A stretch of 64,000 nucleotides of DNA, from contig NZ_CP084472.1 in NCBI RefSeq assembly GCF_020405225.1, forward strand, positions 3,968,001 through 4,032,000. Direction: 5' to 3'. Below, piece after piece: positions 1-64,000 of this stretch. Source of the DNA: Natrinema sp. DC36. Lineage in GTDB: Archaea > Halobacteriota > Halobacteria > Halobacteriales > Natrialbaceae. The notes beneath the pieces were generated by a model. The model had not been told where the DNA came from, ran no database searches, and was given only the letters and a program-made list of their open reading frames with translations. Each line of letters begins with the position of its first letter. Within the stretch, counting starts at the first letter, position 1. The position numbers and the translations under genes are program-made.

Positions 1-2008
1 GATCCTCGGTTTCGACGATCGACCGATTTACGGGAACCGAACACAGCGACTCGAGTTCCGCGAGGTACTCGTCTATCGTCTCGCGTTGCGTCTCGGTCGC
101 CGCGTCATCGAGCGGGTACAACAAGGTGATACTGCCCCCGGCCTCGGTCGCCAGCGCGTTCGCGACGGTGATCTTCTGCGGATCGAAGGGGCCGCGGTCG
201 GTGATGACGGTCACGGAGTCGATCCGGTCCAGGTCGCGCTCCTCGACGAGCAAGACGTCACACGGCGCCTTGCGAGTGATCCACTCGACGGTCGTCCCGA
301 ATATCGGCGCGTAGAGCGGATCGTCGCTTCGCTCGAGCAGGAGGAAGTCCGCGTCCTCGTGGGCGGCGAAGTTCGCGATCGCTCGCTTCGTGTCGTGGCT
401 GACGATCTCGCCGTAGGTGACGGGCACGTCGAACGCCTCGGTCAGCGGCTCCGTCCGTTCCTCGAACTCGACGTCCGCCGGTGACTGCGTTTCCGACGCC
501 TGCTGGAGCGGCACCTGGTCGGCCACCTCGTCGAACTGAACGACAGTGACGCTCCCGTCGTTCTCGCGGGCGATATCGGCGGCGATTCGAACCAACGTTC
601 GCTCACGTTGCTCGCTCGTCTTTTCGGTGATCGCGACGAGTACCTCGTAGCCGTCGAGCGTCTCGACGGTCGCTTTCGTCTGTGCGACGGCCTTGCGACC
701 GACGCTCCGCCGGACGACGTCCGTGGCAGCGCCCTCGCGCTGGACGCGGTCTCGCGCGTAGTAGACGTACCACAGCACCGACGCCGCCGTGATGACAACA
801 GCGCCGATGAGCGGTATCGTTCCCATGTAGCCGATGAGCAGGAAGCCGCCGGCGATACCGACGAGTTGAGTCCACGGGTAGAGCGGCGACTCGAAGCTCG
901 GGTCGTACTCCCCGACGTCCCCCTCGCGGAACGCGATAACCGCGCCGTTGACCAGTGCGAACACGATGATCTGGAACGCGCTCGCCAGTTTCGCGATCTG
1001 GAGGATCGGGACGAACGCGATGAGTACCAACATGACTGTACCGGTGAGCGTGATCGCCCGCACGGGCGTTCCCCACTCGTCGTGGATCTCCGTCAGGGAC
1101 GGCGGCGCGAGTTTGTCTCGAGCCATCGCGAACGGATACCGGGACGACGACAGGATCCCCGCGTTGGCCGTGCTGATCAGCGCGAGGACGGCCGCGATAA
1201 TGACGGCGATCACGCCCAGCCGGCCGAGCGTCGCCTCGGCCGCGTGAATCATCGGCACCGCGGAGTCGCTCAACAGATCGGGCGGCGTTACGCCGACCAT
1301 GACGACGACGATGAGGACGTACAGGAGCGTCGTGAAGCAGAGCGAGCCGAGGATCCCGAGCGGAATGTTCCGATCCGGGTTCTCCACCTCCTCGGCGACG
1401 CTCGCGATCTTGGTTACGCCCGCGTACGAGACGAACACGAGGCCGGTCGCGGCGAGGAGACCGCCGGATCCCTCGTCGAAGAACCCGTCATAGTAGGTGC
1501 TGTCCGTGGACGGGAGCCCGCCGACGACGAACCACACCATCGCCGCGAGCATCACCGCGACGATGGCGACCTGCAGGCGTCCGGTCTGCTTCGCGCCGAC
1601 GAGATTGACGAGGACGAGCACGACTGCCAGCGCGAGCGCGACCGGCTTCACCGGCAGATCGAACAGATACAGCACGTAGGGGACGCCGCCGACCAGCGCC
1701 AGCGCGCCCTTGAACGACAGGGAGAACCACGTGCCGACGCCGGCGATCGTTCCGAGCAGCGGTCCCATTCCTCGCTCGATGTAGATATACGTGCCGCCGG
1801 CCTCCGGCATCGCCGTCGCCATTTCGGCCTTGCTCAGGGCGGCCGGCAAGACGAGTACACCCGCGAGCAAGTACGCGAGAATAACCGCTGGACCCGCCGT
1901 CTTCAGGGCGAGACCGGGGAGGATGAAGATTCCGCTGCCGACCATCGCGCCGATACTGATCGCGACGACCGCAAACAAGCCGAGGTCTCGTTCGAGTTCT
2001 TTTGGCAT
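1..2008 (-). CDS. APC-family amino acid permease with C-terminal universal-stress domains (3' end cut by window)
   Basis: The gene runs leftwards from an ATG at 2008 and leaves the window, so about 669 residues are visible. The N-terminal ~420 residues hold about 12 hydrophobic segments with the glycine-rich APC start (SIGAMVGSGIF). A soluble tail follows: one UspA-like domain at about 450-590 (EVLVAITE) and the start of a second at about 598 (DSVTVITDRGP). Amino-acid permeases fused to one or two Usp domains are a common haloarchaeal architecture. It should import an amino acid across the cytoplasmic membrane; the substrate cannot be read from the sequence. The Lrp-type regulator gene lies just upstream on the same strand. 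Confidence 0.9.
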   Translation of the reverse strand, partial: MPKELERDLGLFAVVAISIGAMVGSGIFILPGLALKTAGPAVILAYLLAGVLVLPAALSKAEMATAMPEAGGTYIYIERGMGPLLGTIAGVGTWFSLSFKGALALVGGVPYVLYLFDLPVKPVALALAVVLVLVNLVGAKQTGRLQVAIVAVMLAAMVWFVVGGLPSTDSTYYDGFFDEGSGGLLAATGLVFVSYAGVTKIASVAEEVENPDRNIPLGILGSLCFTTLLYVLIVVVMVGVTPPDLLSDSAVPMIHAAEATLGRLGVIAVIIAAVLALISTANAGILSSSRYPFAMARDKLAPPSLTEIHDEWGTPVRAITLTGTVMLVLIAFVPILQIAKLASAFQIIVFALVNGAVIAFREGDVGEYDPSFESPLYPWTQLVGIAGGFLLIGYMGTIPLIGAVVITAASVLWYVYYARDRVQREGAATDVVRRSVGRKAVAQTKATVETLDGYEVLVAITEKTSEQRERTLVRIAADIARENDGSVTVVQFDEVADQVPLQQASETQSPADVEFEERTEPLTEAFDVPVTYGEIVSHDTKRAIANFAAHEDADFLLLERSDDPLYAPIFGTTVEWITRKAPCDVLLVEERDLDRIDSVTVITDRGPFDPQKITVANALATEAGGSITLLYPLDDAATETQRETIDEYLAELESLCSVPVNRSIVETED

Positions 2009-2323
2009 TGGATAGTCCGTCAGTCGTTCGGCGACCGCGTCGGTACGTGGCTCGAGGCCCGTGTGCTGCCGACCAGCAGGAGATGGGGAGACGGAGGTGT
2101 TCTCTGATGCATGATTGATTCTGTATGGGGTGATGGTCGCCGGATCCGCATAAAAGCGCCGATAAATTCGGGATTCGGCAATCAGTGCCACGTTGTGTTG
2201 CGGACCCGTCCAGAGATAGCGTGAGCGAGAGAGCGGGAGATCGAGAGATAAGGACGATGCGAACCCGTTGCTCGTCGAATGGACGAACGCGCTCAAACCG
2301 ACGACCGACAGCAGAGACCGCTA

Positions 2324-2794
2324 CTAGAACTCATCCACGTCGAATCCGTGGAATGCGCGCTCGTACTCGTTTCGTATGAGATCCTCGTCGACGACCTCGA
2401 GGCCGAGTTCGTCGAGATCTCGGCCGATCCGACTGAGGTCGTCGCTGTCCGATCCGATCGCTTCGACGTGGACGTTCTCGGTGCCGGTCATGACCTCCCT
2501 GACGGCGACGACGCCGGGCACTTCCAGGGCCCGCTGTGCGAGTTCTTCTCGATCGGGGATCGGCGCGGTACAGACGATGAGCGTCTGCAGCTGATAGCTG
2601 GCCGCCTCGTAGTTCACCTCCGGTCGGTAGCCGGTGAGGATGCCACTCTCCTCGAGGTTCCGTATTCGGTTGCGGACCGTGCTGGCCGAGACGTCCGCCT
2701 TTTCAGCGATCTCGCTCGCCGACGTCTTGCGCGCGTCCTCCTGCAGACAGTAGATGATGGTCCTGTCTAGATCGTCGAGTGGCTCCTCGCTCAT
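2324..2794 (-). CDS. Lrp/AsnC-family transcriptional regulator
   Basis: 156 residues. An N-terminal winged-helix region (LDDLDRTIIYCLQEDARKT... SASTVRNRI) is followed by an RAM/AsnC ligand-binding domain from about residue 70. Length and order match single-copy archaeal Lrp proteins, which bind amino acids and regulate transport or metabolism. The reading frame stays open further upstream, but MSEEPLDDLDRT at 2794 is the natural family start. Its position upstream of an amino-acid permease on the same strand suggests that the permease is a target, which is inference. The TATA-like AT-rich stretch at about 2815-2830 would serve this gene. Confidence 0.9.
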   Translation of the reverse strand: MSEEPLDDLDRTIIYCLQEDARKTSASEIAEKADVSASTVRNRIRNLEESGILTGYRPEVNYEAASYQLQTLIVCTAPIPDREELAQRALEVPGVVAVREVMTGTENVHVEAIGSDSDDLSRIGRDLDELGLEVVDEDLIRNEYERAFHGFDVDEF

Positions 2795-2942
2795 ACCCAC
2801 GAGTAATCGCGCGATCAAAAGTAATTTTTCCTGCGAATTCGGCGATCCGTCATCGTAGCGGGAGAACGTGTGAGGTAACGTTTTTCCTCTCGAGGTCGTC
2901 GAACCCGAATATGACGAGACGACCGCGATCGGAGGGAGACGG

Positions 2943-3467
2943 ATGACGTCGGACGATTCGGGATCTACTGACGAGTTGGGCCGGGAGGATCCCCTGTGGG
3001 ACGACCTGCTCGAGGACGCGCGAGCCATCGCCGAGGAGTACCGAGAGGACGGCTGGGACGCCGTCGTCCTCGAGCCGGTCGGGACATCGCCGGTCGAGGA
3101 GGCCGAGCGAACCGGACTCGACGTCGACGTCACCGCCGAGGAGTACGAGCTCGTCGCGGAGCTCATCGAGGACGGGGATGTCACGATCTCCGCGGCCGAC
3201 GTCTACTACCGGCCGCTGGCGGCGGAGGAAAGCGACCAGCGGGTCGCCCTCGTCGTCGAGCGCGACGAGGAGAGCGAGACGGCCGTCTTCGTCCCCCTCT
3301 CCTACGACATCGGTGACTGCCGATCGGTCTTCGAGACGGCGCTCGTCGAGGAGCAGTTACTGATTCACGTGACGGCGGACCCCGAGGACGGCTGGGTCAG
3401 CTTCTCCCACGACGATCCGTCCCTGTTCCTCGAGGAGGCGGACGTTCGGCAGTGGAGCGCGGAGTGA
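2943..3467 (+). CDS. Acidic haloarchaeal conserved hypothetical protein
   Basis: 174 residues, very rich in Asp and Glu, with no signal peptide or membrane segment. The sequence (DPLWDDLLEDARAIAEEYREDGWDAVVLEPG-type start, then a beta-rich C-terminal half) looks like a soluble cytoplasmic protein of a family I know only from haloarchaea and cannot name with confidence. The gene is divergent from the Lrp regulator. ATG at 2943 is preceded by a purine-rich stretch. No catalytic motif is visible. Confidence 0.8.
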   Translation: MTSDDSGSTDELGREDPLWDDLLEDARAIAEEYREDGWDAVVLEPVGTSPVEEAERTGLDVDVTAEEYELVAELIEDGDVTISAADVYYRPLAAEESDQRVALVVERDEESETAVFVPLSYDIGDCRSVFETALVEEQLLIHVTADPEDGWVSFSHDDPSLFLEEADVRQWSAE

Positions 3468-3656
3468 TCGGCGGTCGGGGCTATAATAGCCATTGACGGT
3501 CAATACACATCCGACCGCACGATTGCTGTGAGATCAGTATCAGTAGTTGGTATCACGGTTTCTTTATCCGGGATTGGACGTGAAACTCGTGGCAAGTACA
3601 GGCGATTCACAGAACAATTGTTTTCAAACGTTCTTTTGAGTCGATTCATCCAACTG
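3468..3656. other. Intergenic region, AT-richer than flanks, no gene seen
   Basis: The stretch begins just after the stop of the acidic hypothetical gene. It has AT-rich patches such as the CTATAATAG near 3481 and the CTTTATCC near 3560. No frame shows haloarchaeal codon bias. It may be old transferred DNA or degraded sequence. Confidence 0.4.
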
Positions 3657-3851
3657 CTACAGGTCTACGTTTTCGAGAACAGTCCTGTCGTTGCTCATGA
3701 TACGAAGTTCGCCATTTCTACACGAGCAAGCTGGCCCCCTTCTAGTCCAAATTAGCCGTATTTCGCCGTCAGGGTCGAAATGTACTGCAAGAGAAGTTCC
3801 ACAGTTATCACACACTGCTACTGCCTTCTGTATTTCATTATTGCCAGCCAT
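3657..3851 (-). CDS. Small Cys-pair (putative zinc-ribbon) protein
   Basis: 64 residues. Two cysteine pairs are visible, CDNC at 14-17 and CSC at 42-44, spaced like a minimal zinc ribbon, with a beta-like stretch between them (LAVHFDPDGEIRLIW). The ATG at 3851 lies downstream of an AT-rich region that could hold a promoter. Codon use is less GC-biased than in neighbours, so either it is horizontally acquired or the frame is fortuitous. I do not recognise the family. The paired cysteines are the main reason to call it. Confidence 0.5.
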   Translation of the reverse strand: MAGNNEIQKAVAVCDNCGTSLAVHFDPDGEIRLIWTRRGPACSCRNGELRIMSNDRTVLENVDL

Positions 3852-3995
3852 CTCTACTGAAGCTTAGGAGACAACGGCTCTTATTTCCCTGACATTTTCA
3901 CTAACTCACTGTGTTTTGATTAACTGGGAGAATCAATCTACGTTCAGTTTGCACACGTAGTTGCCGTTCAGTATAGGCGAAGAAGTGTACACTCA
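3852..3995. other. AT-rich intergenic spacer
   Basis: A low-GC stretch between the small Cys-pair gene and the repeat element. It has T-runs (CATTTTCACTAAC near 3894, TTTTGATTAAC near 3914) that could hold the promoter of the minus-strand gene at 3851. No coding potential seen. Confidence 0.4.
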
Positions 3996-4117
3996 CCGCG
4001 AGCGAACCGAGTGAGCGAGCGGGCCGACGACCGACCCGTAGGGGAGGGAGGAGTGCTTTTAATCAACATTTTGCCGAGCGACCGAGCGCTAGCGAGGGAG
4101 CGCAGAGCAAAATGCTG
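3996..4117 (+). repeat. Modular intergenic repeat, copy A (diverged, partial)
   Basis: The copy starts with the subunit CCGCGAGCGA-N7-GAGCGAGCGG at 3996-4022. It continues with the core GGGCCGACGACCGACCC and GGGGAGGGAGGAGTGCTTTT (4021-4060) that also occurs at 46.26 kb and 52.96 kb. It ends with a TTTTGC / GCAAAA pair at about 4069-4112 that encloses a GC-rich stem. Compared with the other copies it lacks the 5' hairpin module and the two internal 8-9 bp hairpins. A 70-codon minus-strand reading frame across it is an artefact of the repeat. Strand is given as the orientation that matches the other two copies. Confidence 0.85.
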
Positions 4118-4206
4118 GCACACGTCGTTATCGAACCGTCGATTCAGTTTCAAGAACGGCTCCGAATAAAGAAACCGCACTATTAGCTACTGGTATGTAA
4201 ATCACT

Positions 4207-5034
4207 TCAGTGGTCACTATCGTCGCCCGTCCGGAACGACAGGTCCAGCGACGGTGCCGAGTGGGTGAGCGATCCCATCGAGATCACGTCGACGCCCGTG
4301 GCGGCGTAGTCGGGAACGTCCGCGAGGGTAATCCCGCCGCTGGCTTCGGCCAGCACGCCCTCGTGATCGGCGAGCGTCTCGACGGCCGCCCGCGTCTCCG
4401 CCGGCGTCATGTTATCGAGCAAGACGATGTCTGCACCCGCGTCGGCCGCCCGCGGCGCGTCCGCGACGGTTTCGACCTCGACGTCGATCTTCGTCGCAAA
4501 CGAGGTTTGTTCCCGAAAGTGAGCCACCGCCTTCTCGAGTCCCATCTCGGCGATGTGGTTGTCCTTGACCATCACCATGTGGGAGAGGTCGAGTCGGTGG
4601 GTGTCGCCGCCGCCCGCGACGACGGCGCGTTTCTCGAGGCCGCGTAGGCCGGGCGTCGTCTTGCGGGTCGCGGCGATCGCCACGTCCGCGGATTCGGTCC
4701 GAGCGCGCTCGACCGCCTCGCGCGTCAGCGTCGCGATTCCCGACGCGTGGCCCGCGAGGTTGACTGCGACGCGCTCGCCGCGGAGCACTTCCCGCGTGGA
4801 CCCCTCGACCCGAAGCAGTTCGTCGCCCGGGTCGACGCCGCTCCCGTCCTCGAGGCGATCGGTTACGGCCACGTCCAGGTAGTCGAAGACGGCCGCTGCG
4901 GCCTCTATTCCGGCGACGACGCCCGGCTCTTTCGAGACGAGTCTGCCGGTCGTCTCGCCGGGAACCTGATTCGTCACGTCGTGGTGGCCGACGTCCTCGC
5001 GCAGCCAGCGTTCGATTTGTGCGTCGGTGATCAT
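4207..5034 (-). CDS. nadC: Nicotinate-nucleotide pyrophosphorylase (carboxylating), quinolinate phosphoribosyltransferase
   Basis: 275 residues. It converts quinolinate and PRPP to nicotinate mononucleotide, CO2 and PPi, the third step of de novo NAD synthesis in the cytoplasm. Visible family signatures are ATRKTTPGLR, HRLDLSHMVMVKDNH and the C-terminal EASGGITLADV ... GVDVISMGSLTHSAP barrel strands. Length is typical for NadC. The start MITDAQIERWL at 5034 is chosen over upstream in-frame codons because it fits the family and sits 7 nt after the nadB stop. It is the last gene of the nadABC operon. Confidence 0.97.
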   Translation of the reverse strand: MITDAQIERWLREDVGHHDVTNQVPGETTGRLVSKEPGVVAGIEAAAAVFDYLDVAVTDRLEDGSGVDPGDELLRVEGSTREVLRGERVAVNLAGHASGIATLTREAVERARTESADVAIAATRKTTPGLRGLEKRAVVAGGGDTHRLDLSHMVMVKDNHIAEMGLEKAVAHFREQTSFATKIDVEVETVADAPRAADAGADIVLLDNMTPAETRAAVETLADHEGVLAEASGGITLADVPDYAATGVDVISMGSLTHSAPSLDLSFRTGDDSDH

Positions 5035-5041
5035 GAGTCTC

Positions 5042-6580
5042 TCAGTCGTCCGCCGGCGGTCCGGCTGTCGACTCGTCGGGGTCGGTCGCGACGTAGTGGC
5101 AGCCGATCGATTCCGGGTTCTCTCCGGCCGCACGCGCGATCAACAGCGCGGTGACGCTGGCGTTTCGAAGTTCGTAGAGATCCCGCGCCGTCCGGGTCCG
5201 AATGTAGGCGTCGACCTCGCCCTTGAGCCGCCGGAGGACGGCGCTCGCACGGGCGATTTCCTCGGGATCGCGCTCGAGGCCCAGATACTCGTCCATCGTC
5301 TGGGTCAGTCGAGTGAACTTCTCGGCAGCGAAGCGCTCGGGGAGGTCGGGATCCCGGTTCCGGAGTTCGGGCGCCTCGACGACTTCGGGCTCGAATCCGA
5401 CCGCGTCTTCACCCGCCCGCAGGCCCCAGACCAGCCCCTCGAGCAGACTGGTACTCGCCAGCCGGTTCGCGCCGTGAACGCCGGTGCGAGCGCACTCGCC
5501 GACGGCGTAGAGCCGATCGAGCGAGGTTCGGCCCTCCTCGTCGACATCGATGCCGCCACAGAGGAAGTGCTCGCACGGAGCGACCGGGATCTCGTCGCCC
5601 TCGATGCCGCGGTCGCGGCACTTTGCCGCGATACCGGGGTAGTCGGCTTCGAACTCGAGCGGCCTCACGTCCAGGACGACCTCGCCGGTTTCCGTGCGTT
5701 CGGTTTCGACGGCGCGAGCGACGACGTCCCGCGGTGCGAGGTCGCCCTGCGGGTGGTAGTCCTCCATGAACCGTTCGCCCTCGCCGTTGCGTAACACCGC
5801 GCCCTCGCCGCGCAGGGCCTCGGAGAGCAAGAACGGGTCCTCGCCCGCATAGGCCGTCGGATGGAACTGCACGTACTCCATGTCCTCGACATCAGCGCCG
5901 GCGAGCGCGGCCATCGCGATGCCGTCCCCGGTCGCGTCGTCGGGGTTGGTCGACCGGCCGTAGAGCGCGCCGACGCCGCCGGTCGCGAGAATCGTCGCGC
6001 CGGCATAGACGGGGGCACCGCTCTCCGTCTCGTCACTGACGACGCCGTGGACGCGCCCCTCGGCGGTGATCAACTCGAGCGCGGCGGTGTCCTGACGCAC
6101 CTCGATCCGCTCGTGGTCGTCGAGATAGTGCAGGAACGGCCGCAGGATGTGCGTTCCCGTCGCGGCGTCGACGTGGAGGATGCGGTACTCGGAGTGTGCG
6201 GCTTCTCGCGTGTAGTCGAACGCGCCGTCGTCGCCCTCGTCGAACCCCACCTCGAGGGTGTCGACGAGCACGTCCTCGACGGCGTCGTCGGCGTGTTCGA
6301 CGAGCGCGTCGACGGCGTCGGGATCGGCAGTACTGCCGCTGGCATCGATGATGTCCCGCTTGAGGCTCTCGGGATCCCCTCGAGTCGTCGAGATACCGCC
6401 CTGCGCCCAGTCGGTGCTGGCGTCGTCGGGTTTCGTCGCTTTCGTCAGGAGGAGCACGTCAGCACCCTCGCGCGCGGCCGCGAGCGCGGCCGAACAACCA
6501 GCGATGCCGCTGCCGACGACGAGCACGTCCGCGGTCTCGCCGTCGGTCGTCGTCTCCGTTCCGGTGTTCGTCTCGGTCAT
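5042..6580 (-). CDS. nadB: L-aspartate oxidase
   Basis: 512 residues. This flavoprotein oxidises L-aspartate to iminoaspartate, which feeds NadA. The N-terminal FAD-binding motif is VLVVGSGIAGCSAALAA at about residues 19-35. The succinate-dehydrogenase/NadB signatures STDWAQGGI, GVGALYGRSTNP, EYVQFHPTAY and GANRLASTSLLEGLVWG follow, and there is a C-terminal helical domain. The start MTETNTGTETT at 6580 lies 2 nt after the nadA stop, so the genes are almost certainly co-transcribed. The reading frame runs on upstream inside nadA, but that extension is not family-like. Confidence 0.97.
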   Translation of the reverse strand: MTETNTGTETTTDGETADVLVVGSGIAGCSAALAAAREGADVLLLTKATKPDDASTDWAQGGISTTRGDPESLKRDIIDASGSTADPDAVDALVEHADDAVEDVLVDTLEVGFDEGDDGAFDYTREAAHSEYRILHVDAATGTHILRPFLHYLDDHERIEVRQDTAALELITAEGRVHGVVSDETESGAPVYAGATILATGGVGALYGRSTNPDDATGDGIAMAALAGADVEDMEYVQFHPTAYAGEDPFLLSEALRGEGAVLRNGEGERFMEDYHPQGDLAPRDVVARAVETERTETGEVVLDVRPLEFEADYPGIAAKCRDRGIEGDEIPVAPCEHFLCGGIDVDEEGRTSLDRLYAVGECARTGVHGANRLASTSLLEGLVWGLRAGEDAVGFEPEVVEAPELRNRDPDLPERFAAEKFTRLTQTMDEYLGLERDPEEIARASAVLRRLKGEVDAYIRTRTARDLYELRNASVTALLIARAAGENPESIGCHYVATDPDESTAGPPADD

Positions 6581-6582
6581 GA

Positions 6583-7716
6583 TCAGATTTCGAGCATTCG
6601 ATCGAGCGCGACGCCCGCGAGTTCCTTCTCCTCGGGCGCGACCTCGATCACGTTGTGTTCGCGACCCTCGACGAGTTCCTCGAGCACCCACGCGAGGTAG
6701 TTCGGGTCGATCTGGCGCATGGCGTTGCAGTCCATGCAGGCGTCGCCACAGAGCGGGAGGACGTTCACCTCGGGGTGCCAGCGCTGGAGGTGGTTCGTGA
6801 GGTGGATTTCGGTACCGATGGCCCACGTGTCGCCGGGGTCGGCGTTCGCGACGGTCTCGCAGATCGTCGCCGTCGAGCCGGCCACGTCCGCGGCTTCGAC
6901 GACTTCGCGGCGACACTCGGGGTGAACGATGACCTTGGCACCGGGGTTTTCCTCGCGGACTTGCTCGATGTGGTCCTGGCGGAACCGCTCGTGGACCTGG
7001 CAGTAGCCGTCCCAGAGGATGATGTCGCTCTCGGCGACCTCCTCGGCGTCTTTCCCCTCGGGATCCCACGGGTCCCACTCGGCGATTTCGTCTTCCATGC
7101 CGAGCCGGTGGGCGGTGTTCTCCCCGAGGTGTTTGTCGGGCAGGAAGAGGACCTTGTCACCCCGATCGAAGGCGTACTCGAACGCCTCGTGTGCGTTCGA
7201 CGAGGTGCAGACGAGCCCGCCCTGACTCGCACAGAAGGCCTTCAGATCCGCGTAGGAGTTCATGTAGGTGATCGGGATGATGTTCGCGTCGGGCGCGGCG
7301 GCCGTGATCTCGGCCCACGCGCTGTCGACCTGCAGGGCCTCGGCCATCCCCGCCATCGGACACGACGCCTCCATGCTCGGGAGGATCACCGACTGGTCGT
7401 CGTCCGTGATGATGTCCGCGCTCTCAGCCATGAACGTCACGCCGCCGAAGATCACGTACTCGGCGTCCGCGTTGGCGGCCTCCTTCGAGAGCTGGTAGGA
7501 GTCACCGATGAAGTCCGCGTGCTCGACGATCTCCCGCCGCTGGTAGTTGTGCCCCAGGATCACCACGTCGTCGCCGAGTTTTTCGAGCGCCGCCTCGATG
7601 CGGTCGGTCCGCTCCTCGGCCTCGAGGTCCCGGTATCGGGACGGCAGTTGCTCGAGGGTGTCGTATTTGAACAGACTCAGATCGGTTTCCAGCTCCGCCG
7701 TTTCCATTTTGACCAT
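6583..7716 (-). CDS. nadA: Quinolinate synthase A, 4Fe-4S enzyme
   Basis: 377 residues. It condenses iminoaspartate with dihydroxyacetone phosphate to quinolinate using an oxygen-sensitive 4Fe-4S cluster. Cluster cysteine candidates are C119 (SMEASCPMA), C239 (GYCQVHERF) and one of the C-terminal group C323/C327/C330 (CGDACMDCNAM). Other signatures are LGHNYQ near 54-59 and VHPECRREV. The start could be M1 or M4 (MVKMETAE); neither changes the fold. It is first in the nadABC operon, with a TATA-like box and a palindrome directly upstream. Confidence 0.97.
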   Translation of the reverse strand: MVKMETAELETDLSLFKYDTLEQLPSRYRDLEAEERTDRIEAALEKLGDDVVILGHNYQRREIVEHADFIGDSYQLSKEAANADAEYVIFGGVTFMAESADIITDDDQSVILPSMEASCPMAGMAEALQVDSAWAEITAAAPDANIIPITYMNSYADLKAFCASQGGLVCTSSNAHEAFEYAFDRGDKVLFLPDKHLGENTAHRLGMEDEIAEWDPWDPEGKDAEEVAESDIILWDGYCQVHERFRQDHIEQVREENPGAKVIVHPECRREVVEAADVAGSTATICETVANADPGDTWAIGTEIHLTNHLQRWHPEVNVLPLCGDACMDCNAMRQIDPNYLAWVLEELVEGREHNVIEVAPEEKELAGVALDRMLEI

Positions 7717-7725
7717 CTTCCGTCA

Positions 7726-7750
7726 CCTGTGATTGCTCGCATATCACAGG
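7726..7750. promoter_or_regulatory. Perfect 8-bp inverted repeat, candidate operator of nadABC
   Basis: The arms CCTGTGAT (7726-7733) and ATCACAGG (7743-7750) are exact inverted copies with a 9-nt spacer. The site lies between the TATA-like box and the nadA start, so it would overlap the expected transcription start. That position suits a repressor. Which protein binds is unknown. Confidence 0.55.
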
Positions 7751-7753
7751 CGG

Positions 7754-7763
7754 GTATTGAATA
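7754..7763 (-). promoter_or_regulatory. TATA-like box of nadABC
   Basis: Read on the minus strand the stretch is TTATTCAATA, preceded by a purine-rich GAAGGAAAAA that could act as BRE. Its distance to the nadA ATG (about 40 nt) allows a short leader. Confidence 0.5.
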
Positions 7764-7920
7764 ACTTTTTCCTTCGAACAAGGTGTCCGGGGGAATACCA
7801 TCGAGGTATACAACGATAGAAAACGTCTCGTCAGTTGCTCACCGGTATCGATCGGTCCGTATTCGTGACTGTCGCTCGGCCGTTCACTGGCGTCTTTTCC
7901 GTGGAGCCCCTAGCAGTGGT

Positions 7921-8991
7921 ATGGCACTCGAGGACGCCTTCTCGCAGTTCACGCGGCGAGACTGGGAGCACGAATCCGTCGAGGGAACGGTCCGACTCGC
8001 CGTCGTCGGTATCGGCGGCTTCGCACGACAGCGTGCGCTCCCCGCGATCGCGGCGGGCAACTACTGCGAGACGACGGTGCTCGTCACGAGTTCACCGGAT
8101 CGCACCGTTCCCGTCGCCGAGGAGTACGACGTCGACCACGTCGTCGACTACGACGGGTTCCTCGCCGGCGATCTGGTCGACGCCTACGACGGGATCTACG
8201 TCGCGGTACCGAACGCGTTTCACGGGCGATACGCCACTTCGGCGGCCGAGTTCGGGAAGCACGTCATCTGCGAGAAGCCCCTCGAGACCACCGCCGAGCG
8301 CGCTCGAGACGTCGTCGACGCCTGCGCCGACGCCGGCGTGACGCTGATGACGGCCTACCGGCTCCAGACCGAGCCGACGGTTCGGCGCGCGCGGGAACTC
8401 GTCCGCGAGGGCGTGATCGGCGACGTCGTGCAGGTCCACGCCGGTTTTTCGCACCCGCTGCTCGAGCACGCCGATCCCGACACGTGGCGGCTCGATCCCG
8501 ACCTCGCGGGCGGCGGCGCGCTGGTCGATCTCGGGATCTACCCGCTCAACACGATCCGGTTTCTCCTCGATTGCGAGCCCACGGGCGTGTACGCCACCAC
8601 CCACTCGAGCGGCGACCCGTTCGCCGACGTCGACGAACACGTCGCCGTCCAGCTCGAGTACGAGACCGGCGCGACGGCCTCCTGTACCGCCAGTTTCGAC
8701 GCCCACGCCCGGAGCGCCCTCGAACTGGTCGGCACGGAGGGGATGATCGACATCGAGTCGCCGTTCGGCGGCGTCGTCCCCCAGGAAATGGTCGTCGAGA
8801 GCGGCGACGTTCGGATGGAGTACACCGGCCCGCCGGTCGACGAGGTTCGCGAGGAGTTCGACTACTTCGGCTACTGCGTGCTGACCGGGACCGATCCCGA
8901 ACCCGACGGCGAAGACGGACTCGCGGACCTTCGTGCGATCGAGGCCGCCTACGAGTCGGCCGAGACGGGCCGTCGAGTGAGCCTCGAGTGA
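7921..8991 (+). CDS. gfo6: D-xylose 1-dehydrogenase (NADP+), Gfo/Idh/MocA family
   Basis: 356 residues. It oxidises D-xylose to xylonolactone, the first step of the oxidative xylose pathway of haloarchaea. The N-terminal Rossmann motif is VRLAVVGIGGFARQRALPAI (from about residue 23). The catalytic Lys motif is CEKPLETTAE, followed by GGGALVDLGIYPLN in the C-terminal domain. Strong resemblance to haloarchaeal Gfo6 gives the name. ATG at 7921 is chosen because the residues encoded further upstream are Arg-rich and not conserved. The stop codon lies in the first base pairs of the hairpin that follows. No other xylose pathway genes are in the window. Confidence 0.88.
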   Translation: MALEDAFSQFTRRDWEHESVEGTVRLAVVGIGGFARQRALPAIAAGNYCETTVLVTSSPDRTVPVAEEYDVDHVVDYDGFLAGDLVDAYDGIYVAVPNAFHGRYATSAAEFGKHVICEKPLETTAERARDVVDACADAGVTLMTAYRLQTEPTVRRARELVREGVIGDVVQVHAGFSHPLLEHADPDTWRLDPDLAGGGALVDLGIYPLNTIRFLLDCEPTGVYATTHSSGDPFADVDEHVAVQLEYETGATASCTASFDAHARSALELVGTEGMIDIESPFGGVVPQEMVVESGDVRMEYTGPPVDEVREEFDYFGYCVLTGTDPEPDGEDGLADLRAIEAAYESAETGRRVSLE

Positions 8992-9072
8992 TACGGACTG
9001 TTGTAACGATTTACCGGAGCAACCGCAGGGTGGTTCGCGGTTGCTCCGGAACTGACTTCCAGCAGTCCGTAT
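8991..9072. repeat. Two-level hairpin element (copy E1)
   Basis: The outer arms ATACGGACTG (8991-9000) and CAGTCCGTAT (9063-9072) pair over 10 bp. The inner arms CCGGAGCAACCGC (9014-9026) and GCGGTTGCTCCGG (9037-9049) pair over 13 bp around a 10-nt loop. It starts on the last base of the xylose dehydrogenase stop codon. A reverse-complement relative of its inner part lies at 13135-13184. Confidence 0.8.
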
Positions 9073-9136
9073 GAGCCGTCCCGGTCGAAACGCGAGGACC
9101 GGCGGCTATTCATGTCCGGATCGTCTACGGAGGGAT

Positions 9137-9607
9137 ATGGAGGACGTTACGGACGCTGGAATCTACGCGCGGGAATCGCCGTACCTCGACCGGTACGTCC
9201 AGATCGGAGCCGCCAGCGGGCGAGTCCTGAGCGTCTCGTTCCCGGAGATCCCCGACGACGGTGCCGAGGACGACCACGCCGTTCTCGATCGGATCTTCGA
9301 GTACCTCGACGGCCTCGAGCCGATCACCTTCGACGACGTGCAGGTCGCGATGACCATGCCGACCGACCAGCGGGCGGTCCTCGAGGGGGTCCAGGAGATT
9401 CCCTACGGCGATCAGGTCACCGTCGAGACGCTCGCCCGGATGACCTCCGGACTCGATCACGAGAACGAGGACGACATCATTCTCGTCCGAACCGCGCTCG
9501 ACGAGAACCCCGCCCCGCTCCTCATTCCGGATCACCGCGTGCGCGACGGTCCCAGCGCCGCCCCGCCGGACATCGAACAGAAGCTTCGGTCGCTCGAGGG
9601 GCTGTAA
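9137..9607 (+). CDS. Alkyltransferase-like protein (MGMT fold without the acceptor cysteine)
   Basis: 156 residues. The C-terminal half aligns with O6-alkylguanine-DNA alkyltransferases: a winged-helix entry (VQEIPYGDQVTVETLARMTSG, about 85-105), then RTALDENPAPLLIPDHRV. The usual PCHR active-site motif is here PDHR, with D132 in place of the methyl-accepting Cys, so it cannot perform the suicide repair reaction. Cys-less relatives (ATL proteins) bind alkylated bases and hand them to nucleotide excision repair; that role is an inference here. ATG at 9137 follows a GGAGGG ribosome-binding site. Confidence 0.75.
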   Translation: MEDVTDAGIYARESPYLDRYVQIGAASGRVLSVSFPEIPDDGAEDDHAVLDRIFEYLDGLEPITFDDVQVAMTMPTDQRAVLEGVQEIPYGDQVTVETLARMTSGLDHENEDDIILVRTALDENPAPLLIPDHRVRDGPSAAPPDIEQKLRSLEGL

Positions 9608-10159
9608 ACGGCCGACATTGCTGGATCGTCGACGATATCGACACGGGGAGACGTGAGACGCAACTGCGGCGTTCGAACGCGACCTCGAGTGAATCTGATC
9701 GTCGTCAGTTCGGCCGTCCCGAGCTGTTGATGATGTCTGTTTCTCGAACGGGTTGTTTGACGAGAAGACGCACAATGAAGCGCTCCGCTATCGTGGCAAC
9801 AGTGAATCGCCACGTCCTCCCCAACCGATTTCTACTCACGGCGGCGGAACCGCCGTCTGTTCACGGGCTTTCTGCCCGTTCACATGGTATGCGAGGCCCA
9901 CGGCCTCGCACTATTCGTATGGTTCGCGGAACCTCCGGTTCCGCGCTAACACTCACGCCTTCGGCGTTCGCTCATCCCTCGCACGAGTTTACCCGCGGTT
10001 CGTCGGCGACTCACCGCGGCCAGGCGCGCGCCACGGCACGTCGGTTAATCGGTCCGTAGCGAGACGTAGATCGTCGGCACTGTGCAGAAGTATCCCCGTG
10101 TGCTCTGAACGAACCCTCGAGAAACCGTTTGCCGAACGAAACCGGACGGCATGGGCCCG
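9608..10159. other. Convergent intergenic region of about 550 bp, no gene
   Basis: It lies between the ends of the alkyltransferase-like gene and the Nudix gene. No reading frame shows coding character. The central part (9842-9967) is an array of perfect hairpins, annotated separately. The flanks show nothing recognisable. Confidence 0.6.
9842..9967. repeat. Array of five perfect short hairpins
   Basis: Five inverted repeats follow each other: CGGCGG-AA-CCGCCG (9842-9855); ACGGGC-N5-GCCCGT (9863-9879); GCGAGGCC-CAC-GGCCTCGC (9891-9909); CGCGGAACC-TCC-GGTTCCGCG (9925-9945); ACGCC-TTC-GGCGT (9955-9967). All have unrelated arms but perfect pairing, and three have 3-nt loops. The fourth has nearly the same arms as a palindrome inside the rhodanese-MBL gene at 55671. 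Confidence 0.85.
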
Positions 10160-10750
10160 TTAGAACTCCGACCGATCGACCTTCTCGGGCGCTTCGAACG
10201 CCGTCGCCAACTCGAGCAACTGTACCAGAATCCGACCCGTCGCACCCCAGACGGTGTAGCCGTTCACGCGGAAGTAGTGAATCACGATCTCGCCGTAGTA
10301 GGGGTGGCTCCGGCGCTCGTACTCGTAATTGTCCGGATCGAGGAGCCCCGAGAGGGGAAGGACGACGATTTCGGCGACCTCGCTCTCCTCACGAACGTAC
10401 TCCCGATCGGGCACGTGCGCGACGAAGGGCGTCACGGCGTACTCGGTGACCGTCCGGATGTCGTCGAGCTGTCCGACCACCTCGGCTTCGTTGCGCTCGA
10501 GGCCGATCTCCTCGTTGGCCTCTCTGAGGGCCGTCTCGAGGATCGTCTCGTCGACCGACTCGGCCCCGCCGCCGGGAAAGCTCATCTGTCCGGGGTGTTC
10601 GCCGAGGTGGTCGGCCCGGCGGGTGAAGAGCAGGTGGTCCTCGCCGTCGCGGTCGACGATCGGCGCGAGGACGGCCGCGTCGTACTCTTGATCGGTAATC
10701 TCGGTGGGCTCGTACGCCGCGATCGGCTCGAGGGTCAGTCTCGTCGTCAT
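10160..10750 (-). CDS. Nudix hydrolase, CoA-pyrophosphatase type
   Basis: 196 residues. The Nudix box is at about residues 61-83 (GGAESVDETILETALREANEEIGL) and gives the Mg-binding REANEE core. It is preceded by LLFTRRADHLGEHPGQMSFPGG, the signature that marks the NudL/YeaB group cleaving CoA-type substrates. The start MTTRLTLEP at 10750 overlaps the stop of the upstream gene (ATGA), so the two are translationally coupled. Substrate assignment rests on the family signature only. Confidence 0.9.
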   Translation of the reverse strand: MTTRLTLEPIAAYEPTEITDQEYDAAVLAPIVDRDGEDHLLFTRRADHLGEHPGQMSFPGGGAESVDETILETALREANEEIGLERNEAEVVGQLDDIRTVTEYAVTPFVAHVPDREYVREESEVAEIVVLPLSGLLDPDNYEYERRSHPYYGEIVIHYFRVNGYTVWGATGRILVQLLELATAFEAPEKVDRSEF

Positions 10751-11247
10751 TCCTCGAGGACGTCCTCCAGTCGCGTCCGTTCGTCCGCGAGATCGACGGG
10801 GGCCCACGCCTCGATGTCGTAGCTGACGTCGAGCAGGGTTCGGAGTCGCGCCGCGTCCCCCTCGGTGACGGCCTCGTCGGCGGCCGCGACGAACCGCTCG
10901 CGGGCCGCCTCGCCCAGCGGCTCGCGAGCGGGCCGCCGCCGCCCGACGTCGAGAATGTGTGGGAGGTCTTCCGCGTGCTCCGGCACCGTCGGAAACGCCG
11001 TCGGACCGGGAACCAGTAGCGCCTCGTCGTCCGCGGTCGTCGACGTTTCGTCCCGACCGGCGGGATCGTACCGAACGAGCGCGAACGACTCGAGCGCCTC
11101 GTCGATCGCCGTCTCGAGGGCCCCGTCGTCGACGGACTGCCCGTCGGCGCGGTAGGCCGCTTCGGCGAGCGCCCGCTCCAGTTCCTCGCGGGTCAGCCCG
11201 CCAAAGAGATCGACCACGCCGGCCAGTTCGTCGGCGGTCGCATCCAT
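10747..11247 (-). CDS. Haloarchaeal conserved hypothetical protein (DUF7109-like)
   Basis: 166 residues, acidic and largely helical, with no membrane segment. The start MDATADELAGVVDLFGGL at 11247 is followed by a motif (LTREELERALAEAAYR) that suggests a small helical N-terminal domain. I recall similar proteins under DUF7109, always haloarchaeal and of unknown function. It overlaps the Nudix gene by 4 nt and lies 26 nt after the glycosyltransferase gene, so all three probably form one transcript. Confidence 0.8.
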   Translation of the reverse strand: MDATADELAGVVDLFGGLTREELERALAEAAYRADGQSVDDGALETAIDEALESFALVRYDPAGRDETSTTADDEALLVPGPTAFPTVPEHAEDLPHILDVGRRRPAREPLGEAARERFVAAADEAVTEGDAARLRTLLDVSYDIEAWAPVDLADERTRLEDVLEE

Positions 11248-11273
11248 ACGCGATCCAACGGCCGGTGAGAGGA

Positions 11274-12419
11274 TTAGTCTTGCGAGCGCGAGCCGATGCG
11301 TCGGTTCTGCCACGGCCGGGCCGCTGCGAGCACGTCCGCCGGCGTGAACGGGGCCTCGGTCCACCGCGGCAGGCGCGCGTCCGATCCCGGCGGCGCGATC
11401 GATCCGGCGTAGCGCGCCAGCTGGTCCCGTTCGTCCGCCGGGTCGTACTCGAGGTCGTTGAACGCCGCGTCGGCGCGATAGCCGTCGATCAGGTCGTCGC
11501 CGACGGCGCGATAGCGCTCCGGTAGCGTCTCGTAGTCGAGGTCGACCCCGTGTTCCTCGAGCACGCGCAAGAGCGCGGCGGCGACCTCGCGGCTCATTCC
11601 CTCGAGACCGGCGTCGCCGGCGACCGCGCGGTGGTCGTGCTCGTGGCGGCCGAGGTCGACCTGGGCGGTTCCGCCGAAGCCGGCGGTTTCGTAGGCGTCG
11701 CCGAGCGTGCCGACCTCGAGGCCCCACGCGCGCGGTGCGCGGAGCCGTCGGGCGAGCTCGTCGGTCACGGCGAACTCGCCGGCCAGCGCGTACCGGAACG
11801 CGCCGAGGTAGTCGACGATGGGCGCGTCGTGGGTGTCCGCGAGCGCTCGAACGAGCGGTTCGTAGAACAGGCGAAAGAGTCGACCGTAGAGCCGGCCGCG
11901 TTCGACGCGAGCGTAGTATCCCTTCGAAAAATCGTACTCCATCGTCAGCGGCGCGAGCAGCCGGCGAACGTGCTCGCCCTCGTAGCTTCGGGCGTCGGCG
12001 TCGTGGACGACGACGGCGTCGCCGCCGTCGGCGGCGGGCCCGAGCGCGAGCCAGACGTCTCGGCCCTTTCCGAAGTCGCCCGCCAGCCCCGCCTCGGCGA
12101 GCAGCGCATCGACGCCGGGTGCGTTACACCAGAGGACGCGGATCGGCAGCGCGAAGCCGTCGAGCCACTCGCGGAACGCCCCGATCTCGCCGGCGGCGGC
12201 GCGGACGGGAACGAAGACCGCCGCAGGCGACGGCTCGAGGCGCTCGAGTTCACCGAGGACGCGTTCGGCGGCGGGGCTCTCGTACTCGCGGGCGGTCATC
12301 GGGACGACGATGGCCGTTTCGCCGACCGCGGCCGCGGCGTCGCGGGCGAGGGCCTCACTCATCCCGTCGCCCTCGCCGAACTCGTGGAGCGTCGCGATCC
12401 GCTCCTGGACGTACTCCAT
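11274..12419 (-). CDS. Family 2-like glycosyltransferase, resembling glucosyl-3-phosphoglycerate synthase
   Basis: 381 residues. A nucleotide-sugar-binding N-terminal half carries a DXD-type motif in VVVHDADARSYEGEHVRRLL. It is followed by LTMEYDFSKGYYARVERGRLYGRLFRLFYEPL, which resembles the GT81 glucosyl-3-phosphoglycerate synthase group used in making glucosylglycerate solutes. The C-terminal half is helical. No membrane segments are seen, so it is probably cytoplasmic. The start MEYVQERIATLHEF at 12419 is preferred over in-frame codons upstream. The exact acceptor is not shown by the sequence. Confidence 0.75.
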   Translation of the reverse strand: MEYVQERIATLHEFGEGDGMSEALARDAAAAVGETAIVVPMTAREYESPAAERVLGELERLEPSPAAVFVPVRAAAGEIGAFREWLDGFALPIRVLWCNAPGVDALLAEAGLAGDFGKGRDVWLALGPAADGGDAVVVHDADARSYEGEHVRRLLAPLTMEYDFSKGYYARVERGRLYGRLFRLFYEPLVRALADTHDAPIVDYLGAFRYALAGEFAVTDELARRLRAPRAWGLEVGTLGDAYETAGFGGTAQVDLGRHEHDHRAVAGDAGLEGMSREVAAALLRVLEEHGVDLDYETLPERYRAVGDDLIDGYRADAAFNDLEYDPADERDQLARYAGSIAPPGSDARLPRWTEAPFTPADVLAAARPWQNRRIGSRSQD

Positions 12420-12701
12420 CGGTGTGGTGTTCGAGCGGACCGGTAAAACGGCCACGAATGCGGCCAGATATACTGTCGGCTGTCAGCAGGCGTGTCAGTC
12501 CGATCATCAGACGAATGGGTGCCGCCGAATCGGTACTCGGGAACGGTCGGTGGCAGAGACGTGATTACGGACGGGGCCGGGAGCGGTCTCGAGGGCGGCT
12601 GAAACGCTCTCGCCGACTGTCGTCCGCATCGGGCACGACGGCCGACTCGGGGTCCGAAAGAGCACCGGTCTTTTTCTTCCCCTCCTGCTTACAGGGAGAA
12701 C

Positions 12702-12872
12702 ATGAAATCAGTCCGGAAGGCGCTTCGCGAAGACGAACTCGAGAAGGACACCTACGATCGGCTCGTCTGTGCCGAGTGCGAGAAGCCGCTGAAGACCGAA
12801 AACGACCCGGACGAGATCAAGACGGTCCGGATTTGCCCCGACTGCGAGGCGGAGTGGAAAGAGATCCGATAG
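12702..12872 (+). CDS. Small two-CxxC zinc-finger protein (HVO_0758-like)
   Basis: 56 residues. The start is MKSVRKALREDELEKDTYDR, then CAEC and CPDC pairs form one zinc ribbon, ending EWKEIR. The sequence closely matches the haloarchaeal HVO_0758-type zinc-finger family as I remember it. ATG at 12702 follows a GGGAG ribosome-binding site, and a T-rich box lies about 30 nt upstream. It is divergent from the glycosyltransferase gene. Such small zinc proteins probably bind nucleic acid or protein; the function is unknown. Confidence 0.88.
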   Translation: MKSVRKALREDELEKDTYDRLVCAECEKPLKTENDPDEIKTVRICPDCEAEWKEIR

Positions 12873-13208
12873 GGACCGGCGGCCGACCCGTGCGGTCGGA
12901 TCGAGGCGCTCCTTTCCGAGCGAGTGGCTGCCGACGGCATCAGTGTCGTCGCGACTCGAGACCTGTTTGATCGGCCGGTCGGCCGACCGGCCGGATCGAC
13001 GTTCCGGGCGTCCCGTTCTGTCCCCGAGCGACACAGTCCCGACTGTGAGAAACGACGAGCGTCGCGATCGGTTCGACCGCCGATCCGGGAGCGATGCGTT
13101 CGGTGTGCGAACGCGCTGACTGATAGGGCCGGTTGGAAGTCAGTTCCGGGACGACCGCGACCGTACGTGCGGTTGTTCCGGTAACCGGGTACGACCGATC
13201 CGCTGACG
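12873..13208. other. Convergent intergenic region, about 335 bp, with a hairpin repeat
   Basis: No coding frame is seen between the zinc-finger gene and the end of the DHH gene. The only structure is the 50-bp element at 13135-13184, annotated separately. A short CGGCCGGTCGGCCGACCGGCCGG-like palindromic patch lies near 12972-12994. Confidence 0.55.
13135..13184. repeat. Hairpin element copy E2 (inverted relative of E1)
   Basis: Read on the minus strand, these 50 bp align without gaps to 9011-9060. The flanks TTACCGGA and CCGGAACTGACTTCC are shared and differences sit in the loop and stem. The 13-bp stem keeps pairing in plus-strand RNA with two G.U pairs, and one G-C pair of E1 is A-U here. 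Confidence 0.75.
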
Positions 13209-14399
13209 CTACCGTTCGCCCGCCATCGAAGAAAAGAGCCGCTCCTCGAACTCGTCGCGACTGATCCCGTCGGAGGGCCCGATTCCGTTCATGTGGTCGA
13301 CCGAGAGCTGTCCGCCGCCCATCCGCGCGTGGCCGCCCGCGCTGGCCATCGGAATGTCGCTGATGGCGTGGCGCAGCGTCTCGCCCATATGGACCCGATC
13401 GTCGCGCGATCGGCCGGAGAGGTGAAGCGTTCCGTCGTTTTCGCCGTAGACGACGACCGCCGTGACTCCCTCGAGGTGCATGAGTTCGTCCGCGGCCTGG
13501 GGAATCGCGTCGACGTTGCCGACCTCGCCGACGTCGCAGACGGCGAAGGGGCCCTCGACGCGCTTCTGAGTGATCGCCGTCGCCTTGACCTGCAACACGT
13601 CGTCGCTGACCTGCGGGTTCGCGATCCGGTCGAGCAGGTCCTCGTCGATCCCGGAAAACAGGGCGGCGCAGGCGTCGAACTCCGCCCGCGAACAGCCGTT
13701 CGTCAGGTGGTTCGTATCGGACTGGATACCGTACAGCAGCCCCGTCGCCAGTTGCGGCGAGATTTCGACCCCGCTCGAGTCCTCTTCGTCGGCCATCGTC
13801 GCGCCGATGTCGTGCAGGTACTCGACGAGGATCGTCGACGCCGCACCGTATTCCGTCCGCACGTCGGTGAACTTCGTGCCGGCCCCGTTGCCGGGATGGT
13901 GGTCGACGACCGCGACCGGTTCGACGGTCTGGGCCCCGGTGAATCCCCGCGGCGTGTTGTGATCGACCAGAACCACCGCGTTCGACTCGAGTTGCGAACT
14001 CGCGTCGATTGATTCGATGTCCAGATCGAGGACGGTCCGAAACGCGCGGTTTTCCTGGTGGCGGATCTCGCCGGAGAACTGGAGGGTCGCGTCGGTGTCG
14101 ACCGACTCGGCGATCCTCGCGACGCCCATCGCACAGGACATGGCGTCGGGATCGGGGTTCGGATGCATCAGTACCGTCACGTCATCGTGCGATGCTAACA
14201 CGCGCTGGAGCCGAACGCCCGGCGGTCGCCGAAACCATCGAATCACCCACCAGCCACCCAAGACGAGCGCGACGACGGCCAGAACCAGTAGCGAGAGAAC
14301 GAGCGGATCGAGGGACCGGATCGAGTCGCCGATCGACTCGGTCACCAGCGGGTTCGCCCCGACGAACGTCGCGGCTGTCGGGGCGCTCCGTAAGCTCAT
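13209..14399 (-). CDS. Membrane-anchored DHH/DHHA1 phosphoesterase (RecJ/NrnA-like)
   Basis: 396 residues. One N-terminal membrane segment (PLVLSLLVLAVVALVLGGWWVI, about 32-53) precedes a DHH domain. Metal-binding motifs are HPNPDPDAMSCAMG, VVLVDHNTP and the family motif VVDHHPG, and a DHHA1 domain near the C terminus contains GGHARMGGGQLS. Members cleave short oligonucleotides, pAp or cyclic dinucleotide products using Mn. The anchor places the catalytic domain probably on the cytoplasmic face, and the substrate is not determined. The gene is convergent with the zinc-finger gene. Confidence 0.88.
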   Translation of the reverse strand: MSLRSAPTAATFVGANPLVTESIGDSIRSLDPLVLSLLVLAVVALVLGGWWVIRWFRRPPGVRLQRVLASHDDVTVLMHPNPDPDAMSCAMGVARIAESVDTDATLQFSGEIRHQENRAFRTVLDLDIESIDASSQLESNAVVLVDHNTPRGFTGAQTVEPVAVVDHHPGNGAGTKFTDVRTEYGAASTILVEYLHDIGATMADEEDSSGVEISPQLATGLLYGIQSDTNHLTNGCSRAEFDACAALFSGIDEDLLDRIANPQVSDDVLQVKATAITQKRVEGPFAVCDVGEVGNVDAIPQAADELMHLEGVTAVVVYGENDGTLHLSGRSRDDRVHMGETLRHAISDIPMASAGGHARMGGGQLSVDHMNGIGPSDGISRDEFEERLFSSMAGER

Positions 14400-14547
14400 A
14401 TCAGAAACTCAGATCGAACCACCATGAAATTTCCCCCGATTTCTCCCGATTCGGGGTGGAGTATAACCGGTGGTCCCGTCTCAGTCGATCCCGAGCGAGG
14501 TTAGTGGCCTCGACCTCGGTACGGCCGGCCTCGAGTTATACGGACTA

Positions 14548-15447
14548 TCAGTCGGCGTCGTCAGCCCGATAGCGTTCGATCGCGTCGCGATATCCCTCTC
14601 GAAAGGTCGGATAGGCGAACTCGTAGCCGAGATCGCGCAGTTTCTCGTTCGAGCAGCGCTTGCTCGTCAGGATTCGCCGGCGGCCCGCCGCGGAGACGTC
14701 GTCGTCCGCGAGCCGTTCGGCCTTCGTCCGCTTCGGCGGGTTTTCGACGCCGCACTCGCCGGCCAGCCAGTCAGCGAACGCCCACTTCGACGCCGGCTCG
14801 TCGTCGACTACCTGCACGACCTCGCCACGCGCGAGGTCCTCCTCGAGCAGGTAGCGGACCGCCCCCGCGGCGTCGTCCCGGTGGACCATGTTCAGGTAGC
14901 CCTCGGTGACGGGCCCCTCGAGGTAGCGCTCGAGTCGGTACCGGCCGGGGCCGTAGAGCCCGGCGAAGCGAGCCACTGTTCCCTCGAAGCCGTGCTCCGG
15001 GGGTAACTCGAGCGCGATCCGCTCGGCCTCGGCGAGCACCTCGGTCTTGTCGGTGGTGGGCTCGAGCGGCGTCTCCTCGTCGACCCAGTCGCCGTCGTGG
15101 TCGCCGTGGACACCCGTCGACGAGGTGTAGACCAGCCGCTCGGGCGCGTTCTCGCGTTCGCCGAACTCCTCGATCGCGGTCCGCAATCCGTCGACGTACA
15201 CCTCGCGGGCGGCCTCGGCACCCCGGCCGCCGCTACTGGCGGCGAAGACGATCGCGTCGACGTCCGGTACCGCTGCGAGCGACCCGCGGTCGGTAACGTC
15301 CGCCCGTACCCCCTCGAAGCCGGCCGCTTCGATCCGTTCGAGGCCCTCGTCCGACCGGCGAACGCCGATCGGCTCGTTGTCTCGAGCCGCGAGCTGTCGG
15401 CCCAGCTCGATGCCGACGTGTCCGCAACCCAGAATTGCGACCTTCAT
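14548..15447 (-). CDS. NAD(P)-dependent epimerase/dehydratase family protein (YeeZ-like)
   Basis: 299 residues. The Rossmann start MKVAILGCGHVGIELGRQLAAR holds GxGxxG. It is followed by IVFAASSGGRGAEAA, VYTSSTGVHGDHDG and FAGLYGPGRY, all typical of atypical extended SDR proteins. The active-site Tyr of classical SDRs is not obvious, as in the YeeZ branch. Start at 15447 is set by the Rossmann strand. The gene lies 120 nt after the sulfite-oxidase-like gene on the same strand. Substrate unknown. Confidence 0.82.
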   Translation of the reverse strand: MKVAILGCGHVGIELGRQLAARDNEPIGVRRSDEGLERIEAAGFEGVRADVTDRGSLAAVPDVDAIVFAASSGGRGAEAAREVYVDGLRTAIEEFGERENAPERLVYTSSTGVHGDHDGDWVDEETPLEPTTDKTEVLAEAERIALELPPEHGFEGTVARFAGLYGPGRYRLERYLEGPVTEGYLNMVHRDDAAGAVRYLLEEDLARGEVVQVVDDEPASKWAFADWLAGECGVENPPKRTKAERLADDDVSAAGRRRILTSKRCSNEKLRDLGYEFAYPTFREGYRDAIERYRADDAD

Positions 15448-15567
15448 AGCCGGACTCGTGGCCGACTGCACATAATTTCACCGCTCGAGCGCGGGGTTCC
15501 GGTCGGTTTCACCGCAATTTCCGCGCCTTTTCAACTGGACACTCGAGGTGAGCGGCGGGTTGACCAC

Positions 15568-16815
15568 TCACTCGATAGTGACTTCGACCGCGTGGGGAAG
15601 CGACGCATTCTCGGCGTAGCCGCCCTCGTTCCACGGATACTCGTCGTCGGTGTCCTCGTCCGGTCCGGCGATCCGCGCGGGCTGGCGGCGGCCGCGTTCG
15701 TCCGTGGCTCGAGAGACGAGCGTATACGTGCCGGGCGACGGCTCCCACGCGTCGCGAAACAGCCGCCACGCGCAGTCGTAGTTCGGGCCGAAGAACTCCC
15801 CCTCCCGCCAGCTGTCGCCGCCGTCGGTCGATATTTCGATCGTCGTCACCTCGTCGTCGCCGGCCCAGGCGACGCCGACGATTTCGACGATCCCGTCCTC
15901 GCGCGGGTTGACGGTCGCGCCGTCCGCGGGACGACCGATCGTGGACTTGACGTTCTCGTCGAAGGTGTAGGGGTGGTCGATCTCGTCGGACTCGAGTTGG
16001 TCCCAGGTGTCGAACGTCGAGATCGTCGCGTTGGATTCAGGGCGGACGCCCTCGGGATGGATCCGGTAGGACGACTGCTGCCACCGGGTGAAATCGTCAC
16101 CGTCGCGGTCGGCCCACTCCTCGCCGTGGACCATCGTCTCCGTGATGTGAAGTTCGGTCAGCCACTTGACGCTGTTGACGCCGTACCAGCCGGGAACGAG
16201 CAAGCGAACGGGGTGGCCGTGTTCGGGCGGCAGCGCCTCGCCGTTCATCTCGTAGGCGAGGATGCAGTCCTCGAGCGCCTTTTCCAGCGGGATCGAGCGG
16301 GCGAACCGGTCGTTCTCGCCGTCGACTTCGGGGTGATCGCCGCCGACCGCGGTGATCCACAGTCCCTCGTCGGTCGTCGCGCCGTGGTCCGCAAGAATCG
16401 CGCTCAGCGGTGCGCCCGTCCAGATCGCGGTGCTGACGGCTCCGTACTCCCACTGGACGCTCCCCGTCTCGGGGTCGAAGTAGCCGCGGCCGTTGCCCGC
16501 ACACTCCATCGTGTGCGCGACCGCGACCGTGGGGTACTCCTCGCGAAGCTCGGCCATCCCCAGTTCGGTCTCACGCTCGAGGGCCCCCTCGAGCGCGACC
16601 GTCCACTCGTCGGCCGCCGGATCCAGCGTCTCGTTGCGGTGGCAGACGTAGTGGTCCTCGATCGGCGTGAGCCAGTTCGCGTACGTCGCTCGATCGGCCG
16701 CGCCGACGACTCGATACCGGTCCTCGAGATCGGTGACGGCCTCGGTGCCGGGTTTGCGCTCCAGGATCGCGTCGACCTCCCGTCGTCGGTTTTCGCTGCG
16801 CTCGGCGTTCGACAT
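15568..16815 (-). CDS. Sulfite oxidase-like molybdopterin enzyme
   Basis: 415 residues. The Moco domain has the ligand Cys in HTMECAGNGRGYF and the pterin-contact patterns WTGAPLSAIL and GHPVRLLVPGWYGVNSVKWL. The C-terminal Ig-like dimerisation domain begins near TIGRPADGATV. There is no cytochrome b5 domain and no Tat signal, so it is probably a cytoplasmic sulfite or sulfane dehydrogenase of the SoxC/plant-type class. Start MSNAERSENRR at 16815 fits. The true substrate and electron acceptor are not indicated by neighbours. Confidence 0.88.
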   Translation of the reverse strand: MSNAERSENRRREVDAILERKPGTEAVTDLEDRYRVVGAADRATYANWLTPIEDHYVCHRNETLDPAADEWTVALEGALERETELGMAELREEYPTVAVAHTMECAGNGRGYFDPETGSVQWEYGAVSTAIWTGAPLSAILADHGATTDEGLWITAVGGDHPEVDGENDRFARSIPLEKALEDCILAYEMNGEALPPEHGHPVRLLVPGWYGVNSVKWLTELHITETMVHGEEWADRDGDDFTRWQQSSYRIHPEGVRPESNATISTFDTWDQLESDEIDHPYTFDENVKSTIGRPADGATVNPREDGIVEIVGVAWAGDDEVTTIEISTDGGDSWREGEFFGPNYDCAWRLFRDAWEPSPGTYTLVSRATDERGRRQPARIAGPDEDTDDEYPWNEGGYAENASLPHAVEVTIE

Positions 16816-16916
16816 GGCGGGTACACACCGCCGACTGCGATAAACCTGTGTGGTGGTACCGATTCGCGCAAAATCTGCGGTGCTACCGGTACCGAACGGA
16901 ACCGCGGCGAGCGCGC

Positions 16917-17342
16917 CTACGGCGCACTGTCCACGATCACGTGCTGGACGTGGACGAACTCGTCGAACGACATCGGCGCTCGCCCCTCGATCTTCTGGTG
17001 GACCTCCTTGGCGTCCAGCTCGATCTCGAGGTGACTCTCCACCGCGTCAACGTCGAGCACCGCCGTCGACATCCCCAGCAGGAGATGCTCGAGCGCCATC
17101 GTGACGATCGTCTCCGGATCCGGCGTTCCCTCGGCGAGCGACTGAATCTCGGCCGCCTCCTCGAGGGTCAGTTCTGGCGAGTCGCCGGCCGAAAGTGCCT
17201 CGAGCGTCTCTGCCTCGAGGCTGGTTTCGCTCGCGACGGCCGCGGGGCCGCGGTCGTCGACGATCGCTGCGAGGTCGTCCTCGTACTCGACCCGGAGCTC
17301 GGCGGGCGAGTCGGGGACGGTCATCCGCTGTTCGTAGAACAT
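16917..17342 (-). CDS. Haloarchaeal conserved hypothetical protein (DUF5791-like)
   Basis: 141 residues, acidic and helical. The pattern SPELTLEEAAEIQSLAEGTPDPETIVTMALEHLLLGMSTAVLDVD is characteristic of a small haloarchaeal family that I recall as DUF5791. The start MFYEQRMTVPDS at 17342 is used, although M7 is also possible. The gene is divergent from cetZ. No catalytic motif is seen. Confidence 0.8.
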   Translation of the reverse strand: MFYEQRMTVPDSPAELRVEYEDDLAAIVDDRGPAAVASETSLEAETLEALSAGDSPELTLEEAAEIQSLAEGTPDPETIVTMALEHLLLGMSTAVLDVDAVESHLEIELDAKEVHQKIEGRAPMSFDEFVHVQHVIVDSAP

Positions 17343-17427
17343 ACCGGACACGACGGGAATACGGCAAAAAGGTGTTGTGACCTCCGCTGATCGGTGCGGT
17401 GGCTCCGATCGCCTTTGCTCGGAAATC

Positions 17428-17488
17428 GGCGGTCGGTGGTCAGTGGTCGGTGGTTGGCGATCGGTGGTCAGTGGTCGGCAGTCGGCCG
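17428..17488. repeat. Imperfect short tandem repeat
   Basis: Units of about 7-10 bp built on GGTCGGTGGTCAGTG recur about six times between the divergent DUF5791-like gene and cetZ. This looks like slipped-strand expansion. It lies upstream of the cetZ promoter region, so length variation could affect expression, but nothing shows that it does. Confidence 0.6.
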
Positions 17489-17565
17489 CCTGCTCGAGCG
17501 AGTTGATATGACCCACATCTAGGCTTATCGGAACGTTCAACAGGACTCACTCGTATGAGAGTGAT

Positions 17566-18648
17566 ATGAAAGTTGCCCTGATCGGAGTCGGTCAGGCCGG
17601 TGGGAAGATCACCGAACGGCTCGCCCGGTTCGACGCGGACATGGGTTTCGGAGCCGTTCAGGGTGCGCTGGCCATCAATTCCGCGGACGCAGACCTCCAG
17701 TCGCTCGACATCGTCGACACGCAGCTGATCGGTGCCGACCGCGTTAACGGCCACGGCGTCGGCGGCGACAACGAACTCGGCACGGAAGTCATGCAGTCGG
17801 ACATCCAGCAGGTCCTCGGCTCGCTCGACGGCCGCGTCACCTCGACGGCGGAAGCGATCTTCGTGGTCGCCGGCCTCGGCGGGGGCACCGGCAGCGGCGG
17901 CGCGCCCGTGCTCGTCCACCACCTCCAGCAGGTCTACGACGTCCCGATCTACGCGCTCGGCGTCCTGCCCGGACGCAACGAGGGGGCGCTCTACCAGGCC
18001 AACGCCGGCCGCTCGCTGAAGACGCTCCTCCGGGAGGCCGATTCGACGCTGCTGATCGACAACGACGCCTGGCACGAACAGGGCGAGAGCGTCGAAGGGG
18101 CCTTCGAAACGATCAACGAGAAGATCGCCCAGCGGGTCGGCCTGCTGTTCGCCTCCGGCGAGGCCGTCGAGGGCGTCGGGGAAAGCGTCGTCGACTCGAG
18201 CGAGGTCATCAACACCCTCCGCGCGGGCGGCGTCGCGGTACTCGGCTACGCGACCGAGATCGCGAGCGAGGACAGCGGCGAGAACATTACCACCGCGATG
18301 AGCGTTTCGAGACAGGCGCTGTTGACGGGGACGAGCCTGCCGGACGCGACGACGGCCGACTCGGCGCTGCTGGTCATCGCCGGCCAGCCCGACGCGATCC
18401 CCCGGAAGGGCGTCGAGAAGTCCCGGCGCTGGCTCGAGGACGAGACCGGAAGTATGCAGGTCCGCGGCGGGGACTTCCCGCTTGACAGCGATCGCCTCGG
18501 CGCGCTGGTCTTACTCGGCGGCGCGGAGCGATCCGATCGGATCGAGGCGTTCATGGAACGGGCCCGGGAGGCGAAGGAAGCCCAGGAGACGGAATCGACC
18601 GACCACGCCGACCAGTTCGCTGACGATCGGCTCGAGAACCTCTTCTAG
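17566..18648 (+). CDS. cetZ: CetZ-family tubulin-like GTPase
   Basis: 360 residues. The GTP-binding tubulin signature GLGGGTGSGG is at 103-112. The N-terminal GVGQAGGKI loop, the HGVGGDNELG motif and NAGRSLKT/DNDAWHEQGESV are CetZ-specific relative to FtsZ. The C-terminal domain is followed by an acidic tail ending DRLENLF, which resembles the CetZ tail. CetZ proteins form membrane-associated filaments that control haloarchaeal cell shape and motility. It lacks the long internal insertion that I remember in CetZ1, so it is probably another paralogue. The GH2-like gene starts 53 nt after its stop. Confidence 0.92.
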   Translation: MKVALIGVGQAGGKITERLARFDADMGFGAVQGALAINSADADLQSLDIVDTQLIGADRVNGHGVGGDNELGTEVMQSDIQQVLGSLDGRVTSTAEAIFVVAGLGGGTGSGGAPVLVHHLQQVYDVPIYALGVLPGRNEGALYQANAGRSLKTLLREADSTLLIDNDAWHEQGESVEGAFETINEKIAQRVGLLFASGEAVEGVGESVVDSSEVINTLRAGGVAVLGYATEIASEDSGENITTAMSVSRQALLTGTSLPDATTADSALLVIAGQPDAIPRKGVEKSRRWLEDETGSMQVRGGDFPLDSDRLGALVLLGGAERSDRIEAFMERAREAKEAQETESTDHADQFADDRLENLF

Positions 18649-18701
18649 ACGGTTCTGAACCGTCGGAAGGGCTTTTTACTTCGGGTTCACTGACAGTCAC
18701 A

Positions 18702-20624
18702 ATGACCGAGGAGTGGACCGGCGGGATCGTCACGGATCGCGGCGGTGACGGCCCGCCAACCGTCGCGGAGTGGGAGCCGGTTTCGGTCCCCGGACGACCC
18801 CCGTCGTTCGCCGGAGCGGGACCGATCGCCTATCGAACGCGGTTTCCGGACCCTCGAGACGACGAGACCGAACGCGCGATGCTCGAACTCCGCGGGGCCT
18901 ACGACCGCGCGGAAATCTGGCTGAACGGCACGCGTCTGGCCACGCACGAGCCACACTTCGTGCCGGCCAGCCTCGAGTTCGATCCCCGACCCGCGAACGA
19001 ACTGATCGTCGTCTGCGAGCGCCCCGAGTCGTTCGCGGGCATCTACGCGACCGACGCGGTTCCCGACCGGCTCGGAACGCCCGGTATCTGGTGGGGCCTC
19101 GAGGTCGAATCGCGGCCCCGAACGCTTCTCCGGCAGTTCGAGGCGCGGCCGCGACTGGGCGCGGCCCGGGAAGCGTCCGCGAGCGCGGAGACCGCCGCGA
19201 ACGGGGCCGCGAACGCGACCACTGACGGCGGCGGCGCGGCGATCGACGTCTCATTCGCGGTCGACACCGACGTGGGGATCGACGACGCGGTGTCGCTGTC
19301 GCTGCGACCGGAGGGGTTTCGCGGAGGCGCCTCGATGGAGCGGATTCCGATCGAGGCCGAGGCGGGCGAGCGAACGACGGTCTCCAGAACGGTATCGATC
19401 AGGGAGCCGTCGCTGTGGTGGCCCCGCGGGTACGGCCCGCAACACCGGTACACGGTGCGGGCGAAACTGGGCGCCGACGCCGTCGAACGGACCGTCGGGC
19501 TCCGCCACGTCGAACGCGACGCCGACGGCCTGCTGGTCAACGGCCGGCGCGTCCGGGCCCGCGGATTCACGCGACTCCCCGGCGGTGACCCGCGCGAGGA
19601 CGTCCGCCGGGCCGTCGACGCGAACGCGACGCTGCTTCGTGCTCGCGCGCACGTCCCGCGAAGATCGTTCTACGAGGCCTGCGACGAGGCCGGGGTTCTC
19701 GTCTGGCAGGATCTGCCCGCCAGCGGAGCCGAGCTTCCCGTCGACCGGGGAACGGAGCTGGCGTCCGCGCTCGTCGAGACGTACGGGCACCATCCGAGCC
19801 TCGCGATGGTCGGCGTGCAGGATCAACCGACGGACCCGTACGAATCGCCGCTGGGAAGCGGCTTCCTCGCGAAACTCGCCGTTCGGTATCGGGCGTGGCG
19901 GACGGCGGTCGATCGCGGTCCCGCGACCGAGATCGCCGCGGCCCTCCCAGACGAGCTGCCGGTCGTTCCCGTGACGGGGCCGCCGGGAACCGATCCAGAC
20001 GCGGCCCACCTCTTCCCCGGTTGGCAGTACCTCGAGGCCGCGGATATCGACTGGCTCCTCGAGACCTATCCCGTACTCGGCGAGGTGGTTGGCAGGTTCG
20101 GAGCCGGCTCGCTAGCGGACGACGACGCCGATCCGACTGCGGTTCCCGGTCTCGAGCCGGCGCTGCTCGAGCGCGGCGCGACCGGTGTCGAGGGGTCACA
20201 GCGAGAGCAGGCACGAACGCTGAAGACTGTCGCGGAGGCGCTTCGGCGGCGGGGCTGTGGCGTCTTCGCGGCATCGACGCTCCGGGACGGCGCGCCGGGC
20301 GGCGGAATGGGCGTCCACACCGTCGAGGGTGACCCGAAGCGAGCCGCCGAGGCGATCGCGCAGTCCTACGAGCCCGTCCAGGCCGTCCTCGACGGACCAC
20401 CGGCTCCCGGGACGGTCGGCATTACCCTCTGTAACGACACGCACGAGGCACTCGAGCCGATCGTCGGCTGGCGGGCCGGCGACCGCACGGACGCGGAACG
20501 GGTCAGCGTCGGCCCGCTCGAAACGGCGCCCGCCGGATCGGCGCGGATTCCGCCGGAGGCGGACCGGGTCGCCCTCGAAATCGCCGTCGGTAATCAGACG
20601 GTTCGAAACGGGTATCGGATATAA
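18702..20624 (+). CDS. GH2/beta-mannosidase-fold protein lacking catalytic glutamates
   Basis: 640 residues. The N-terminal part looks like a sugar-binding jelly-roll (AYDRAEIWLNGTRLATHEPHF, 66-86). An Ig-like domain ends SLWWPRGYGPQHRYTV (237-252), and a TIM-barrel-like part contains YEACDEAGVLVWQDLP (324-339). All three are beta-mannosidase landmarks. The acid/base region, normally ending in NE, reads HHPSLAMVGVQDQP (363-376). The nucleophile region, normally SEFG, reads GRFG (464-467). Both catalytic Glu are therefore absent. There is no signal peptide. It is probably a non-enzymatic binding protein, and its position right after cetZ suggests co-transcription. Confidence 0.75.
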   Translation: MTEEWTGGIVTDRGGDGPPTVAEWEPVSVPGRPPSFAGAGPIAYRTRFPDPRDDETERAMLELRGAYDRAEIWLNGTRLATHEPHFVPASLEFDPRPANELIVVCERPESFAGIYATDAVPDRLGTPGIWWGLEVESRPRTLLRQFEARPRLGAAREASASAETAANGAANATTDGGGAAIDVSFAVDTDVGIDDAVSLSLRPEGFRGGASMERIPIEAEAGERTTVSRTVSIREPSLWWPRGYGPQHRYTVRAKLGADAVERTVGLRHVERDADGLLVNGRRVRARGFTRLPGGDPREDVRRAVDANATLLRARAHVPRRSFYEACDEAGVLVWQDLPASGAELPVDRGTELASALVETYGHHPSLAMVGVQDQPTDPYESPLGSGFLAKLAVRYRAWRTAVDRGPATEIAAALPDELPVVPVTGPPGTDPDAAHLFPGWQYLEAADIDWLLETYPVLGEVVGRFGAGSLADDDADPTAVPGLEPALLERGATGVEGSQREQARTLKTVAEALRRRGCGVFAASTLRDGAPGGGMGVHTVEGDPKRAAEAIAQSYEPVQAVLDGPPAPGTVGITLCNDTHEALEPIVGWRAGDRTDAERVSVGPLETAPAGSARIPPEADRVALEIAVGNQTVRNGYRI

Positions 20625-20937
20625 ATACGAGAGCCACTGAATGGTACCATCTAACACGGCGGAACGAGGCCCCTGCTAACGGTTTTCAGGGGTGTTGTGA
20701 CCGGTACATTTAAATTACAAGGGCCAGTATTCACAGGTACCAGAACGCCACCGGGGCGCGTATCGCTCGACGATCGATGACAGGAAATCTTATTCACCGA
20801 GGTTTCGCAGATCGTGAGCAGTCGCTTCGAACAGGGAGACGGCCAGTACTGAGTCACTCGCCGAATCGTCGGCGAACGGCTTATACGGCCGTCAAACCGG
20901 TTCTCCGGTGCGGGTATGGCACAGAGGTTTGAGTAAC
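20625..20937. other. Intergenic region, about 310 bp, upstream of the coiled-coil gene
   Basis: An AT-rich patch ACATTTAAATTACAAG at about 20705-20720 may be a promoter, but it is more than 200 bp from the next start. No reading frame is convincing. A second TATA-like TTATAC at 20881 lies closer to the start at 20938. Confidence 0.45.
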
Positions 20938-21819
20938 ATGGTAGACGAATCGAAAAACATCGAACTGACAGAGGACGACCTAGCAAACAAATCGAAAGGG
21001 CAGCTCATCAAGATGGCCGGTCAACTGCGAGACCGGCGAAACGAGCTGAACCAGATGGCTTCCGAGCGCGCTTCCAAACGCGACGATCTCAACGCGAAGA
21101 CTCGCGAGAAGGTCGACGAAGCCCAGGAGCACCGCGAGCAGCGCGACGAGCTCAACGAACAGGTCCAGGAACACAAGGAAAACCGCAACGAGCTCAACGC
21201 CGAAGCCAACGAGCTGTTCGACAAGGTCGAGCAGCTTAAATCGGACATGGAGCTCAACGAGGGGAAGGATCTCGACGAGCTCGAAGAGGAGATCGAGCAA
21301 CTCGAGTTCAAACAGCAGACCGAGGTCCTCTCGAGCGAGGAGGAAAAGGAGCTCATCGAGAAGATCGAGGGAAAGCGCGAGGAGTACGAGGAGCGCAAGC
21401 AGAAGCTCGATCAGAACGAGGACCTCGAGGAGCTCGTCGATGAGGCCGAGGAAGTGCGATCGGACGCCTCCCAGCACCACCAGAAGGTGACGGAGCTGGC
21501 GGACAAGGCCCAGGAACACCACAACCAGATGATCGAAGCCTATCGCGAGGCCGACGACATCCGCGACGAGGCCGACGAGATGCACGAGTCCTTCGTCGAG
21601 GCCCAGGAGGCCGCCGACCAGCACCACGAGGACTTCGTCCGCGTCCAGAAGCGCCTGCGCGAACTGGACAAGGAAGAAGAAGAGGAGCGCAAGTCCGAGC
21701 GCGACAAGAAGAAAGAGGAGGCCAAGGAGGAGGCCGAGGAAATCTATCAGAAGTTCAAGGAAGGCGAGACCCTCGACACCGAGGACCTGATGAAACTCCA
21801 GAAGACGGGACTGCTCTAA
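20938..21819 (+). CDS. Long coiled-coil protein (COG1340-like)
   Basis: 293 residues, almost wholly charged heptad-type helix (repeated NELN, EEIEQLE and RDELNEQ patterns) with no membrane segment. The C-terminal end IYQKFKEGETLDTEDLMKLQKTGLL is a conserved non-coil tail of the archaeal COG1340 family. Members are sometimes wrongly labelled phosphoserine phosphatase; no HAD motif is present here. ATG at 20938 (MVDESKNIELTEDDL) is preferred over a GTG 30 nt upstream. The role is unknown, perhaps structural or ribosome/RNA-linked. Confidence 0.85.
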   Translation: MVDESKNIELTEDDLANKSKGQLIKMAGQLRDRRNELNQMASERASKRDDLNAKTREKVDEAQEHREQRDELNEQVQEHKENRNELNAEANELFDKVEQLKSDMELNEGKDLDELEEEIEQLEFKQQTEVLSSEEEKELIEKIEGKREEYEERKQKLDQNEDLEELVDEAEEVRSDASQHHQKVTELADKAQEHHNQMIEAYREADDIRDEADEMHESFVEAQEAADQHHEDFVRVQKRLRELDKEEEEERKSERDKKKEEAKEEAEEIYQKFKEGETLDTEDLMKLQKTGLL

Positions 21820-22002
21820 GTCGATTCCGTCTACCGCGATCTCTCTCCCGATTTTCGGATTTCTCGAGCGGTTTTGACTCGTTTTTCGCACCGATAGAGC
21901 GGCGTCCGTAGCCGTGTGACAGCGCTCGTGACGTTCTCAGAACGTGTGAAGGTAGTGTTGTTCTTTTGTCCGCGCGCGTTTTCGCCAGAAGCTAGCAGAG
22001 TC

Positions 22003-22437
22003 ATGACATCGAACGAGCACCGGTCGGCCGCGAGCCCGACCGCTCGAGAACGGGTGACCGAGTTCTACGCCGAGTTCAATCACGCCGTGACGAACGGCGG
22101 CGAAACGGACGAGTTGGCGGCGACGCTGGCGGACGACGTTTGCTGGACCGACGCTACGACCGGCAGTCACGCCGATCGAACCTATACGGGAATCGAGGCC
22201 GTCCTCGAGAACGTAATCAGGGAGCCGGGCCGGCGAGCCGATCACCTCCAGGCGCTGCCGGAACGGGTCATCGAGGCGGACGAAACGACGGTCGTAACGG
22301 GTGCCTACGTCGGCACGATCGACGGGCGGAATTTCGACGTCGCGTTCGCCCACGTGTTCGACCTGAACGACGGACGGATACGGACGTGTACCGCCTACAG
22401 GGATACCGCCCTCGAGCAACGGGTATTCGATGCATAA
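22003..22437 (+). CDS. SnoaL/NTF2-like fold protein
   Basis: 144 residues. The pattern ERVTEFYAEFNHAV ... LADDVCWTDATTGSHADRTYTGIEAVLENV ... FAHVFDLNDGRIRTCTAYRDT matches the cone-shaped NTF2-like fold of SnoaL proteins, which act as small isomerases, hydrolases or binding proteins. ATG at 22003 is chosen because the preceding residues are not family-like. The ATP-grasp gene follows 63 nt later. The substrate is not predictable. Confidence 0.8.
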   Translation: MTSNEHRSAASPTARERVTEFYAEFNHAVTNGGETDELAATLADDVCWTDATTGSHADRTYTGIEAVLENVIREPGRRADHLQALPERVIEADETTVVTGAYVGTIDGRNFDVAFAHVFDLNDGRIRTCTAYRDTALEQRVFDA

Positions 22438-22500
22438 CACTGCCCGGCGGCGGCTAACGTGGCATGTCCCACTGCGGGACGAAGTATACGATCTATAACA

Positions 22501-23895
22501 ATGGAACGGGACCCACAGTCACTGCTCATGCAACGATACAGGGACGACGCGGACGACGCGGGCGTGGTCGTACCGGGGATCGACGCCCCGAGTACCGTCG
22601 CCTGTCTCCGATCGCTCCGACCGCGCGGCGTCCGCACTATCGTCGGTTCCGAGTCGCGGTCGACCCCGGCGGCCGCCTCGGCGTACCGTGACGAGTTCGT
22701 CGGCCTGCCGGACCCGAACTCGGATCTCGCCGCGTACGGAGACGCCCTCCTCTCGCTGGCCGAGCGCCCGGACGTCGAGACGATCGTTCCGGTCCGCGAG
22801 GAGGACGTGTACGTGCTCGCCGAGCGCAAGGACGCGTTCGCCGACGAGGTCGCGACCCCGTGGCCGGACTTCGAAACCCTCCGGCAGGTACAGGATCGCG
22901 TCGAACTGTTCGCGGCCGCCGACGCGGCCGGCGTCGCGGCTCCCGACACCGCGCTCCTCGATCAGTGGGACGACTGGGACCGGGAGACGATCGTGAAACC
23001 GCGCTATACCGTCGCTTCGTCCGACTATCTCGGCGCGCGGTTCGACGACGCGGAGATCGGCTCGACGGAGTACCAGCAACCGGGCGTTCGACCGGACCCG
23101 CAGGCCGAACTCGAGACGCGCGGCCACGTCCCGATCGTCCAGGAGCGGATCCCCGACTCCCGGGAGTTCGGTTTCTTCGCGCTCTACGATCACGGCGAGG
23201 CGGTCGCGACGTTCCAACACTGTCAGCGCCGGGGCTGGAAGTACTGCGGCGGCCCCAGCGCGTACCGGGAGTCGGTCCACATTCCCGAACTCGAGACCGC
23301 CGGCCGCGCCCTGCTCGACGAACTCGAGTGGCACGGGCTCGCGATGGTCGAGTTCCTGCGCGACCCCGCGGACGGCGAGTTCAAGCTGATGGAGATCAAC
23401 CCGCGGTTCTGGTCGTCGCTGCCCTTCTCGGTTCGCGCGGGCGCGGACTTTCCCTACTACTACTGGCAGCTGGCGACCGGCGAGTCGATCGTGTCGGAGC
23501 CGACCTACGAGGTCGGGATGGGCGGGCACCTCTTGCGGGGCGAACTCAGCTACCTCCACAGCGTGGCGACCGAAGCGTACCCGCTCGTCGAGCGCCCGTC
23601 GCTTCAGACGGCCGCGCGCGAGGTCGCCACGTCGCTCGTTCGCCACCCTCGATTCGATTACGCGGTCGCCGACGATCCGGTGCCGTTCTTCCAGGACGGC
23701 GTGAACCTCGTGCGGGCGTGGCTCGACAGCCGGTCCGACGCGGAGCCGCCGGCCGAGACCGAGGCGAACGTCGAGACCGAAATCGCGGACGAAGACGGGA
23801 CGGAGACTGCCGATACGAGTCCGACCGTGGACGGGGACTCGACGCGGTCGGCCCAGACCGACGGCGGGTCGCCGTCCGACTCGAGGCGACCGTAG
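22501..23895 (+). CDS. ATP-grasp family carboxylate-amine ligase
   Basis: 464 residues. An N-terminal pre-ATP-grasp domain is followed by the ATP-grasp core: TIVKPRYTVASSDYLGA (phosphate loop), HVPIVQERIPDSREFGFFALYDHGEAV, and the metal-binding VEFLRDPADGEFKLMEINPRFW. The last ~50 residues are a low-complexity Thr/Glu/Asp-rich tail. Such enzymes join a carboxylate to an amine, amino acid or thiol with ATP. The substrate is unknown. A different-frame ATG lies just upstream at 22464, but MERDPQSLLMQRYRDD at 22501 is the natural start. Confidence 0.85.
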   Translation: MERDPQSLLMQRYRDDADDAGVVVPGIDAPSTVACLRSLRPRGVRTIVGSESRSTPAAASAYRDEFVGLPDPNSDLAAYGDALLSLAERPDVETIVPVREEDVYVLAERKDAFADEVATPWPDFETLRQVQDRVELFAAADAAGVAAPDTALLDQWDDWDRETIVKPRYTVASSDYLGARFDDAEIGSTEYQQPGVRPDPQAELETRGHVPIVQERIPDSREFGFFALYDHGEAVATFQHCQRRGWKYCGGPSAYRESVHIPELETAGRALLDELEWHGLAMVEFLRDPADGEFKLMEINPRFWSSLPFSVRAGADFPYYYWQLATGESIVSEPTYEVGMGGHLLRGELSYLHSVATEAYPLVERPSLQTAAREVATSLVRHPRFDYAVADDPVPFFQDGVNLVRAWLDSRSDAEPPAETEANVETEIADEDGTETADTSPTVDGDSTRSAQTDGGSPSDSRRP

Positions 23896-23976
23896 CGCCG
23901 ATCGGTGCCGGACCGACCGCACCGATAACCGCCAACGCTTAACGGGAACCGCCCCCAGCTATCGGTATGACTCGAG

Positions 23977-24981
23977 GTGCTGTCCGTGGTCAGTAGTGGC
24001 GGGATCGATCGACTCGCGACGGTCGCTCTCGGCGGACTCGCGTCCGCCGCCGTCGCGGTCGCCCTGTTCGTCGTCTATCCGGAGACGCTGACGGATCTGC
24101 TCGGCGTCCTGGTCGCGATCGCGGCCGTTCTCGTCGGGCTGCGGTTCGCGAGCAATATCGCCGGCTCGCTGTTTCCGGCCTACGATGTCGCCGAGGTCGC
24201 CGTCGAGGGTCCGATCAGTCGGGACGGCGGTGGCGGTCCACTCCCCACGAGTCCGGGCGCGACACCGGCCGACGACATCGTCGACCAGATCGATCGCGCG
24301 AACGACGACGACAACGTGCGGGCGCTCCTCCTGAAGCTGAACACGCCCGGCGGCGAAGTGGTGCCGAGCGACGATATCCGCCTCGCGGCCGAGCGGTTCG
24401 ACGGACCCGCGGTCGCCTACGCGACGGACGTCTGTGCCAGCGGCGGCTACTGGATCGCCAGCGGCTGCGACGAGCTCTGGGCGCGAGAGGGCTCCATCGT
24501 CGGCTCGATCGGCGTCATCGGCTCGCGGGTCAACGCCAGCGACCTCGCCGAGAAGGTCGGCCTCTCCTACGAGCGATTCGCCGCCGGCGACTACAAGGAC
24601 GCCGGCACCCCGCTGAAGGACCTCGAGGACGAGGAACGCGAGTACCTGCAGGGGATAATCGACGACTACTACGACACCTTCGTCGAGCGGGTCAGCGACG
24701 GGCGGGACCTCGAGCCCGAGTTCGTCCGCGACACCGAAGCGCGGATCTACCTCGGCGAGCAGGCGCACGAGCTCGACCTGGTCGATCACCTCGGCACGCG
24801 GCGGGAACTCGAGACCGAACTGGCCGATCGCCTCGACACGGACGAGGTGACCGTCGAGGAGTTCGAACCCGAGCGGCCGCTAATGGCCCGCGTCGGCGCG
24901 GGAGCGCAGCGGGTCGCGTACGCCTTCGGTGCCGGGATCGCCGGCCTCGGCGACGGGCGCGGGTTCCGGCTGCGGAGCTGA
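23977..24981 (+). CDS. sppA: Signal peptide peptidase SppA (S49 family)
   Basis: 334 residues. Two N-terminal membrane segments at about 13-34 and 40-56 are followed by a ClpP-like serine protease domain. The nucleophile is probably S155 in VCASGGYWIAS and the general base K207 in GDYKDAGTPLKDL. NTPGGEV at 122-128 is the oxyanion region. It degrades signal peptides in or at the membrane. The start is uncertain: GTG at 23977 is used, and GTG at 23986 is an alternative. A nearby ATG at 23967 is in another frame and stops early. Confidence 0.9.
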   Translation: MLSVVSSGGIDRLATVALGGLASAAVAVALFVVYPETLTDLLGVLVAIAAVLVGLRFASNIAGSLFPAYDVAEVAVEGPISRDGGGGPLPTSPGATPADDIVDQIDRANDDDNVRALLLKLNTPGGEVVPSDDIRLAAERFDGPAVAYATDVCASGGYWIASGCDELWAREGSIVGSIGVIGSRVNASDLAEKVGLSYERFAAGDYKDAGTPLKDLEDEEREYLQGIIDDYYDTFVERVSDGRDLEPEFVRDTEARIYLGEQAHELDLVDHLGTRRELETELADRLDTDEVTVEEFEPERPLMARVGAGAQRVAYAFGAGIAGLGDGRGFRLRS

Positions 24982-25134
24982 GGCGGCAATCGGTCTTCAC
25001 TGCGGAGCACGGCGACCGGCGGTTACCGCTGTGGAGCTGCGGCGGCAGTTTGCCCCAGAACCGGTACTGCAACTACCAGCATCCGGGGTCGCCCCGCGTG
25101 GCGGCAGCGCAGTCGCGCTCGAACGAGTAAGTGG

Positions 25135-25142
25135 TTTTATCG
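25135..25142 (+). promoter_or_regulatory. TATA-like box for the DUF373 gene
   Basis: TTTTATCG lies about 28 nt before the GTG at 25166, the spacing expected for a leaderless haloarchaeal transcript. It supports that GTG as the true start. Confidence 0.5.
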
Positions 25143-25165
25143 TTGCACGGAATGCATCGCCTATC

Positions 25166-26500
25166 GTGACAACGCTGGTCGTCTGCCTCGACCGGACCGA
25201 CGACGTCGGCCGGAAGACTGGCCTCCGCTCGCCCGTCGTCGGCTGGGAAGCAGTCCGCGCGCTCGTGACCGACGTCGGCCTCGCGGATCCGGAGGACTCG
25301 GGAGTGAATACCCTGCTCGAGTCGCTGCGGGTCGCCCAGGACCTGCGCGACGAGAACGAGGAGGTCGTCGTCGCGGTCGTCTCGGGCGACCGCGAGTCGA
25401 TGGTGTCGGCCGATCGGGCGGTCGCAGAGCAGCTTGACGACCTCATCGCCGACTACGACCCGGACTCGGCGGTCGTGGTGACCGACAGCGCGGACGACGA
25501 ACGGCTGATTCCGATCGTCGAGAGCCGCGTTCGGGTCGACTCCGTCGATCGCGTCGTCGTCCGGCAGGCCCGCGACATCGAGTCGACCTACTACCTGCTC
25601 AAGCAGTTCCTCGCGGACGAGGAACTGCGACAGACCGTCCTCGTTCCGATCGGGCTAACGCTGCTCGTCTTTCCGCTGCTCGCGACCACCGTCGGCCCCG
25701 CGGAGGGAGCGGCCGCGATCACCACCGTCATCGGACTCTTCTTGCTCTACAAGGGGTTCAACGTCGACGAGATCCTGGCGAGATTCGCCCACCAGACGCG
25801 GGAGTCGCTGTACTCCGGCCAGGTGTCGGTCGTCACCTACGTGGTCGCGGCCGGACTGACGTTCGTCGGTCTGTTCGTCGGCGCGCTCGGCGTCTCAAAT
25901 CTCGGAGACACGCCGGGAGTAGTCATCCCGGCGACGCGCTTCGCGTTCGACAGCATCCCCTGGCTGGCGATGGCCGCGCTGACCGCCAGCGCCGGTCGGC
26001 TGCTCGACGAGGCGATCGGCGAGGATCCGATCCGCCGGTCCTTTCTCAACCTGCCGTTTATCGTCGTCGCCGTCGGGCTGGTGGTTCGGGGCTTCTCCGC
26101 GTACTTCCTCGAGGAGCAGGATGTAATCGATCCGTTCGTCGTCCCCGAAAACGAGTTCGGGATCTTCTCGAACGAGCAGTTCGTGATGGTGGCCGGGGAA
26201 CGGCTCGCGCTGTTCGTCGTCACCGCGATCGTGATCAGCCTCGTCGGGGCGCGGATCGCCTCGTCCGTCAGCGGCTCGCGCGAGGACGTCGAACGGGGTG
26301 ACGGCGGTCCGGAGACGGAACCCGCGGACGGCGATCCGCCGTCGCCGGACGGTCCCGAGGCGGTCGCCGATCGCGAGGCCGATCCGACGCTGGAGCGGTT
26401 CGATCCCGAGCGCACCGACGGCGGGGCCGACTCGAACGCGAGTCCCGATGCCGGAGCCGACCCGAGTACGGGATCCGACGCCGGCGGACGGGACCCCTGA
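25166..26500 (+). CDS. DUF373-family membrane protein
   Basis: 444 residues. A soluble N-terminal domain starts (M)TTLVVCLDRTDDVGRKTG and contains VVVVTDSADDERLIPIVESR. About six membrane segments follow (about 150-370), then an acidic Asp/Pro-rich tail of about 70 residues. This is the DUF373 family, almost universal in archaea and of unknown function. The start is set at GTG 25166 because family members begin at this strand and the longer frame upstream is not conserved. The tail is cytoplasmic or external depending on topology, which I cannot resolve. Confidence 0.88.
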   Translation: MTTLVVCLDRTDDVGRKTGLRSPVVGWEAVRALVTDVGLADPEDSGVNTLLESLRVAQDLRDENEEVVVAVVSGDRESMVSADRAVAEQLDDLIADYDPDSAVVVTDSADDERLIPIVESRVRVDSVDRVVVRQARDIESTYYLLKQFLADEELRQTVLVPIGLTLLVFPLLATTVGPAEGAAAITTVIGLFLLYKGFNVDEILARFAHQTRESLYSGQVSVVTYVVAAGLTFVGLFVGALGVSNLGDTPGVVIPATRFAFDSIPWLAMAALTASAGRLLDEAIGEDPIRRSFLNLPFIVVAVGLVVRGFSAYFLEEQDVIDPFVVPENEFGIFSNEQFVMVAGERLALFVVTAIVISLVGARIASSVSGSREDVERGDGGPETEPADGDPPSPDGPEAVADREADPTLERFDPERTDGGADSNASPDAGADPSTGSDAGGRDP

Positions 26501-26547
26501 TCGTTCGGACTCGGTATTCATTTACCCGCTCCTGCCCACCACCGACC

Positions 26548-27273
26548 ATGAGCGACGCAGACGGCGCGTGGGTGAGCCTCTTCTCCGGCGGTAAGGACTC
26601 CTCGTGGGCGCTGTATCGGGCCCTCGAGCAGGGGCTCCCCGTCGAACGGCTCGTCACCGTCCATCCCGCGGGCGACTCGTACATGTATCACGTCCCCGCA
26701 ACGGAGCTGGCCGCGCAGGCGGCGGAAAGCATTGGGATCGAACTGATCGACGTCGAACCCGACGACTTCGCGGCCGACGCGGCGACCGACTCGAGCGCGC
26801 AGGGCGACGACGAACTCGAGCCCCTCGAGGCCGCCCTCGAGGAACTCGATCGCCTCCTCGCGGGCGGTATCGCCGGCGTCACGGCGGGAGCCGTCGAGAG
26901 CGAGTACCAGACGAGCCGCATTCGGGGGATGTGCGACCGGCTCGACTGCGACCTCTTCGCGCCGCTGTGGCAGGAAAACCCCCGCGAACTGGCCGACGCG
27001 ATGCTCGAGGCGGGCTTCGAAATTACGATCATTCAGGTCGCGGCTCACGGACTCGACGAGTCGTGGCTGGGTCGAACGCTCGACGCCGATGCGATTGCGG
27101 ATCTCGAGGATCTCCACGAGGAGTACGGCGTCCACATTCTGGGAGAGGGCGGCGAGTTCGAGACGTTCGTCGTGGACGGGCCACATATGGATCGGCGGAT
27201 CGATCTCGAGTACGAGACCGAGTGGGGCGGGACGCGCGGGCGGTTGCGGATTACGGACGCGCGACTCGAGTGA
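26548..27273 (+). CDS. dph6: Diphthine-ammonia ligase (Dph6-type PP-loop ATPase)
   Basis: 241 residues. The PP-loop SLFSGGKDSSWAL at about 10-22 binds ATP. The C-terminal signature GEGGEFETFVVDGPHM is typical of the Dph6/MJ0570 family. The enzyme amidates diphthine on elongation factor 2 in the last step of diphthamide synthesis. Length is standard for the archaeal single-domain form. Promoter-proximal ATG at 26548 has family-like residues right after it. Its 3' end converges with the DUF3267-type gene, with a hairpin array between. Confidence 0.88.
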   Translation: MSDADGAWVSLFSGGKDSSWALYRALEQGLPVERLVTVHPAGDSYMYHVPATELAAQAAESIGIELIDVEPDDFAADAATDSSAQGDDELEPLEAALEELDRLLAGGIAGVTAGAVESEYQTSRIRGMCDRLDCDLFAPLWQENPRELADAMLEAGFEITIIQVAAHGLDESWLGRTLDADAIADLEDLHEEYGVHILGEGGEFETFVVDGPHMDRRIDLEYETEWGGTRGRLRITDARLE

Positions 27274-27284
27274 CAGCGATTGTA

Positions 27285-27425
27285 CCGCGAGCGAACGGAG
27301 TGAGCGAGCGGCCTTTTTGGTCTCTTTGCGAATAGTACGGGACCTCTGGTCCCGCATACCGTGCGAACGGCACTTCGTGCCGTGAGCAGACGAAGTGAGC
27401 AACGATCAGCGAGAGCGATGCTCTC
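27285..27425. repeat. Hairpin array including a GA-type subunit
   Basis: CCGCGAGCGA-N7-GAGCGAGCGG (27285-27311), followed by a T5 run, starts 12 nt after the dph6 stop. Then come CGGGACC-TCT-GGTCCCG (27338-27354), ACGGCAC-TTC-GTGCCGT (27367-27383) and GAGAGC-GAT-GCTCTC (27411-27425). The loops are 3 nt. The first subunit plus T-run could act as a transcription terminator for dph6. Confidence 0.8.
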
Positions 27426-27471
27426 ACCAGACAGATGTTGCGCCGAGATGTGACGGATGGTACTCGATCGG

Positions 27472-28134
27472 TCACGCCCCGACATCGAGCGGTTCGAATA
27501 CGTACATGTGTCGGAGATCGACATCGTACAGGAGCGTTCCCTCCGGCATCCGCCGGAGACGCCAGACGACGTACAGGTCCCCGACCGCGCCGGTCGTATT
27601 TATGACTACCACCATATAGGCCGTGACGGCGATGCTCGACACGGGAACGGCCAAAAACGGCGTCGCAACGACCGCGATACTCACGAGCGGGGCGAGCCCG
27701 ATGGGGAACAGTTGCTCGCGTCGCTGGAACTGACCGAACGCCGCCGCGTAGAAGGCACCCATGGCCGGATTCACCCCGTAGGTCACGTCCTGTCCGTAGT
27801 AGTGCATAACAGTACCGTGAATTAGTTCGTGGACGACGACTGTCACGAACAGTGCTACGACGAGCGGAAGTCCCACATCGATCATGTCCAAGACGACTAC
27901 TGTACTATCCTCCGTTTCAGTCACGCTGAACAGCGTTGCGAACACCTCCGGTCCCTGTATTTGCCAGAGCAACCAGCCGAATCCGTATGCCGTGAACAAA
28001 AACAGCGGAATTGACACCAACAGCAGCATCAGTGTCGGATATTCGAACAGTTTCGGCTCGTCGTATCCCTCCGGTGGTGCCGGTGGACTCGGCGTCTCTC
28101 GTTCGGTACGGACTGTCGAATCCGTCTCGACCAT
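27472..28134 (-). CDS. DUF3267-type putative membrane metallopeptidase
   Basis: 220 residues with four or five hydrophobic segments. The zinc-binding motif HELIHG is in VTVVVHELIHGTVMHYYG, and a downstream NPAMGAFYAAAFGQF resembles the second half of the zincin-like fold. This fits the DUF3267 family of membrane proteases of unknown substrate. The ATG at 28134 (MVETDSTVRTERE) is chosen over an upstream in-frame codon. A cytoplasmic acidic N-terminal tail of about 30 residues precedes the first segment. Confidence 0.82.
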   Translation of the reverse strand: MVETDSTVRTERETPSPPAPPEGYDEPKLFEYPTLMLLLVSIPLFLFTAYGFGWLLWQIQGPEVFATLFSVTETEDSTVVVLDMIDVGLPLVVALFVTVVVHELIHGTVMHYYGQDVTYGVNPAMGAFYAAAFGQFQRREQLFPIGLAPLVSIAVVATPFLAVPVSSIAVTAYMVVVINTTGAVGDLYVVWRLRRMPEGTLLYDVDLRHMYVFEPLDVGA

Positions 28135-28277
28135 ACGACCGATTCTCTGTTCCGGTACTTGACAGTCCCGCTGGACCACCGCTCTACTCGGCGTGGCGTC
28201 GGTCTGTGAGGGCGCGGGCCAGGCCGTGAACGGACGAAATCGGCCGAACGGGCGGTCCCTTTCCCACTGTGTTCGGT

Positions 28278-28832
28278 TCAGCTACTGATCCGATACCTCG
28301 TCTCGAGCGGCGCGCTCTCGTACCGGGCGAGCACCAGGTGGAGTCCGATTGCCACGGCGAACAGCCCGAAGTTCCAGATCGGCGAATCGTAGTAGATGAC
28401 GTCGACGATCACCGGCTCCGAGTACAGCGGCCAGAAGGGCTTGATCGGGGGCGCGATGTCGGGTGCGGAGAGGATATCCGCGAACAGGTGGCTGATTCCG
28501 CCGAGTGCTAACCCCGCTGTCGCGAAGACGAAGACCGTCTCGGACGTGATCTCGGTGCTTCGAATCCAGCGGCTAGCAGCGAACCAGGGGGTGAGCCACT
28601 TCGCGACGGCCGCGCCGACGAGGACGCTCATCAGGAGCACGAACACTACGGTGTGAGTCACGCCGTGGTGGGTGATCGGGAGCACCTGCTGCAAGACGAG
28701 ATCGGTGTCCGGGAGCATCGCGGTGACTAACGCGAAGCCCGTAAACCCCAGCGCGCCACGTCGGCCCCAGACGAGCCACGACGGGGCGGCGAACAGCAGC
28801 GCCATCGCGAGGTGGCCGGTGACGTCGACCAT
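28278..28832 (-). CDS. DUF457/YdjM-type membrane-bound metal-dependent hydrolase
   Basis: 184 residues with four to five membrane segments. Metal ligand candidates are in MVDVTGHLAMALL, MLPDTDLV and ITHHGVTHT, the pattern of the YdjM/DUF457 family, whose bacterial member is damage-inducible. The C-terminal region HLFADILSAPDIAPPIKPFWPL is also family-like. Start ATG at 28832 is clear. Its real reaction is unknown. Confidence 0.85.
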   Translation of the reverse strand: MVDVTGHLAMALLFAAPSWLVWGRRGALGFTGFALVTAMLPDTDLVLQQVLPITHHGVTHTVVFVLLMSVLVGAAVAKWLTPWFAASRWIRSTEITSETVFVFATAGLALGGISHLFADILSAPDIAPPIKPFWPLYSEPVIVDVIYYDSPIWNFGLFAVAIGLHLVLARYESAPLETRYRISS

Positions 28833-28844
28833 CGGTGTGGTCGC

Positions 28845-29039
28845 CTATCGGAGCCTCCGGGCGATCCGGAGGGCCAGCGACACTGCTGTCCCGATGCCGG
28901 GAACGCGGGACGAGAGCGCGGCCGCGCCGAGAAGCAGGAGGCCGCTCTTTGGCCGCCCGCGCCGAAACGCCAGTAGGCTGTCGATCAGCGTCGATACGAT
29001 GCTTAGCTTGTTCGCTGACCGCGAGTTCAGGTTTACCAT
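28845..29039 (-). CDS. Small basic membrane-associated protein
   Basis: 64 residues. A basic N-terminal half (SLLAFRRGRPKSG) is followed by one hydrophobic stretch LLLLGAAALSSRVPGIGTAVSLAL and a basic end ARRLR. I believe similar short proteins occur in related haloarchaea. The ATG at 29039 and good codon bias support it. It lies 12 nt upstream of the DUF457 start on the same strand, so it is likely in its operon. Confidence 0.65.
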   Translation of the reverse strand: MVNLNSRSANKLSIVSTLIDSLLAFRRGRPKSGLLLLGAAALSSRVPGIGTAVSLALRIARRLR

Positions 29040-29252
29040 CGATATGTTTGCACGCGTAGGACCCGTATAGTCAAATCCGACACCGCTGCAGTAGCAGGCC
29101 GCCGAACCGATCGGCTTCGACCAAAAAGCGGCTTACTCACTGCGTTCACGGGTCGCTACGCGTACCGTTCGATCGCGGTCCTAATCGTGTCGGAAACAAC
29201 GAAAGACTCGCTCCGCTCGTCTTTCGAGCTTTCGGCACTCCTTCGCTACCGC
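29040..29252. repeat. Intergenic spacer containing hairpin at 29200-29226
   Basis: CGAAAGAC (29200-29207) and GTCTTTCG (29219-29226) form an 8-bp stem around an 11-nt loop. The rest of the spacer has a decayed GTCGCTACGCGTACC-type stretch and no gene. Confidence 0.6.
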
Positions 29253-29267
29253 TCAGTCGTGCCGAAA
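29230..29267. terminator. Hairpin spanning the purNH stop codon
   Basis: TTTCGGCAC (29230-29238) and GTGCCGAAA (29259-29267) are perfect 9-bp inverted repeats that enclose the stop codon at 29253-29255. This could pause or end transcription, or protect the mRNA 3' end. Function is inferred from position only. Confidence 0.45.
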
Positions 29268-30890
29268 ACTCCGCTGGCCTGTAAACGCCATCGCCATGCC
29301 GTGTTCGTTCGCCGCCTCGATCACGTCCTCGTCGTTGACCGAGCCGCCGGGCTGGACGACCGCTTCGATGCCCGCCTCCGCGGCCTCCTCGATACCGTCC
29401 GGGAACGGGAAGAACGCGTCCGAGGCCATAACGGCTCCCTCAGCGTCCTTTCCCTCCGCGTGTTCATCGGCCTTCATCGCTGCCAGCCGAACCGCGTCGA
29501 CTCGAGAGACCTGTCCCATCCCGACGCCGACCGTCTCGGTGCCCTTCGTGAAGAGGATCCCGTTCGATTTGACGTGTTTGAGTGTCTGCCACGCGAACAC
29601 CATCGACTCGAGTTCCGCGTCGCTCGGCTCGCGCTCGGTGACGACCTCGAGGTCGTCGACCGAGATCGACTGGAGGTCGCGTTCCTGGACCAGCCGGCCG
29701 CCGACGAGGGGTTTTTCGGTGAAGCGCTCGGTCCGCTCACCTAACTCGCCGACGTCTAAGACACGGAGATTGTCCTTCTCGAGGAGTACCTCGAGCGCGT
29801 CGTCGGTGTAGCCGGGCGCGACGACGACCTCCTTGAACGAGTCGATGACCTGCTCGGCGGTCGCGGCGTCGCACTTGCGATTCAGCGCGACGATGCCGCC
29901 GAAGGCGCTCATCGGGTCCGTCGAGAGGGCCTTCTCGTAGGCCTCGGCCACCGAGTCGGCGGTCGCACAGCCCGCGGGATTGGTGTGTTTGATGACCGCC
30001 GCCGCGGGCTCGTCGAACTCCTTGATGAGGTTGAGCGCACCGTCGGCGTCGTTGTAGTTGTTGTACGACAGCGACTTCGCGCCCTCGTTCAATTGGTCGG
30101 CGTGGACGACGCTGGCCTCGTCGCAGGTGTAGTCGGCGTAGACCGCGGCGTCCTGGTGCGGGTTCTCCCCGTAGCGGAGCGTGTCCGCGCGGTCGTCGGA
30201 GACCAGCCGACGTGCCGGGAGACCGTTGTGATCGTTCGAATCCGTACTCGCCACGTCCGCGTCGACAGAAACGGTGCCCGCCTTGAGATCCACATCGACT
30301 GCCCCTTCGGCGAACCACTTCACGGCTCGCGGGTACGCGCGGAACTCGCCCTCGTAGAGAACCCGCTCTTTCAGGTCCTCCTCGTCGTCGCCCTCGTAGA
30401 CCGGGATCGGCTCTTGCGTGACGATCGGCCCGGCGTCGACCTCGCTCTCGAGGACCGCGCCCTCGGCGTCCGTCGCGTCGGTGACGACGTGGACCGTACA
30501 GCCGGTCACCGAGACGCCGGCCTCGAGCGCGTCGCCCCACGCGTCCATCCCGGGGAACGACGGCAGCAGTGCGGGGTGAACGTTCAGCGTGGTCGGCGCG
30601 GATTCGAGGAAGGTATCGGAGAGGATCCGCATGTAGCCGTCCAGACAGACGAGGTCGAACTCGTAGTCCGACAGCGCCTCGAGCACCGCCTCCTCGTGCT
30701 CGCTGCGGCTCATGCCGTCCTCCAGCGGAACGACCTCGGTCGGAATCCCGCGCTCGGCCGCGGCCTCGAGCACCGGCGCGTCCTCGGTGTTCGTCAGGAC
30801 GACGGCGAACTCGACTCCGCCCGGCCGTCGGTCGGCGATGTTCAACAGATTGCGCCCTCGGTTGCCGGCCATCCCGGCGATTCGCGTCAT
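29253..30890 (-). CDS. purH: Fused GAR transformylase-like (PurN) and AICAR transformylase (PurH C-terminal)
   Basis: 545 residues. The N-terminal ~190 residues are PurN-like: TLNVHPALLPSFPG gives the Asn-His pair and SEVDAGPIVTQEPIPV the conserved Asp. An AICAR formyltransferase domain follows (RYGENPHQDAAVY, AAVIKHTNPAGC with the Lys-His catalytic pair, VVVAPGY, QPGGSVNDEDVI). The IMP cyclohydrolase domain normally at the PurH N terminus is missing; haloarchaea use PurO for that step. The glycine loop of PurN reads GNRGRNLLN instead of GSGSNLQ. Start MTRIAGMAGNRG at 30890 is family-like. The gene is divergent from purB. Confidence 0.92.
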   Translation of the reverse strand: MTRIAGMAGNRGRNLLNIADRRPGGVEFAVVLTNTEDAPVLEAAAERGIPTEVVPLEDGMSRSEHEEAVLEALSDYEFDLVCLDGYMRILSDTFLESAPTTLNVHPALLPSFPGMDAWGDALEAGVSVTGCTVHVVTDATDAEGAVLESEVDAGPIVTQEPIPVYEGDDEEDLKERVLYEGEFRAYPRAVKWFAEGAVDVDLKAGTVSVDADVASTDSNDHNGLPARRLVSDDRADTLRYGENPHQDAAVYADYTCDEASVVHADQLNEGAKSLSYNNYNDADGALNLIKEFDEPAAAVIKHTNPAGCATADSVAEAYEKALSTDPMSAFGGIVALNRKCDAATAEQVIDSFKEVVVAPGYTDDALEVLLEKDNLRVLDVGELGERTERFTEKPLVGGRLVQERDLQSISVDDLEVVTEREPSDAELESMVFAWQTLKHVKSNGILFTKGTETVGVGMGQVSRVDAVRLAAMKADEHAEGKDAEGAVMASDAFFPFPDGIEEAAEAGIEAVVQPGGSVNDEDVIEAANEHGMAMAFTGQRSFRHD

Positions 30891-31066
30891 GGTCGAACCC
30901 GCGCCCGCGAGCGGCAAAGTGGTTGCGGTCTCGGCGGATGAACTATGCACGAACGTGTATCGATCCACCGATATTCGCGACGTGAATCGTAGAGGTATGC
31001 ACGCTCGTGGCATCGGACGCTCCGGGTTTCGATACGCTTTTGCACCGCGCTGGACAGACTCGCACA

Positions 31067-32452
31067 ATGACCGAGACCGACGCCCTGTACGCCGTCTCGC
31101 CGCTGGACGGCCGGTACGACGGCCGGACCGCCCCGCTGTCGCCGTACGCGAGCGAGGCCGCGCTCATGCGCGCCCGCGTTCGCGTCGAAGTCGAGTACCT
31201 GATCGCGCTAGCCGACCTCGAGGCGACGCCGCTCGAACTCGGCCTCGAGGCGCGCGAGCACCTCCGCGGGCTGTACAGCCACTTCGCCGAGGAGGACGCA
31301 CGATTGATCAAAAAACTCGAGACGGAGGGTCACGCCGACTTCGAGGCGACGAACCACGACGTGAAGGCCGTCGAGTACTTCGTTCGGCACCGACTGCCCG
31401 AGGACAGCGACGCCTCGGCCTGGATCCACTTCGGGCTGACCAGCGAGGACGTGAATAACCTCGCCCACCGGCTGCTCGTCCGGGACGCCGTCGACGAGGT
31501 GCTCCTTCCGGAACTGTACGACGTTCGGGACACGCTCGCCGGGATGGCCCGCGAGCACCGCGACCTTCCAATGTTGGCCCGGACCCACGGCCAGCCCGCG
31601 ACGCCGACGACGTTCGGCAAGGAGATGGCCGTCTACGCCTCGCGTCTGGGTCGGGCGACCGGCCGCATCCGGCAGGCGACAGACGATCTGCGGGGGAAAC
31701 TCGGCGGCGCGTCGGGCACCTACGCGGCCCACGTCGCCGCCTATCCCGACGTCGACTGGCCGGCGTTTGCACGGGAGTTCGTAGAGGGGCTGGGCCTCGA
31801 GTTCGAACCCCTCACGACGCAGGTCAATCCCTGTGACGACCTCGCGGCGCTGTTCGACGCGTTCCGCGGGGCCAACGCCGTGTTGCTCGATCTTGATCTC
31901 GACGTGTGGCTCTACGTCTCCGACCGCTACCTCGGGCAGGAGGCCGTCGAGGGCGAGACGGGGTCGTCGACGATGCCCCACAAGGTCAACCCGATCGACT
32001 TCGAAAACAGCGAGGGCAACCTCTCGAAGGCCAATTCGGATCTCTCTTTCCTCGCGGACTACGTCACCACCTCCCGACTCCAGCGCGACCTCTCCGATTC
32101 GACGGTCAAGCGCAACATCGGCGGCGCTTTCGCCCACTGCCTGATCGCCTACGGCAAGACCGCGTCGGGGCTCTCGAAGGTCGTCCCCAACGAGCAGGTC
32201 ATGCGCGACGACCTCGAGGACACCCCCGAGATCATCGGCGAGGCCGTCCAGACCGTCCTCCGGCGCGAGGGGCAAGCCGACGCCTACGAGCGGGTCAAGG
32301 CCGTCACCCGCGGGAAGGACGTGACCCTCGCGGACTTCCGCGAGCTGTTCGACGAACTCGAGGTCGACGAGGACGTCCGCGAGGAACTGCACGCGTTGAC
32401 GCCGGCGGGTTACACCGGCGTCGCGAGCCGGCTCGTCGACGACCTCGAGTAG
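31067..32452 (+). CDS. purB: Adenylosuccinate lyase
   Basis: 461 residues. It cleaves SAICAR to AICAR and adenylosuccinate to AMP, both with release of fumarate. Visible signatures are SPLDGRYDGR near the start, WIHFGLTSEDVNN, MLARTHGQPATPTTFGKE, and GSSTMPHKVNPIDFENSEGN, the fumarase-superfamily signature with the active Ser/Lys. ATG at 31067 gives MTETDALYAVSPLDGRY. It shares a 176-bp divergent promoter region with the purNH gene, so the two purine genes are probably controlled together. Confidence 0.97.
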   Translation: MTETDALYAVSPLDGRYDGRTAPLSPYASEAALMRARVRVEVEYLIALADLEATPLELGLEAREHLRGLYSHFAEEDARLIKKLETEGHADFEATNHDVKAVEYFVRHRLPEDSDASAWIHFGLTSEDVNNLAHRLLVRDAVDEVLLPELYDVRDTLAGMAREHRDLPMLARTHGQPATPTTFGKEMAVYASRLGRATGRIRQATDDLRGKLGGASGTYAAHVAAYPDVDWPAFAREFVEGLGLEFEPLTTQVNPCDDLAALFDAFRGANAVLLDLDLDVWLYVSDRYLGQEAVEGETGSSTMPHKVNPIDFENSEGNLSKANSDLSFLADYVTTSRLQRDLSDSTVKRNIGGAFAHCLIAYGKTASGLSKVVPNEQVMRDDLEDTPEIIGEAVQTVLRREGQADAYERVKAVTRGKDVTLADFRELFDELEVDEDVREELHALTPAGYTGVASRLVDDLE

Positions 32453-32632
32453 AACGACCGACTGTTCCTGTCGTCCATCGCCGACCGTTCCGTCATCCAC
32501 CTGTCGGCCGCTTCCCCGACCGCCATCCACCCGCCGATCGCTTGCCCGACCGCTATCCGATTTCCGGGATCCTGCTCCGGCCCTCGATTCCGAGACCGTG
32601 ACTGTATTAATCGCCCTGCGTCGAGGATCGGT

Positions 32633-33055
32633 ATGGAATACCTCGTGTGGGTGCTCGTCGCCCTCCTGGCCTACGGACTGATGGCACCCCTGACGAGCGT
32701 CGTGACGTCGGACGTGCCGCCCGCGGTCGCGCTCTTCCTCTCGACGACGATCTTTCTCTGTCTGACGACCGTCGTGCTCGTCATCACGGGGACCGGCCGC
32801 CCGTCCGACGCGGTAACTCCGTCGGCGGGAATCGTCTACGTCGCCGGCCTCTTTCTCTCTTCGGGCATCCTCGCGTACTATCAGGCGCTCGAGCGAGGCC
32901 CGGTTAGCGTCGTCGTGCCGATCTACGGTCTCTTCATCGTCGGGAGTTCGATTATCGGGATCGCATTTCTCGGCGAGGAGCTGACCGCGACTCGCGGCGC
33001 CGGCATCGTCGCCGCAGCGGGTGCGATCTACCTCGCCGCCGGAGGGGAGGAGTGA
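32633..33055 (+). CDS. Half-size EamA/DMT transporter subunit 1
   Basis: 140 residues with five membrane segments, half of the usual ten-segment EamA transporter. GPVSVVVPIYGLFIVGSSIIG and FLGEELTATRGAGIVAAAGAIYL are DMT-type. The stop overlaps the start of the following gene by one base, and that gene encodes a matching half with the same SVV(I)VPIYGLFIV motif. They probably form a heterodimer. The substrate is unknown. A TATA-like TGTATTAATC lies about 30 nt upstream of ATG 32633. Confidence 0.82.
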   Translation: MEYLVWVLVALLAYGLMAPLTSVVTSDVPPAVALFLSTTIFLCLTTVVLVITGTGRPSDAVTPSAGIVYVAGLFLSSGILAYYQALERGPVSVVVPIYGLFIVGSSIIGIAFLGEELTATRGAGIVAAAGAIYLAAGGEE

Positions 33056-33471
33056 TGCGACGGTACATCGGCCTCTCGCTGTTTTCCTGTCTCGCGTACA
33101 GCCTGGTCGCCCCCCTGCTCTCGATCGCGATGACCGACATGTCCAGTACGATGGCCGTGTTCCTCTCGAATTCGGTGATGTTCGTCACCGTCGGACTCGT
33201 GCTCGTCTATCGCGGGCTGTCGGTACGGCCGTACCTCCGACATCCGCGGACGCCACATCTCGTCGCGATGGGCGTGCTGTTGACCGTCGGTCTGCTGACG
33301 TACTATCGAGCGCTGGCGCTCGGTCCGGTGAGTATCGTCGTCCCGATTTACGGGCTCTTCATCGTGATCAGTTCGCTAGTCGGGCTCGTCGTCTTCGACG
33401 AAACTGTTACCATCCGCAAACTCGCTGCTATCGGATTGAGTGTGGTGGCGATCGCGCTGATGTCCGTGTGA
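33055..33471 (+). CDS. Half-size EamA/DMT transporter subunit 2
   Basis: 138 residues, five membrane segments and a positively charged loop (SVRPYLRHPRTPH) after the second. The core GPVSIVVPIYGLFIVISSLVG is nearly the same as in subunit 1, so the two arose by duplication. Distribution of basic residues suggests the same membrane orientation for both halves, which argues against a simple antiparallel pair, although charges in short loops are weak evidence. The ATG at 33055 overlaps the upstream TGA. Confidence 0.82.
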   Translation: MRRYIGLSLFSCLAYSLVAPLLSIAMTDMSSTMAVFLSNSVMFVTVGLVLVYRGLSVRPYLRHPRTPHLVAMGVLLTVGLLTYYRALALGPVSIVVPIYGLFIVISSLVGLVVFDETVTIRKLAAIGLSVVAIALMSV

Positions 33472-33534
33472 CGGGAATGTCGGAGTCACCGCACCGGCGG
33501 CGGCGTCACCTCCAGTCACCGCTTCCGACCGCGG

Positions 33535-34605
33535 TCACCGTTTCGACTGGATCTCGGTCGACTCCTCCTGACGAACCGCTTTCAGTTGCTCCGTCTCTCG
33601 GAGGATGAACGGTCCGATGGCGAGCGTTCGCTTCATGACCGTGAGGACGCGGAGCAGATGGGAGAGCAACACGGCGAACGGGGCGAGCGTAACCACGTAG
33701 AGAGCGCTGACGACGAGGTAGGCGGTACTGACGCCGAACGCTGCGCCGGTGACCTTCGCGGGGTCGAACTCGAGCATCATGTAGCCCGCGATCGCCAGCG
33801 CCGGCATCGCGCCGTAGAGGACTGCTCGAGAGATGTTGATGATCTCCCACTGAACGTAGAGGGTCTTGAAGTGTTCGCGCGCCGGGCCGAAGAACCGCAA
33901 CGCTTCGATCAGTTCGTCGAACGCGGTCGCGGCCTCGGTCGACAGCGACTCGTCGTACTTGTCACGGAGCGTCCGCGCGGTGAAGATCTTCCAGGAGTAG
34001 TTGTAGTTCAGGACCGGTAGCAACGTTTCGAACGAGCCGAAATCCGCGTCTCGCAGGTCGTCGCTGACCGTCTTGCTGTGTTCGACGAGACCGTCCGTGA
34101 ACGCGGCGATTTCCTCGTGTTGTGCTGAACCTTTGTCGCTGGTAACCGCGTCGTTGAGTGTTATCGCGCGCGTTTCGGCCGTTTCGATGAGCGTCCGGAG
34201 AAACCGGGAGGGCTCGACCGGGCTCACGCCGATTCCTGCGGCGTCCTCGACCTCCTCTCGGAACTCGGTCTCGTTCGTCATTCGCTCGCGCTGTTGTCCG
34301 AGCGGGCCGATCTCTCCCGCGAGGACGAACTGCGAGACCGACAGGACGAGGGTGACGCTCGTGACGGTCGCGATGATCATCGAACTGAACAGCGAGGAGA
34401 CGTTCCCTGTCGTCACGAACCGCTGTGGGGTCGTCGGCCCGAAGAGGTGAAAGACGAGGAGCAGTGCGTACGTACTCGCGAGAATGACGCCGGTGACGAG
34501 CCACCGGTTCGCGCTGATCAGGAACCAGATCTTCACGCGCGTTTCGCCGACGCGTTCGCGCATCGTATCGGCCGGCCGCGAGCCGGCGTCCGGGTCGCTA
34601 CTCAT
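33535..34605 (-). CDS. Haloarchaeal four-segment membrane protein of unknown function
   Basis: 356 residues. Hydrophobic segments lie at about 35-55 and 69-97, then there is a ~160-residue soluble, mostly helical domain, then segments at about 264-283 and 290-326. I do not recognise a characterised family. The soluble part contains ALRFFGPAREHFKTLYVQWEIINISRA. Both termini are probably cytoplasmic. The gene is convergent with the transporter pair and lies upstream of nothing obviously linked. Confidence 0.78.
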   Translation of the reverse strand: MSSDPDAGSRPADTMRERVGETRVKIWFLISANRWLVTGVILASTYALLLVFHLFGPTTPQRFVTTGNVSSLFSSMIIATVTSVTLVLSVSQFVLAGEIGPLGQQRERMTNETEFREEVEDAAGIGVSPVEPSRFLRTLIETAETRAITLNDAVTSDKGSAQHEEIAAFTDGLVEHSKTVSDDLRDADFGSFETLLPVLNYNYSWKIFTARTLRDKYDESLSTEAATAFDELIEALRFFGPAREHFKTLYVQWEIINISRAVLYGAMPALAIAGYMMLEFDPAKVTGAAFGVSTAYLVVSALYVVTLAPFAVLLSHLLRVLTVMKRTLAIGPFILRETEQLKAVRQEESTEIQSKR

Positions 34606-34735
34606 GGAGTCCGTTATACATCGGCCCCGTTGGGTAAAGGACTGCTGCCGTCAGTCGGAGACAGGTCGGCGCGCCCGGCTATCGCAACGGGGGCGACGCG
34701 AGCGACCCCGACGACGGCTCGAGGCCAGGCCGTCC

Positions 34736-35899
34736 TCACCCGACCAGTTCGACCAGCGTCGCCTCGAGCGCCCGCGCCGCCTCGCGGACGTCAGCGATCC
34801 GCACGTACTCCCGCGGGGCGTGTGCGACGGCTCCTCCCTCGTCGGCGAGCACGCCGGGGCCGAAGACGACCGTCGGCGCGTCCGCCGCGAAGTACGAGGC
34901 CTCCGTCGCCGCGGTGAACGGACGTACCTCGCCGCCGGACGCGCTTGCGAGTGCTTCGACGACCGCCGCGTCGGGATCCGTGTCCCAGGCCTCGAGGAAC
35001 GGCGTCGGCCGGTCGGTAAAGCGAAACTCGAGGCCGATATCGTCGGGCACGGCGGCCCGCAGGTGTGCCGTCAGCGATTCGTGAAACTTCTCGGCCGTCT
35101 CGGGCGGGACGCTCCGACGATCGACCGTCAGGGCGCAGTCGGCCGGCACCTGATTGGTCGCCTCGCCACCCTCGACGACGGTCGGCGTCAGCGTTGCCGC
35201 GCCGAGTCGGGGGTGGGCCGGCGGCGCGTCCGCCTGCTCGTCGACGGTTCGAATCGCCTCGAGGACCGGCTCGAGGGCCGCGACCGCGTTGCTCCCGGTC
35301 TCGGGTTCGGCGGCGTGGGCGTTGGCTCCCGAGAGGTGGATCGTCCCCTGAAATCGCCCCTTCGCGGCCGTACAGACGTCGAGGTCGGTCGGCTCGCCGA
35401 CGATCACCGCGTCCGCGTCTCGAGTGGGCGACTCGTCGCCCGACACCAGCGCATAGGCTCCCGTCGAGAGTACCTCCTCGTCGGGGGTGATCGCGAGCGT
35501 GACTCGACTCTCGGTCGGCTCGACCGCGAAAAAGGCCGAGAGAATGGCCGCGAGCGGTCCCTTCGCGTCGCAGGAGCCCCGCCCCCGAATCACGCCCGAA
35601 CCGTCAGCACCCTCGTCACCGTCGCGCTCGTAGGGGACGTGCGGTGACACCGTATCGATGTGCGTGTTCAACACGACGTGCGTCTCGGCGCTGGTCGCCG
35701 GCGGCCCGCGGCTCGCCAGCACGTTCCCGGCGTCGTCGACGCGGGGCTCGATGTCCCGTGTCTCGAGCGTCTCGCAGAGAAAGTCGCGCATCGGCCCGAC
35801 GGCCTCGTGGGAGGGACGCTGGACGGCGTCCTCGAGAAACGCGATGGGATCGAACGCGTCGTCGCCGTCGGGCCCGGCGGCGGAACGACCGTCCGTCAC
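34736..35899 (-). CDS. dapE: M20-family succinyl-diaminopimelate desuccinylase
   Basis: 387 residues. Di-zinc peptidase motifs are HVVLNTHIDTVSP and RGSCDAKGPLAAIL, with the catalytic Glu pair in ITPDEEVLSTGA. A dimerisation lid follows, and VFGPGVLADEGGAVAHAPREYVRI supplies the last ligand His. It removes the succinyl group from N-succinyl-LL-DAP. The GTG at 35899 overlaps the dapF stop (GTGA), so translation is coupled. Membership of the dap cluster separates it from other M20 enzymes such as ArgE. It is the last gene of the operon. Confidence 0.9.
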   Translation of the reverse strand: MTDGRSAAGPDGDDAFDPIAFLEDAVQRPSHEAVGPMRDFLCETLETRDIEPRVDDAGNVLASRGPPATSAETHVVLNTHIDTVSPHVPYERDGDEGADGSGVIRGRGSCDAKGPLAAILSAFFAVEPTESRVTLAITPDEEVLSTGAYALVSGDESPTRDADAVIVGEPTDLDVCTAAKGRFQGTIHLSGANAHAAEPETGSNAVAALEPVLEAIRTVDEQADAPPAHPRLGAATLTPTVVEGGEATNQVPADCALTVDRRSVPPETAEKFHESLTAHLRAAVPDDIGLEFRFTDRPTPFLEAWDTDPDAAVVEALASASGGEVRPFTAATEASYFAADAPTVVFGPGVLADEGGAVAHAPREYVRIADVREAARALEATLVELVG

Positions 35900-36726
35900 G
35901 GCTCGATCGGCGGCTCGACGGCCACCTCGCCGTCGAACTCGTGTTCGACCGGCCCGGCGAGCGTCGGACGCCCGCGGTCGTTGAAGCTCACTCGCAGATG
36001 GCCGCCCGGCGGATGAACGTCGACCGGGTCGGCGTCGGTGAGTCCGAGGCGACGCGCCACGACGGCCACGGCCACCGCTCCGGTGCCACAGGAGTCGGTT
36101 TCGCCCTCGACGCCGCGCTCGTAGGTGCGCTGGCGGAAGCCACCCGACCCGTCGGGGCTGGCCACGGTGACGTTCGTTCCGCCCGGGAAGACGTCGGCGT
36201 GGCGCACCGGCGGCGCGAGTTCCTCGAGGTCGACGTCGTCCACATCGTCGACGAAGCTCACCGCGTGGGGGACGCCGGTGTTGACGACCGACACCTCGAG
36301 GCCCTCGATCTCCGCGTTGAAGACCGGTTCGTCGGCCGCGACCGGAATCTCGCCGGGGTCGAACGTGAGCGGGGTCATCTCGATGACGACGTCCTCGCCG
36401 TCGCGATCGGCTCGAAGGGTGCCCGCCTGGGTGTCGATCATCACGCTGTCGCTCCCGGTCCGATTCATCGTCCACTCTGCGGCGCAGCGAGCGCCGTTGC
36501 CGCACATCGGTGCCGTCGCGCCGTCGGGCTGGAACAGCGTCATCACGACGCGAGGCGGGTTGAACGTCTCTTCGGGAGCGAGAAAGAGGACCCCGTCGGC
36601 ACCGACGCCGTCCGTCCGGTCGCACTCGCGCTCGGCGAGGGCGCCCCGGTCCGGGACGTGTTCGTCCGCGTGGATAATTAGAAAGTCGTTGCCGGTGCCG
36701 TGGTACTTCTGGAATGGGATACTCAT
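35896..36726 (-). CDS. dapF: Diaminopimelate epimerase
   Basis: 276 residues. It interconverts LL- and meso-diaminopimelate with two cysteine bases: C75 in MCGNGARCAA and C213 in DSCGTGAVAV. The start MSIPFQKYHGTGNDF contains the conserved GTGNDF substrate loop. Two similar domains make the DapF fold. Start at 36726 is fixed by this motif. The gene lies 10 nt after the lysA stop. Confidence 0.96.
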   Translation of the reverse strand: MSIPFQKYHGTGNDFLIIHADEHVPDRGALAERECDRTDGVGADGVLFLAPEETFNPPRVVMTLFQPDGATAPMCGNGARCAAEWTMNRTGSDSVMIDTQAGTLRADRDGEDVVIEMTPLTFDPGEIPVAADEPVFNAEIEGLEVSVVNTGVPHAVSFVDDVDDVDLEELAPPVRHADVFPGGTNVTVASPDGSGGFRQRTYERGVEGETDSCGTGAVAVAVVARRLGLTDADPVDVHPPGGHLRVSFNDRGRPTLAGPVEHEFDGEVAVEPPIEP

Positions 36727-36736
36727 CGTGCTCTCG

Positions 36737-38080
36737 TCAGTCGTTGTCGATGTCGCTCGCCCGGCCGTGGTCGTTCTTTCGGTCCGCGCTCGGGGCACTC
36801 CCTGCCTCGCGCTCCGCTCGCGTCACGTCGTCGACCGTTTCGCGGCGACGGGAGAGTCGACCGCCGCCGTCCTCGAGGACGATCGACGCGGGCCGGGGTC
36901 GGGTGTTGTACTGGTTCGCCATCTCGTAGCCGTAGGCCCCCGCGTTGCCGATTGCGAGGATGTCCCCACGTTCGCTTACCGGGAGTTCGCGCTCGGTACA
37001 GAAAACGTCGCCGCTCTCGCAGATCGGGCCGGCGACGGTCTGCGGGAGTCGTTCGCGGCCGTCGCCGTCGTTCGAGGCCGATGCCTCCGCGTCGGCGGTC
37101 AGGTTCCGGATCGGATGGTACGCGTCGTACATCGCGGGCCGGATCAGGGTCGTCATCCCCGCGTCGACGCCGGCGACGGTCGTTTCGCGGGCCGCCTTGA
37201 CGGTGTTCACTTCGGTGAGGAGCACGCCCGCGTCCGCGACGAAGTAGCGACCGGGCTCGATCGCCAGTTCGGCGTCGATCTCGCCGATCGCGTCTCGCGT
37301 CGCCGCAGCAACCGACTCGAGGTCCAGCGGCTCCTCGTCCTCGCGGTACGGAACCCCGAACCCGCCGCCGACGTCGACGAACTCGAGGTCACCGACCGCG
37401 TCGGCTACCGCTCTCGCCAGATCGCCCATCCGCGCGACGAACTCCCGGTGGGCCTCGAGCTGGTCGCTCGAGACGCCGGAACCGACGTGAGCGTGGATTC
37501 CGACGATGTCGAAGCCGCGGTCGGCGGCGTCCGCGAGCACGTCCACCGCACGCTCCGCGGGGACGCCGAACTTCGCCGCAGCGCCCGTCCGTACCTTCTC
37601 GTGATGGCCGGCACCGATGCCGGGATTGACCCGCAGACAGAGCCGGCCGGTATAGCCGCGGTCGGCCAGCCGATCGATCGTGTCCTCGGAGCCCGCGGTG
37701 ACGGTCAGCCCCGGGTTCTCGTGCCAGGCGTCGACGATCCAGTCGAGGTCCCCTGCGGGCGGGTTGACCGCCGTGTAGTGGACCTCCGAGCCCGACGCGC
37801 CGGCCTCGAGCGCCCGCTGGACTTCCCCGGCGGAGGCACACTCGAGGCCAGCCCCCGCCTCGCGAAGCGTCGAGAGGACGTCCCCCAGCGCGTTCGCCTT
37901 CACCGCGTAGAGGATCTCGGCGTCGGAAAAGGCGGCCTCGAGTCGCCGGTAATTTTGGCGGACTCGCTCGAGGTCGAGAACGTACAGCGGCGAACCGTAC
38001 TCCGCAGTAAGGGCCCGTAGTTCGGCCGCGTCCCAGTCGGAGAGGCGGCGGACGGAAAGCGAAGCCACAGCGTCAGTCAT
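36737..38080 (-). CDS. lysA: Diaminopimelate decarboxylase
   Basis: 447 residues. This PLP enzyme converts meso-DAP to lysine. The PLP Lys is K61 in YAVKANALGD. Other motifs are IHAHVGSGV, VDVGGGFGVPY and the CESGDVF loop that supplies the active Cys of the partner subunit. The C-terminal ~30 residues are charged and not conserved. Start MTDAVASLSVRRLSDWD at 38080 is chosen by family alignment; an upstream extension would overlap the AbrB-like gene. Confidence 0.95.
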   Translation of the reverse strand: MTDAVASLSVRRLSDWDAAELRALTAEYGSPLYVLDLERVRQNYRRLEAAFSDAEILYAVKANALGDVLSTLREAGAGLECASAGEVQRALEAGASGSEVHYTAVNPPAGDLDWIVDAWHENPGLTVTAGSEDTIDRLADRGYTGRLCLRVNPGIGAGHHEKVRTGAAAKFGVPAERAVDVLADAADRGFDIVGIHAHVGSGVSSDQLEAHREFVARMGDLARAVADAVGDLEFVDVGGGFGVPYREDEEPLDLESVAAATRDAIGEIDAELAIEPGRYFVADAGVLLTEVNTVKAARETTVAGVDAGMTTLIRPAMYDAYHPIRNLTADAEASASNDGDGRERLPQTVAGPICESGDVFCTERELPVSERGDILAIGNAGAYGYEMANQYNTRPRPASIVLEDGGGRLSRRRETVDDVTRAEREAGSAPSADRKNDHGRASDIDND

Positions 38081-38129
38081 TGTCAGTTTCAGGTGACCGC
38101 GAGAATTCAAGCTTTGGGTTCCGTCTCGG

Positions 38130-38351
38130 CTACTCGACTTCGCGCGCTTCCCGTTTGATCTCGTCGATCGACTTGCCGTCGAGCGCATCACCGACGGCAT
38201 CTCGGAGGCCCTCGATCGGGTCGTCTCTCAACGGAATCAGTTCGACCCGATCGTCGAGTTCGACGACGCGGTATCGATCGCCGTGTTTCTCACGGATGTC
38301 CCGCGGGATGACGATTCGGCCTCGATCGTCGGCCTCAGTCCGTTTGCTCAT
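38130..38351 (-). CDS. AbrB/MazE-like small DNA-binding protein
   Basis: 73 residues. The swapped-hairpin DNA-binding core TEADDRGRIVIPRDIREKHGDRYRVVELDDRVELIPL is typical of VapB/AbrB proteins. No PIN or other toxin gene adjoins it, so it is probably a solitary regulator rather than half of a toxin-antitoxin pair. A T-rich AGGTTTTTGTCC lies upstream of ATG 38351 and may give it its own promoter. It sits between dapD and lysA and may regulate the cluster. Confidence 0.85.
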   Translation of the reverse strand: MSKRTEADDRGRIVIPRDIREKHGDRYRVVELDDRVELIPLRDDPIEGLRDAVGDALDGKSIDEIKREAREVE

Positions 38352-38458
38352 TTCGATCCGACTACGAGGAGAATGGACAAAAACCTCCCTACGCTTCGTC
38401 ATCTTCCCCGCGGCGATCGAAACTCAGTTCCCACGAGACACGTCCGCCAGCGGCGCGT

Positions 38459-39295
38459 CTATTCGCGCAGCGCGTCCTCGCGTTCGGTCGCCTCGAGCGT
38501 CTCGGTCTCGATATCGGTCGCGACGACGGCGGGCTTGTAGGCCCCGCCCTCGAAGAGGTCGTGGTCGCTGATCGAGGACTCGACGAAGCGGGTGAACGCG
38601 CGCCGGTCGGCGGGCAGTTCGCCGTAGAGAACCTCCTCCTCGACGAGGTCGTAGACCGGGATTCGCGGCGTCAGCAGCGTGTTCTCGCCGACGACGCTGT
38701 TTTCGCCGACGACGAACCCGCTCGTGACGCGACAGCCCGCCCCGAGCGAGACGTTGTCCTCGACGATGACCGGCGCGCCCTCGACTGGCTCGAGGACGCC
38801 CCCGATGAGGGTGTTCGCGCCGAGTTTGACGTTGTCGCCGATCTGCGCACAGGAGCCGACGGTGTCACAGGAGTCGACGAGCGTGCCGTCACCGACGCGG
38901 GCGCCGATATTGACGAACGCGGGGCTCATGATGATGCAGTCCGAGCCGATGTTCGCGCCGCGGCGGACGACGGTGCCGTCGGGCGTGTTGCGACTTCCGC
39001 GGTCGCCGTACTCGCTCGAGTCCGCGAGCGGCAGGACGTCGTTGTACGTGGTTCCACCGTGTTCGTACTGGCCGATCGAGCGGAGGCCGAAGTTCAGTAG
39101 GATACCCTGCTTGACCCACTCGTTCGCCTCCCAGGAGTCCCCCTGCTTCTCGGCGGCGCGGATCTCGCCCGACTCGAGGGCGTCGAGGAAGGCCTCGAGG
39201 GTGGCGTATTCGTCTTCGCCGGCGGATTCGGCGTCGATTTCGTCGTTCTGCTTTCGCTCCCACAGCTCGTCGATTTCGGTCTCGAGTGCGCTCAT
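38459..39295 (-). CDS. dapD: 2,3,4,5-tetrahydropyridine-2,6-dicarboxylate N-succinyltransferase
   Basis: 278 residues. It succinylates tetrahydrodipicolinate in the succinylase branch of lysine synthesis. A helical N-terminal domain is followed by left-handed beta-helix hexapeptide repeats (GANIGSDCIIM, NIGARVGDGTLVDS, SCAQIGDNVKLGANTLIGG, GENSVVGENTLL). The start MSALETEIDELWERKQ at 39295 overlaps the dapB stop by 4 nt (ATGA). Confidence 0.95.
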   Translation of the reverse strand: MSALETEIDELWERKQNDEIDAESAGEDEYATLEAFLDALESGEIRAAEKQGDSWEANEWVKQGILLNFGLRSIGQYEHGGTTYNDVLPLADSSEYGDRGSRNTPDGTVVRRGANIGSDCIIMSPAFVNIGARVGDGTLVDSCDTVGSCAQIGDNVKLGANTLIGGVLEPVEGAPVIVEDNVSLGAGCRVTSGFVVGENSVVGENTLLTPRIPVYDLVEEEVLYGELPADRRAFTRFVESSISDHDLFEGGAYKPAVVATDIETETLEATEREDALRE

Positions 39296-40062
39296 TCCGT
39301 AATCACGTCCGAAAAGTCGTACCACCCCGCCTTCTGTCCAGCGATCCAGACCGCCGCGTCGACCGCGCCGGCGGCGAACACGCCGCGATCCTCGGCGCGG
39401 TGCGTGAGCCGAACTTCCTCGTGGTTGCCCGCGAGGACGATTTCGTGTTCGCCCGTGATATCGCCGGCACGGAGCGCGTGAACGCCGATTTCCCGCTCCG
39501 AACGCGGCGCGTCGCCCTCGCGGCCGTGCGTGCGCTCGGTGAAGTCCCCGTTGGCCTCGATCTCCTCGAGCAGCCGATTCGCGGTGCCACTCGGCGCGTC
39601 GCGCTTTTCGTTGTGGTGGGTCTCGACGAGTTCCACGTCGTAGCCGGGCAGGTTCCGGACCGCCTGACCGACGACGTTGACCAGCGCTTGCACGCCGCGG
39701 GCGAAGTTCGGCGCGTGGAGGACGGCGATATCCTCGCTCGCCGCCTCGAGCGCCTCGTACTCCTCGTCGTCGAACCCGGTCGTGCCGGTGACGAAGGCGA
39801 CGCCCGCCTCGGCGCACGTCGCGGCGTAGCCGGCGGCCGACTCGGGGCCGGTGAAGTCGATCACGACGGTCGGTTCGCGCTCGGCGACGAGCGAGTCGAA
39901 CTCGGCCGCGGGCTCGATGGTGATCCCCCCGACGGTCGCGTCGCCTCCGGGCTCCCGGTTGACGGCGAAGACGATCTCGCAATCCTCGCGCTCGGTCGCG
40001 GCGGCGATCACTTCCCGGCCCATGCGCCCCGTCGCGCCGGTGATGCCGAGCCTGACCGTCAT
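39292..40062 (-). CDS. dapB: 4-hydroxy-tetrahydrodipicolinate reductase
   Basis: 256 residues. The N-terminal Rossmann fold starts MTVRLGITGATGRMGREVIAA with GxTGxxGR. The DHDP reductase signature is VETHHNEKRDAPSGTA. It reduces HTPA with NAD(P)H. Start at 40062 overlaps the dapA stop (ATGA), and its stop overlaps dapD, so dapA-dapB-dapD are tightly coupled. Confidence 0.96.
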   Translation of the reverse strand: MTVRLGITGATGRMGREVIAAATEREDCEIVFAVNREPGGDATVGGITIEPAAEFDSLVAEREPTVVIDFTGPESAAGYAATCAEAGVAFVTGTTGFDDEEYEALEAASEDIAVLHAPNFARGVQALVNVVGQAVRNLPGYDVELVETHHNEKRDAPSGTANRLLEEIEANGDFTERTHGREGDAPRSEREIGVHALRAGDITGEHEIVLAGNHEEVRLTHRAEDRGVFAAGAVDAAVWIAGQKAGWYDFSDVITE

Positions 40063-40985
40063 CGATCACCCTCCGCCGCGTCCGCCACTTCGGTCGATTC
40101 CCGCTCGAGGTCGGCCAGCACGGTCTCGAGGTCCTCGCGGTACTCGTCGGCCAGCCGGGAAAGCGGCGAGCGCATGCGGGCCGGGCCGTAGCCGCGGATC
40201 TGCATGGCCTCCTTGACCGGGATCGGATTGGTCTCGACGAAGAGTCCGCGGAACAGCGGGCCGAGTTCGTGGTGGAGGTTCCGTGCGCGGGCGTAGTCGC
40301 CGTCCAGCGCCGCGCCGACCATCGCGCAGGTCCGCTCGGGTTCGATGTTCGCGGCGACGCTGATCGTTCCCGTCCCGCCGACGGAGATGGTCGGCAGGGT
40401 GAGTGCGTCGTCGCCCGAGAGCACGGCGAAGTCCTCGTCGGTCGTTCGTTCGGCGATCTCGCCGATCTGGCCCAGATCGCCGCTGGCGGCCTTGTAGCCA
40501 GCGATATTCTCGTGGCTCGCGAGTTCGACGGCCGTGTCGGGTTCGATGTTTCGGCCCGTCCGCGAGGGGACGTTGTAGACGATCTGGGGCAGGTCGACGG
40601 CGTCCGCGATCGTCCGGAAGTGCTCGACCAGCCCGCGCTGTTCGGGCTTGTTGTAGTACGGCGAGATGAGCAACAGGCCGTCCGCGCCCGCGTCGGCGGC
40701 ACGTTCGGAGAGTTCGAGGGCCTCGCGCGTGTTGTTCGAGCCGGTGCCCGCGATGACCGGCACGTCGTCGACGGCCTCGATGACCGCTTCGACGACGCGG
40801 ACGTGTTCGTCGTGGGTCAGGGTCGCCGACTCTCCCGTGGAGCCGACGGGGACGAGCCCGTCGACGCCCGCGGCCTCGAGGCGCTGGGCGTCGGTCTGGA
40901 GCGTTTCGAAGTCGATTCGCCGGTCGTCGTCGAAGGGCGTGCACATCGCCGGAAAGACGCCCGAAAGGTCGATGGGTGAACTCAT
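40059..40985 (-). CDS. dapA: 4-hydroxy-tetrahydrodipicolinate synthase
   Basis: 308 residues. It condenses pyruvate with aspartate semialdehyde. The Schiff-base Lys is K165 in IAGYKAASGD and the catalytic Tyr is in QIVYNVPSRTG. The GSTGESATLT motif binds pyruvate. Length is typical for the family. Start MSSPIDLSGVFPAMCTPF at 40985. It is first in the dap operon and divergent from htpX. Confidence 0.95.
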   Translation of the reverse strand: MSSPIDLSGVFPAMCTPFDDDRRIDFETLQTDAQRLEAAGVDGLVPVGSTGESATLTHDEHVRVVEAVIEAVDDVPVIAGTGSNNTREALELSERAADAGADGLLLISPYYNKPEQRGLVEHFRTIADAVDLPQIVYNVPSRTGRNIEPDTAVELASHENIAGYKAASGDLGQIGEIAERTTDEDFAVLSGDDALTLPTISVGGTGTISVAANIEPERTCAMVGAALDGDYARARNLHHELGPLFRGLFVETNPIPVKEAMQIRGYGPARMRSPLSRLADEYREDLETVLADLERESTEVADAAEGDR

Positions 40986-41337
40986 GTGTTGACTGTGGTG
41001 TCGGTGGGTCGTGTGTCGCCCTTCGATCGGTAGGGTGTATCGGTTCCGATCGGTGGGCGCTCTGGGGTTCGTTGAATGCGGTCAGTCGTGCGGTCGAATC
41101 GTACCCGGGACGGGGTGCCAGACCCGCCGCGAGCACACTCACGCACGTTTCCGTTTTGGAAAACGAGAACAGACGCCGCTCACGACGGGGCCGACGGTCT
41201 GGTGAGCGACGCGGCACATGCCTGTGACGTGGATCCGAACTGACTTATCCGTTGTGTCTTTGATCGACTTCCCTGCGACGCAATACCTGACATACAGTTC
41301 CGCGTAATTTATCCCCGAGCGTTACTTACCGTCGCGT
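40986..41337. promoter_or_regulatory. Divergent promoter region between dapA and htpX, about 350 bp
   Basis: No gene or tRNA is seen. On the htpX side, CGTAATTTATCCCCGAG near 41305-41320 is a likely TATA region about 25-30 nt before ATG 41338, giving a short leader. On the dapA side the promoter is not clear. A TTCCGTTTTGGAAAAC near 41149-41164 is a short imperfect palindrome. Confidence 0.45.
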
Positions 41338-42162
41338 ATGACAGATTTCGGACTGAAAGTGCGAATGGCGATCGTCGGCTCGATCCTGTTCGCGTTCTAC
41401 ATGCTCGTCGGCGGCTTCGGGCTGCTCTGGCTCGGCACCGGCGCGTGGCCGTTAGTCCTCGTCGGACTGCTCGTGCTACCGGTTATTCAGTACAAGATCG
41501 GGACGTGGTCGGCGACCAGAAAGGCCGAACCGATGCCCGAAGACGGCCAGTATCAGGAGATCCATCAGATGACCGACTCCCTCTGTCGGGATATGGGCAT
41601 CAAAAAGCCCAAACTGATGGTCATGGACATGGGCGTCCCCAACGCCTTCGCGACCGGTCGGAAGGGCAAGGGCGTCGTCGTCGTCTCGACGGAGCTCATC
41701 CGTCTCCTCCAGCGCGACGAACTCGAGGGCGTGATCGCCCACGAGCTCGCCCACATCAAGAACCGCGACGTCATCGCGATGGTGGTGGGGAGTTCCATCG
41801 CGATGATGGTCGGCTGGGTCGCCTACATGGTCTACATCATGAGTAGCGAGCGCGGCATCGGCGGAATCATCGTCGGCATGGTCATCTCGAACATCGCACA
41901 GATGCTCGTCATGATCTTCGTCCTCGCCATCTCGCGCTACCGCGAGTTCGTCGCCGACGAGGACGCCCGTCAGTATATCGGCAGCGGCGACCCGCTCGCC
42001 CGCGCCCTCGAGAAGATTTCGAGCGGTGCACAGGGCCGCGAGTCTCAGATCGACGATAGCATGAGCGCGCTGTGTATCTTCAACTCGGAGAAAGGGCTCC
42101 TGCAGTCGCTGTTCGCGACGCACCCGCCGACGGAAAAGCGCATCCGGAAGCTTCGAAGCTGA
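41338..42162 (+). CDS. htpX: HtpX-type membrane zinc metalloprotease (M48)
   Basis: 274 residues. Two N-terminal membrane segments (about 9-31 and 36-52) are followed by the zinc motif HELAH at 135-139 in GVIAHELAHIKNRD. Two more segments (about 147-168 and 177-198) precede the third ligand Glu in YREFVADEDA. It degrades damaged membrane proteins from the cytoplasmic side. The C-terminal THPPTEKRIRKLRS is typical of the family. ATG at 41338 fits the family start MTDFGLKVRM. Confidence 0.93.
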   Translation: MTDFGLKVRMAIVGSILFAFYMLVGGFGLLWLGTGAWPLVLVGLLVLPVIQYKIGTWSATRKAEPMPEDGQYQEIHQMTDSLCRDMGIKKPKLMVMDMGVPNAFATGRKGKGVVVVSTELIRLLQRDELEGVIAHELAHIKNRDVIAMVVGSSIAMMVGWVAYMVYIMSSERGIGGIIVGMVISNIAQMLVMIFVLAISRYREFVADEDARQYIGSGDPLARALEKISSGAQGRESQIDDSMSALCIFNSEKGLLQSLFATHPPTEKRIRKLRS

Positions 42163-42234
42163 GACCGCCGACGGTCGCAACGCGATCAGAGCGAACGCCG
42201 CGATTTTTTATGGTCGCGCGCGACATGCTAGGAT

Positions 42235-42732
42235 ATGACGGAAATTCATCCGGGGCAGCGCGTCGCCGTTCTCGTCGACGCCCAGAACCTCTACCATACC
42301 GCACAGAGTCTCCATAGCCGGAATATCGACTACTCCGCCTTACTCGAGAAGGCCGTTCAGGACCGCCAGCTCACGCGCGCCATCTCCTACGTCATCCGTG
42401 CGGACTCGCCCGAGGAGGAGAGCTTCTTCGACGCGCTGGTCGATATCGGCTTCGAGCCGAAGATCAAAGACATCAAGACGTTCTCCGACGGGACGAAAAA
42501 AGCGGACTGGGACGTCGGGATGAGCCTTGACGCGGTGACGCTCGCCAACCACGTCGACACCATCGTCCTCTGTACGGGCGACGGCGACTTCTCGCGGCTC
42601 TGTTCGCACCTGCGCCACGAGGGCGTCCGCGTCGAGGTGATGGCCTTCCAGTCCTCGACGGCCGAGGAACTCATCGAAGCGGCCGATTCGTTCCTCGACC
42701 TCGGCGACCGCCACGAGACGTTTCTCCTCTGA
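42235..42732 (+). CDS. NYN/LabA-like ribonuclease-domain protein
   Basis: 165 residues. PIN-like fold with acidic cluster D15 (LVDAQNLY), D91/D93 (KADWDVGMSLD) and D116/D118 (CTGDGDFS), the hallmark of LabA/DUF88 NYN proteins. These are predicted metal-dependent RNA nucleases that act in RNA processing or decay. The TATA-like TTTTTTATGG lies about 25 nt upstream of ATG 42235, so the transcript is probably leaderless. Confidence 0.9.
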   Translation: MTEIHPGQRVAVLVDAQNLYHTAQSLHSRNIDYSALLEKAVQDRQLTRAISYVIRADSPEEESFFDALVDIGFEPKIKDIKTFSDGTKKADWDVGMSLDAVTLANHVDTIVLCTGDGDFSRLCSHLRHEGVRVEVMAFQSSTAEELIEAADSFLDLGDRHETFLL

Positions 42733-42825
42733 GTCGACGGACCCGACCGAAGGTTGGCTCGAGCCAGATTCGGGACGAGAGAGTAGTTTCTCGGTTGCTG
42801 TCGTCTGTTCAGGATGGAAGCGACG

Positions 42826-43002
42826 CTAGTTCGGTTGTCGGCTCTGCCAGAGTCCGATCAACAGCGCGTACCCCGTGACGAGCAGCGTCGCACCGGTAAC
42901 GAGGTACGTAAGCGGCCCGGAAACGAGTGCGGCCGGCCCGATCAGTGTCAGGGTCCCGATGACGAGCAGCGTCACCCCGAGACCGATTTGCGTGACATCC
43001 AT
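42826..43002 (-). CDS. Small two-segment membrane protein
   Basis: 58 residues. Two hydrophobic segments (IGLGVTLLVIGTLTLIGPAAL and LTYLVTGATLLVTGYALLIGL) with a short Ser-Gly-Pro turn and a polar C terminus ending QSRQPN. A TATA-like TTTATTA (about 43016-43022) lies close upstream of ATG 43002, which fits a leaderless transcript. The regular pattern and promoter make it likely real. I do not know the family. Confidence 0.65.
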   Translation of the reverse strand: MDVTQIGLGVTLLVIGTLTLIGPAALVSGPLTYLVTGATLLVTGYALLIGLWQSRQPN

Positions 43003-43197
43003 ACGATACCGATAGTAATAAATCGATCATTATAACATTCCCCATCTCGTTCCAGTCCGTTTTCTAACCAATTGGGACATTCGCCGCGAGCAGCTGTCGG
43101 CCCCACCCGGCGGACGCGGTATCGGATTCGACCTCGAGTGCCATCGCACCGCCGGCAGGTCGAAGGGCTTTCGACGCGCCGGGTCGAACGCCGGTCA

Positions 43198-43686
43198 ATG
43201 AGCGAGCCAGTAGACGGGCGCGCGGGTCTCCCGGAACTCCGGACCGTCGGCGACTACCAGTTCGGCGGGGGCGCGGGCGCGGCCCTGTTCCCGCCCGAGG
43301 AATCGCTGACGATCAAACGCACCACCTCGGGGCGGCCACAGCAGGTCCACGCCGAGGCGGGCCGGATCGTCTCCTTCGGTACCGACGGCCGATTCACCCT
43401 CGGCCTCGAGGGCGGTCGCCGGCTCGACGCCGCGCTCGCACACCCCTCGTATCGCGTCGTCGTCGACGACGAGAGCGAGCCGTTCGTCCGCGACGAGAAG
43501 AACGTCTTCGCGAAGTTCGTGCTCGAGGTCGGCGACGAGATCCGACCGGGTGACGAGGTGCTGGTCGTTCACGAACGCGGCGAGTTGATCGCCGTTGGGA
43601 CGGCGCGTCTCGACGCCGCAGCGATCCGAGACTTCGAGACGGGGATGGCGGTGAACGTGCGCGAGGGCGCGCCCGCGGAGACGTGA
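43198..43686 (+). CDS. PUA-domain RNA-binding protein
   Basis: 162 residues. The C-terminal half (about 80-155) is PUA-like: YRVVVDDESEPFVRDEKNVFAKFVLEVGDEIRPGDEVLVVHERGELIAVGTARL, the form found at the end of archaeosine tRNA-guanine transglycosylases. The N-terminal region has the RTVGDYQFGGGAGAALFP motif also known next to such PUA domains. It probably binds tRNA or rRNA. ATG at 43198 is chosen because the longer frame upstream is not conserved. Confidence 0.85.
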   Translation: MSEPVDGRAGLPELRTVGDYQFGGGAGAALFPPEESLTIKRTTSGRPQQVHAEAGRIVSFGTDGRFTLGLEGGRRLDAALAHPSYRVVVDDESEPFVRDEKNVFAKFVLEVGDEIRPGDEVLVVHERGELIAVGTARLDAAAIRDFETGMAVNVREGAPAET

Positions 43687-43733
43687 CGGAGAATCAGTTC
43701 GAGGGACGGAGGATCGTTCGAGGACCGATAGTA

Positions 43734-43803
43734 GCCACTGAAACGAATTACACACTGATCGCAACGCCGTTGTTCGATCAGGTGTGCAGTGACTTTCAGT
43801 GGC
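43734..43803. repeat. Nested hairpin element
   Basis: The outer arms GCCACTGAAA (43734-43743) and TTTCAGTGGC (43794-43803) form a perfect 10-bp stem. Inside, CACACTGATCG (43751-43761) pairs with CGATCAGGTGTG (43775-43786) with one bulge. At the tip CAAC-GCC-GTTG makes a further 4-bp stem. It lies between the PUA gene and the SDR gene. I know of no function. Confidence 0.75.
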
Positions 43804-43934
43804 GACTCTAGAGCAGGCTGTCGAACTCCTCGAACACGACGCCCAGTCGTGCGTCGATGCGGATCGAAAACGACTATCGGCGGTCCGGGAGTTTGAATGA
43901 ATTATTAGAGTGTGGGTGTATGTAACGTAGATGA

Positions 43935-44792
43935 ATGCTACAGCAACCAGATCTGAGCGGCCAGGCCGCGTTTATCACGGGAACGACGCGGGGCATCGGG
44001 AAACAACTCGCACTCGCGCTCGCCGAACGGGGCTGTGACATCGTCTCGACGGGAAAGACCGTCGACGATTCGGACTCCGACCTCGAGGGGACGATTCACA
44101 GGACGGCCGAGGAGTGCGCCGAGAAGGGCGTCGACACGCACGCGATTCAGTTGAACGTCCGCGACGAGGACGCGGTCGAGGCGGCAATCGACGAAGCGAT
44201 CGACGAGATGGGCGAGATCAACATCGTTATCAACAACGCCTCGGCCATCCAGATCGGCAACGTCGACGGGATCCCGGCCGACCGTTACGACCTCCTGAAC
44301 GAGGTCAACGTACGCGGCACGTATCTCGTCTCGCGGGGCTTCCTCGATCACCTCCGCGGCGTCGAGGACGACGCCTGGATCCTGACGAACGCGCCGCCGG
44401 TCGAGATCGATCGCGCGCCGGGAGCGGCGGCCTACTCCTGGTCGAAGATGGGGATGTCCTTCGTCACGCTGTCGCTGGCGCAGGAACTGGCGGACGACGA
44501 CGTCGGTTGTAACACCTTCTGGCCGGTAACTGCGATCGATACGCGCGCGACCCGCTACTTCGAGATGGGGACCGAAGACGACTGGCGCACCCCAGAAATC
44601 GTCTCGGACACCGTTCTGGAGATCCTCAATCGCGACCCGGGCGAGTTCACCGGAAATCACGTCTACGACGAGGAGTTCCTCCGCGAGGCCGGCGTCGAAG
44701 ACTTCTCGGAGTACAATCTCACCGAGGGAGATCCCGAACCGACCTCGGCACAGCTCTTCGATCCGAGCTACTCCCGTTCGATTGAGACGTAA
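43935..44792 (+). CDS. Short-chain dehydrogenase/reductase, HSDL2-like
   Basis: 285 residues. The cofactor loop is TGTTRGIG at 15-22, NNAS at about 100-103, and the catalytic Tyr/Lys Y167 and K171 in YSWSK. In place of the catalytic Ser the sequence has Ala (TNAPP, A153), which may lower or change activity. HSDL2-like enzymes are thought to act on fatty-acyl or hydroxysteroid-type substrates; the substrate here is unknown. ATG at 43935 follows an AT-rich region with a TATA-like TTATTAGAG near 43902. Confidence 0.88.
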   Translation: MLQQPDLSGQAAFITGTTRGIGKQLALALAERGCDIVSTGKTVDDSDSDLEGTIHRTAEECAEKGVDTHAIQLNVRDEDAVEAAIDEAIDEMGEINIVINNASAIQIGNVDGIPADRYDLLNEVNVRGTYLVSRGFLDHLRGVEDDAWILTNAPPVEIDRAPGAAAYSWSKMGMSFVTLSLAQELADDDVGCNTFWPVTAIDTRATRYFEMGTEDDWRTPEIVSDTVLEILNRDPGEFTGNHVYDEEFLREAGVEDFSEYNLTEGDPEPTSAQLFDPSYSRSIET

Positions 44793-44874
44793 GGATACCT
44801 CATCATCTCGTCCACGCTACCCGTCGCTCGACCGAACGACAAAGTAAAAGGGAACCCACGGCGACGTATCGAGT

Positions 44875-45264
44875 ATGTTTGGAGGAGGTGGCGGCGGACT
44901 CAACCCGCGCAAGATGGAACAGATGATGGAGCAGATGGGGATCGACGTCGAGGACATCGACGCCGAAGAGGTCATCATCCGCACCGACGAGTACGACCTC
45001 GTCTTCGACGACGCCGAGGTCACCAAGATGGACGCCCGCGGCCAGGAGACCTACCAGGTCATCGGCTCGCCCGAGGAGGTCGAGGCCGGATCCGCCGGCG
45101 GTAGCACCGGGAGCGCCGATACCGGAAGCGACGCCGAACCGTCGATTCCCGACGAGGACGTCGAACTCGTCGCCACGCAAGCCGGCGTGGGCGAGGACGA
45201 GGCCCTCGAGGCCCTCGAGGACAACGATGGTGACCTCGCCGCGGCGGTCGCCTCCCTCGAGTGA
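44875..45264 (+). CDS. nac: Nascent polypeptide-associated complex protein (NAC-alpha)
   Basis: 129 residues. The glycine-rich start [22 protein letters not shown], a NAC barrel ([22 protein letters not shown] ... TYQVIGSP) and a C-terminal UBA domain ([34 protein letters not shown]) match archaeal homodimeric NAC. It binds emerging chains at the ribosome exit. A Ser/Gly linker of about 20 residues is longer than usual. Its stop overlaps the next gene (GTGA). Confidence 0.95.
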
Positions 45265-46085
45265 CTCGAGTGAGCGGCGACGAGAACGCGGACGGCGGGG
45301 CGGAGACCGAGGCCGACACCGAGACCGACGCGGAGGCCGAGGGCGGCGACGACCGCGTCCCGGTGTTGCTCGTCCGCGGCGACCGCGAATACCTCGTGAA
45401 ACCCGGTGGAGAGCAGGGGACCGACCTCGGCGTGCTCGAGGTCCCCGAGGACGTGCAGTCGGGCGACACCATCGAGACGCATCTGGGCGACGAGTTTCAC
45501 GTCCGCCGACTGCGGGGCCCGGATCTCTTTCACCAGTTCGAGCGGACGGGCGCGCCGATGGTCCCCCGCGATATCGGCCTCGTGATGGGCGAAACGGGGA
45601 TCGCTCGCGGTGATCGGATCCTCGACGCCGGGACCGGAACCGGCGTCCTGGCAGCGATGATGGCCCGCGCCGGCGCGTCAGTTGTGACCTACGAGCGCGA
45701 CGCCGAGTTCGCGGAGGTTGCCCGCGAGAACATGGCGCTGGGCGGCGTCGAGGATGCCGTCGACGTTCGAACGGGTGACGTGCTCGAGCACCTCGACGAC
45801 CTCGAGCCGTCGTCGTTCGACGTGTGCACGCTCGATACGGGCGACGCGCCCGCGATGGTCGAGCACGCGCCGGAGCTGCTCGTCGACGGCGGGTTCCTCG
45901 CGGTCTACAGCCCGTTCATCGAGTCGACTCGAGCGGTCTCCGAGACCGCTCGAGAGGTCGGCCTCTCGGACGTCACCACTCGAGAGACGATCCAGCGGGA
46001 GATGCAGTTCGACGAACGGGGTTCGCGGCCGTCGACCGCCCCCGTGGGCCACACGGGATATCTGACGATCGCGCGCAACGAATAG
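45261..46085 (+). CDS. trmI: tRNA (adenine-N1)-methyltransferase, TrmI-like
   Basis: 274 residues. After an acidic N-terminal stretch of about 30 residues, the small N-terminal domain of TrmI ([17 protein letters not shown]) precedes a SAM domain: [35 protein letters not shown], then [22 protein letters not shown]. It methylates A57/A58 of archaeal tRNA. GTG at 45261 overlaps the NAC stop; GTG at 45270 is an alternative. The NAC-TrmI pairing is common in haloarchaea. Confidence 0.9.
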
Positions 46086-46155
46086 CGAGTCGGAGACTTT
46101 TCTGCTCGAGTTGCAGTAGATTCAGAGACCGGTTCAGCAGTACCTCGAGTGAGCG

Positions 46156-46400
46156 GTGGCCGAGAGCGGGCTCCGAGCACCGCGAGGAGCCCGCGATCCG
46201 GGGGAGGGCAGGCCGTTACCCAGCCATTGACCGCGAGCGAACCCGAAGGGTGAGCGAGCGGGCCGACGACCGACCCAACGGGGAGGGAGGAGTGCTTTTC
46301 ATCGAAGCTAAGCGGGATCGAAGATCCCGCGAGGTCCGAGAGAGCTTCGCTCTCTCGAGATTTTGCCGAGGGCCAGCTTTGCTGGCCCGCAGCGCAAAAG
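46156..46400 (+). repeat. Modular intergenic repeat, copy B (full)
   Basis: Order of modules: hairpin with an 11-nt loop (46167-46193); GA-type subunit CCGCGAGCGA-N11-GAGCGAGCGG (46231-46261); core with GGGGAGGGAGGAGTGCTTTT (46280-46299); hairpins GCGGGATC-GAA-GATCCCGC and CGAGAGAGC-TTC-GCTCTCTCG; then TTTTGC / GCAAAA enclosing GGGCCAGC-TTT-GCTGGCCC. The block 46252-46373 is identical over 122 bp to 52954-53075. It lies between trmI and the TFS gene, which converge. Confidence 0.92.
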
Positions 46401-46404
46401 TTCG

Positions 46405-46713
46405 TTAGTTATCATCCTCGCGCCACTTGTGCTCACACTCGGTACAGATAAAGAAGCGCGTCTCGGACTCGTCGGCCGATCGGATCTGTTGCATGTACCA
46501 GAGGGCGCGGTCGTTATTACACTCGGGACAGATGGCGTTCGTCTCGGGCAGGGAGGTCTCGCCGGAGGACTCGATGACTTCGCTCGCTTCCTGATCGTCG
46601 GTGACGGTGTACTCGGAGGCATCGCCTTTCGGCTTCGTAAAGCCACAGCTGTCGCACGCCCAGAGCCCGTCGTCGGCTTTCATCATCGAACCGCAGTCGT
46701 CGCAGAATTCCAT
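46405..46713 (-). CDS. tfs: Transcription factor S (TFS, RpoM-like)
   Basis: 102 residues. The N-terminal zinc ribbon (CDDC ... CDSC) and a C-terminal TFIIS-type ribbon (CPEC ... CTEC) include RSADESETRFF, which holds the acidic DE pair that stimulates RNA cleavage in backtracked RNA polymerase. Length is standard. Start MEFCDDCGSMMKADDG at 46713. Its stop is 4 nt from the end of the modular repeat, so its mRNA would run into the repeat. Confidence 0.96.
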   Translation of the reverse strand: MEFCDDCGSMMKADDGLWACDSCGFTKPKGDASEYTVTDDQEASEVIESSGETSLPETNAICPECNNDRALWYMQQIRSADESETRFFICTECEHKWREDDN

Positions 46714-46800
46714 CGTTGTCCGGGCTACGGAGGTGGAGCGACTTAAGGGGCCTGTTTCAGCCCGTTGACCGGTCTCGGCTCCGATACCGGCGCGAGGCGC

Positions 46801-47055
46801 TTACCCCTCGCCCTCCGACTGGTACGGCTCGCCGACGGCCTCGCGCGGGAGGACGTTGTTGAGCTCCGACTCGAGGTCGTCCATCGATTCGAAGCGATCG
46901 CTGTCACTTCGTTCGATGAGCGCCCCCAGATTTCGCTCGCCGTCCGCGAGGAGGAGGGTGACATCCTCGAGTTCGGCGGCGGCTCGGTCGTTCGTGACGG
47001 GGTATTCCAGGTCCTCGAGGACGGATTCGATGCGGCTGAGTTTGACGTCGGACAT
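46801..47055 (-). CDS. Haloarchaeal conserved protein (DUF5789-like)
   Basis: 84 residues. The pattern VKLSRIESVLEDLEYPVTNDRAAAELEDVTLLLADGERNLG ... ELNNVLPREAVGEPYQSEGEG is strongly conserved among haloarchaea in a small family that I recall as DUF5789. The length, the regular acidic composition and ATG at 47055 support it. The C-terminal LPREAVGEPYQ motif is its most typical feature. Function unknown. It is divergent from the MFS gene. Confidence 0.88.
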   Translation of the reverse strand: MSDVKLSRIESVLEDLEYPVTNDRAAAELEDVTLLLADGERNLGALIERSDSDRFESMDDLESELNNVLPREAVGEPYQSEGEG

Positions 47056-47135
47056 GGCTGGACGAACGCGGGCCGGCGGCTTGTAGTTCTGCCGTGCTCG
47101 CGCGTACTGTCGCGGATACTAACATTTCGATTCGA

Positions 47136-47143
47136 AACTATAA
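47136..47143 (+). promoter_or_regulatory. TATA-like box for the MFS gene
   Basis: ACTATAAT lies about 30 nt before ATG 47171 and follows CGATTCGAA, the spacing expected for a transcript with almost no leader. Confidence 0.5.
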
Positions 47144-47170
47144 TCGGGTCCGATCACGCAGATACGGTCG

Positions 47171-48460
47171 ATGCGGAGAGTCGTCGAGCGGGTTATCGCA
47201 CCGTTTGCCGTTGACCGACGGGTACTGGCGCTTGCGGGTGCCCGAATGGCGGACGGAATCGGCAACTCGTTTCTGATCATCGTCATTCCGCTGTACGTGA
47301 CCAGCGGTATCGTGAGCGGGACGGCGTTCGGCCTCGGGGAGTCGATGATCACCGGGGTCATCCTCTCGATCTTCGGCTTCCTCAACAGCAGCTTTCAGCC
47401 GTTTACCGGTCGGTTGTCGGACCGGCTCGGGCGGCGCAAGCCGTTCATTCTGGTCGGACTCGCCGGTCTGGCGGTCACGAACATCGCCTACGTCGCCGCG
47501 GAGACGTACGTCTCGTTGCTGGTCATCCGCGGGCTACAGGGCGTCAGCGTCGCCTTCATCATTCCGTCGTCGGTCGCGCTCGTGAACGAACTCGCGACGG
47601 CCGGCGACCGCGGGGGGAACATGGGCGTCTACAACACCTTTCGACTGGTCGGATTCGGTGCGGGGCCGGCGGTGGCCGGTGCGGTCGTCAGTCGCGGCCC
47701 GTACGCGCTCCCCGGCGGGATGACGGTCGACGGGTTCGCCGCCGCCTTCTACATCGCCACGATCACGGCCGCGATCAGTTACGTGCTGGTGACGGTGCTC
47801 GTCTCCGATCCGGAGTCGACGGTCGCGAACGCCGGTGCGGATCTCTCGATTCCGATCCTCGATCGGTCGGGACCTAACCTGCTCGATCCGATCTTCACGC
47901 TCGGCGTCGCATCGCTGTTCATGGCGACCGCGATCGCGCTGTTTGCGACCATTCAGCCCCAGGTCAACGCGCGCCTCGAGCAGGGGTCGACCTGGTTCGG
48001 CCTCCAGTTTGCGGCGTTCATCATCGCCCAGGTCGCGCTGCAGACGCCGATCGGACGGGCCTGCGACCGGTACGGTCGTCGCCCGTTCATCGTCGTCGGA
48101 ATGGTCCTGTTGATCCCGACGACGCTCGTCCAGGGGTTCGTTCTGTCTTCGGCTGTCATGTTCGTCGCCCGGTTGTTCCAGGGGATCGCGGCCGCGATGG
48201 TGTTCGCCCCGTCGCTGGCGCTGGTGGGCGATCTCGCCGGCGAGGGCGAGTCCGGGTCGAAGCTGTCGGTGCTCACGATGGCCTTCGGCTACGGAATCGC
48301 CCTCGGGCCGCTGTCCTCGGGTGCACTGGTGGGCTTTGGCTTCAAAGTCCCCTTCGTCTTCGGAACGGTCCTCGCCGTTTTCGGGGCGATTCTGGTCTAT
48401 ACGCAGGTCGAGGAGACGCTCGAGTCGACGGCCTCGGTGCCGGTCGTCGGGAGCGATTGA
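47171..48460 (+). CDS. Major facilitator superfamily transporter
   Basis: 429 residues with about 12 membrane segments. The loop 2-3 signature GRLSDRLGRRKPFILVG is present and repeated in the second half as GRACDRYGRRPFIVVG. The sequence resembles drug or sugar efflux MFS proteins. The substrate is not predictable. ATG at 47171 gives a short basic N terminus (MRRVVERVIAPFAVDRR). The C-terminal segment ends VVGSD. Confidence 0.88.
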   Translation: MRRVVERVIAPFAVDRRVLALAGARMADGIGNSFLIIVIPLYVTSGIVSGTAFGLGESMITGVILSIFGFLNSSFQPFTGRLSDRLGRRKPFILVGLAGLAVTNIAYVAAETYVSLLVIRGLQGVSVAFIIPSSVALVNELATAGDRGGNMGVYNTFRLVGFGAGPAVAGAVVSRGPYALPGGMTVDGFAAAFYIATITAAISYVLVTVLVSDPESTVANAGADLSIPILDRSGPNLLDPIFTLGVASLFMATAIALFATIQPQVNARLEQGSTWFGLQFAAFIIAQVALQTPIGRACDRYGRRPFIVVGMVLLIPTTLVQGFVLSSAVMFVARLFQGIAAAMVFAPSLALVGDLAGEGESGSKLSVLTMAFGYGIALGPLSSGALVGFGFKVPFVFGTVLAVFGAILVYTQVEETLESTASVPVVGSD

Positions 48461-48718
48461 GTGGAAGTACCGGTGCCAACCGGGCGTTTCGTGATTCTCG
48501 ACTCGGTCGCGTCTCTCGCTCCCGTATTCCGAATCGATGACCGTCTCCGAGACTCCCTCTGCGTCCGTGAGCGCTCGAGCCGATGCGCTCGTCTCGCGTT
48601 TCTCCGGCCGTTCGATCCCGGACCGGGACCGAACGCGGCGTTCGGGTCGGTCGGCGTGACGGATCACGGAACTGGCGGGACGCAACGCAAAAGTACCGGT
48701 TACCCATACGGTTCGACG
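48461..48718. other. Intergenic region, about 260 bp, no gene
   Basis: It lies between the MFS stop and the DUF5797-like gene. The only signal is a likely promoter near 48705 (GGTTACCCATACGG). The GACCGGGACCGAACGCGGCGTTCGGGTCGGTCGG near 48623-48656 contains a short inverted repeat CCGAACG-CGG-CGTTCGG, another 7-bp stem with a 3-nt loop. Confidence 0.45.
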
Positions 48719-49219
48719 ATGACGCTCTCGGAGGAGGCCAAGGATCGGTTGGCGGACGTGGTGGAGCTACAGCCGACGAAGAATTCCGAACTGCAGGAGC
48801 GCTGGGAGATGGACAGCGGCAGCGAGGTCCACCAGTTCCTCGAGAACGAACTCGGCGACTACTACTTTCGGGACGACAACAGCCTGATCCGGGCGACCGC
48901 GGAAGCGGCCGAGCTGGTCGACGTCGAGCCGGGGATCGAGAGCGATCCCGACGACGGAGCCCCGTCCAAAATCCGCGTTCCCGAACTGCAAGCGCGGATC
49001 GTCGCCGTCCTCGCCGGGCCCGAGGAAGAGTCAGAGAGCGTCGTCTCGGTGCTGCACAAGCTCCGAGACGAGTACGCCGTCGATGCCGAGGCCGAGGACG
49101 TCCGTTCGGGTCTCCAGAGCCTGCGTCGCAAGGGCGTCGTCGAGGTCGAGTACCGGACCGTGCCGACGTTCCGGCTGGCGGTCGAGCGCGACGACCTCGA
49201 GGTCGCCGTCTCCGACTGA
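48719..49219 (+). CDS. Haloarchaeal conserved protein, winged-helix-like (DUF5797-like)
   Basis: 166 residues. The start MTLSEEAKDRLADVVELQPTKNSELQERW with SGSEVHQFLENEL and YYFRDDNSLIRAT matches a haloarchaeal family that I recall as DUF5797. The C-terminal half (SVLHKLRDEYAVDAEAEDVRSGLQSLRRKGVVEVEYRTVPTFRL) looks like a winged helix. It may be a transcription factor; that is inferred from fold-like appearance. Start at 48719 fits and converges with the next gene. Confidence 0.82.
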   Translation: MTLSEEAKDRLADVVELQPTKNSELQERWEMDSGSEVHQFLENELGDYYFRDDNSLIRATAEAAELVDVEPGIESDPDDGAPSKIRVPELQARIVAVLAGPEEESESVVSVLHKLRDEYAVDAEAEDVRSGLQSLRRKGVVEVEYRTVPTFRLAVERDDLEVAVSD

Positions 49220-49254
49220 CATCCCGCTTTCGAGCCGCCGACCGGTGCGACGGG

Positions 49255-50304
49255 CTACAGTCCCGGCCGCCGTCGCCGGCGCCGCTCCTCGAGGAACTGC
49301 TGCGATCGTTTTCCGGGGCCGCCCTCGATCGGCCAGCCGCGGGTGCGCCAGACGGGCGGCTCGGGTTCGAAGTCCCGACAGGAGCCGGCGCACTCGGCTG
49401 CCGTCTGGCACCGGTCCTTGGCGGCGCAGTACGGCAGCGCCTGGTGAGCGTCTCGAGCGCGTAGCTGAAAGTGTCGGCAGTCGGGACGCATCGTGTCGAC
49501 GAACGAGCGCCAGCCGCGTTCGTAGGCGCGTTCGGCGATCGCGAGCCGTTTGTCGGCCTTCCAGTCGGGATCGACGGACTCGAACCGGGCGGCTGACCCG
49601 TCCCGTTTCCCGCCGTCGGGTCGCTCGAGGATCCGCGTTCCCGGCTCGTCGACGGCAAGCGAGCGGGGATGCCACGCGACCTCGGCAGTGAGGTCGTCGG
49701 GTGCGAGCGCGAGGATGCCCGCCTCGATCGGCAGATCCTCGAAGAGAACCGGTTCGACGCGCTCGCCGGTTTCTCGGGTCGCGACCCAGACCTCGTCGGC
49801 GAGTCCCATCGCGACGTCGTACTCGAGTTGCGCGCCGAGCGCGCGGGCGGCGCTGGCGTCGAGGTCCGGCTTGTTCTCGATCGCGACGATTCGCTCGAGC
49901 CAGTCCGGATAGGTCCACTTGCGCCGAATCTCGATGCGATTTCCCGACTTGCGGGTCTCGAGGATGCCCCGATCGTCGGCTTGGTGGATCGCCTCGCGGA
50001 CGTAGCGCCACGGATAGCCGGGGTGGGGGAGCGCGTCGCGGTAGTAGGCCCATTCGGCGGGGGCATTGCGGACGAGATGAAGGAGGTCGCCATCGAGCCG
50101 GTCGGGACCGAAGTTCGCGCGGCGGCGGAGGGCATCGGGGTCGCACTCGAGGACGATGGTGTCCCAACGCCGGCGCTTGGTCCCGAGCTGGCGGGCGACG
50201 ACGAACGCGCGGTCGTCGCTGGCGGACTCGTCCGGGGGCCACTCGCGTTCGGCCCACCGGCAGCTCCGCAGCTCGAACCCGAACTCGGCGGTGTGTGGGT
50301 CCAC
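49255..50304 (-). CDS. DUF5787-like protein, possible PD-(D/E)XK nuclease with Cys cluster
   Basis: 349 residues. A central beta-strand carries IVAIENKPDL (E143-x-K145), followed by QLEYDVAMGLADEVWVAT, the layout of PD-(D/E)XK endonuclease cores. DTIVLECD (D48-E53) earlier could supply the first acidic residue. A winged-helix-like part lies between (about 85-130). The C-terminal region has five cysteines (276, 293, 299, 305, 309), reminiscent of the Fe-S clusters of Cas4/AddB-type nucleases. I recall the family as DUF5787. No nuclease assay or family link is known to me. The gene end is very basic (RRRRRR). Confidence 0.75.
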   Translation of the reverse strand: MDPHTAEFGFELRSCRWAEREWPPDESASDDRAFVVARQLGTKRRRWDTIVLECDPDALRRRANFGPDRLDGDLLHLVRNAPAEWAYYRDALPHPGYPWRYVREAIHQADDRGILETRKSGNRIEIRRKWTYPDWLERIVAIENKPDLDASAARALGAQLEYDVAMGLADEVWVATRETGERVEPVLFEDLPIEAGILALAPDDLTAEVAWHPRSLAVDEPGTRILERPDGGKRDGSAARFESVDPDWKADKRLAIAERAYERGWRSFVDTMRPDCRHFQLRARDAHQALPYCAAKDRCQTAAECAGSCRDFEPEPPVWRTRGWPIEGGPGKRSQQFLEERRRRRRPGL

Positions 50305-50493
50305 GCAGGCCCTTGGGAACGCGAGTGCAAAAACGCTGCTCGATCTGTCAGCGGCCGGTCAGTCGGCCAGCGACGGCAGCGGCGCTATCAGCCGAGTCTC
50401 CGACTGGGACGCGATGGCGCGCCGTCGAACTGTCACCTGTCGGTGGCGAGGTGATGTCCGACGGGATTCGACCCGACGATCGGCAGCTGTCGA
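50305..50493. other. Short intergenic spacer between DUF5787-like and Nudix genes
   Basis: 189 bp separates the start of the DUF5787-like gene from the Nudix stop. Nothing is recognisable apart from a probable promoter for the DUF5787-like gene near 50325. Confidence 0.4.
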
Positions 50494-50934
50494 CTACTCT
50501 TCGTCCTCCTCCTCCTTGCGTTCGTCGAGGAACTCGTGGGCGTCCTCGAGGATCTCTCGAGGGCCGTCCTGCGTGACGGTGTTGATCGCCTGGTCGTAAT
50601 CGCGCCACTGGAGGTCGCGATGCTCGTTCGATAGCTCCGCGCTGGCCTCGAACGACTTCGCGATGAAGAGGTGAACGGTCTTGTGGATCGTCTTGCCGTT
50701 CGCCTCGAAGACGTAGTCGTAGTCCTTGCGGAAGCCGTCGAGTAGTCTGAACTGTTCGATACCTGCCTCTTCCGTTACTTCGCGGATCGCCGTCTGCTGA
50801 AGTTCTTCATCTCCTTCGACACCGCCCTTGGGAAACTCCCAATCGCCTGGGCGGCTCTTGAGTAGAAGATACTCGCGCCGGCCCCGCGTATCGCGGAAGA
50901 GGATCGCGCCTGCGCTCGTAGCTTCGACTGCCAT
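50494..50934 (-). CDS. Nudix hydrolase, bis(5'-nucleosyl)-tetraphosphatase-like
   Basis: 146 residues. Nudix box GGVEGDEELQQTAIREVTEEAGIEQF gives REVTEEAG. The N-terminal SAGAILFRDTRGRREYLLLKSRPGDWEFPKGGVE and HKTVHLFIAKSF resemble Ap4A hydrolases of the MutT group. It probably clears diadenosine polyphosphates. The C-terminal end is a Glu-rich tail (ERKEEEDEE). ATG at 50934, with TTAACG and CTATTATCG AT-rich boxes about 15-35 nt upstream. Confidence 0.88.
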   Translation of the reverse strand: MAVEATSAGAILFRDTRGRREYLLLKSRPGDWEFPKGGVEGDEELQQTAIREVTEEAGIEQFRLLDGFRKDYDYVFEANGKTIHKTVHLFIAKSFEASAELSNEHRDLQWRDYDQAINTVTQDGPREILEDAHEFLDERKEEEDEE

Positions 50935-51120
50935 TAACTTCGATAATAGGTGAGACGTTAAGAGAATATCGGACTGTTCGTCCAGCGTACACTGATTCCG
51001 GACTCGATTTTCACGACGTCGTCGGACGACTGCCCGCAGTCGGTCACCGCCGGCGGGGCGACCGGTGCGTCTCAGCAAGTTTTTACGCGCCGACCGTGGA
51101 CGTATTCGACACCACTAGCC

Positions 51121-51456
51121 ATGACCTTCGTCACCCGTCTCACCCTCCAGAGCGGCGATCGAGCCGCGCTCGATAGTATCGTCGACGACATCAAAACCAA
51201 CGCGGAGCGAAAGGGAGCGGCGCTGAAAGGCCCCCACTCTCACCCCCCCGAGACGTTCTCGGTCCCCCAGCGCTGTCGGCTCCACGCAGACGACGACCGG
51301 GAGTTCTCCTCGTGGAAGTACACCGTCTTCACGCGCGAACTCGAGATCCACGGTCACGACAGCCTCGCGCGCAACATCGCCTCGCAGAGCTTCCCCGACT
51401 CGGTCCACATCGAGGCCGAGGTCGAGCAGATCCACGGCGCGGGTCGCGGGAACTGA
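51121..51456 (+). CDS. uS10/mL48-family ribosomal protein S10 paralogue
   Basis: 111 residues. It has the S10 alpha/beta fold: MTFVTRLTLQSGDRAALDSIVDDIKTNAERKGAALKGPHSHPPETFSVPQRCRLHADDDREFSSWKYTVFTRELEIHGHDSLARNI. It is close to ribosomal S10 but lies outside a ribosomal operon and is a haloarchaeal uS10/mL48-type paralogue. It may be a ribosomal or extraribosomal factor; its role is unknown. ATG at 51121 is preceded by a TTTTTACG box. Confidence 0.88.
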   Translation: MTFVTRLTLQSGDRAALDSIVDDIKTNAERKGAALKGPHSHPPETFSVPQRCRLHADDDREFSSWKYTVFTRELEIHGHDSLARNIASQSFPDSVHIEAEVEQIHGAGRGN

Positions 51457-51546
51457 GCGTCTCTCGGTCTCGCTACAGTTTCGAGTCACTTCTCTCGAGA
51501 TGCCACCGTCGACAGGGTTTTTTACCGTTCCCACAGAGGTGCGGAT

Positions 51547-52827
51547 ATGACCGCAGACGACCTGGTCTCGCTTCGCCGAGACCTCCACCGAAAGCCCGAG
51601 CCCGCCTGGTGTGAATTATATACGACCGCACGGATCGTCGACGAGCTCGAGTCTCGACTGGGCGACGACCTCGCCGAACTCCACGTCGGCCCCGACGCCA
51701 TCGCGGGCGAGCATCGGATGGCGGTCCCCGACGACGCCGACCTCACCCACTGGTACGAACGCGCTCGAGATGCGGGGGTCGACGAGGACACCCTCGAGCG
51801 GCTCGAGGGCGGCCACACGGGCGCGGTCGCCGTTCTCGAGCGCGGCGAGGGGCCGACCGTCGGCCTCCGCGTCGATATCGACGGATTGCCGCGGGCGGAG
51901 TCCGATGACCCCGCTCACCTCCCCGTCGCCGAGGGATTTCGCTCCGAGCACGAGGGCGCGATGCACGCTTGCGGCCACGACGCTCACGCGACGATCGGGA
52001 TCGGTGTGCTCGAGCGGGTCGCTCAGAGCGATTTCCGGGGCACGCTGAAGGTATTCTTCCAGCCCGCAGAGGAGGTCGTCGGCGGCGGGAAGTCGATGGC
52101 CGAGAGCGAACACATCGAAGACGTCGACGCCCTGCTCGCGGTGCACATCGGGCTCGACCATCCGACCGGCGAGATCGTCGCCGGCATCGACGGCTTTCTG
52201 GCGGTGTCGCACCTCGAGGCCGAGTTCACGGGCGAATCGGCACACGCCGGTGGCCACCCAGAGCAGGGGCGCAACGCCGTGCAGGCGATGGCGACGGCCG
52301 TCCAGAACCTGTACGGGATTCCCCGGCACAACGACGGCAAGACGCGCGTTAACGCGGGCGTCGTCGAGGGCGGCAGCGCCGCGAACGTCATCCCCGACGA
52401 GGCGCGGATCGTCGCCGAAGTTCGAGGTGAGACGACCGAGCTGATGGAATACATGAAGCGCCGAACCCGACGGGTACTCCGGAGCGCGGCCCAGATGCAC
52501 GACTGCGAGGTCGAAATCGAAACCGGTGCGGAGGCCCCGAGTGCGACGAGCGATCAGGAACTCGTCTCGGTCGTCGCCGACGTCGCGGGCGAGACGGCCG
52601 GCGTGAAGCGCGTTCTCGAGCGCGACGATCTCGGCGGCAGCGAGGACGCGACCTTTCTCATGCGCAAAGTGCAGGAAAACGGCGGTCGTGCCTGCTACGT
52701 CGGCGTCGGCACCGACCACCCCGGCGGCCACCACACCGCGACGTTCGACGTCGACGAGGCGAGTATCGGCCACGGGATCGACGTGCTTGCGGGATCAATC
52801 GAGCGGATTAGCCGTCAACAATCCTGA
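51547..52827 (+). CDS. M20-family amidohydrolase
   Basis: 426 residues. Di-zinc binding is through MHACGHDAH (C141-H143 area) and EEVVGGG. GESAHAGGHPEQGRNAV and GGSAANVIPDEARI belong to the lid domain, and VGTDHPGGHHTATFDVDE supplies the late ligand. The layout resembles AbgA/AbgB p-aminobenzoyl-glutamate or N-acyl amino acid hydrolases. It probably removes an acyl group from an amino acid. ATG at 51547 is used, MTADDLVSLRRDLHRKPE. Its 3' end faces the geranylgeranyl reductase gene. Confidence 0.88.
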   Translation: MTADDLVSLRRDLHRKPEPAWCELYTTARIVDELESRLGDDLAELHVGPDAIAGEHRMAVPDDADLTHWYERARDAGVDEDTLERLEGGHTGAVAVLERGEGPTVGLRVDIDGLPRAESDDPAHLPVAEGFRSEHEGAMHACGHDAHATIGIGVLERVAQSDFRGTLKVFFQPAEEVVGGGKSMAESEHIEDVDALLAVHIGLDHPTGEIVAGIDGFLAVSHLEAEFTGESAHAGGHPEQGRNAVQAMATAVQNLYGIPRHNDGKTRVNAGVVEGGSAANVIPDEARIVAEVRGETTELMEYMKRRTRRVLRSAAQMHDCEVEIETGAEAPSATSDQELVSVVADVAGETAGVKRVLERDDLGGSEDATFLMRKVQENGGRACYVGVGTDHPGGHHTATFDVDEASIGHGIDVLAGSIERISRQQS

Positions 52828-52858
52828 CCGGCGCTTTTTCAACTACTCTCGAGCGGGA

Positions 52859-53102
52859 GTGGCCGGGAGCGGACTCCGAGCACCGCGAGGAATCCGTGAC
52901 CCGGGGAAGGGCAGGCGGTTCACCGATATTCACCGCGAGCGAGGCTGGAGGCCGAGCGAGCGGGCCGACGACCGACCCAACGGGGAGGGAGGAGTGCTTT
53001 TCATCGAAGCTAAGCGGGATCGAAGATCCCGCGAGGTCCGAGAGAGCTTCGCTCTCTCGAGATTTTGCCGAGGGCGCGGCGAAGCCGCGCCCGCAGCGCA
53101 AA
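52859..53102 (+). repeat. Modular intergenic repeat, copy C (full)
   Basis: Same module order as the copy at 46.2 kb. The first hairpin (52870-52896) has one covarying and one broken pair relative to that copy. The GA-type subunit is CCGCGAGCGA-N11-GAGCGAGCGG (52933-52963). 52954-53075 is identical over 122 bp to copy B. The last hairpin differs completely: GGGCGCGGC-GAA-GCCGCGCCC. The element ends 9 nt before the stop codon of the geranylgeranyl reductase gene. Confidence 0.92.
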
Positions 53103-53111
53103 AGTTCGCTG

Positions 53112-54518
53112 TTAGTACTTTGGGTCAGCCCCGGTCGTCTCGTAGACCTTCTCCATGAGTTCGTCGCGGCGGTCCTGCCAGCCCGCGAGTCCCGCGGGGC
53201 TGGTCGGATAGTTCTCGTAGTGGGCGAGCAGTTCGTCGGCGCGGCGCTTGGTCCGGTAGAGGTTCCAGATGGTTCCCCAGTGACCGCGACTCTTGACCAG
53301 GGCCTCGAGTTTGAGTTTGAGCCCGATGTCCGTGCTGCCGGAGTACAGCGCTTCGGCGAGTTTGTCGCCGGGCATCGCGGCGAGCAGTCCCATCAGGTCG
53401 TCGACGTCGACGGCCGTCGAGAGGATGTTGTAGACGTCCAGCGCGGCGTAGCGCGCGCCGAAGTGCTCCATCACCTTCTCGTTGTACGCCCAGAAGGTGT
53501 CCTCGCTGTAGTCGCCGGTCTCGAGGGCCTCGATGGCCTGCTCGGCGGCGTACTTGCCGCCGTAGGCGGCACCGGCGATGCCGCCGCCCGTGGTCGGGTT
53601 GACGTGGCCGGCGGCGTCGCCGATGGCCATGTAGCCCGGATGGACGGCGGAGTCGTAGGGCCGCCGAGTGGGTAGCGCCGCGCCGAGTTTGTCCTCGACT
53701 TCGGCACCCTCGAACTCGGGGCGGTTCTCGAGGTCGCGTTTGAGGTCGTCGACTAATTGCATCGGCTCCTCGGTCATCTGGAAGCCCAGGCCGGCGTTGA
53801 TCTCGGTGTCGGTCCGCGGGAAGTACCAGAGGTAGCCCGCCGCGCGCTCGGTGGGCTTGAAGACGAGTGCGTCGTCCCATTCGACGGGGTCCTCGACGTG
53901 AACGATCTCGCGGTAGGCCGAACAGAAGTGACTGTAGTTGACGTTCGTGTCGAACGTGGAGTCCGAAAAGTCGACGTTGTCCTGGAGCACCGACAGCGAG
54001 CCCGCGGCGTCGATGACGATATCGGACTCGTACTCGAGCGGCTCCCCCTTGCGGATCGTCTCGACGCCCGTGACGCGGCCGTCGTCGTTCTGGACGACGT
54101 TTTTGACGACGGTGTCGTAGTGAAAGTCGACGCCGGTGTCTTCGGCGCCGTCGATGATCCGCCGGCCGTACTCCCACCGGTCGATGACGGCGAGCTCGCC
54201 CGGGACCGGAATCTCGAGGACGGTGTCCTCCTGTGGAATCTCGAAGCGACCGTGATCGACGCCGGTGTTGGTGAAGGCCGGCTCGAGTTTCGATTTCGGA
54301 ATCGCCTCGGGGAAGGCGTCGGCACCCTTCAGCGCGTCCCCGCAGGCGATGTGGCCGGCTTCGGTCTCGGACTTTCGCTCGAGGACGACGACGTCGTACC
54401 CTTCCCGTGCGATGGTCGCTGCGGCGTAGCACCCTGCAGTGCCGGCTCCGACGACGACAGCGTCCGGCGACTGCGTTCCCGTCGTCGTAGTAGCGGCCGA
54501 CTGTTCCTGCGTACTCAT
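53112..54518 (-). CDS. Geranylgeranyl reductase-family FAD protein
   Basis: 468 residues. N-terminal FAD motif AVVVGAGTAGCYAAATIAREGYDVVVLERK, then GHIACGDALKG, and GYMAIGDAAGHVNPTTGGGI, the second FAD contact. It probably saturates the isoprenoid chains of archaeal lipids (geranylgeranyl groups). Start MSTQEQSAATTTTGTQ at 54518. The C-terminal ~100 residues are helical and end ETTGADPKY. It is divergent from a 2Fe-2S ferredoxin, a possible electron donor. Confidence 0.9.
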   Translation of the reverse strand: MSTQEQSAATTTTGTQSPDAVVVGAGTAGCYAAATIAREGYDVVVLERKSETEAGHIACGDALKGADAFPEAIPKSKLEPAFTNTGVDHGRFEIPQEDTVLEIPVPGELAVIDRWEYGRRIIDGAEDTGVDFHYDTVVKNVVQNDDGRVTGVETIRKGEPLEYESDIVIDAAGSLSVLQDNVDFSDSTFDTNVNYSHFCSAYREIVHVEDPVEWDDALVFKPTERAAGYLWYFPRTDTEINAGLGFQMTEEPMQLVDDLKRDLENRPEFEGAEVEDKLGAALPTRRPYDSAVHPGYMAIGDAAGHVNPTTGGGIAGAAYGGKYAAEQAIEALETGDYSEDTFWAYNEKVMEHFGARYAALDVYNILSTAVDVDDLMGLLAAMPGDKLAEALYSGSTDIGLKLKLEALVKSRGHWGTIWNLYRTKRRADELLAHYENYPTSPAGLAGWQDRRDELMEKVYETTGADPKY

Positions 54519-54549
54519 ACCAACACTGTCCACACCACGGGAAGAAAAC

Positions 54550-54559
54550 GTTTTATGTG
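54550..54559 (-). promoter_or_regulatory. TATA-like box for the geranylgeranyl reductase gene
   Basis: Read on the minus strand: CACATAAAAC, about 35 nt before ATG 54518. The divergent ferredoxin gene has TTTTTAG... AT-rich sequence (about 54695) on its own side. Confidence 0.45.
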
Positions 54560-54725
54560 TGAATTGTTGGATTAGCGGGGTCGAAACCGGACGACGACGG
54601 GTCAGTTTCAGTTCGGGCGTTTGCGTCGGATTCGTTCGAGCGAGCGGGTTTCGGTGATCGATTCCCGCTGTCATCACGACAGCGGGGAATAAAGAGTTTT
54701 AGTGCGGTCTTTCGTAGCGGCCTGT

Positions 54726-55061
54726 ATGACAGAGTACACGATCGAGTTCGTCGGCACGGGTGAGACGATCACCTGTACCGACAAGGAGACGATCCTGAGT
54801 CGGTGTCTCGAGGAGGGCATCGCCCAGGAGTACTCCTGCCGAGTCGGGATGTGTCTCGCGTGTTCGGCGAAGATCCTCGAGGGGGAGGTCACTCAGCCCG
54901 CCGCCCGCGGGCTCACCGACGCGGAAGCGGAGAACTACGCGTTGACCTGTATGGCGCGTCCGCAGTCGGATCTGAAACTCGATCGCGGCAAGTACCCGCC
55001 GAGCATCGAGGGCGACCTCGAGGCCGGTGGCACGAACGACGGCGCGGTCGCCGACGACTGA
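54726..55061 (+). CDS. 2Fe-2S ferredoxin
   Basis: 111 residues. The plant-type cluster ligands are CRVGMCLAC (C38, C43, C46) with the fourth Cys in ALTCMARP. The usual start MTEYTIEFVGTGETITCTD is at 54726. The halophilic C-terminal tail is acidic (GDLEAGGTNDGAVADD). It carries one electron at low potential; the partner is not shown. The gene diverges from the geranylgeranyl reductase gene with about 200 bp between. Confidence 0.93.
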   Translation: MTEYTIEFVGTGETITCTDKETILSRCLEEGIAQEYSCRVGMCLACSAKILEGEVTQPAARGLTDAEAENYALTCMARPQSDLKLDRGKYPPSIEGDLEAGGTNDGAVADD

Positions 55062-55148
55062 ACGCGCCGCGGTCCGTATCACCGCTCGTTTCTTCGGCTC
55101 GTCCCATCGTTTCCCCCACGGTCGCCGTCAGCCCCGCTGCGGTCGCCG

Positions 55149-56369
55149 TTAGTCGGCGACCGCGCAGTTGTTCGGCCCGAGTTCGAGTTCGAACGCCGTC
55201 TCCCCGTCGACGTCCTCGAGGCCGAGGTTCGCTGCGACGATCCGCTCGTGATTGGCCGGCCGCGGCGGCAGGTCGCTCGTGACGCGCTCGACGAACTCGG
55301 CTTCGTCCAGCGAGAGCGCCCCGACTCGATCGCGCAGCGCCCCCATTCTGGCGACGAACGCGCCGTTGTCCCACGGCTCGGCAGCGTCGCTGTAGTGGCC
55401 CGGTGCGATGATCGCGTCGTCGGGCAGCTCGAGGAGGCGACCCTGTAGGGTCTCGTACAGCCGGCGTGCCGCGTGGGCCGCGCCGTCGTCCCCGCGTTCG
55501 AGGTCCGGCCGGCCGACACCCTCGAGAAAGAGTGTGTCGCCGGTGAACAGGAGGTCCTCCAGTCGGTACGAGAGCGATTCGGTCGTGTGACCGGGCGTTG
55601 CGACCGCGGTCAGCGTCGCGTCGCCGACCCGTAACTCGTCGCCGTCCTGCCGAGCGTGCGAGGCAGGGCTCGCGGAACGCAGTTCCGCGGCGTCGCCGAT
55701 CGTCGTCGCGTCGAACGCCAGCCCGCGGTCGGTCGCGCCCTCGGGGACGACTGCTTCGGCGTCCGTCCGTTCCGCGAGGGTTCGAACGCCGCTGACGTGA
55801 TCGGCGTGGACGTGCGTGTCGATCGCGTACCTGATCGGCGCGTTCCGGTCCTCTGCGTCGTCGACGTACCGATCGGTGAACGCTCGAAGCGGATCGATCA
55901 CCGCCGCCTCGCCGTCGCTGTAGATCGCGTAGGCGAGACAGCCGCTCGAGGGGCGGTCGTACTGGACGACCGTCGCCGGCGCGTCGGTCTCGAGTTCGCG
56001 GGCGACGTACAGATCCGCCCAGGCGTCCATCCCGCCGGCGAGGTTGCGCGCGTCGATGCCCGCCTCCCGGAGGAGGGAGACGGCGTGCGCGCTCGCCTCG
56101 CCGCGGCCGCAGACTGCGAGGATCGGCTCCGCCAGATCGGCCGCAAGCTCGTCCGCGCCGCCCGTGGCTTCGGCCTGAATGAACTTCATGTGGGGGATTT
56201 GGACGGCCGTGACGGCTTCTCCCTCGAGGTGCCAGCGCTCGAACTCGTCGCGGTCGCGGACATCGAGGACGGTCAGTTCGTCGCCGGATCGCAGCCGCTC
56301 GGCCAGCGATTCGGGAGCGATCGAGGGGGTCTCGTCGGTCGGATCGGCGGCGTCGCTCCGGTCGGTCAT
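55149..56369 (-). CDS. Rhodanese-like plus metallo-beta-lactamase fusion (persulfide dioxygenase-like)
   Basis: 406 residues. The N-terminal rhodanese domain (about 20-125) has its active Cys in AVCGRGEA (C87). The MBL domain has THVHADHVSG (HxHxDH, 186-191), TPGHTTES and the downstream TGDTLF and GHYS. Such fusions act as sulfur transferase and persulfide dioxygenase, or hydrolase, in sulfur metabolism. Residues 227-241 (AAELRSASPASHARQ) look like an insertion, encoded in part by a perfect palindrome. Start MTDRSDAADPTDETP at 56369. The order rhodanese first and MBL second is less common than MBL first. Confidence 0.88.
   Translation of the reverse strand: MTDRSDAADPTDETPSIAPESLAERLRSGDELTVLDVRDRDEFERWHLEGEAVTAVQIPHMKFIQAEATGGADELAADLAEPILAVCGRGEASAHAVSLLREAGIDARNLAGGMDAWADLYVARELETDAPATVVQYDRPSSGCLAYAIYSDGEAAVIDPLRAFTDRYVDDAEDRNAPIRYAIDTHVHADHVSGVRTLAERTDAEAVVPEGATDRGLAFDATTIGDAAELRSASPASHARQDGDELRVGDATLTAVATPGHTTESLSYRLEDLLFTGDTLFLEGVGRPDLERGDDGAAHAARRLYETLQGRLLELPDDAIIAPGHYSDAAEPWDNGAFVARMGALRDRVGALSLDEAEFVERVTSDLPPRPANHERIVAANLGLEDVDGETAFELELGPNNCAVAD
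55671..55689. repeat. Palindrome inside the rhodanese-MBL gene
   Basis: CGCGGAAC-GCA-GTTCCGCG, an 8-bp perfect inverted repeat with a 3-nt loop. It encodes residues 227-233 of the rhodanese-MBL protein in frame. Its arms match the intergenic palindrome at 9925-9945 (CGCGGAACC-TCC-GGTTCCGCG) except for one extra base pair and the loop. Confidence 0.85.
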
Positions 56370-56457
56370 GGTGATCGGTACGTGATTGCCGCGGTTAAAC
56401 GCGGGGCCGGGCCGGACCGCCACCAACGTTCAACACGCTCCGCGGTGTCGTCGGCGT

Positions 56458-57090
56458 ATGGACGCCGCCGAATTCCGGGACGCGGTCGAGGAATCGATGG
56501 AGACCGAACTCGAGCGGCTCGGGTCGTCCAAACTGCTCGTCGCGCTCACTGACGCGGACCTGACGGCGGAGACTGTCCTCTGGACGGTCGCCGACAGCGA
56601 ACGCGCCGCAACGGGGACGTTCGAGGACTGGACCGACGACGAGAGGGACGAAGAGGCCCGCGAGGCGTTCGCCGAGTTCCGCGACCAGGAGCGCGACCAC
56701 TACGACCGGGTCACAGCGTTGATCGAGGGCGACCACGAGTTCGACGGCGACGACGCGGGGCCGATGCACGACGAACTGCGATCGCTCGAGTCGACGGCGG
56801 CGCGTCTCGGCGGGGTCGTCGGACGGTCGCTGGTCGGCGACCGGACGCACCTGCAGGTGGTGAGCTTCTTCGTCAACGAGGGCGACGAGCGACGGGCCGA
56901 CTGCTTTCGGGAGCTGCGATCCGACACGGCCGCGCAGGGTGAGCGGGCGGCCGCGCTGCTCGAGAGCGTCTGTGCAGAGGACGAGGACTGGGAGCGTGCA
57001 CGGGCGGCCGAGGAGGTAATCGAGGCCGCATACGACGCGTACGCGGGTTCGCTGGACGACCTCGGGATCGATCCGAAACCGATCTGCTGA
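56458..57090 (+). CDS. Acidic helical haloarchaeal protein, possibly ferritin-like
   Basis: 210 residues. Helical throughout and rich in Glu, Asp and Arg. The segment EAFAEFRDQERDHYDRVTAL has Glu/His spaced as in ferritin-like or rubrerythrin metal sites, but the second helix pair lacks clear ligands, so a metal site is only possible. Start MDAAEFRDAVEESM at 56458 follows the shared promoter of the divergent rhodanese-MBL gene. The family name is not known to me. Confidence 0.75.
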   Translation: MDAAEFRDAVEESMETELERLGSSKLLVALTDADLTAETVLWTVADSERAATGTFEDWTDDERDEEAREAFAEFRDQERDHYDRVTALIEGDHEFDGDDAGPMHDELRSLESTAARLGGVVGRSLVGDRTHLQVVSFFVNEGDERRADCFRELRSDTAAQGERAAALLESVCAEDEDWERARAAEEVIEAAYDAYAGSLDDLGIDPKPIC

Positions 57091-57282
57091 GGCGGGGACG
57101 GTGGTTAAGTCTGACGGCGTACTCCACTCGGGCCAAGCATCGTATCTGTGAGCGATCATCGAGAGCGAGTGATTTTAGAATGTCTCATCCACACAGGTCG
57201 TGACTTTTTGATATTGGTTCCCCAGTTATTAAAATTATAATTGACATTTTTCCATCAAAGGCTTTATTTCTAATCAGCTCTT
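57091..57282. other. AT-rich spacer, about 190 bp
   Basis: The start of the AT-rich island. TATA-like TTATTAAAATTATAATTG is at about 57225-57242, upstream of the next gene. GC content falls sharply from the preceding gene. Confidence 0.5.
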
Positions 57283-57744
57283 ATGGTATATATGGTCAGT
57301 CCAGCAGAGAGTATACTCCTATCTCTATATCTCATTCAATTTCTAATCGCTATCTCCGTATACGTAGACATGAGTCGCTTTGACCTTGATAAATTTCAGC
57401 GATATGACCTAGCCATTCTCGTTCCTCTTGGCGGTTTTTTATTATCACCCTATTATGTGTTTAAGAGAGAGGATTTGGAGAAAAGTGAACATCCCCAATT
57501 CTCATATGACAGAATCAAATCAATATTAGTGTCTACGAGAGCAAAATTGTTTGCCCTCACCCTTATGACTGGAGTTCCTTTTAGAGCAGCCGGATCTCAA
57601 GCACCTGGTTCGAAATCTCAACTTGTCCTTCTTATGATCAGTGGAATCGGGGCGTTCCTTCTTTTTAGAATATTACGCCAGTATCAGTCTGCATATATGT
57701 GTGTGACGTCGATCTCGTCTGTTTCCGGGGTCACACTCATATGA
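57283..57744 (+). CDS. AT-rich small membrane protein
   Basis: 153 residues with four likely hydrophobic segments (SILLSLYLIQFLIAISVYV; LAILVPLGGFLLSPYYVF; AKLFALTLMTGVPF; SQLVLLMISGIGAFLLFRIL). Codon use is strongly AT-biased compared with the rest of the window, so it was probably acquired from elsewhere. Two starts are possible, ATG at 57283 or 57292. Its 3' end overlaps the convergent Tat-protein gene by 61 nt. Function unknown. Confidence 0.65.
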   Translation: MVYMVSPAESILLSLYLIQFLIAISVYVDMSRFDLDKFQRYDLAILVPLGGFLLSPYYVFKREDLEKSEHPQFSYDRIKSILVSTRAKLFALTLMTGVPFRAAGSQAPGSKSQLVLLMISGIGAFLLFRILRQYQSAYMCVTSISSVSGVTLI

Positions 57745-58217
57745 ACGTCGTCGGTACGGAGGTCCGATGCACCGATAGAAACGAGATAGCGGTGCATTTC
57801 TTCGTCCGTCGTGGTTCGTTGGAACAGGGGCTCGGGATCGTCAGCCGTCGCCCGCAGCCGAGCGTGGGTTCCCTTGGGCCAATCGGCGTCGAGCGCAGGA
57901 ACCCGCTCTTCGAAGTAGAACGCCGCCGTTCGTCCGTTCTCCGAGTCAGTGACGAACAGCGATCCGTAGTTCGCCGGAATCAAAACGATTACCGACTCGT
58001 TCTCCAGCACTGTGGTGTCGTCCGACTGTAGCTCCAGTCCTGGAATTTCTCTCACGATCGACTCAACTTCCGTTCTCGCCAGCAACGAGTCGATATCGAC
58101 TGTCGCCTTATTCGCTGATGCGGTGCTTACGCCAACAAGTCCGGTGGCCGATGCTGTGCCGAACGCCGCGGTGTTTTTTAGTAACTCTCGCCGATTAGTT
58201 CTCCCATTTTCAGACAT
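57684..58217 (-). CDS. Tat-exported hypothetical protein
   Basis: 177 residues. The signal peptide is twin-arginine type: NRRELLKNTAAFGTASATGLVGVSTASA, with the RR motif RRELLK. The mature part is hydrophilic, ends VTHIYAD and has no Cys. The ATG at 58217 is used; an in-frame TTG 3 nt upstream is possible. The Tat route is typical for folded exported proteins in haloarchaea. It may be a secreted or anchored protein. Base composition is more normal than in the neighbouring membrane gene. Confidence 0.75.
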   Translation of the reverse strand: MSENGRTNRRELLKNTAAFGTASATGLVGVSTASANKATVDIDSLLARTEVESIVREIPGLELQSDDTTVLENESVIVLIPANYGSLFVTDSENGRTAAFYFEERVPALDADWPKGTHARLRATADDPEPLFQRTTTDEEMHRYLVSIGASDLRTDDVHMSVTPETDEIDVTHIYAD

Positions 58218-58669
58218 CAATTTTAATTTTATATTTTAGCACAATAACTATTTCCATGTATCAGATAGAGGAACCTGCGGGAGCAGTCGATTCACATTGA
58301 AAACCGTTTGAACCACTTTTGGATGTGGCTTCGCGCGCTGTTGTTGAAACGTGGAGAACAAGGAAAGTCAGATAGCTACCAGCGTCGGCGAGAAACTGAG
58401 TAGTCTGTGTAAGATTTGACCTATATAGAAGCGTATAGTACTCGATGGAGGGCGGTTAATCAGGACTTTTAGTGAAGCATGTAATGGAAGCAGAACTCGA
58501 CCATGCGATCGAAAAGGTGCAGAAGGTGAACGAGATCGTTCGGACATCTTTGTCACAATTCTTACTTACAGTCCACGGCCTTGAAATGTGAGTACAGACG
58601 GCTAGAAGTGGTGAAGATGGACCCTCCTCCCTCTGATCCGCTCTGCGGTCTAACGGCTCGCGGTCCCCA
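58218..58669. other. AT-rich intergenic region, about 450 bp, with possible decayed coding sequence
   Basis: Two short plus-strand frames have some coding look: one around 58290-58400 (with HFWMWLRALLLKRGE) and a 35-codon frame at 58484-58591 (MEAELDHAIEKVQKVNEIV). Neither is recognised and both lack a clear start context or length. They could be remains of a transferred or mobile gene. No terminal repeats are seen. Confidence 0.4.
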
Positions 58670-59842
58670 TCACTCGACGAAGTCGATGTCCTCGCCTTGC
58701 GCGGGCGCTTCGGGCTGGACGGCGTCCTCGCCGTCGGGCCGGCCGTAGATCTGGGGCGACTCGACGCCGGTGACGACGATCATCGTCCGCATGCTGCCCT
58801 CGAGGCTCTCGTCGATCGAGGTCCCCCAGATGATGCGGGCGTCGGGGTCGATCCGGTCGTAGATCTCCTCGACGACGCCCTCGGCCTCTTCGATGGCCAT
58901 GTCGTTGCCGCCGGTGACGTTGACGAGGGCGGAACTCGCGCCCGAGATGTCGACGTCCAGCAGCGGCGAGCGGAGCGCGGTCTTGACCGAATCCTCGGCC
59001 TTCGCTTCGGAGTCGGATTCGCCCAGGCCGATCATCGCGACGCCGCCGCGTTCCATGACGGTTCGAACGTCGGCGAAGTCGAGGTTGACGAGGCCGGGTT
59101 TCGTGATGAGTTCCGTGATGCCCTTCACCGAGCGCATCAGCACCTCGTCGCTGACCTTGAACGCCTGTCGGACGGGGAGCTTTCCGACTGAATCGAGCAG
59201 GCGGTCGTTGGGAACGACGATGACGGTGTCGCTCACGTCGCGCAGGCGCTCGAGGCCCGCTTCGGCGTTCGTCCGCCGAACTTCACCCTCGGCGGTAAAC
59301 GGCGTCGTCACGATCGAAATCGTCAGCGCGCCGGCCTCGCGGGCGGCCTTGGCGACGACCGGTGCGGAGCCGGTTCCGGTGCCGCCGCCGAGGCCGGCCG
59401 TGACGAAGACCATGTCAGAGCCGTCGATAGCGTCGTAAATGTCCTGCTGGCTCTCGAGAGCCGCTTCCTCGCCGACCTGCGGGAGCGAACCGGCCCCGCG
59501 TCCGCCCGTTTTCTCCTCCCCCATCAGGATCTTCGTGTCGGCGTCGATCTCGACGAGGTGCTGGACGTCCGTGTTGGCGGCGACGAGCTTCGCGCCGTGG
59601 ATGCCCTCCTCGTGCATGCGGTTGATGGTGTTGCCGCCGGCACCACCGCAGCCGACGACCGTGATGTCGGTCTGGAGGTCCTGCAGGACGTCTTCCAGCT
59701 CGTCGTCGGTCATCGTTCCCGTCTGATGCCCGTCTGCTGAGCCGCCGTCTGCCGATCCGCCACCCTGTGGCGCGGCGTCGTCGGGGGCCGTGGCCTCCCC
59801 GTCCTCGGCCTCGTCGATCGCGTTGTCGATTATGGAGTCCAT
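58670..59842 (-). CDS. ftsZ1: Cell division protein FtsZ1
   Basis: 390 residues. The GTP-binding signature [12 protein letters not shown] is at 150-161, the T-loop [12 protein letters not shown] at 65-76, and the NFADVRTVM-type T7 loop is here [11 protein letters not shown]. The N-terminal acidic extension starting [14 protein letters not shown] is typical of haloarchaeal FtsZ1. FtsZ1 assembles first at the mid-cell ring and recruits FtsZ2. The C-terminal end is acidic (EDIDFVE). Start at 59842 is clear. A palindrome sits upstream. Confidence 0.96.
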
Positions 59843-59889
59843 TCTTGCCCCTGTCTAAACAATGGAGCATAATTACCTTTCCCCCACAC

Positions 59890-59907
59890 GTCAGACGGAT
59901 GTCTGAC
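59890..59907. promoter_or_regulatory. Inverted repeat upstream of ftsZ1
   Basis: GTCAGAC (59890-59896) and GTCTGAC (59901-59907) are exact inverted copies with a 4-nt spacer, and CACG/ACG flanks extend the symmetry in part. A TATA-like GTAATTATG on the minus strand lies between it and the ftsZ1 ATG, so the site is just upstream of the promoter. Confidence 0.5.
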
Positions 59908-60000
59908 ACGTTAATTGATTCTTATGTGTCTGGGTATGGAGTAGACGAATTTGCAGGAAGACCCCGGGAAAGATCGTCTTACTATCGGCTTTCGTATCAA

Positions 60001-61359
60001 TCAAGTCGGAAATCGCCGCGTCCGTTCGGTCGTAACTCTCTCGGGACTGACTGTTTCCCCGTCGACGGTGACCGACTCGCCGTCGGCGAGCGCGCCGAAC
60101 TTCGGTCCCTCGGGAACGCCGACCTGGTGTGCCAGCGCGGGGTCGAACGCGGTCTCCTCGGCGACGACGGCATCGTCCTCGATCGTCACCGCGTCGTACT
60201 TTTCCTCGAGCACGGCAGCCAGTTCCGTAACGATCGTTTCCCGGGGTCCGTTCGAGTCGGCGTCATCCCCGGTTTCGCTGTCGACATCGGTATCGGGGAT
60301 CGCCGCCCGCAAACCGACGCGACTCCCGCCGTTTTCCGTCGCGAAGGCAACGGTGTTCGTCTCGACGATCGCTCGGACGCGATCGGGGTCGATCCCCTGT
60401 GCAGTACTCACGAGATCGGCTGGCAGCTCGACGACGGTGACCGACTCCGCGAGCCGGTCGCCAAAGCGGCTCCCGTCGTCGACGGCCCCCAGTTCGGACT
60501 CGACCGCATCGACGACCGCGAGCGGGCGGTCGTCGACCTCGCGAAGCCACGTCTCGCTCACGATGCGGCAGTCGAGGTCCGCGAGCGTCTCCTCGAGGAC
60601 CGGCCACTCCCCGTCCAGCAGCGCGATATCGGCGTTGCTGGCCTCGAAGGCCCGCTCGAGGACCGCGCGGTGGGTCGTCGGGTGATCCATCGCCTCGAGC
60701 GCCCAGTCGGCCGCGACGTGGCCGACCGCCCACGCCGTCTCGCGGACGACCCGTCCGAATCGCGGCGCGTAGTGGTTGCCGCCGAAGCCGACGACCTGTC
60801 TGGACCGATGGGGGTCGACAGTTCGCAACTCGAGGATGGCGCGCGCCACGGCGTCGGCACCGGCGGGATCGTCCCACTGTTCGTCGCCGCTGCCGAGTTC
60901 CGCAAAGAGCGACGGGCAGCCCACCTCGGAGGGACCGTGGTGAGTACACTCCATTCCAACGTCGTATCGCTCGGGGGCGTATTTGTCGAACGCCTCGAGC
61001 AGCCGATTCAGCGCGTTCGGCGCGGCCTCGGCCAGCGCGTCGGGCTCGCCGCCGAACTCGGCCGGGCCGAAGTTGCCCGTGAAGTGGCCCGTCAGTAGCG
61101 CACCGGTGTCCCCCGAGTGCCGGGAGGCGAAGACGAGCAGGTCCGGGTCGCAGTCGAAGGCGTCGGCGGGGCGCTCGAGGTCGATGTGTAACTCGTCGAA
61201 CGAGCGGAGTTCTGCACCGTCGGTCCGATAATAGGTTCCGCCGCCGTCGGCCGTCGGGAGGTCGTCGTCGGTCAGTTCCGCCCAGTCGGCGCGCTCGCGG
61301 AGAGACCGGCAGATATGCTCCGAGGCGCGGTCGGCGCGGCTTTCGACGATCGCGATCAC
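60001..61359 (-). CDS. dtdA: D-aminoacyl-tRNA deacylase
   Basis: 452 residues. The N-terminal strand (M)IAIVESRADRASEHICRSL matches the DTD2/GEK1 family. Conserved histidine-bearing motifs include FASRHSGDTGALLTGHFTGNFG, CTHHGPSEVGCPSLF and GFGGNHYAPRFG. It removes D-amino acids from mischarged tRNA. The start is GTG at 61359; the longer frame upstream is not family-like. The C-terminal ~110 residues form an additional domain that haloarchaeal members share. Confidence 0.9.
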   Translation of the reverse strand: MIAIVESRADRASEHICRSLRERADWAELTDDDLPTADGGGTYYRTDGAELRSFDELHIDLERPADAFDCDPDLLVFASRHSGDTGALLTGHFTGNFGPAEFGGEPDALAEAAPNALNRLLEAFDKYAPERYDVGMECTHHGPSEVGCPSLFAELGSGDEQWDDPAGADAVARAILELRTVDPHRSRQVVGFGGNHYAPRFGRVVRETAWAVGHVAADWALEAMDHPTTHRAVLERAFEASNADIALLDGEWPVLEETLADLDCRIVSETWLREVDDRPLAVVDAVESELGAVDDGSRFGDRLAESVTVVELPADLVSTAQGIDPDRVRAIVETNTVAFATENGGSRVGLRAAIPDTDVDSETGDDADSNGPRETIVTELAAVLEEKYDAVTIEDDAVVAEETAFDPALAHQVGVPEGPKFGALADGESVTVDGETVSPERVTTERTRRFPT

Positions 61360-61673
61360 GGGAGAGCGTCGGTGCCGGGCCGACGAATAGCCTGCGCTTT
61401 CGACGGCGGTGATGGCATTCGTCGACCGGTATCCGTCGGAGCGCGCGGTCGAATCGGTTTGGCCGGGCACGCTACTCGCCATCGGCCGTTTGCTCTCCGT
61501 GGTTTCTGGCATCCTCGTCTCGGCAGCGCTACCCGTCGGGAGTTGCAGAATCCGCGTGCTGTCTCCTGATCGCGGTTGCTACCCGGATGTCGTCAGCTAC
61601 CCGTTTGCCGCCAGAATTTCGCTCCCAGAGAGAGTGTACAAAGTCCAGTTCCGAGAAACCCGATCCTCTCGCC
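61360..61673. other. Intergenic region, about 310 bp, upstream of dtdA
   Basis: The promoter of dtdA probably lies in the first 60 bp. No gene or structured element is obvious. A frame on the plus strand (61409-61690) has a hydrophobic stretch but no family look. Confidence 0.4.
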
Positions 61674-61766
61674 TCAACTCGGAAATATAAGATCGAACTG
61701 GAGTGTGAATATGGCAAATAACAGTACTGCAATCCCATACAGCATTATCAGATCGATGGTTTCCAT
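61674..61766 (-). CDS. Very small single-segment membrane protein
   Basis: 30 residues: METIDLIMLYGIAVLLFAIF and a polar end LQFDLIFPS. One hydrophobic segment after an acidic start, in an AT-rich setting. The regular pattern suggests a real micro-protein, but length makes it uncertain. An AT-rich GTTAAAATTCAATAGC lies about 45 nt upstream of ATG 61766. No family is recognised. Confidence 0.45.
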   Translation of the reverse strand: METIDLIMLYGIAVLLFAIFTLQFDLIFPS

Positions 61767-62092
61767 ACGTAATTGATACCCTGTATTGGACGAACTTTCG
61801 AACGCTATTGAATTTTAACTATTTGGCGTAGTTTTTCTTCTACTCGCTTTTGGAACGGTATACCGATCCACTCGAACACTGATCAGACACCGGCAACCGG
61901 GCCGAGGCCAGGGGAACGGGATGGGAAACCGAGGATCGATCGAACGATGATCTTACCGTACTGCCATTTAAACCGGGCTGTTGACGCCGTCACCGCCGGC
62001 GATACCGGAATCGCGGAAATACCCGTAGCAACGGCTACCCGTAGCTTTTCGTGTGTGGCGGTAACATATAACGTAGATGAGTTGGTCGATCA
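61767..62092. other. Intergenic region, about 325 bp, upstream of the PAS sensor gene
   Basis: AT-rich at the left (promoter of the 30-residue frame). On the right, GTAACATATAACGTAG at about 62060-62075 is a likely TATA region about 25 nt before ATG 62093. No gene is seen. Confidence 0.45.
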
Positions 62093-64000
62093 ATGACCGA
62101 GAACACGTCGAACGAAACAGGCCACACCGAAGCCGATACGGAGTCGGTCGATTTCGATCTCGATATCGCCGATCTGAGTTCGTTCACCGGTGATTGCGCT
62201 ATCGTGTCGTTCGACGCCGACGGACGCATCACCGCATGGAACGGGGGTGCGCGTCGCCTCACGGGATACGACGCGGAAACGATCGTCGGCTCCCACTATC
62301 GGACCGTCTTCCCGCAGGACGACCGAGACGACGGCCGACCCGAACGGTTGCTCGAGCGAGCGAGATCCGACGGCACCGCCGAGACTGACGGGTGGCGCGT
62401 CCGGAGCGACGGGAGCCGGTTCTGGGCTCGCGAGGTGATCGCGGCGGTCCGGGAGGGTAGCGAGGTCGGCGTCCCCGTCGATCGTTCGGACGCCGATCTC
62501 CGGGGGTACGTCTGGGTCGTCCACGACCGCACCGAGGAGCACGAGCGGATTCGAGAGCTCCGCGAGGAGAAGGCCTTCGCCGAACACGTCTTCGAGGCGC
62601 AACCGGACATCGTCTACGCGTTCGACGCGACGGGAAATCACCTCGAGTGGAACGATCAGTTACCGGCGGTGACGGGCTACGCCGAGTCGGAACTGGCCGA
62701 GATGGCCCCGCTCGAATTCATCGCACCGGACGACCGGGACCGAATCGCCGCAGCGATTCAGCGGGTTCTCGAGGAGGACGAGTACGTAACTGCCGAAGCT
62801 GACCTCCTGACGAAGGATGGCCGTCGGATCCCCTACGAGTTCAACAGCGCCCGAATCACCGACGACGACGGCACCGTGCTCGGCTTTACCGGGACCGGCC
62901 GCGACATCAGCGAGCGCGAGGCACGCGAGCGCGCGCTTCGCGAGGAGAAAGCGCTCACGGAGAGCATTCTCCAAGCGCAGCCGGACGTTCTCTACGCGTA
63001 CGATTCCGAGGGAAATCTGGTCCAGTGGAACGACCAGTTCGAACGCGCGACTGGCCACGACTCGGACGAACTCTCCGGTATGAACCCGCTTCAGTTCATC
63101 GCTCCGGAGGATCGGGACCACATTCGCGATGCGATCGATCGAATCCTCGAGGAGGGAGAGCGCGTCACCGCCGAGGGGCACGTCCTGACGAGTGACGGTC
63201 GACGGATCCCCTACGAGTTCAACAGCGCCCGAATCACGGACGACGACGGGACCGTGCTCGGCTTCACCGGCGTCGGCCGAGACATTCGCGAGCGCAAGGC
63301 CCGCGAGCGCGAACTCGAGCGCCTGGAACGGCTCAATGCGGTTATTCGGACGATCGACGAGACGATGGTCGCGGCCGATACTCGCGACGAAATCGAAACC
63401 GCGATCGTCCGGGAGTTCGCGTCGGCAGACGCGTACCGATTCGCAGTCATCGGCCGAACCGACACCGCGGCGGCGACCGACGGGGATGCGTGGGAGCCCG
63501 TGGCCTGGGCGGGAATCGACGCCCAGTCTACGCCCGTCCTCTCGTCGTTCGTCGACCCGCCGGCCGATGCGGACGGCGCGTCGGTGCTCGAAACCCGCAC
63601 CGTCCAGCGGTATCGGTCCCTCGGTGAGAGTCCGGTCGAAACGTGGCGACACCACGCCAACGAGCGGGAGTACGATTCCGTCGCTGTCGTCCCGGTGGTC
63701 GCGAGCGATCGGTCCCTCGGAGCGCTCGTGATCGCCGCGGACGAGCCGTCGGCCTTCGCAGACCGGGAGCGGGAGGTGCTCCAGGAGTTCGGGGGAACGA
63801 TCGGCCACGCGATCAACGCAATGACGCTCCGCCGGCTCCTCTATCAGGACACCGTCATCGAACTCGAGTTCGAGTCGACCGATCGGGGCGATGCCTGTAC
63901 CAGACTCTCGGACGAGCTCGGTTGTGCGCTGTCGATCGACCACGTGTTGCCGCTGACCGACGGCGTGTTCGTCTACTACATCACCGTGTCCGACGCCGAT
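62093..64000 (+). CDS. PAS-PAS-PAS-GAF sensor protein, likely bacterio-opsin activator-like (3' end cut by window)
   Basis: About 636 residues are visible. The first PAS domain is at about 30-150 (AIVSFDADGRITAWNGGARRLTGYDA). The second and third PAS/PAC units at about 163-285 and 289-410 are near-copies, offset by 126 codons, sharing GRRIPYEFNSARITDDDG and VLGFTG. A GAF domain is at about 420-580 (DAYRFAVIG, AVVPVVASDRSLGALVIAAD). The last visible part (LEFESTDRGDACTRLSDEL) resembles the domain that precedes the HTH-10 region of Bat-type regulators. It probably senses light, redox or oxygen and regulates transcription; the output domain lies outside the window. Confidence 0.88.
   Translation, partial: MTENTSNETGHTEADTESVDFDLDIADLSSFTGDCAIVSFDADGRITAWNGGARRLTGYDAETIVGSHYRTVFPQDDRDDGRPERLLERARSDGTAETDGWRVRSDGSRFWAREVIAAVREGSEVGVPVDRSDADLRGYVWVVHDRTEEHERIRELREEKAFAEHVFEAQPDIVYAFDATGNHLEWNDQLPAVTGYAESELAEMAPLEFIAPDDRDRIAAAIQRVLEEDEYVTAEADLLTKDGRRIPYEFNSARITDDDGTVLGFTGTGRDISEREARERALREEKALTESILQAQPDVLYAYDSEGNLVQWNDQFERATGHDSDELSGMNPLQFIAPEDRDHIRDAIDRILEEGERVTAEGHVLTSDGRRIPYEFNSARITDDDGTVLGFTGVGRDIRERKARERELERLERLNAVIRTIDETMVAADTRDEIETAIVREFASADAYRFAVIGRTDTAAATDGDAWEPVAWAGIDAQSTPVLSSFVDPPADADGASVLETRTVQRYRSLGESPVETWRHHANEREYDSVAVVPVVASDRSLGALVIAADEPSAFADREREVLQEFGGTIGHAINAMTLRRLLYQDTVIELEFESTDRGDACTRLSDELGCALSIDHVLPLTDGVFVYYITVSDAD

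Follow-up and report, generated by a model that had tools for sequence, protein, structure and literature searches.

A modular, structured intergenic element of haloarchaea with features of a transcription terminator between convergent genes

In archaea, a run of T residues is usually thought sufficient for transcription termination. Experiments in Haloferax volcanii showed that a T-stretch terminated 95% of transcripts in vivo, and hairpins occur near 503 mapped ends (PMC7237163). The motif published for H. volcanii consists of a stretch of T that ends in C; a hairpin often lies upstream of it, and it lacks a long conserved structured domain. SPRITE repeats in Streptococcus pneumoniae are terminator-like interspersed repeats that are enriched between convergent genes and lie near gene 3' ends, and their authors suggest co-option as terminators (PMC3049150). 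BOX repeats of the same species and the BIMEs of Escherichia coli are modular intergenic mosaics of structured blocks (PMC3049150, PMC2267715). Palindrome-associated transposable elements (PATEs) of the haloarchaeon Haloquadratum walsbyi are short and non-coding, and carry palindromes near both ends that resemble IS605-type ends (PMC3119063).

The window analyzed here is a stretch of 64,000 nucleotides from the genome of Natrinema sp. DC36. It contains two full copies and one shorter copy of an intergenic element that we interpret as a modular transcription terminator/insulator, located mainly between convergent haloarchaeal genes. Termination is inferred from sequence, and we assign this reading a probability of roughly 60%. 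Modular intergenic repeats and T-stretch terminators are already known, and the element family itself has no match in Rfam.

Judging by their descriptions rather than by compared sequences, the pneumococcal SPRITE and BOX repeats would be nearest in kind. Like SPRITEs, the haloarchaeal element is interspersed, has a terminator-like fold, is enriched between convergent genes and sits at gene 3' ends. However, SPRITEs are bacterial, differ in sequence and consist of one 18-bp duplex plus a U-rich tract, whereas the haloarchaeal element has three to six modules with tandem G-A motifs and a class-wide spread. It resembles BOX repeats and BIMEs in being a mosaic of structured blocks, but BOX varies in size with its modules, whereas the haloarchaeal element swaps hairpins between fixed linkers. 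We know of no sequence likeness between it and BOX or BIME repeats. With the H. volcanii terminators it shares an intergenic T-run at the 3' end (T4 in 73/78 copies, or T5-T6 in a simpler form called type II). The features in the window are as follows.

46158..46404, + strand: full copy 1, matching covariance model R1 at 140.9 bits; address intact in 24/29 congeneric genomes.
Ends at 46085, + strand: methyltransferase-like gene, the left neighbor of copy 1.
46405..46713, - strand: TFS-like gene (archaeal TFIIS/RPB9-type zinc-ribbon), from the list of open reading frames and named by reading its sequence; its stop adjoins copy 1.
46158..46201, + strand: module A, hairpin GGCCGAGAGC...GCGATCCGG, with two-sided compensatory changes in 9/16 pairs across copies.
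46200..46212, + strand: conserved purine-rich linker GGGGGAGGGCAGG, almost invariant in alignment A2.
46230..46261, + strand: module B, hairpin CCGC-GA-GC-GA...GA-GC-GA-GCGG with two tandem G-A motifs, whose G and A occur in 20 or 21 of 21 sequences.
46262..46295, + strand: module C, helix GCC-GA-C-GA-CY-GA-NNN...NNN-GA-RG-GA-G-GA-GUGC with three tandem G-A motifs, whose positions are kept in 21/21 sequences.
46296..46303, + strand: T-run TTTT(N)ATC immediately 3' of helix C, the proposed 3'-end or termination region.
46307..46360, + strand: optional two-hairpin insert that splits the 5' arm of hairpin D into halves, also present in, for example, loci L051, L061 and L071; most copies lack it.
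46361..46404, + strand: module D, terminal hairpin TTTTGCCGAG...CGCAGCGCAAAAGTTCG, with covarying arms and T4 on either strand of its stem.
52861..53108, + strand: full copy 2, matched by R1 at 52861-53051 (147.3 bits) and 53057-53108; address of type I in ~21/29 genomes and type II in four.
52861-52904, 52903-52915, 52932-52963 and 52964-52997, + strand: module A, linker, module B and module C of copy 2.
52998-53001, 53009-53062 and 53063-53108, + strand: T4, insert and module D of copy 2.
46252..46373, + strand: 122-bp block of copy 1 that matches 52954-53075 exactly and is interpreted as a tract of recent conversion.
52954..53075, + strand: partner of that block in copy 2.
3995..4112, + strand: short-class copy (copy 3), with B at 3995-4022, C at 4023-4056, T4 at 4057-4060 and D at 4069-4112, without A.
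27284..27320, + strand: reduced relative just 3' of a + strand gene's stop codon, in which CCTTTTTGG directly follows hairpin B; weak R1 match of 25.5 bits.

The identity between the two full copies, which was reported in an initial annotation of this DNA, is exact and sharply bounded: 122 bp match without a mismatch, and the adjoining base on each side differs. The flanks diverge as that annotation described, such that the two copies are only 89% identical over the longer 1-249 alignment. It was also right about the order of the modules and in placing both full copies between converging genes. Its distance of 4-9 nt from the minus-strand stop depends on where the element is taken to end. Hairpin D of copy 1 ends at 46404, immediately before the stop codon TTA at 46405-46407, and that of copy 2 ends at 53108, leaving 3 nt to the TTA stop of the minus-strand gene whose end is at 53112. 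The two hairpins that it called fixed are the optional insert at 46307-46360. Its third copy, a supposed core at 3996-4117, is genuine and is better drawn at 3995-4112, where modules B, C and D are present and A is missing.

The three copies counted at that stage underestimate the family. The host genome has 22 matches to the 14-base core GGAGGAGTGCTTTT with at most one mismatch, compared with three for a reversed control pattern, and a 255-bp query returned 65 pieces. Three core matches lie in the window, versus none in 100 shuffles; these counts, together with a covariation score far above that of shuffled alignments, exclude chance as the source of the repeat. The repeat is therefore a member of a genome-wide family with ~20 copies in the Natrinema genome, rather than a pair, and the proposed search for further copies has revealed a class-wide spread. 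A single segmental duplication giving rise to only three copies, the outcome named as fatal to the idea of a family, is ruled out, because each full copy occupies its own ancestral address that is common to most congeneric genomes.

When copies are compared side by side, the linkers are fixed and the hairpins are exchangeable. The consensus order is A (GGCCGGGAGC...GACCCGG), the purine linker GGGGRAGGGCAGG, B (CCGCGAGCG...CGAGCGG), C (GCCGACGACYGA...GARGGAGGAGUGC), TTTTNATC, the optional two-hairpin insert and D (NNNNTTTTGCCGAG...CGCAGMGCAAAANNNN). The fold derived from alignment A2, which comprises 21 full copies from several congeneric genomes, has 52 pairs that are 96.9% paired, with two-sided changes in 21 pairs. 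Its covariation score is 0.341, compared with 0.157 +/- 0.009 for shuffles and at most 0.09 when partners are slid. Compensatory changes affect the pairs flanking the tandem G-A motifs of module B, the Y/R and NNN/NNN pairs of helix C, and the arms of hairpin D (including G-C to A-U at 8/21). Pairs contain 34 G-U combinations against 5 A-C ones, and in 35/36 copies the more stable fold is that of the + strand; both results indicate that the + strand is the folded strand. The tandem G-A positions of B and C, unchanged in 20 or all 21 of the sequences, would read as C-T mismatches on the opposite strand. T4 follows helix C in 73/78 copies of a multi-genus sample that was collected with a pattern making no demand for a T-run, and copies without module A still keep B, C and the T-run. 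A long-range helix RAGGGCA/UGCUUUU predicted by RNAalifold is not claimed; it is invariant, without covariation, and UGCUUUU is equally kept in copies that lack the partner. At locus L040, hairpin D is inverted relative to the remaining element, as though its arms had recombined.

Copies are closely tied to gene ends, as determined with gene calls from a home-made codon-usage script that may be wrong in single cases. Among 59 copies from six congeneric genomes, the 3' end of the element is at most 8 nt from a minus-strand stop codon in 35/49 cases, with 16 touching it, and in an independent multi-genus sample the 3' arm is within 5 nt of such a stop in 29/36 copies. Neighboring genes are convergent in 29/55 and 32/62 cases in two samples, versus 26/169 element-free pairs (p ~1e-5 even with element-bearing pairs pooled into the background). 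By itself, convergent enrichment can also arise where insertions are tolerated. What stays constant is the convergent gene on the right. In 16/55 cases, the gene on the left lies on the minus strand as well, leaving no + strand mRNA upstream. Stop codons that touch the element are TAA or TAG in 27/29 cases, compared with 105/224 in the background. At the end of the TFS gene in 30 genomes of the taxonomic family (L323-L352), the stop is TAA or TAG where the element adjoins and mostly TGA where it is missing. Acquisition of the element thus seems to touch the stop codon, to judge from these sequences.

If the element is a terminator, transcription of the + strand would yield an RNA that folds as hairpins A and B, followed by the G-A-rich helix C. 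RNA polymerase would next meet T4 and then another T-run, located in the D stem, and would halt there instead of producing antisense RNA across the right-hand gene, the stop codon of which adjoins the element. Hairpin D, immediately behind that stop, has a T-run on the minus strand too and probably ends or caps the right-hand mRNA. Termination is suggested by the T4 that follows helix C, by the type II form, in which a hairpin with T5 or T6 and T-runs on both strands occupies the same address, by a minimal hairpin B with T5 after a stop codon elsewhere in the window, and by T-stretch termination in vivo in H. volcanii (PMC7237163). Decayed copies retain hairpin D beside the stop codon, suggesting that D serves the right-hand gene. 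Counting against termination, the minus-strand T-run of type I is only T4 and is positioned before hairpin D, not after it. The sequence tested in H. volcanii was T5C (PMC7237163), and the T4 of the element is weaker. The hairpin B with T5 at 27284-27320 seems to be a minimal form related to the element.

More than 30 invariant bases exceed what a plain terminator needs, so helix C and the linkers may serve a further purpose, for example to bind a factor. That helix C, and not just the T-run, is highly conserved hints that this helix is recognized by a protein or by the polymerase.

The addresses of the element are stable, but their contents are not. Of 29 congeneric genomes read at the TFS-like address, 24 have an intact element, two or three have a decayed one and two have none. 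The second address holds type I in ~21 of these genomes, type II (GAGCGGCCTTTTTTGGTCGAGATTTT...) in four and remnants in one or two, and is empty in two. For twelve further copies, 23/24 orthologous addresses are occupied in the two closest relatives. Orthologs are 94% identical in their flanks, 85% in A, 82% in B, 70% in C and 57% in D, and the value for hairpin D compares with 56% between unrelated copies in one genome. Among 14 compared paralogs, the longest identical block is the 122-bp one, the next is 65 bp and the median is 20. Because addresses are stable while contents diverge, we read the 122-bp identity as a product of gene conversion involving two addresses that are both old. The simplest account of the swapped modules would be ectopic gene conversion between copies, although selection for changed modules may be another. 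Such conversion, primed by the invariant linkers, would swap hairpins among copies, and the 122-bp block would record a single recent event across the 6.7 kb that separate the two addresses. Published work calls haloarchaea highly recombinogenic (PMC3988388). Within the element at locus L134 (genome G001), which lies upstream of the second address, there is an insertion whose ends GTGTTTACCCCC...GGGGGTAAACAC are inverted, and GATCGAAA is repeated on both sides of it.

The foremost alternative is a non-autonomous mobile repeat (PATE, MITE or REP-like) that transposes and is tolerated at gene ends without a host function, which we consider unlikely. The ~20 copies per genome and the patchy occurrence between genera at the TFS gene, where the element adjoins 10/30 sequences from 6/17 genera outside Natrinema, would suit such a repeat, but occupancy of 23/24 addresses common to two close relatives and of one address in 24/29 genomes indicates low mobility, and old copies are still under structural constraint. 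Like PATEs (PMC3119063), the element is short and non-coding and has palindromes near both ends (hairpins A and D) without a terminal inverted repeat or target duplication. However, these hairpins are unlike the ends of the five tnpB elements in the genome, since the five tnpB loci yielded no R1 match and only short BLAST matches to hairpins, and their ends are unrelated by eye; an IS605/tnpB guide-RNA or end remnant was rejected on these grounds. At L303 and L304, tnpB elements of the genome carry a different conserved palindrome, GGCGCTAAG.CCCCTTCCTCA...GGGAGGGGATACAGCGCC. A near-identical short subclass on both the chromosome and contig C2 also fits a mobile repeat, but no cleanly empty site bearing a target duplication turned up, and none of 50,697 phage records contains a match, which likewise dismisses a phage origin.

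Neither the full copies nor their orthologous addresses showed terminal inverted repeats or target-site duplications, the hallmarks of MITEs. The earlier view that the element does not look like a MITE stands for these copies and fails for the third one. Near-identical relatives of copy 3 occur at loci L036, L037, L048 and L049, one of them on contig C2, and the short class (3995-4112, these four loci and L069) lies within a larger repeat with diverged inverted ends (~GTAGCACGnTTTCTTTATTCAGA). Very similar flanks at L308, L312 and other loci carry a different cassette (GCGGCCTTTTTAGCGTAGATTTTTG). By its sequence, the context of the short class is a MITE-like carrier with exchangeable, terminator-like cargo.

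It is less likely still that the element works as RNA within the 3' UTR of the + strand gene, in which a protein bound to the G-A-rich helix stabilizes, localizes or regulates the mRNA and termination is incidental. This explanation would account for the folding of the + strand and for the conservation of GGCCGACGACYGA...GARGGAGGAGUGC across genera beyond a terminator's need, but it leaves without an upstream + strand mRNA the 16/55 copies whose left gene is on the minus strand, and it predicts neither the constant right-hand partner nor the substitution of the simpler hairpin-T5/T6 form at the same address. An independent family of trans-acting small RNA genes with their own promoters, which the compact stable fold, with a z of -3.9, and the many copies might suggest, is highly improbable, given that no conserved promoter-like stretch was seen at a fixed upstream place in the copies read, that copies lacking A retain B, C and the T-run, and that position is tied to gene ends.

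The preferred terminator reading concerns a family that extends well beyond Natrinema. The core pattern was found in 24/25 congeneric genomes searched, with 1-23 matches, and at the same stringency in 0/16 genomes of other families. Covariance model R1 detected relatives in 175/292 haloarchaeal genomes and 58/77 genera, with copy numbers per genome that are at-least values because only scored candidates were counted. A phylum-wide sample gave R1 matches in 23/247 genomes, with the same order throughout among the matches listed. Carriers include Natrinema, Natronorubrum, Haloterrigena, Natronococcus, Natrialba, Halovivax, Natrarchaeobius, Halostagnicola, Haladaptatus, Halobacterium and Halomarina. 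In genera beyond Natrinema, B, C and the T-run persist and A may be missing; the primary sequence of helix C, GGCCGACGACYGA...GARGGAGGAGUGC, is strongly conserved across genera. Ten plasmid records carry pieces of the element without annotation in the record table.

Searches of the window and a copy against Rfam found no family at or above the gathering score. One weak match to a viral cis element (opposite strand, E 0.25, below gathering), the sole one among four loci, was attributed to chance, as was a Micromonospora match (L164) that reads as coding sequence and has no R1 match. The window contains no tRNA or tmRNA. The open-licence literature yielded no paper describing the family, and an earlier description in subscription journals is possible. 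The element family is unnamed and widespread in haloarchaea.

A bolder version of the terminator reading, which we regard as speculative and doubtful, is that B, C and U4 constitute a class-wide haloarchaeal RNA domain, a specific 3'-end signal whose structure the polymerase or a termination factor recognizes. Its hairpins would be cassettes swapped between fixed addresses so rapidly that they are randomized between species whose neighboring genes are 94% identical.

If the proposed reading is correct, a widespread and unnamed haloarchaeal 3'-end element with a conserved G-A-rich fold would be defined, providing a concrete structured archaeal terminator to test. The copies would also preserve naturally occurring traces of ectopic gene conversion in haloarchaea, with addresses kept and modules exchanged, and annotation would improve, for example in plasmid records that carry pieces of the element.
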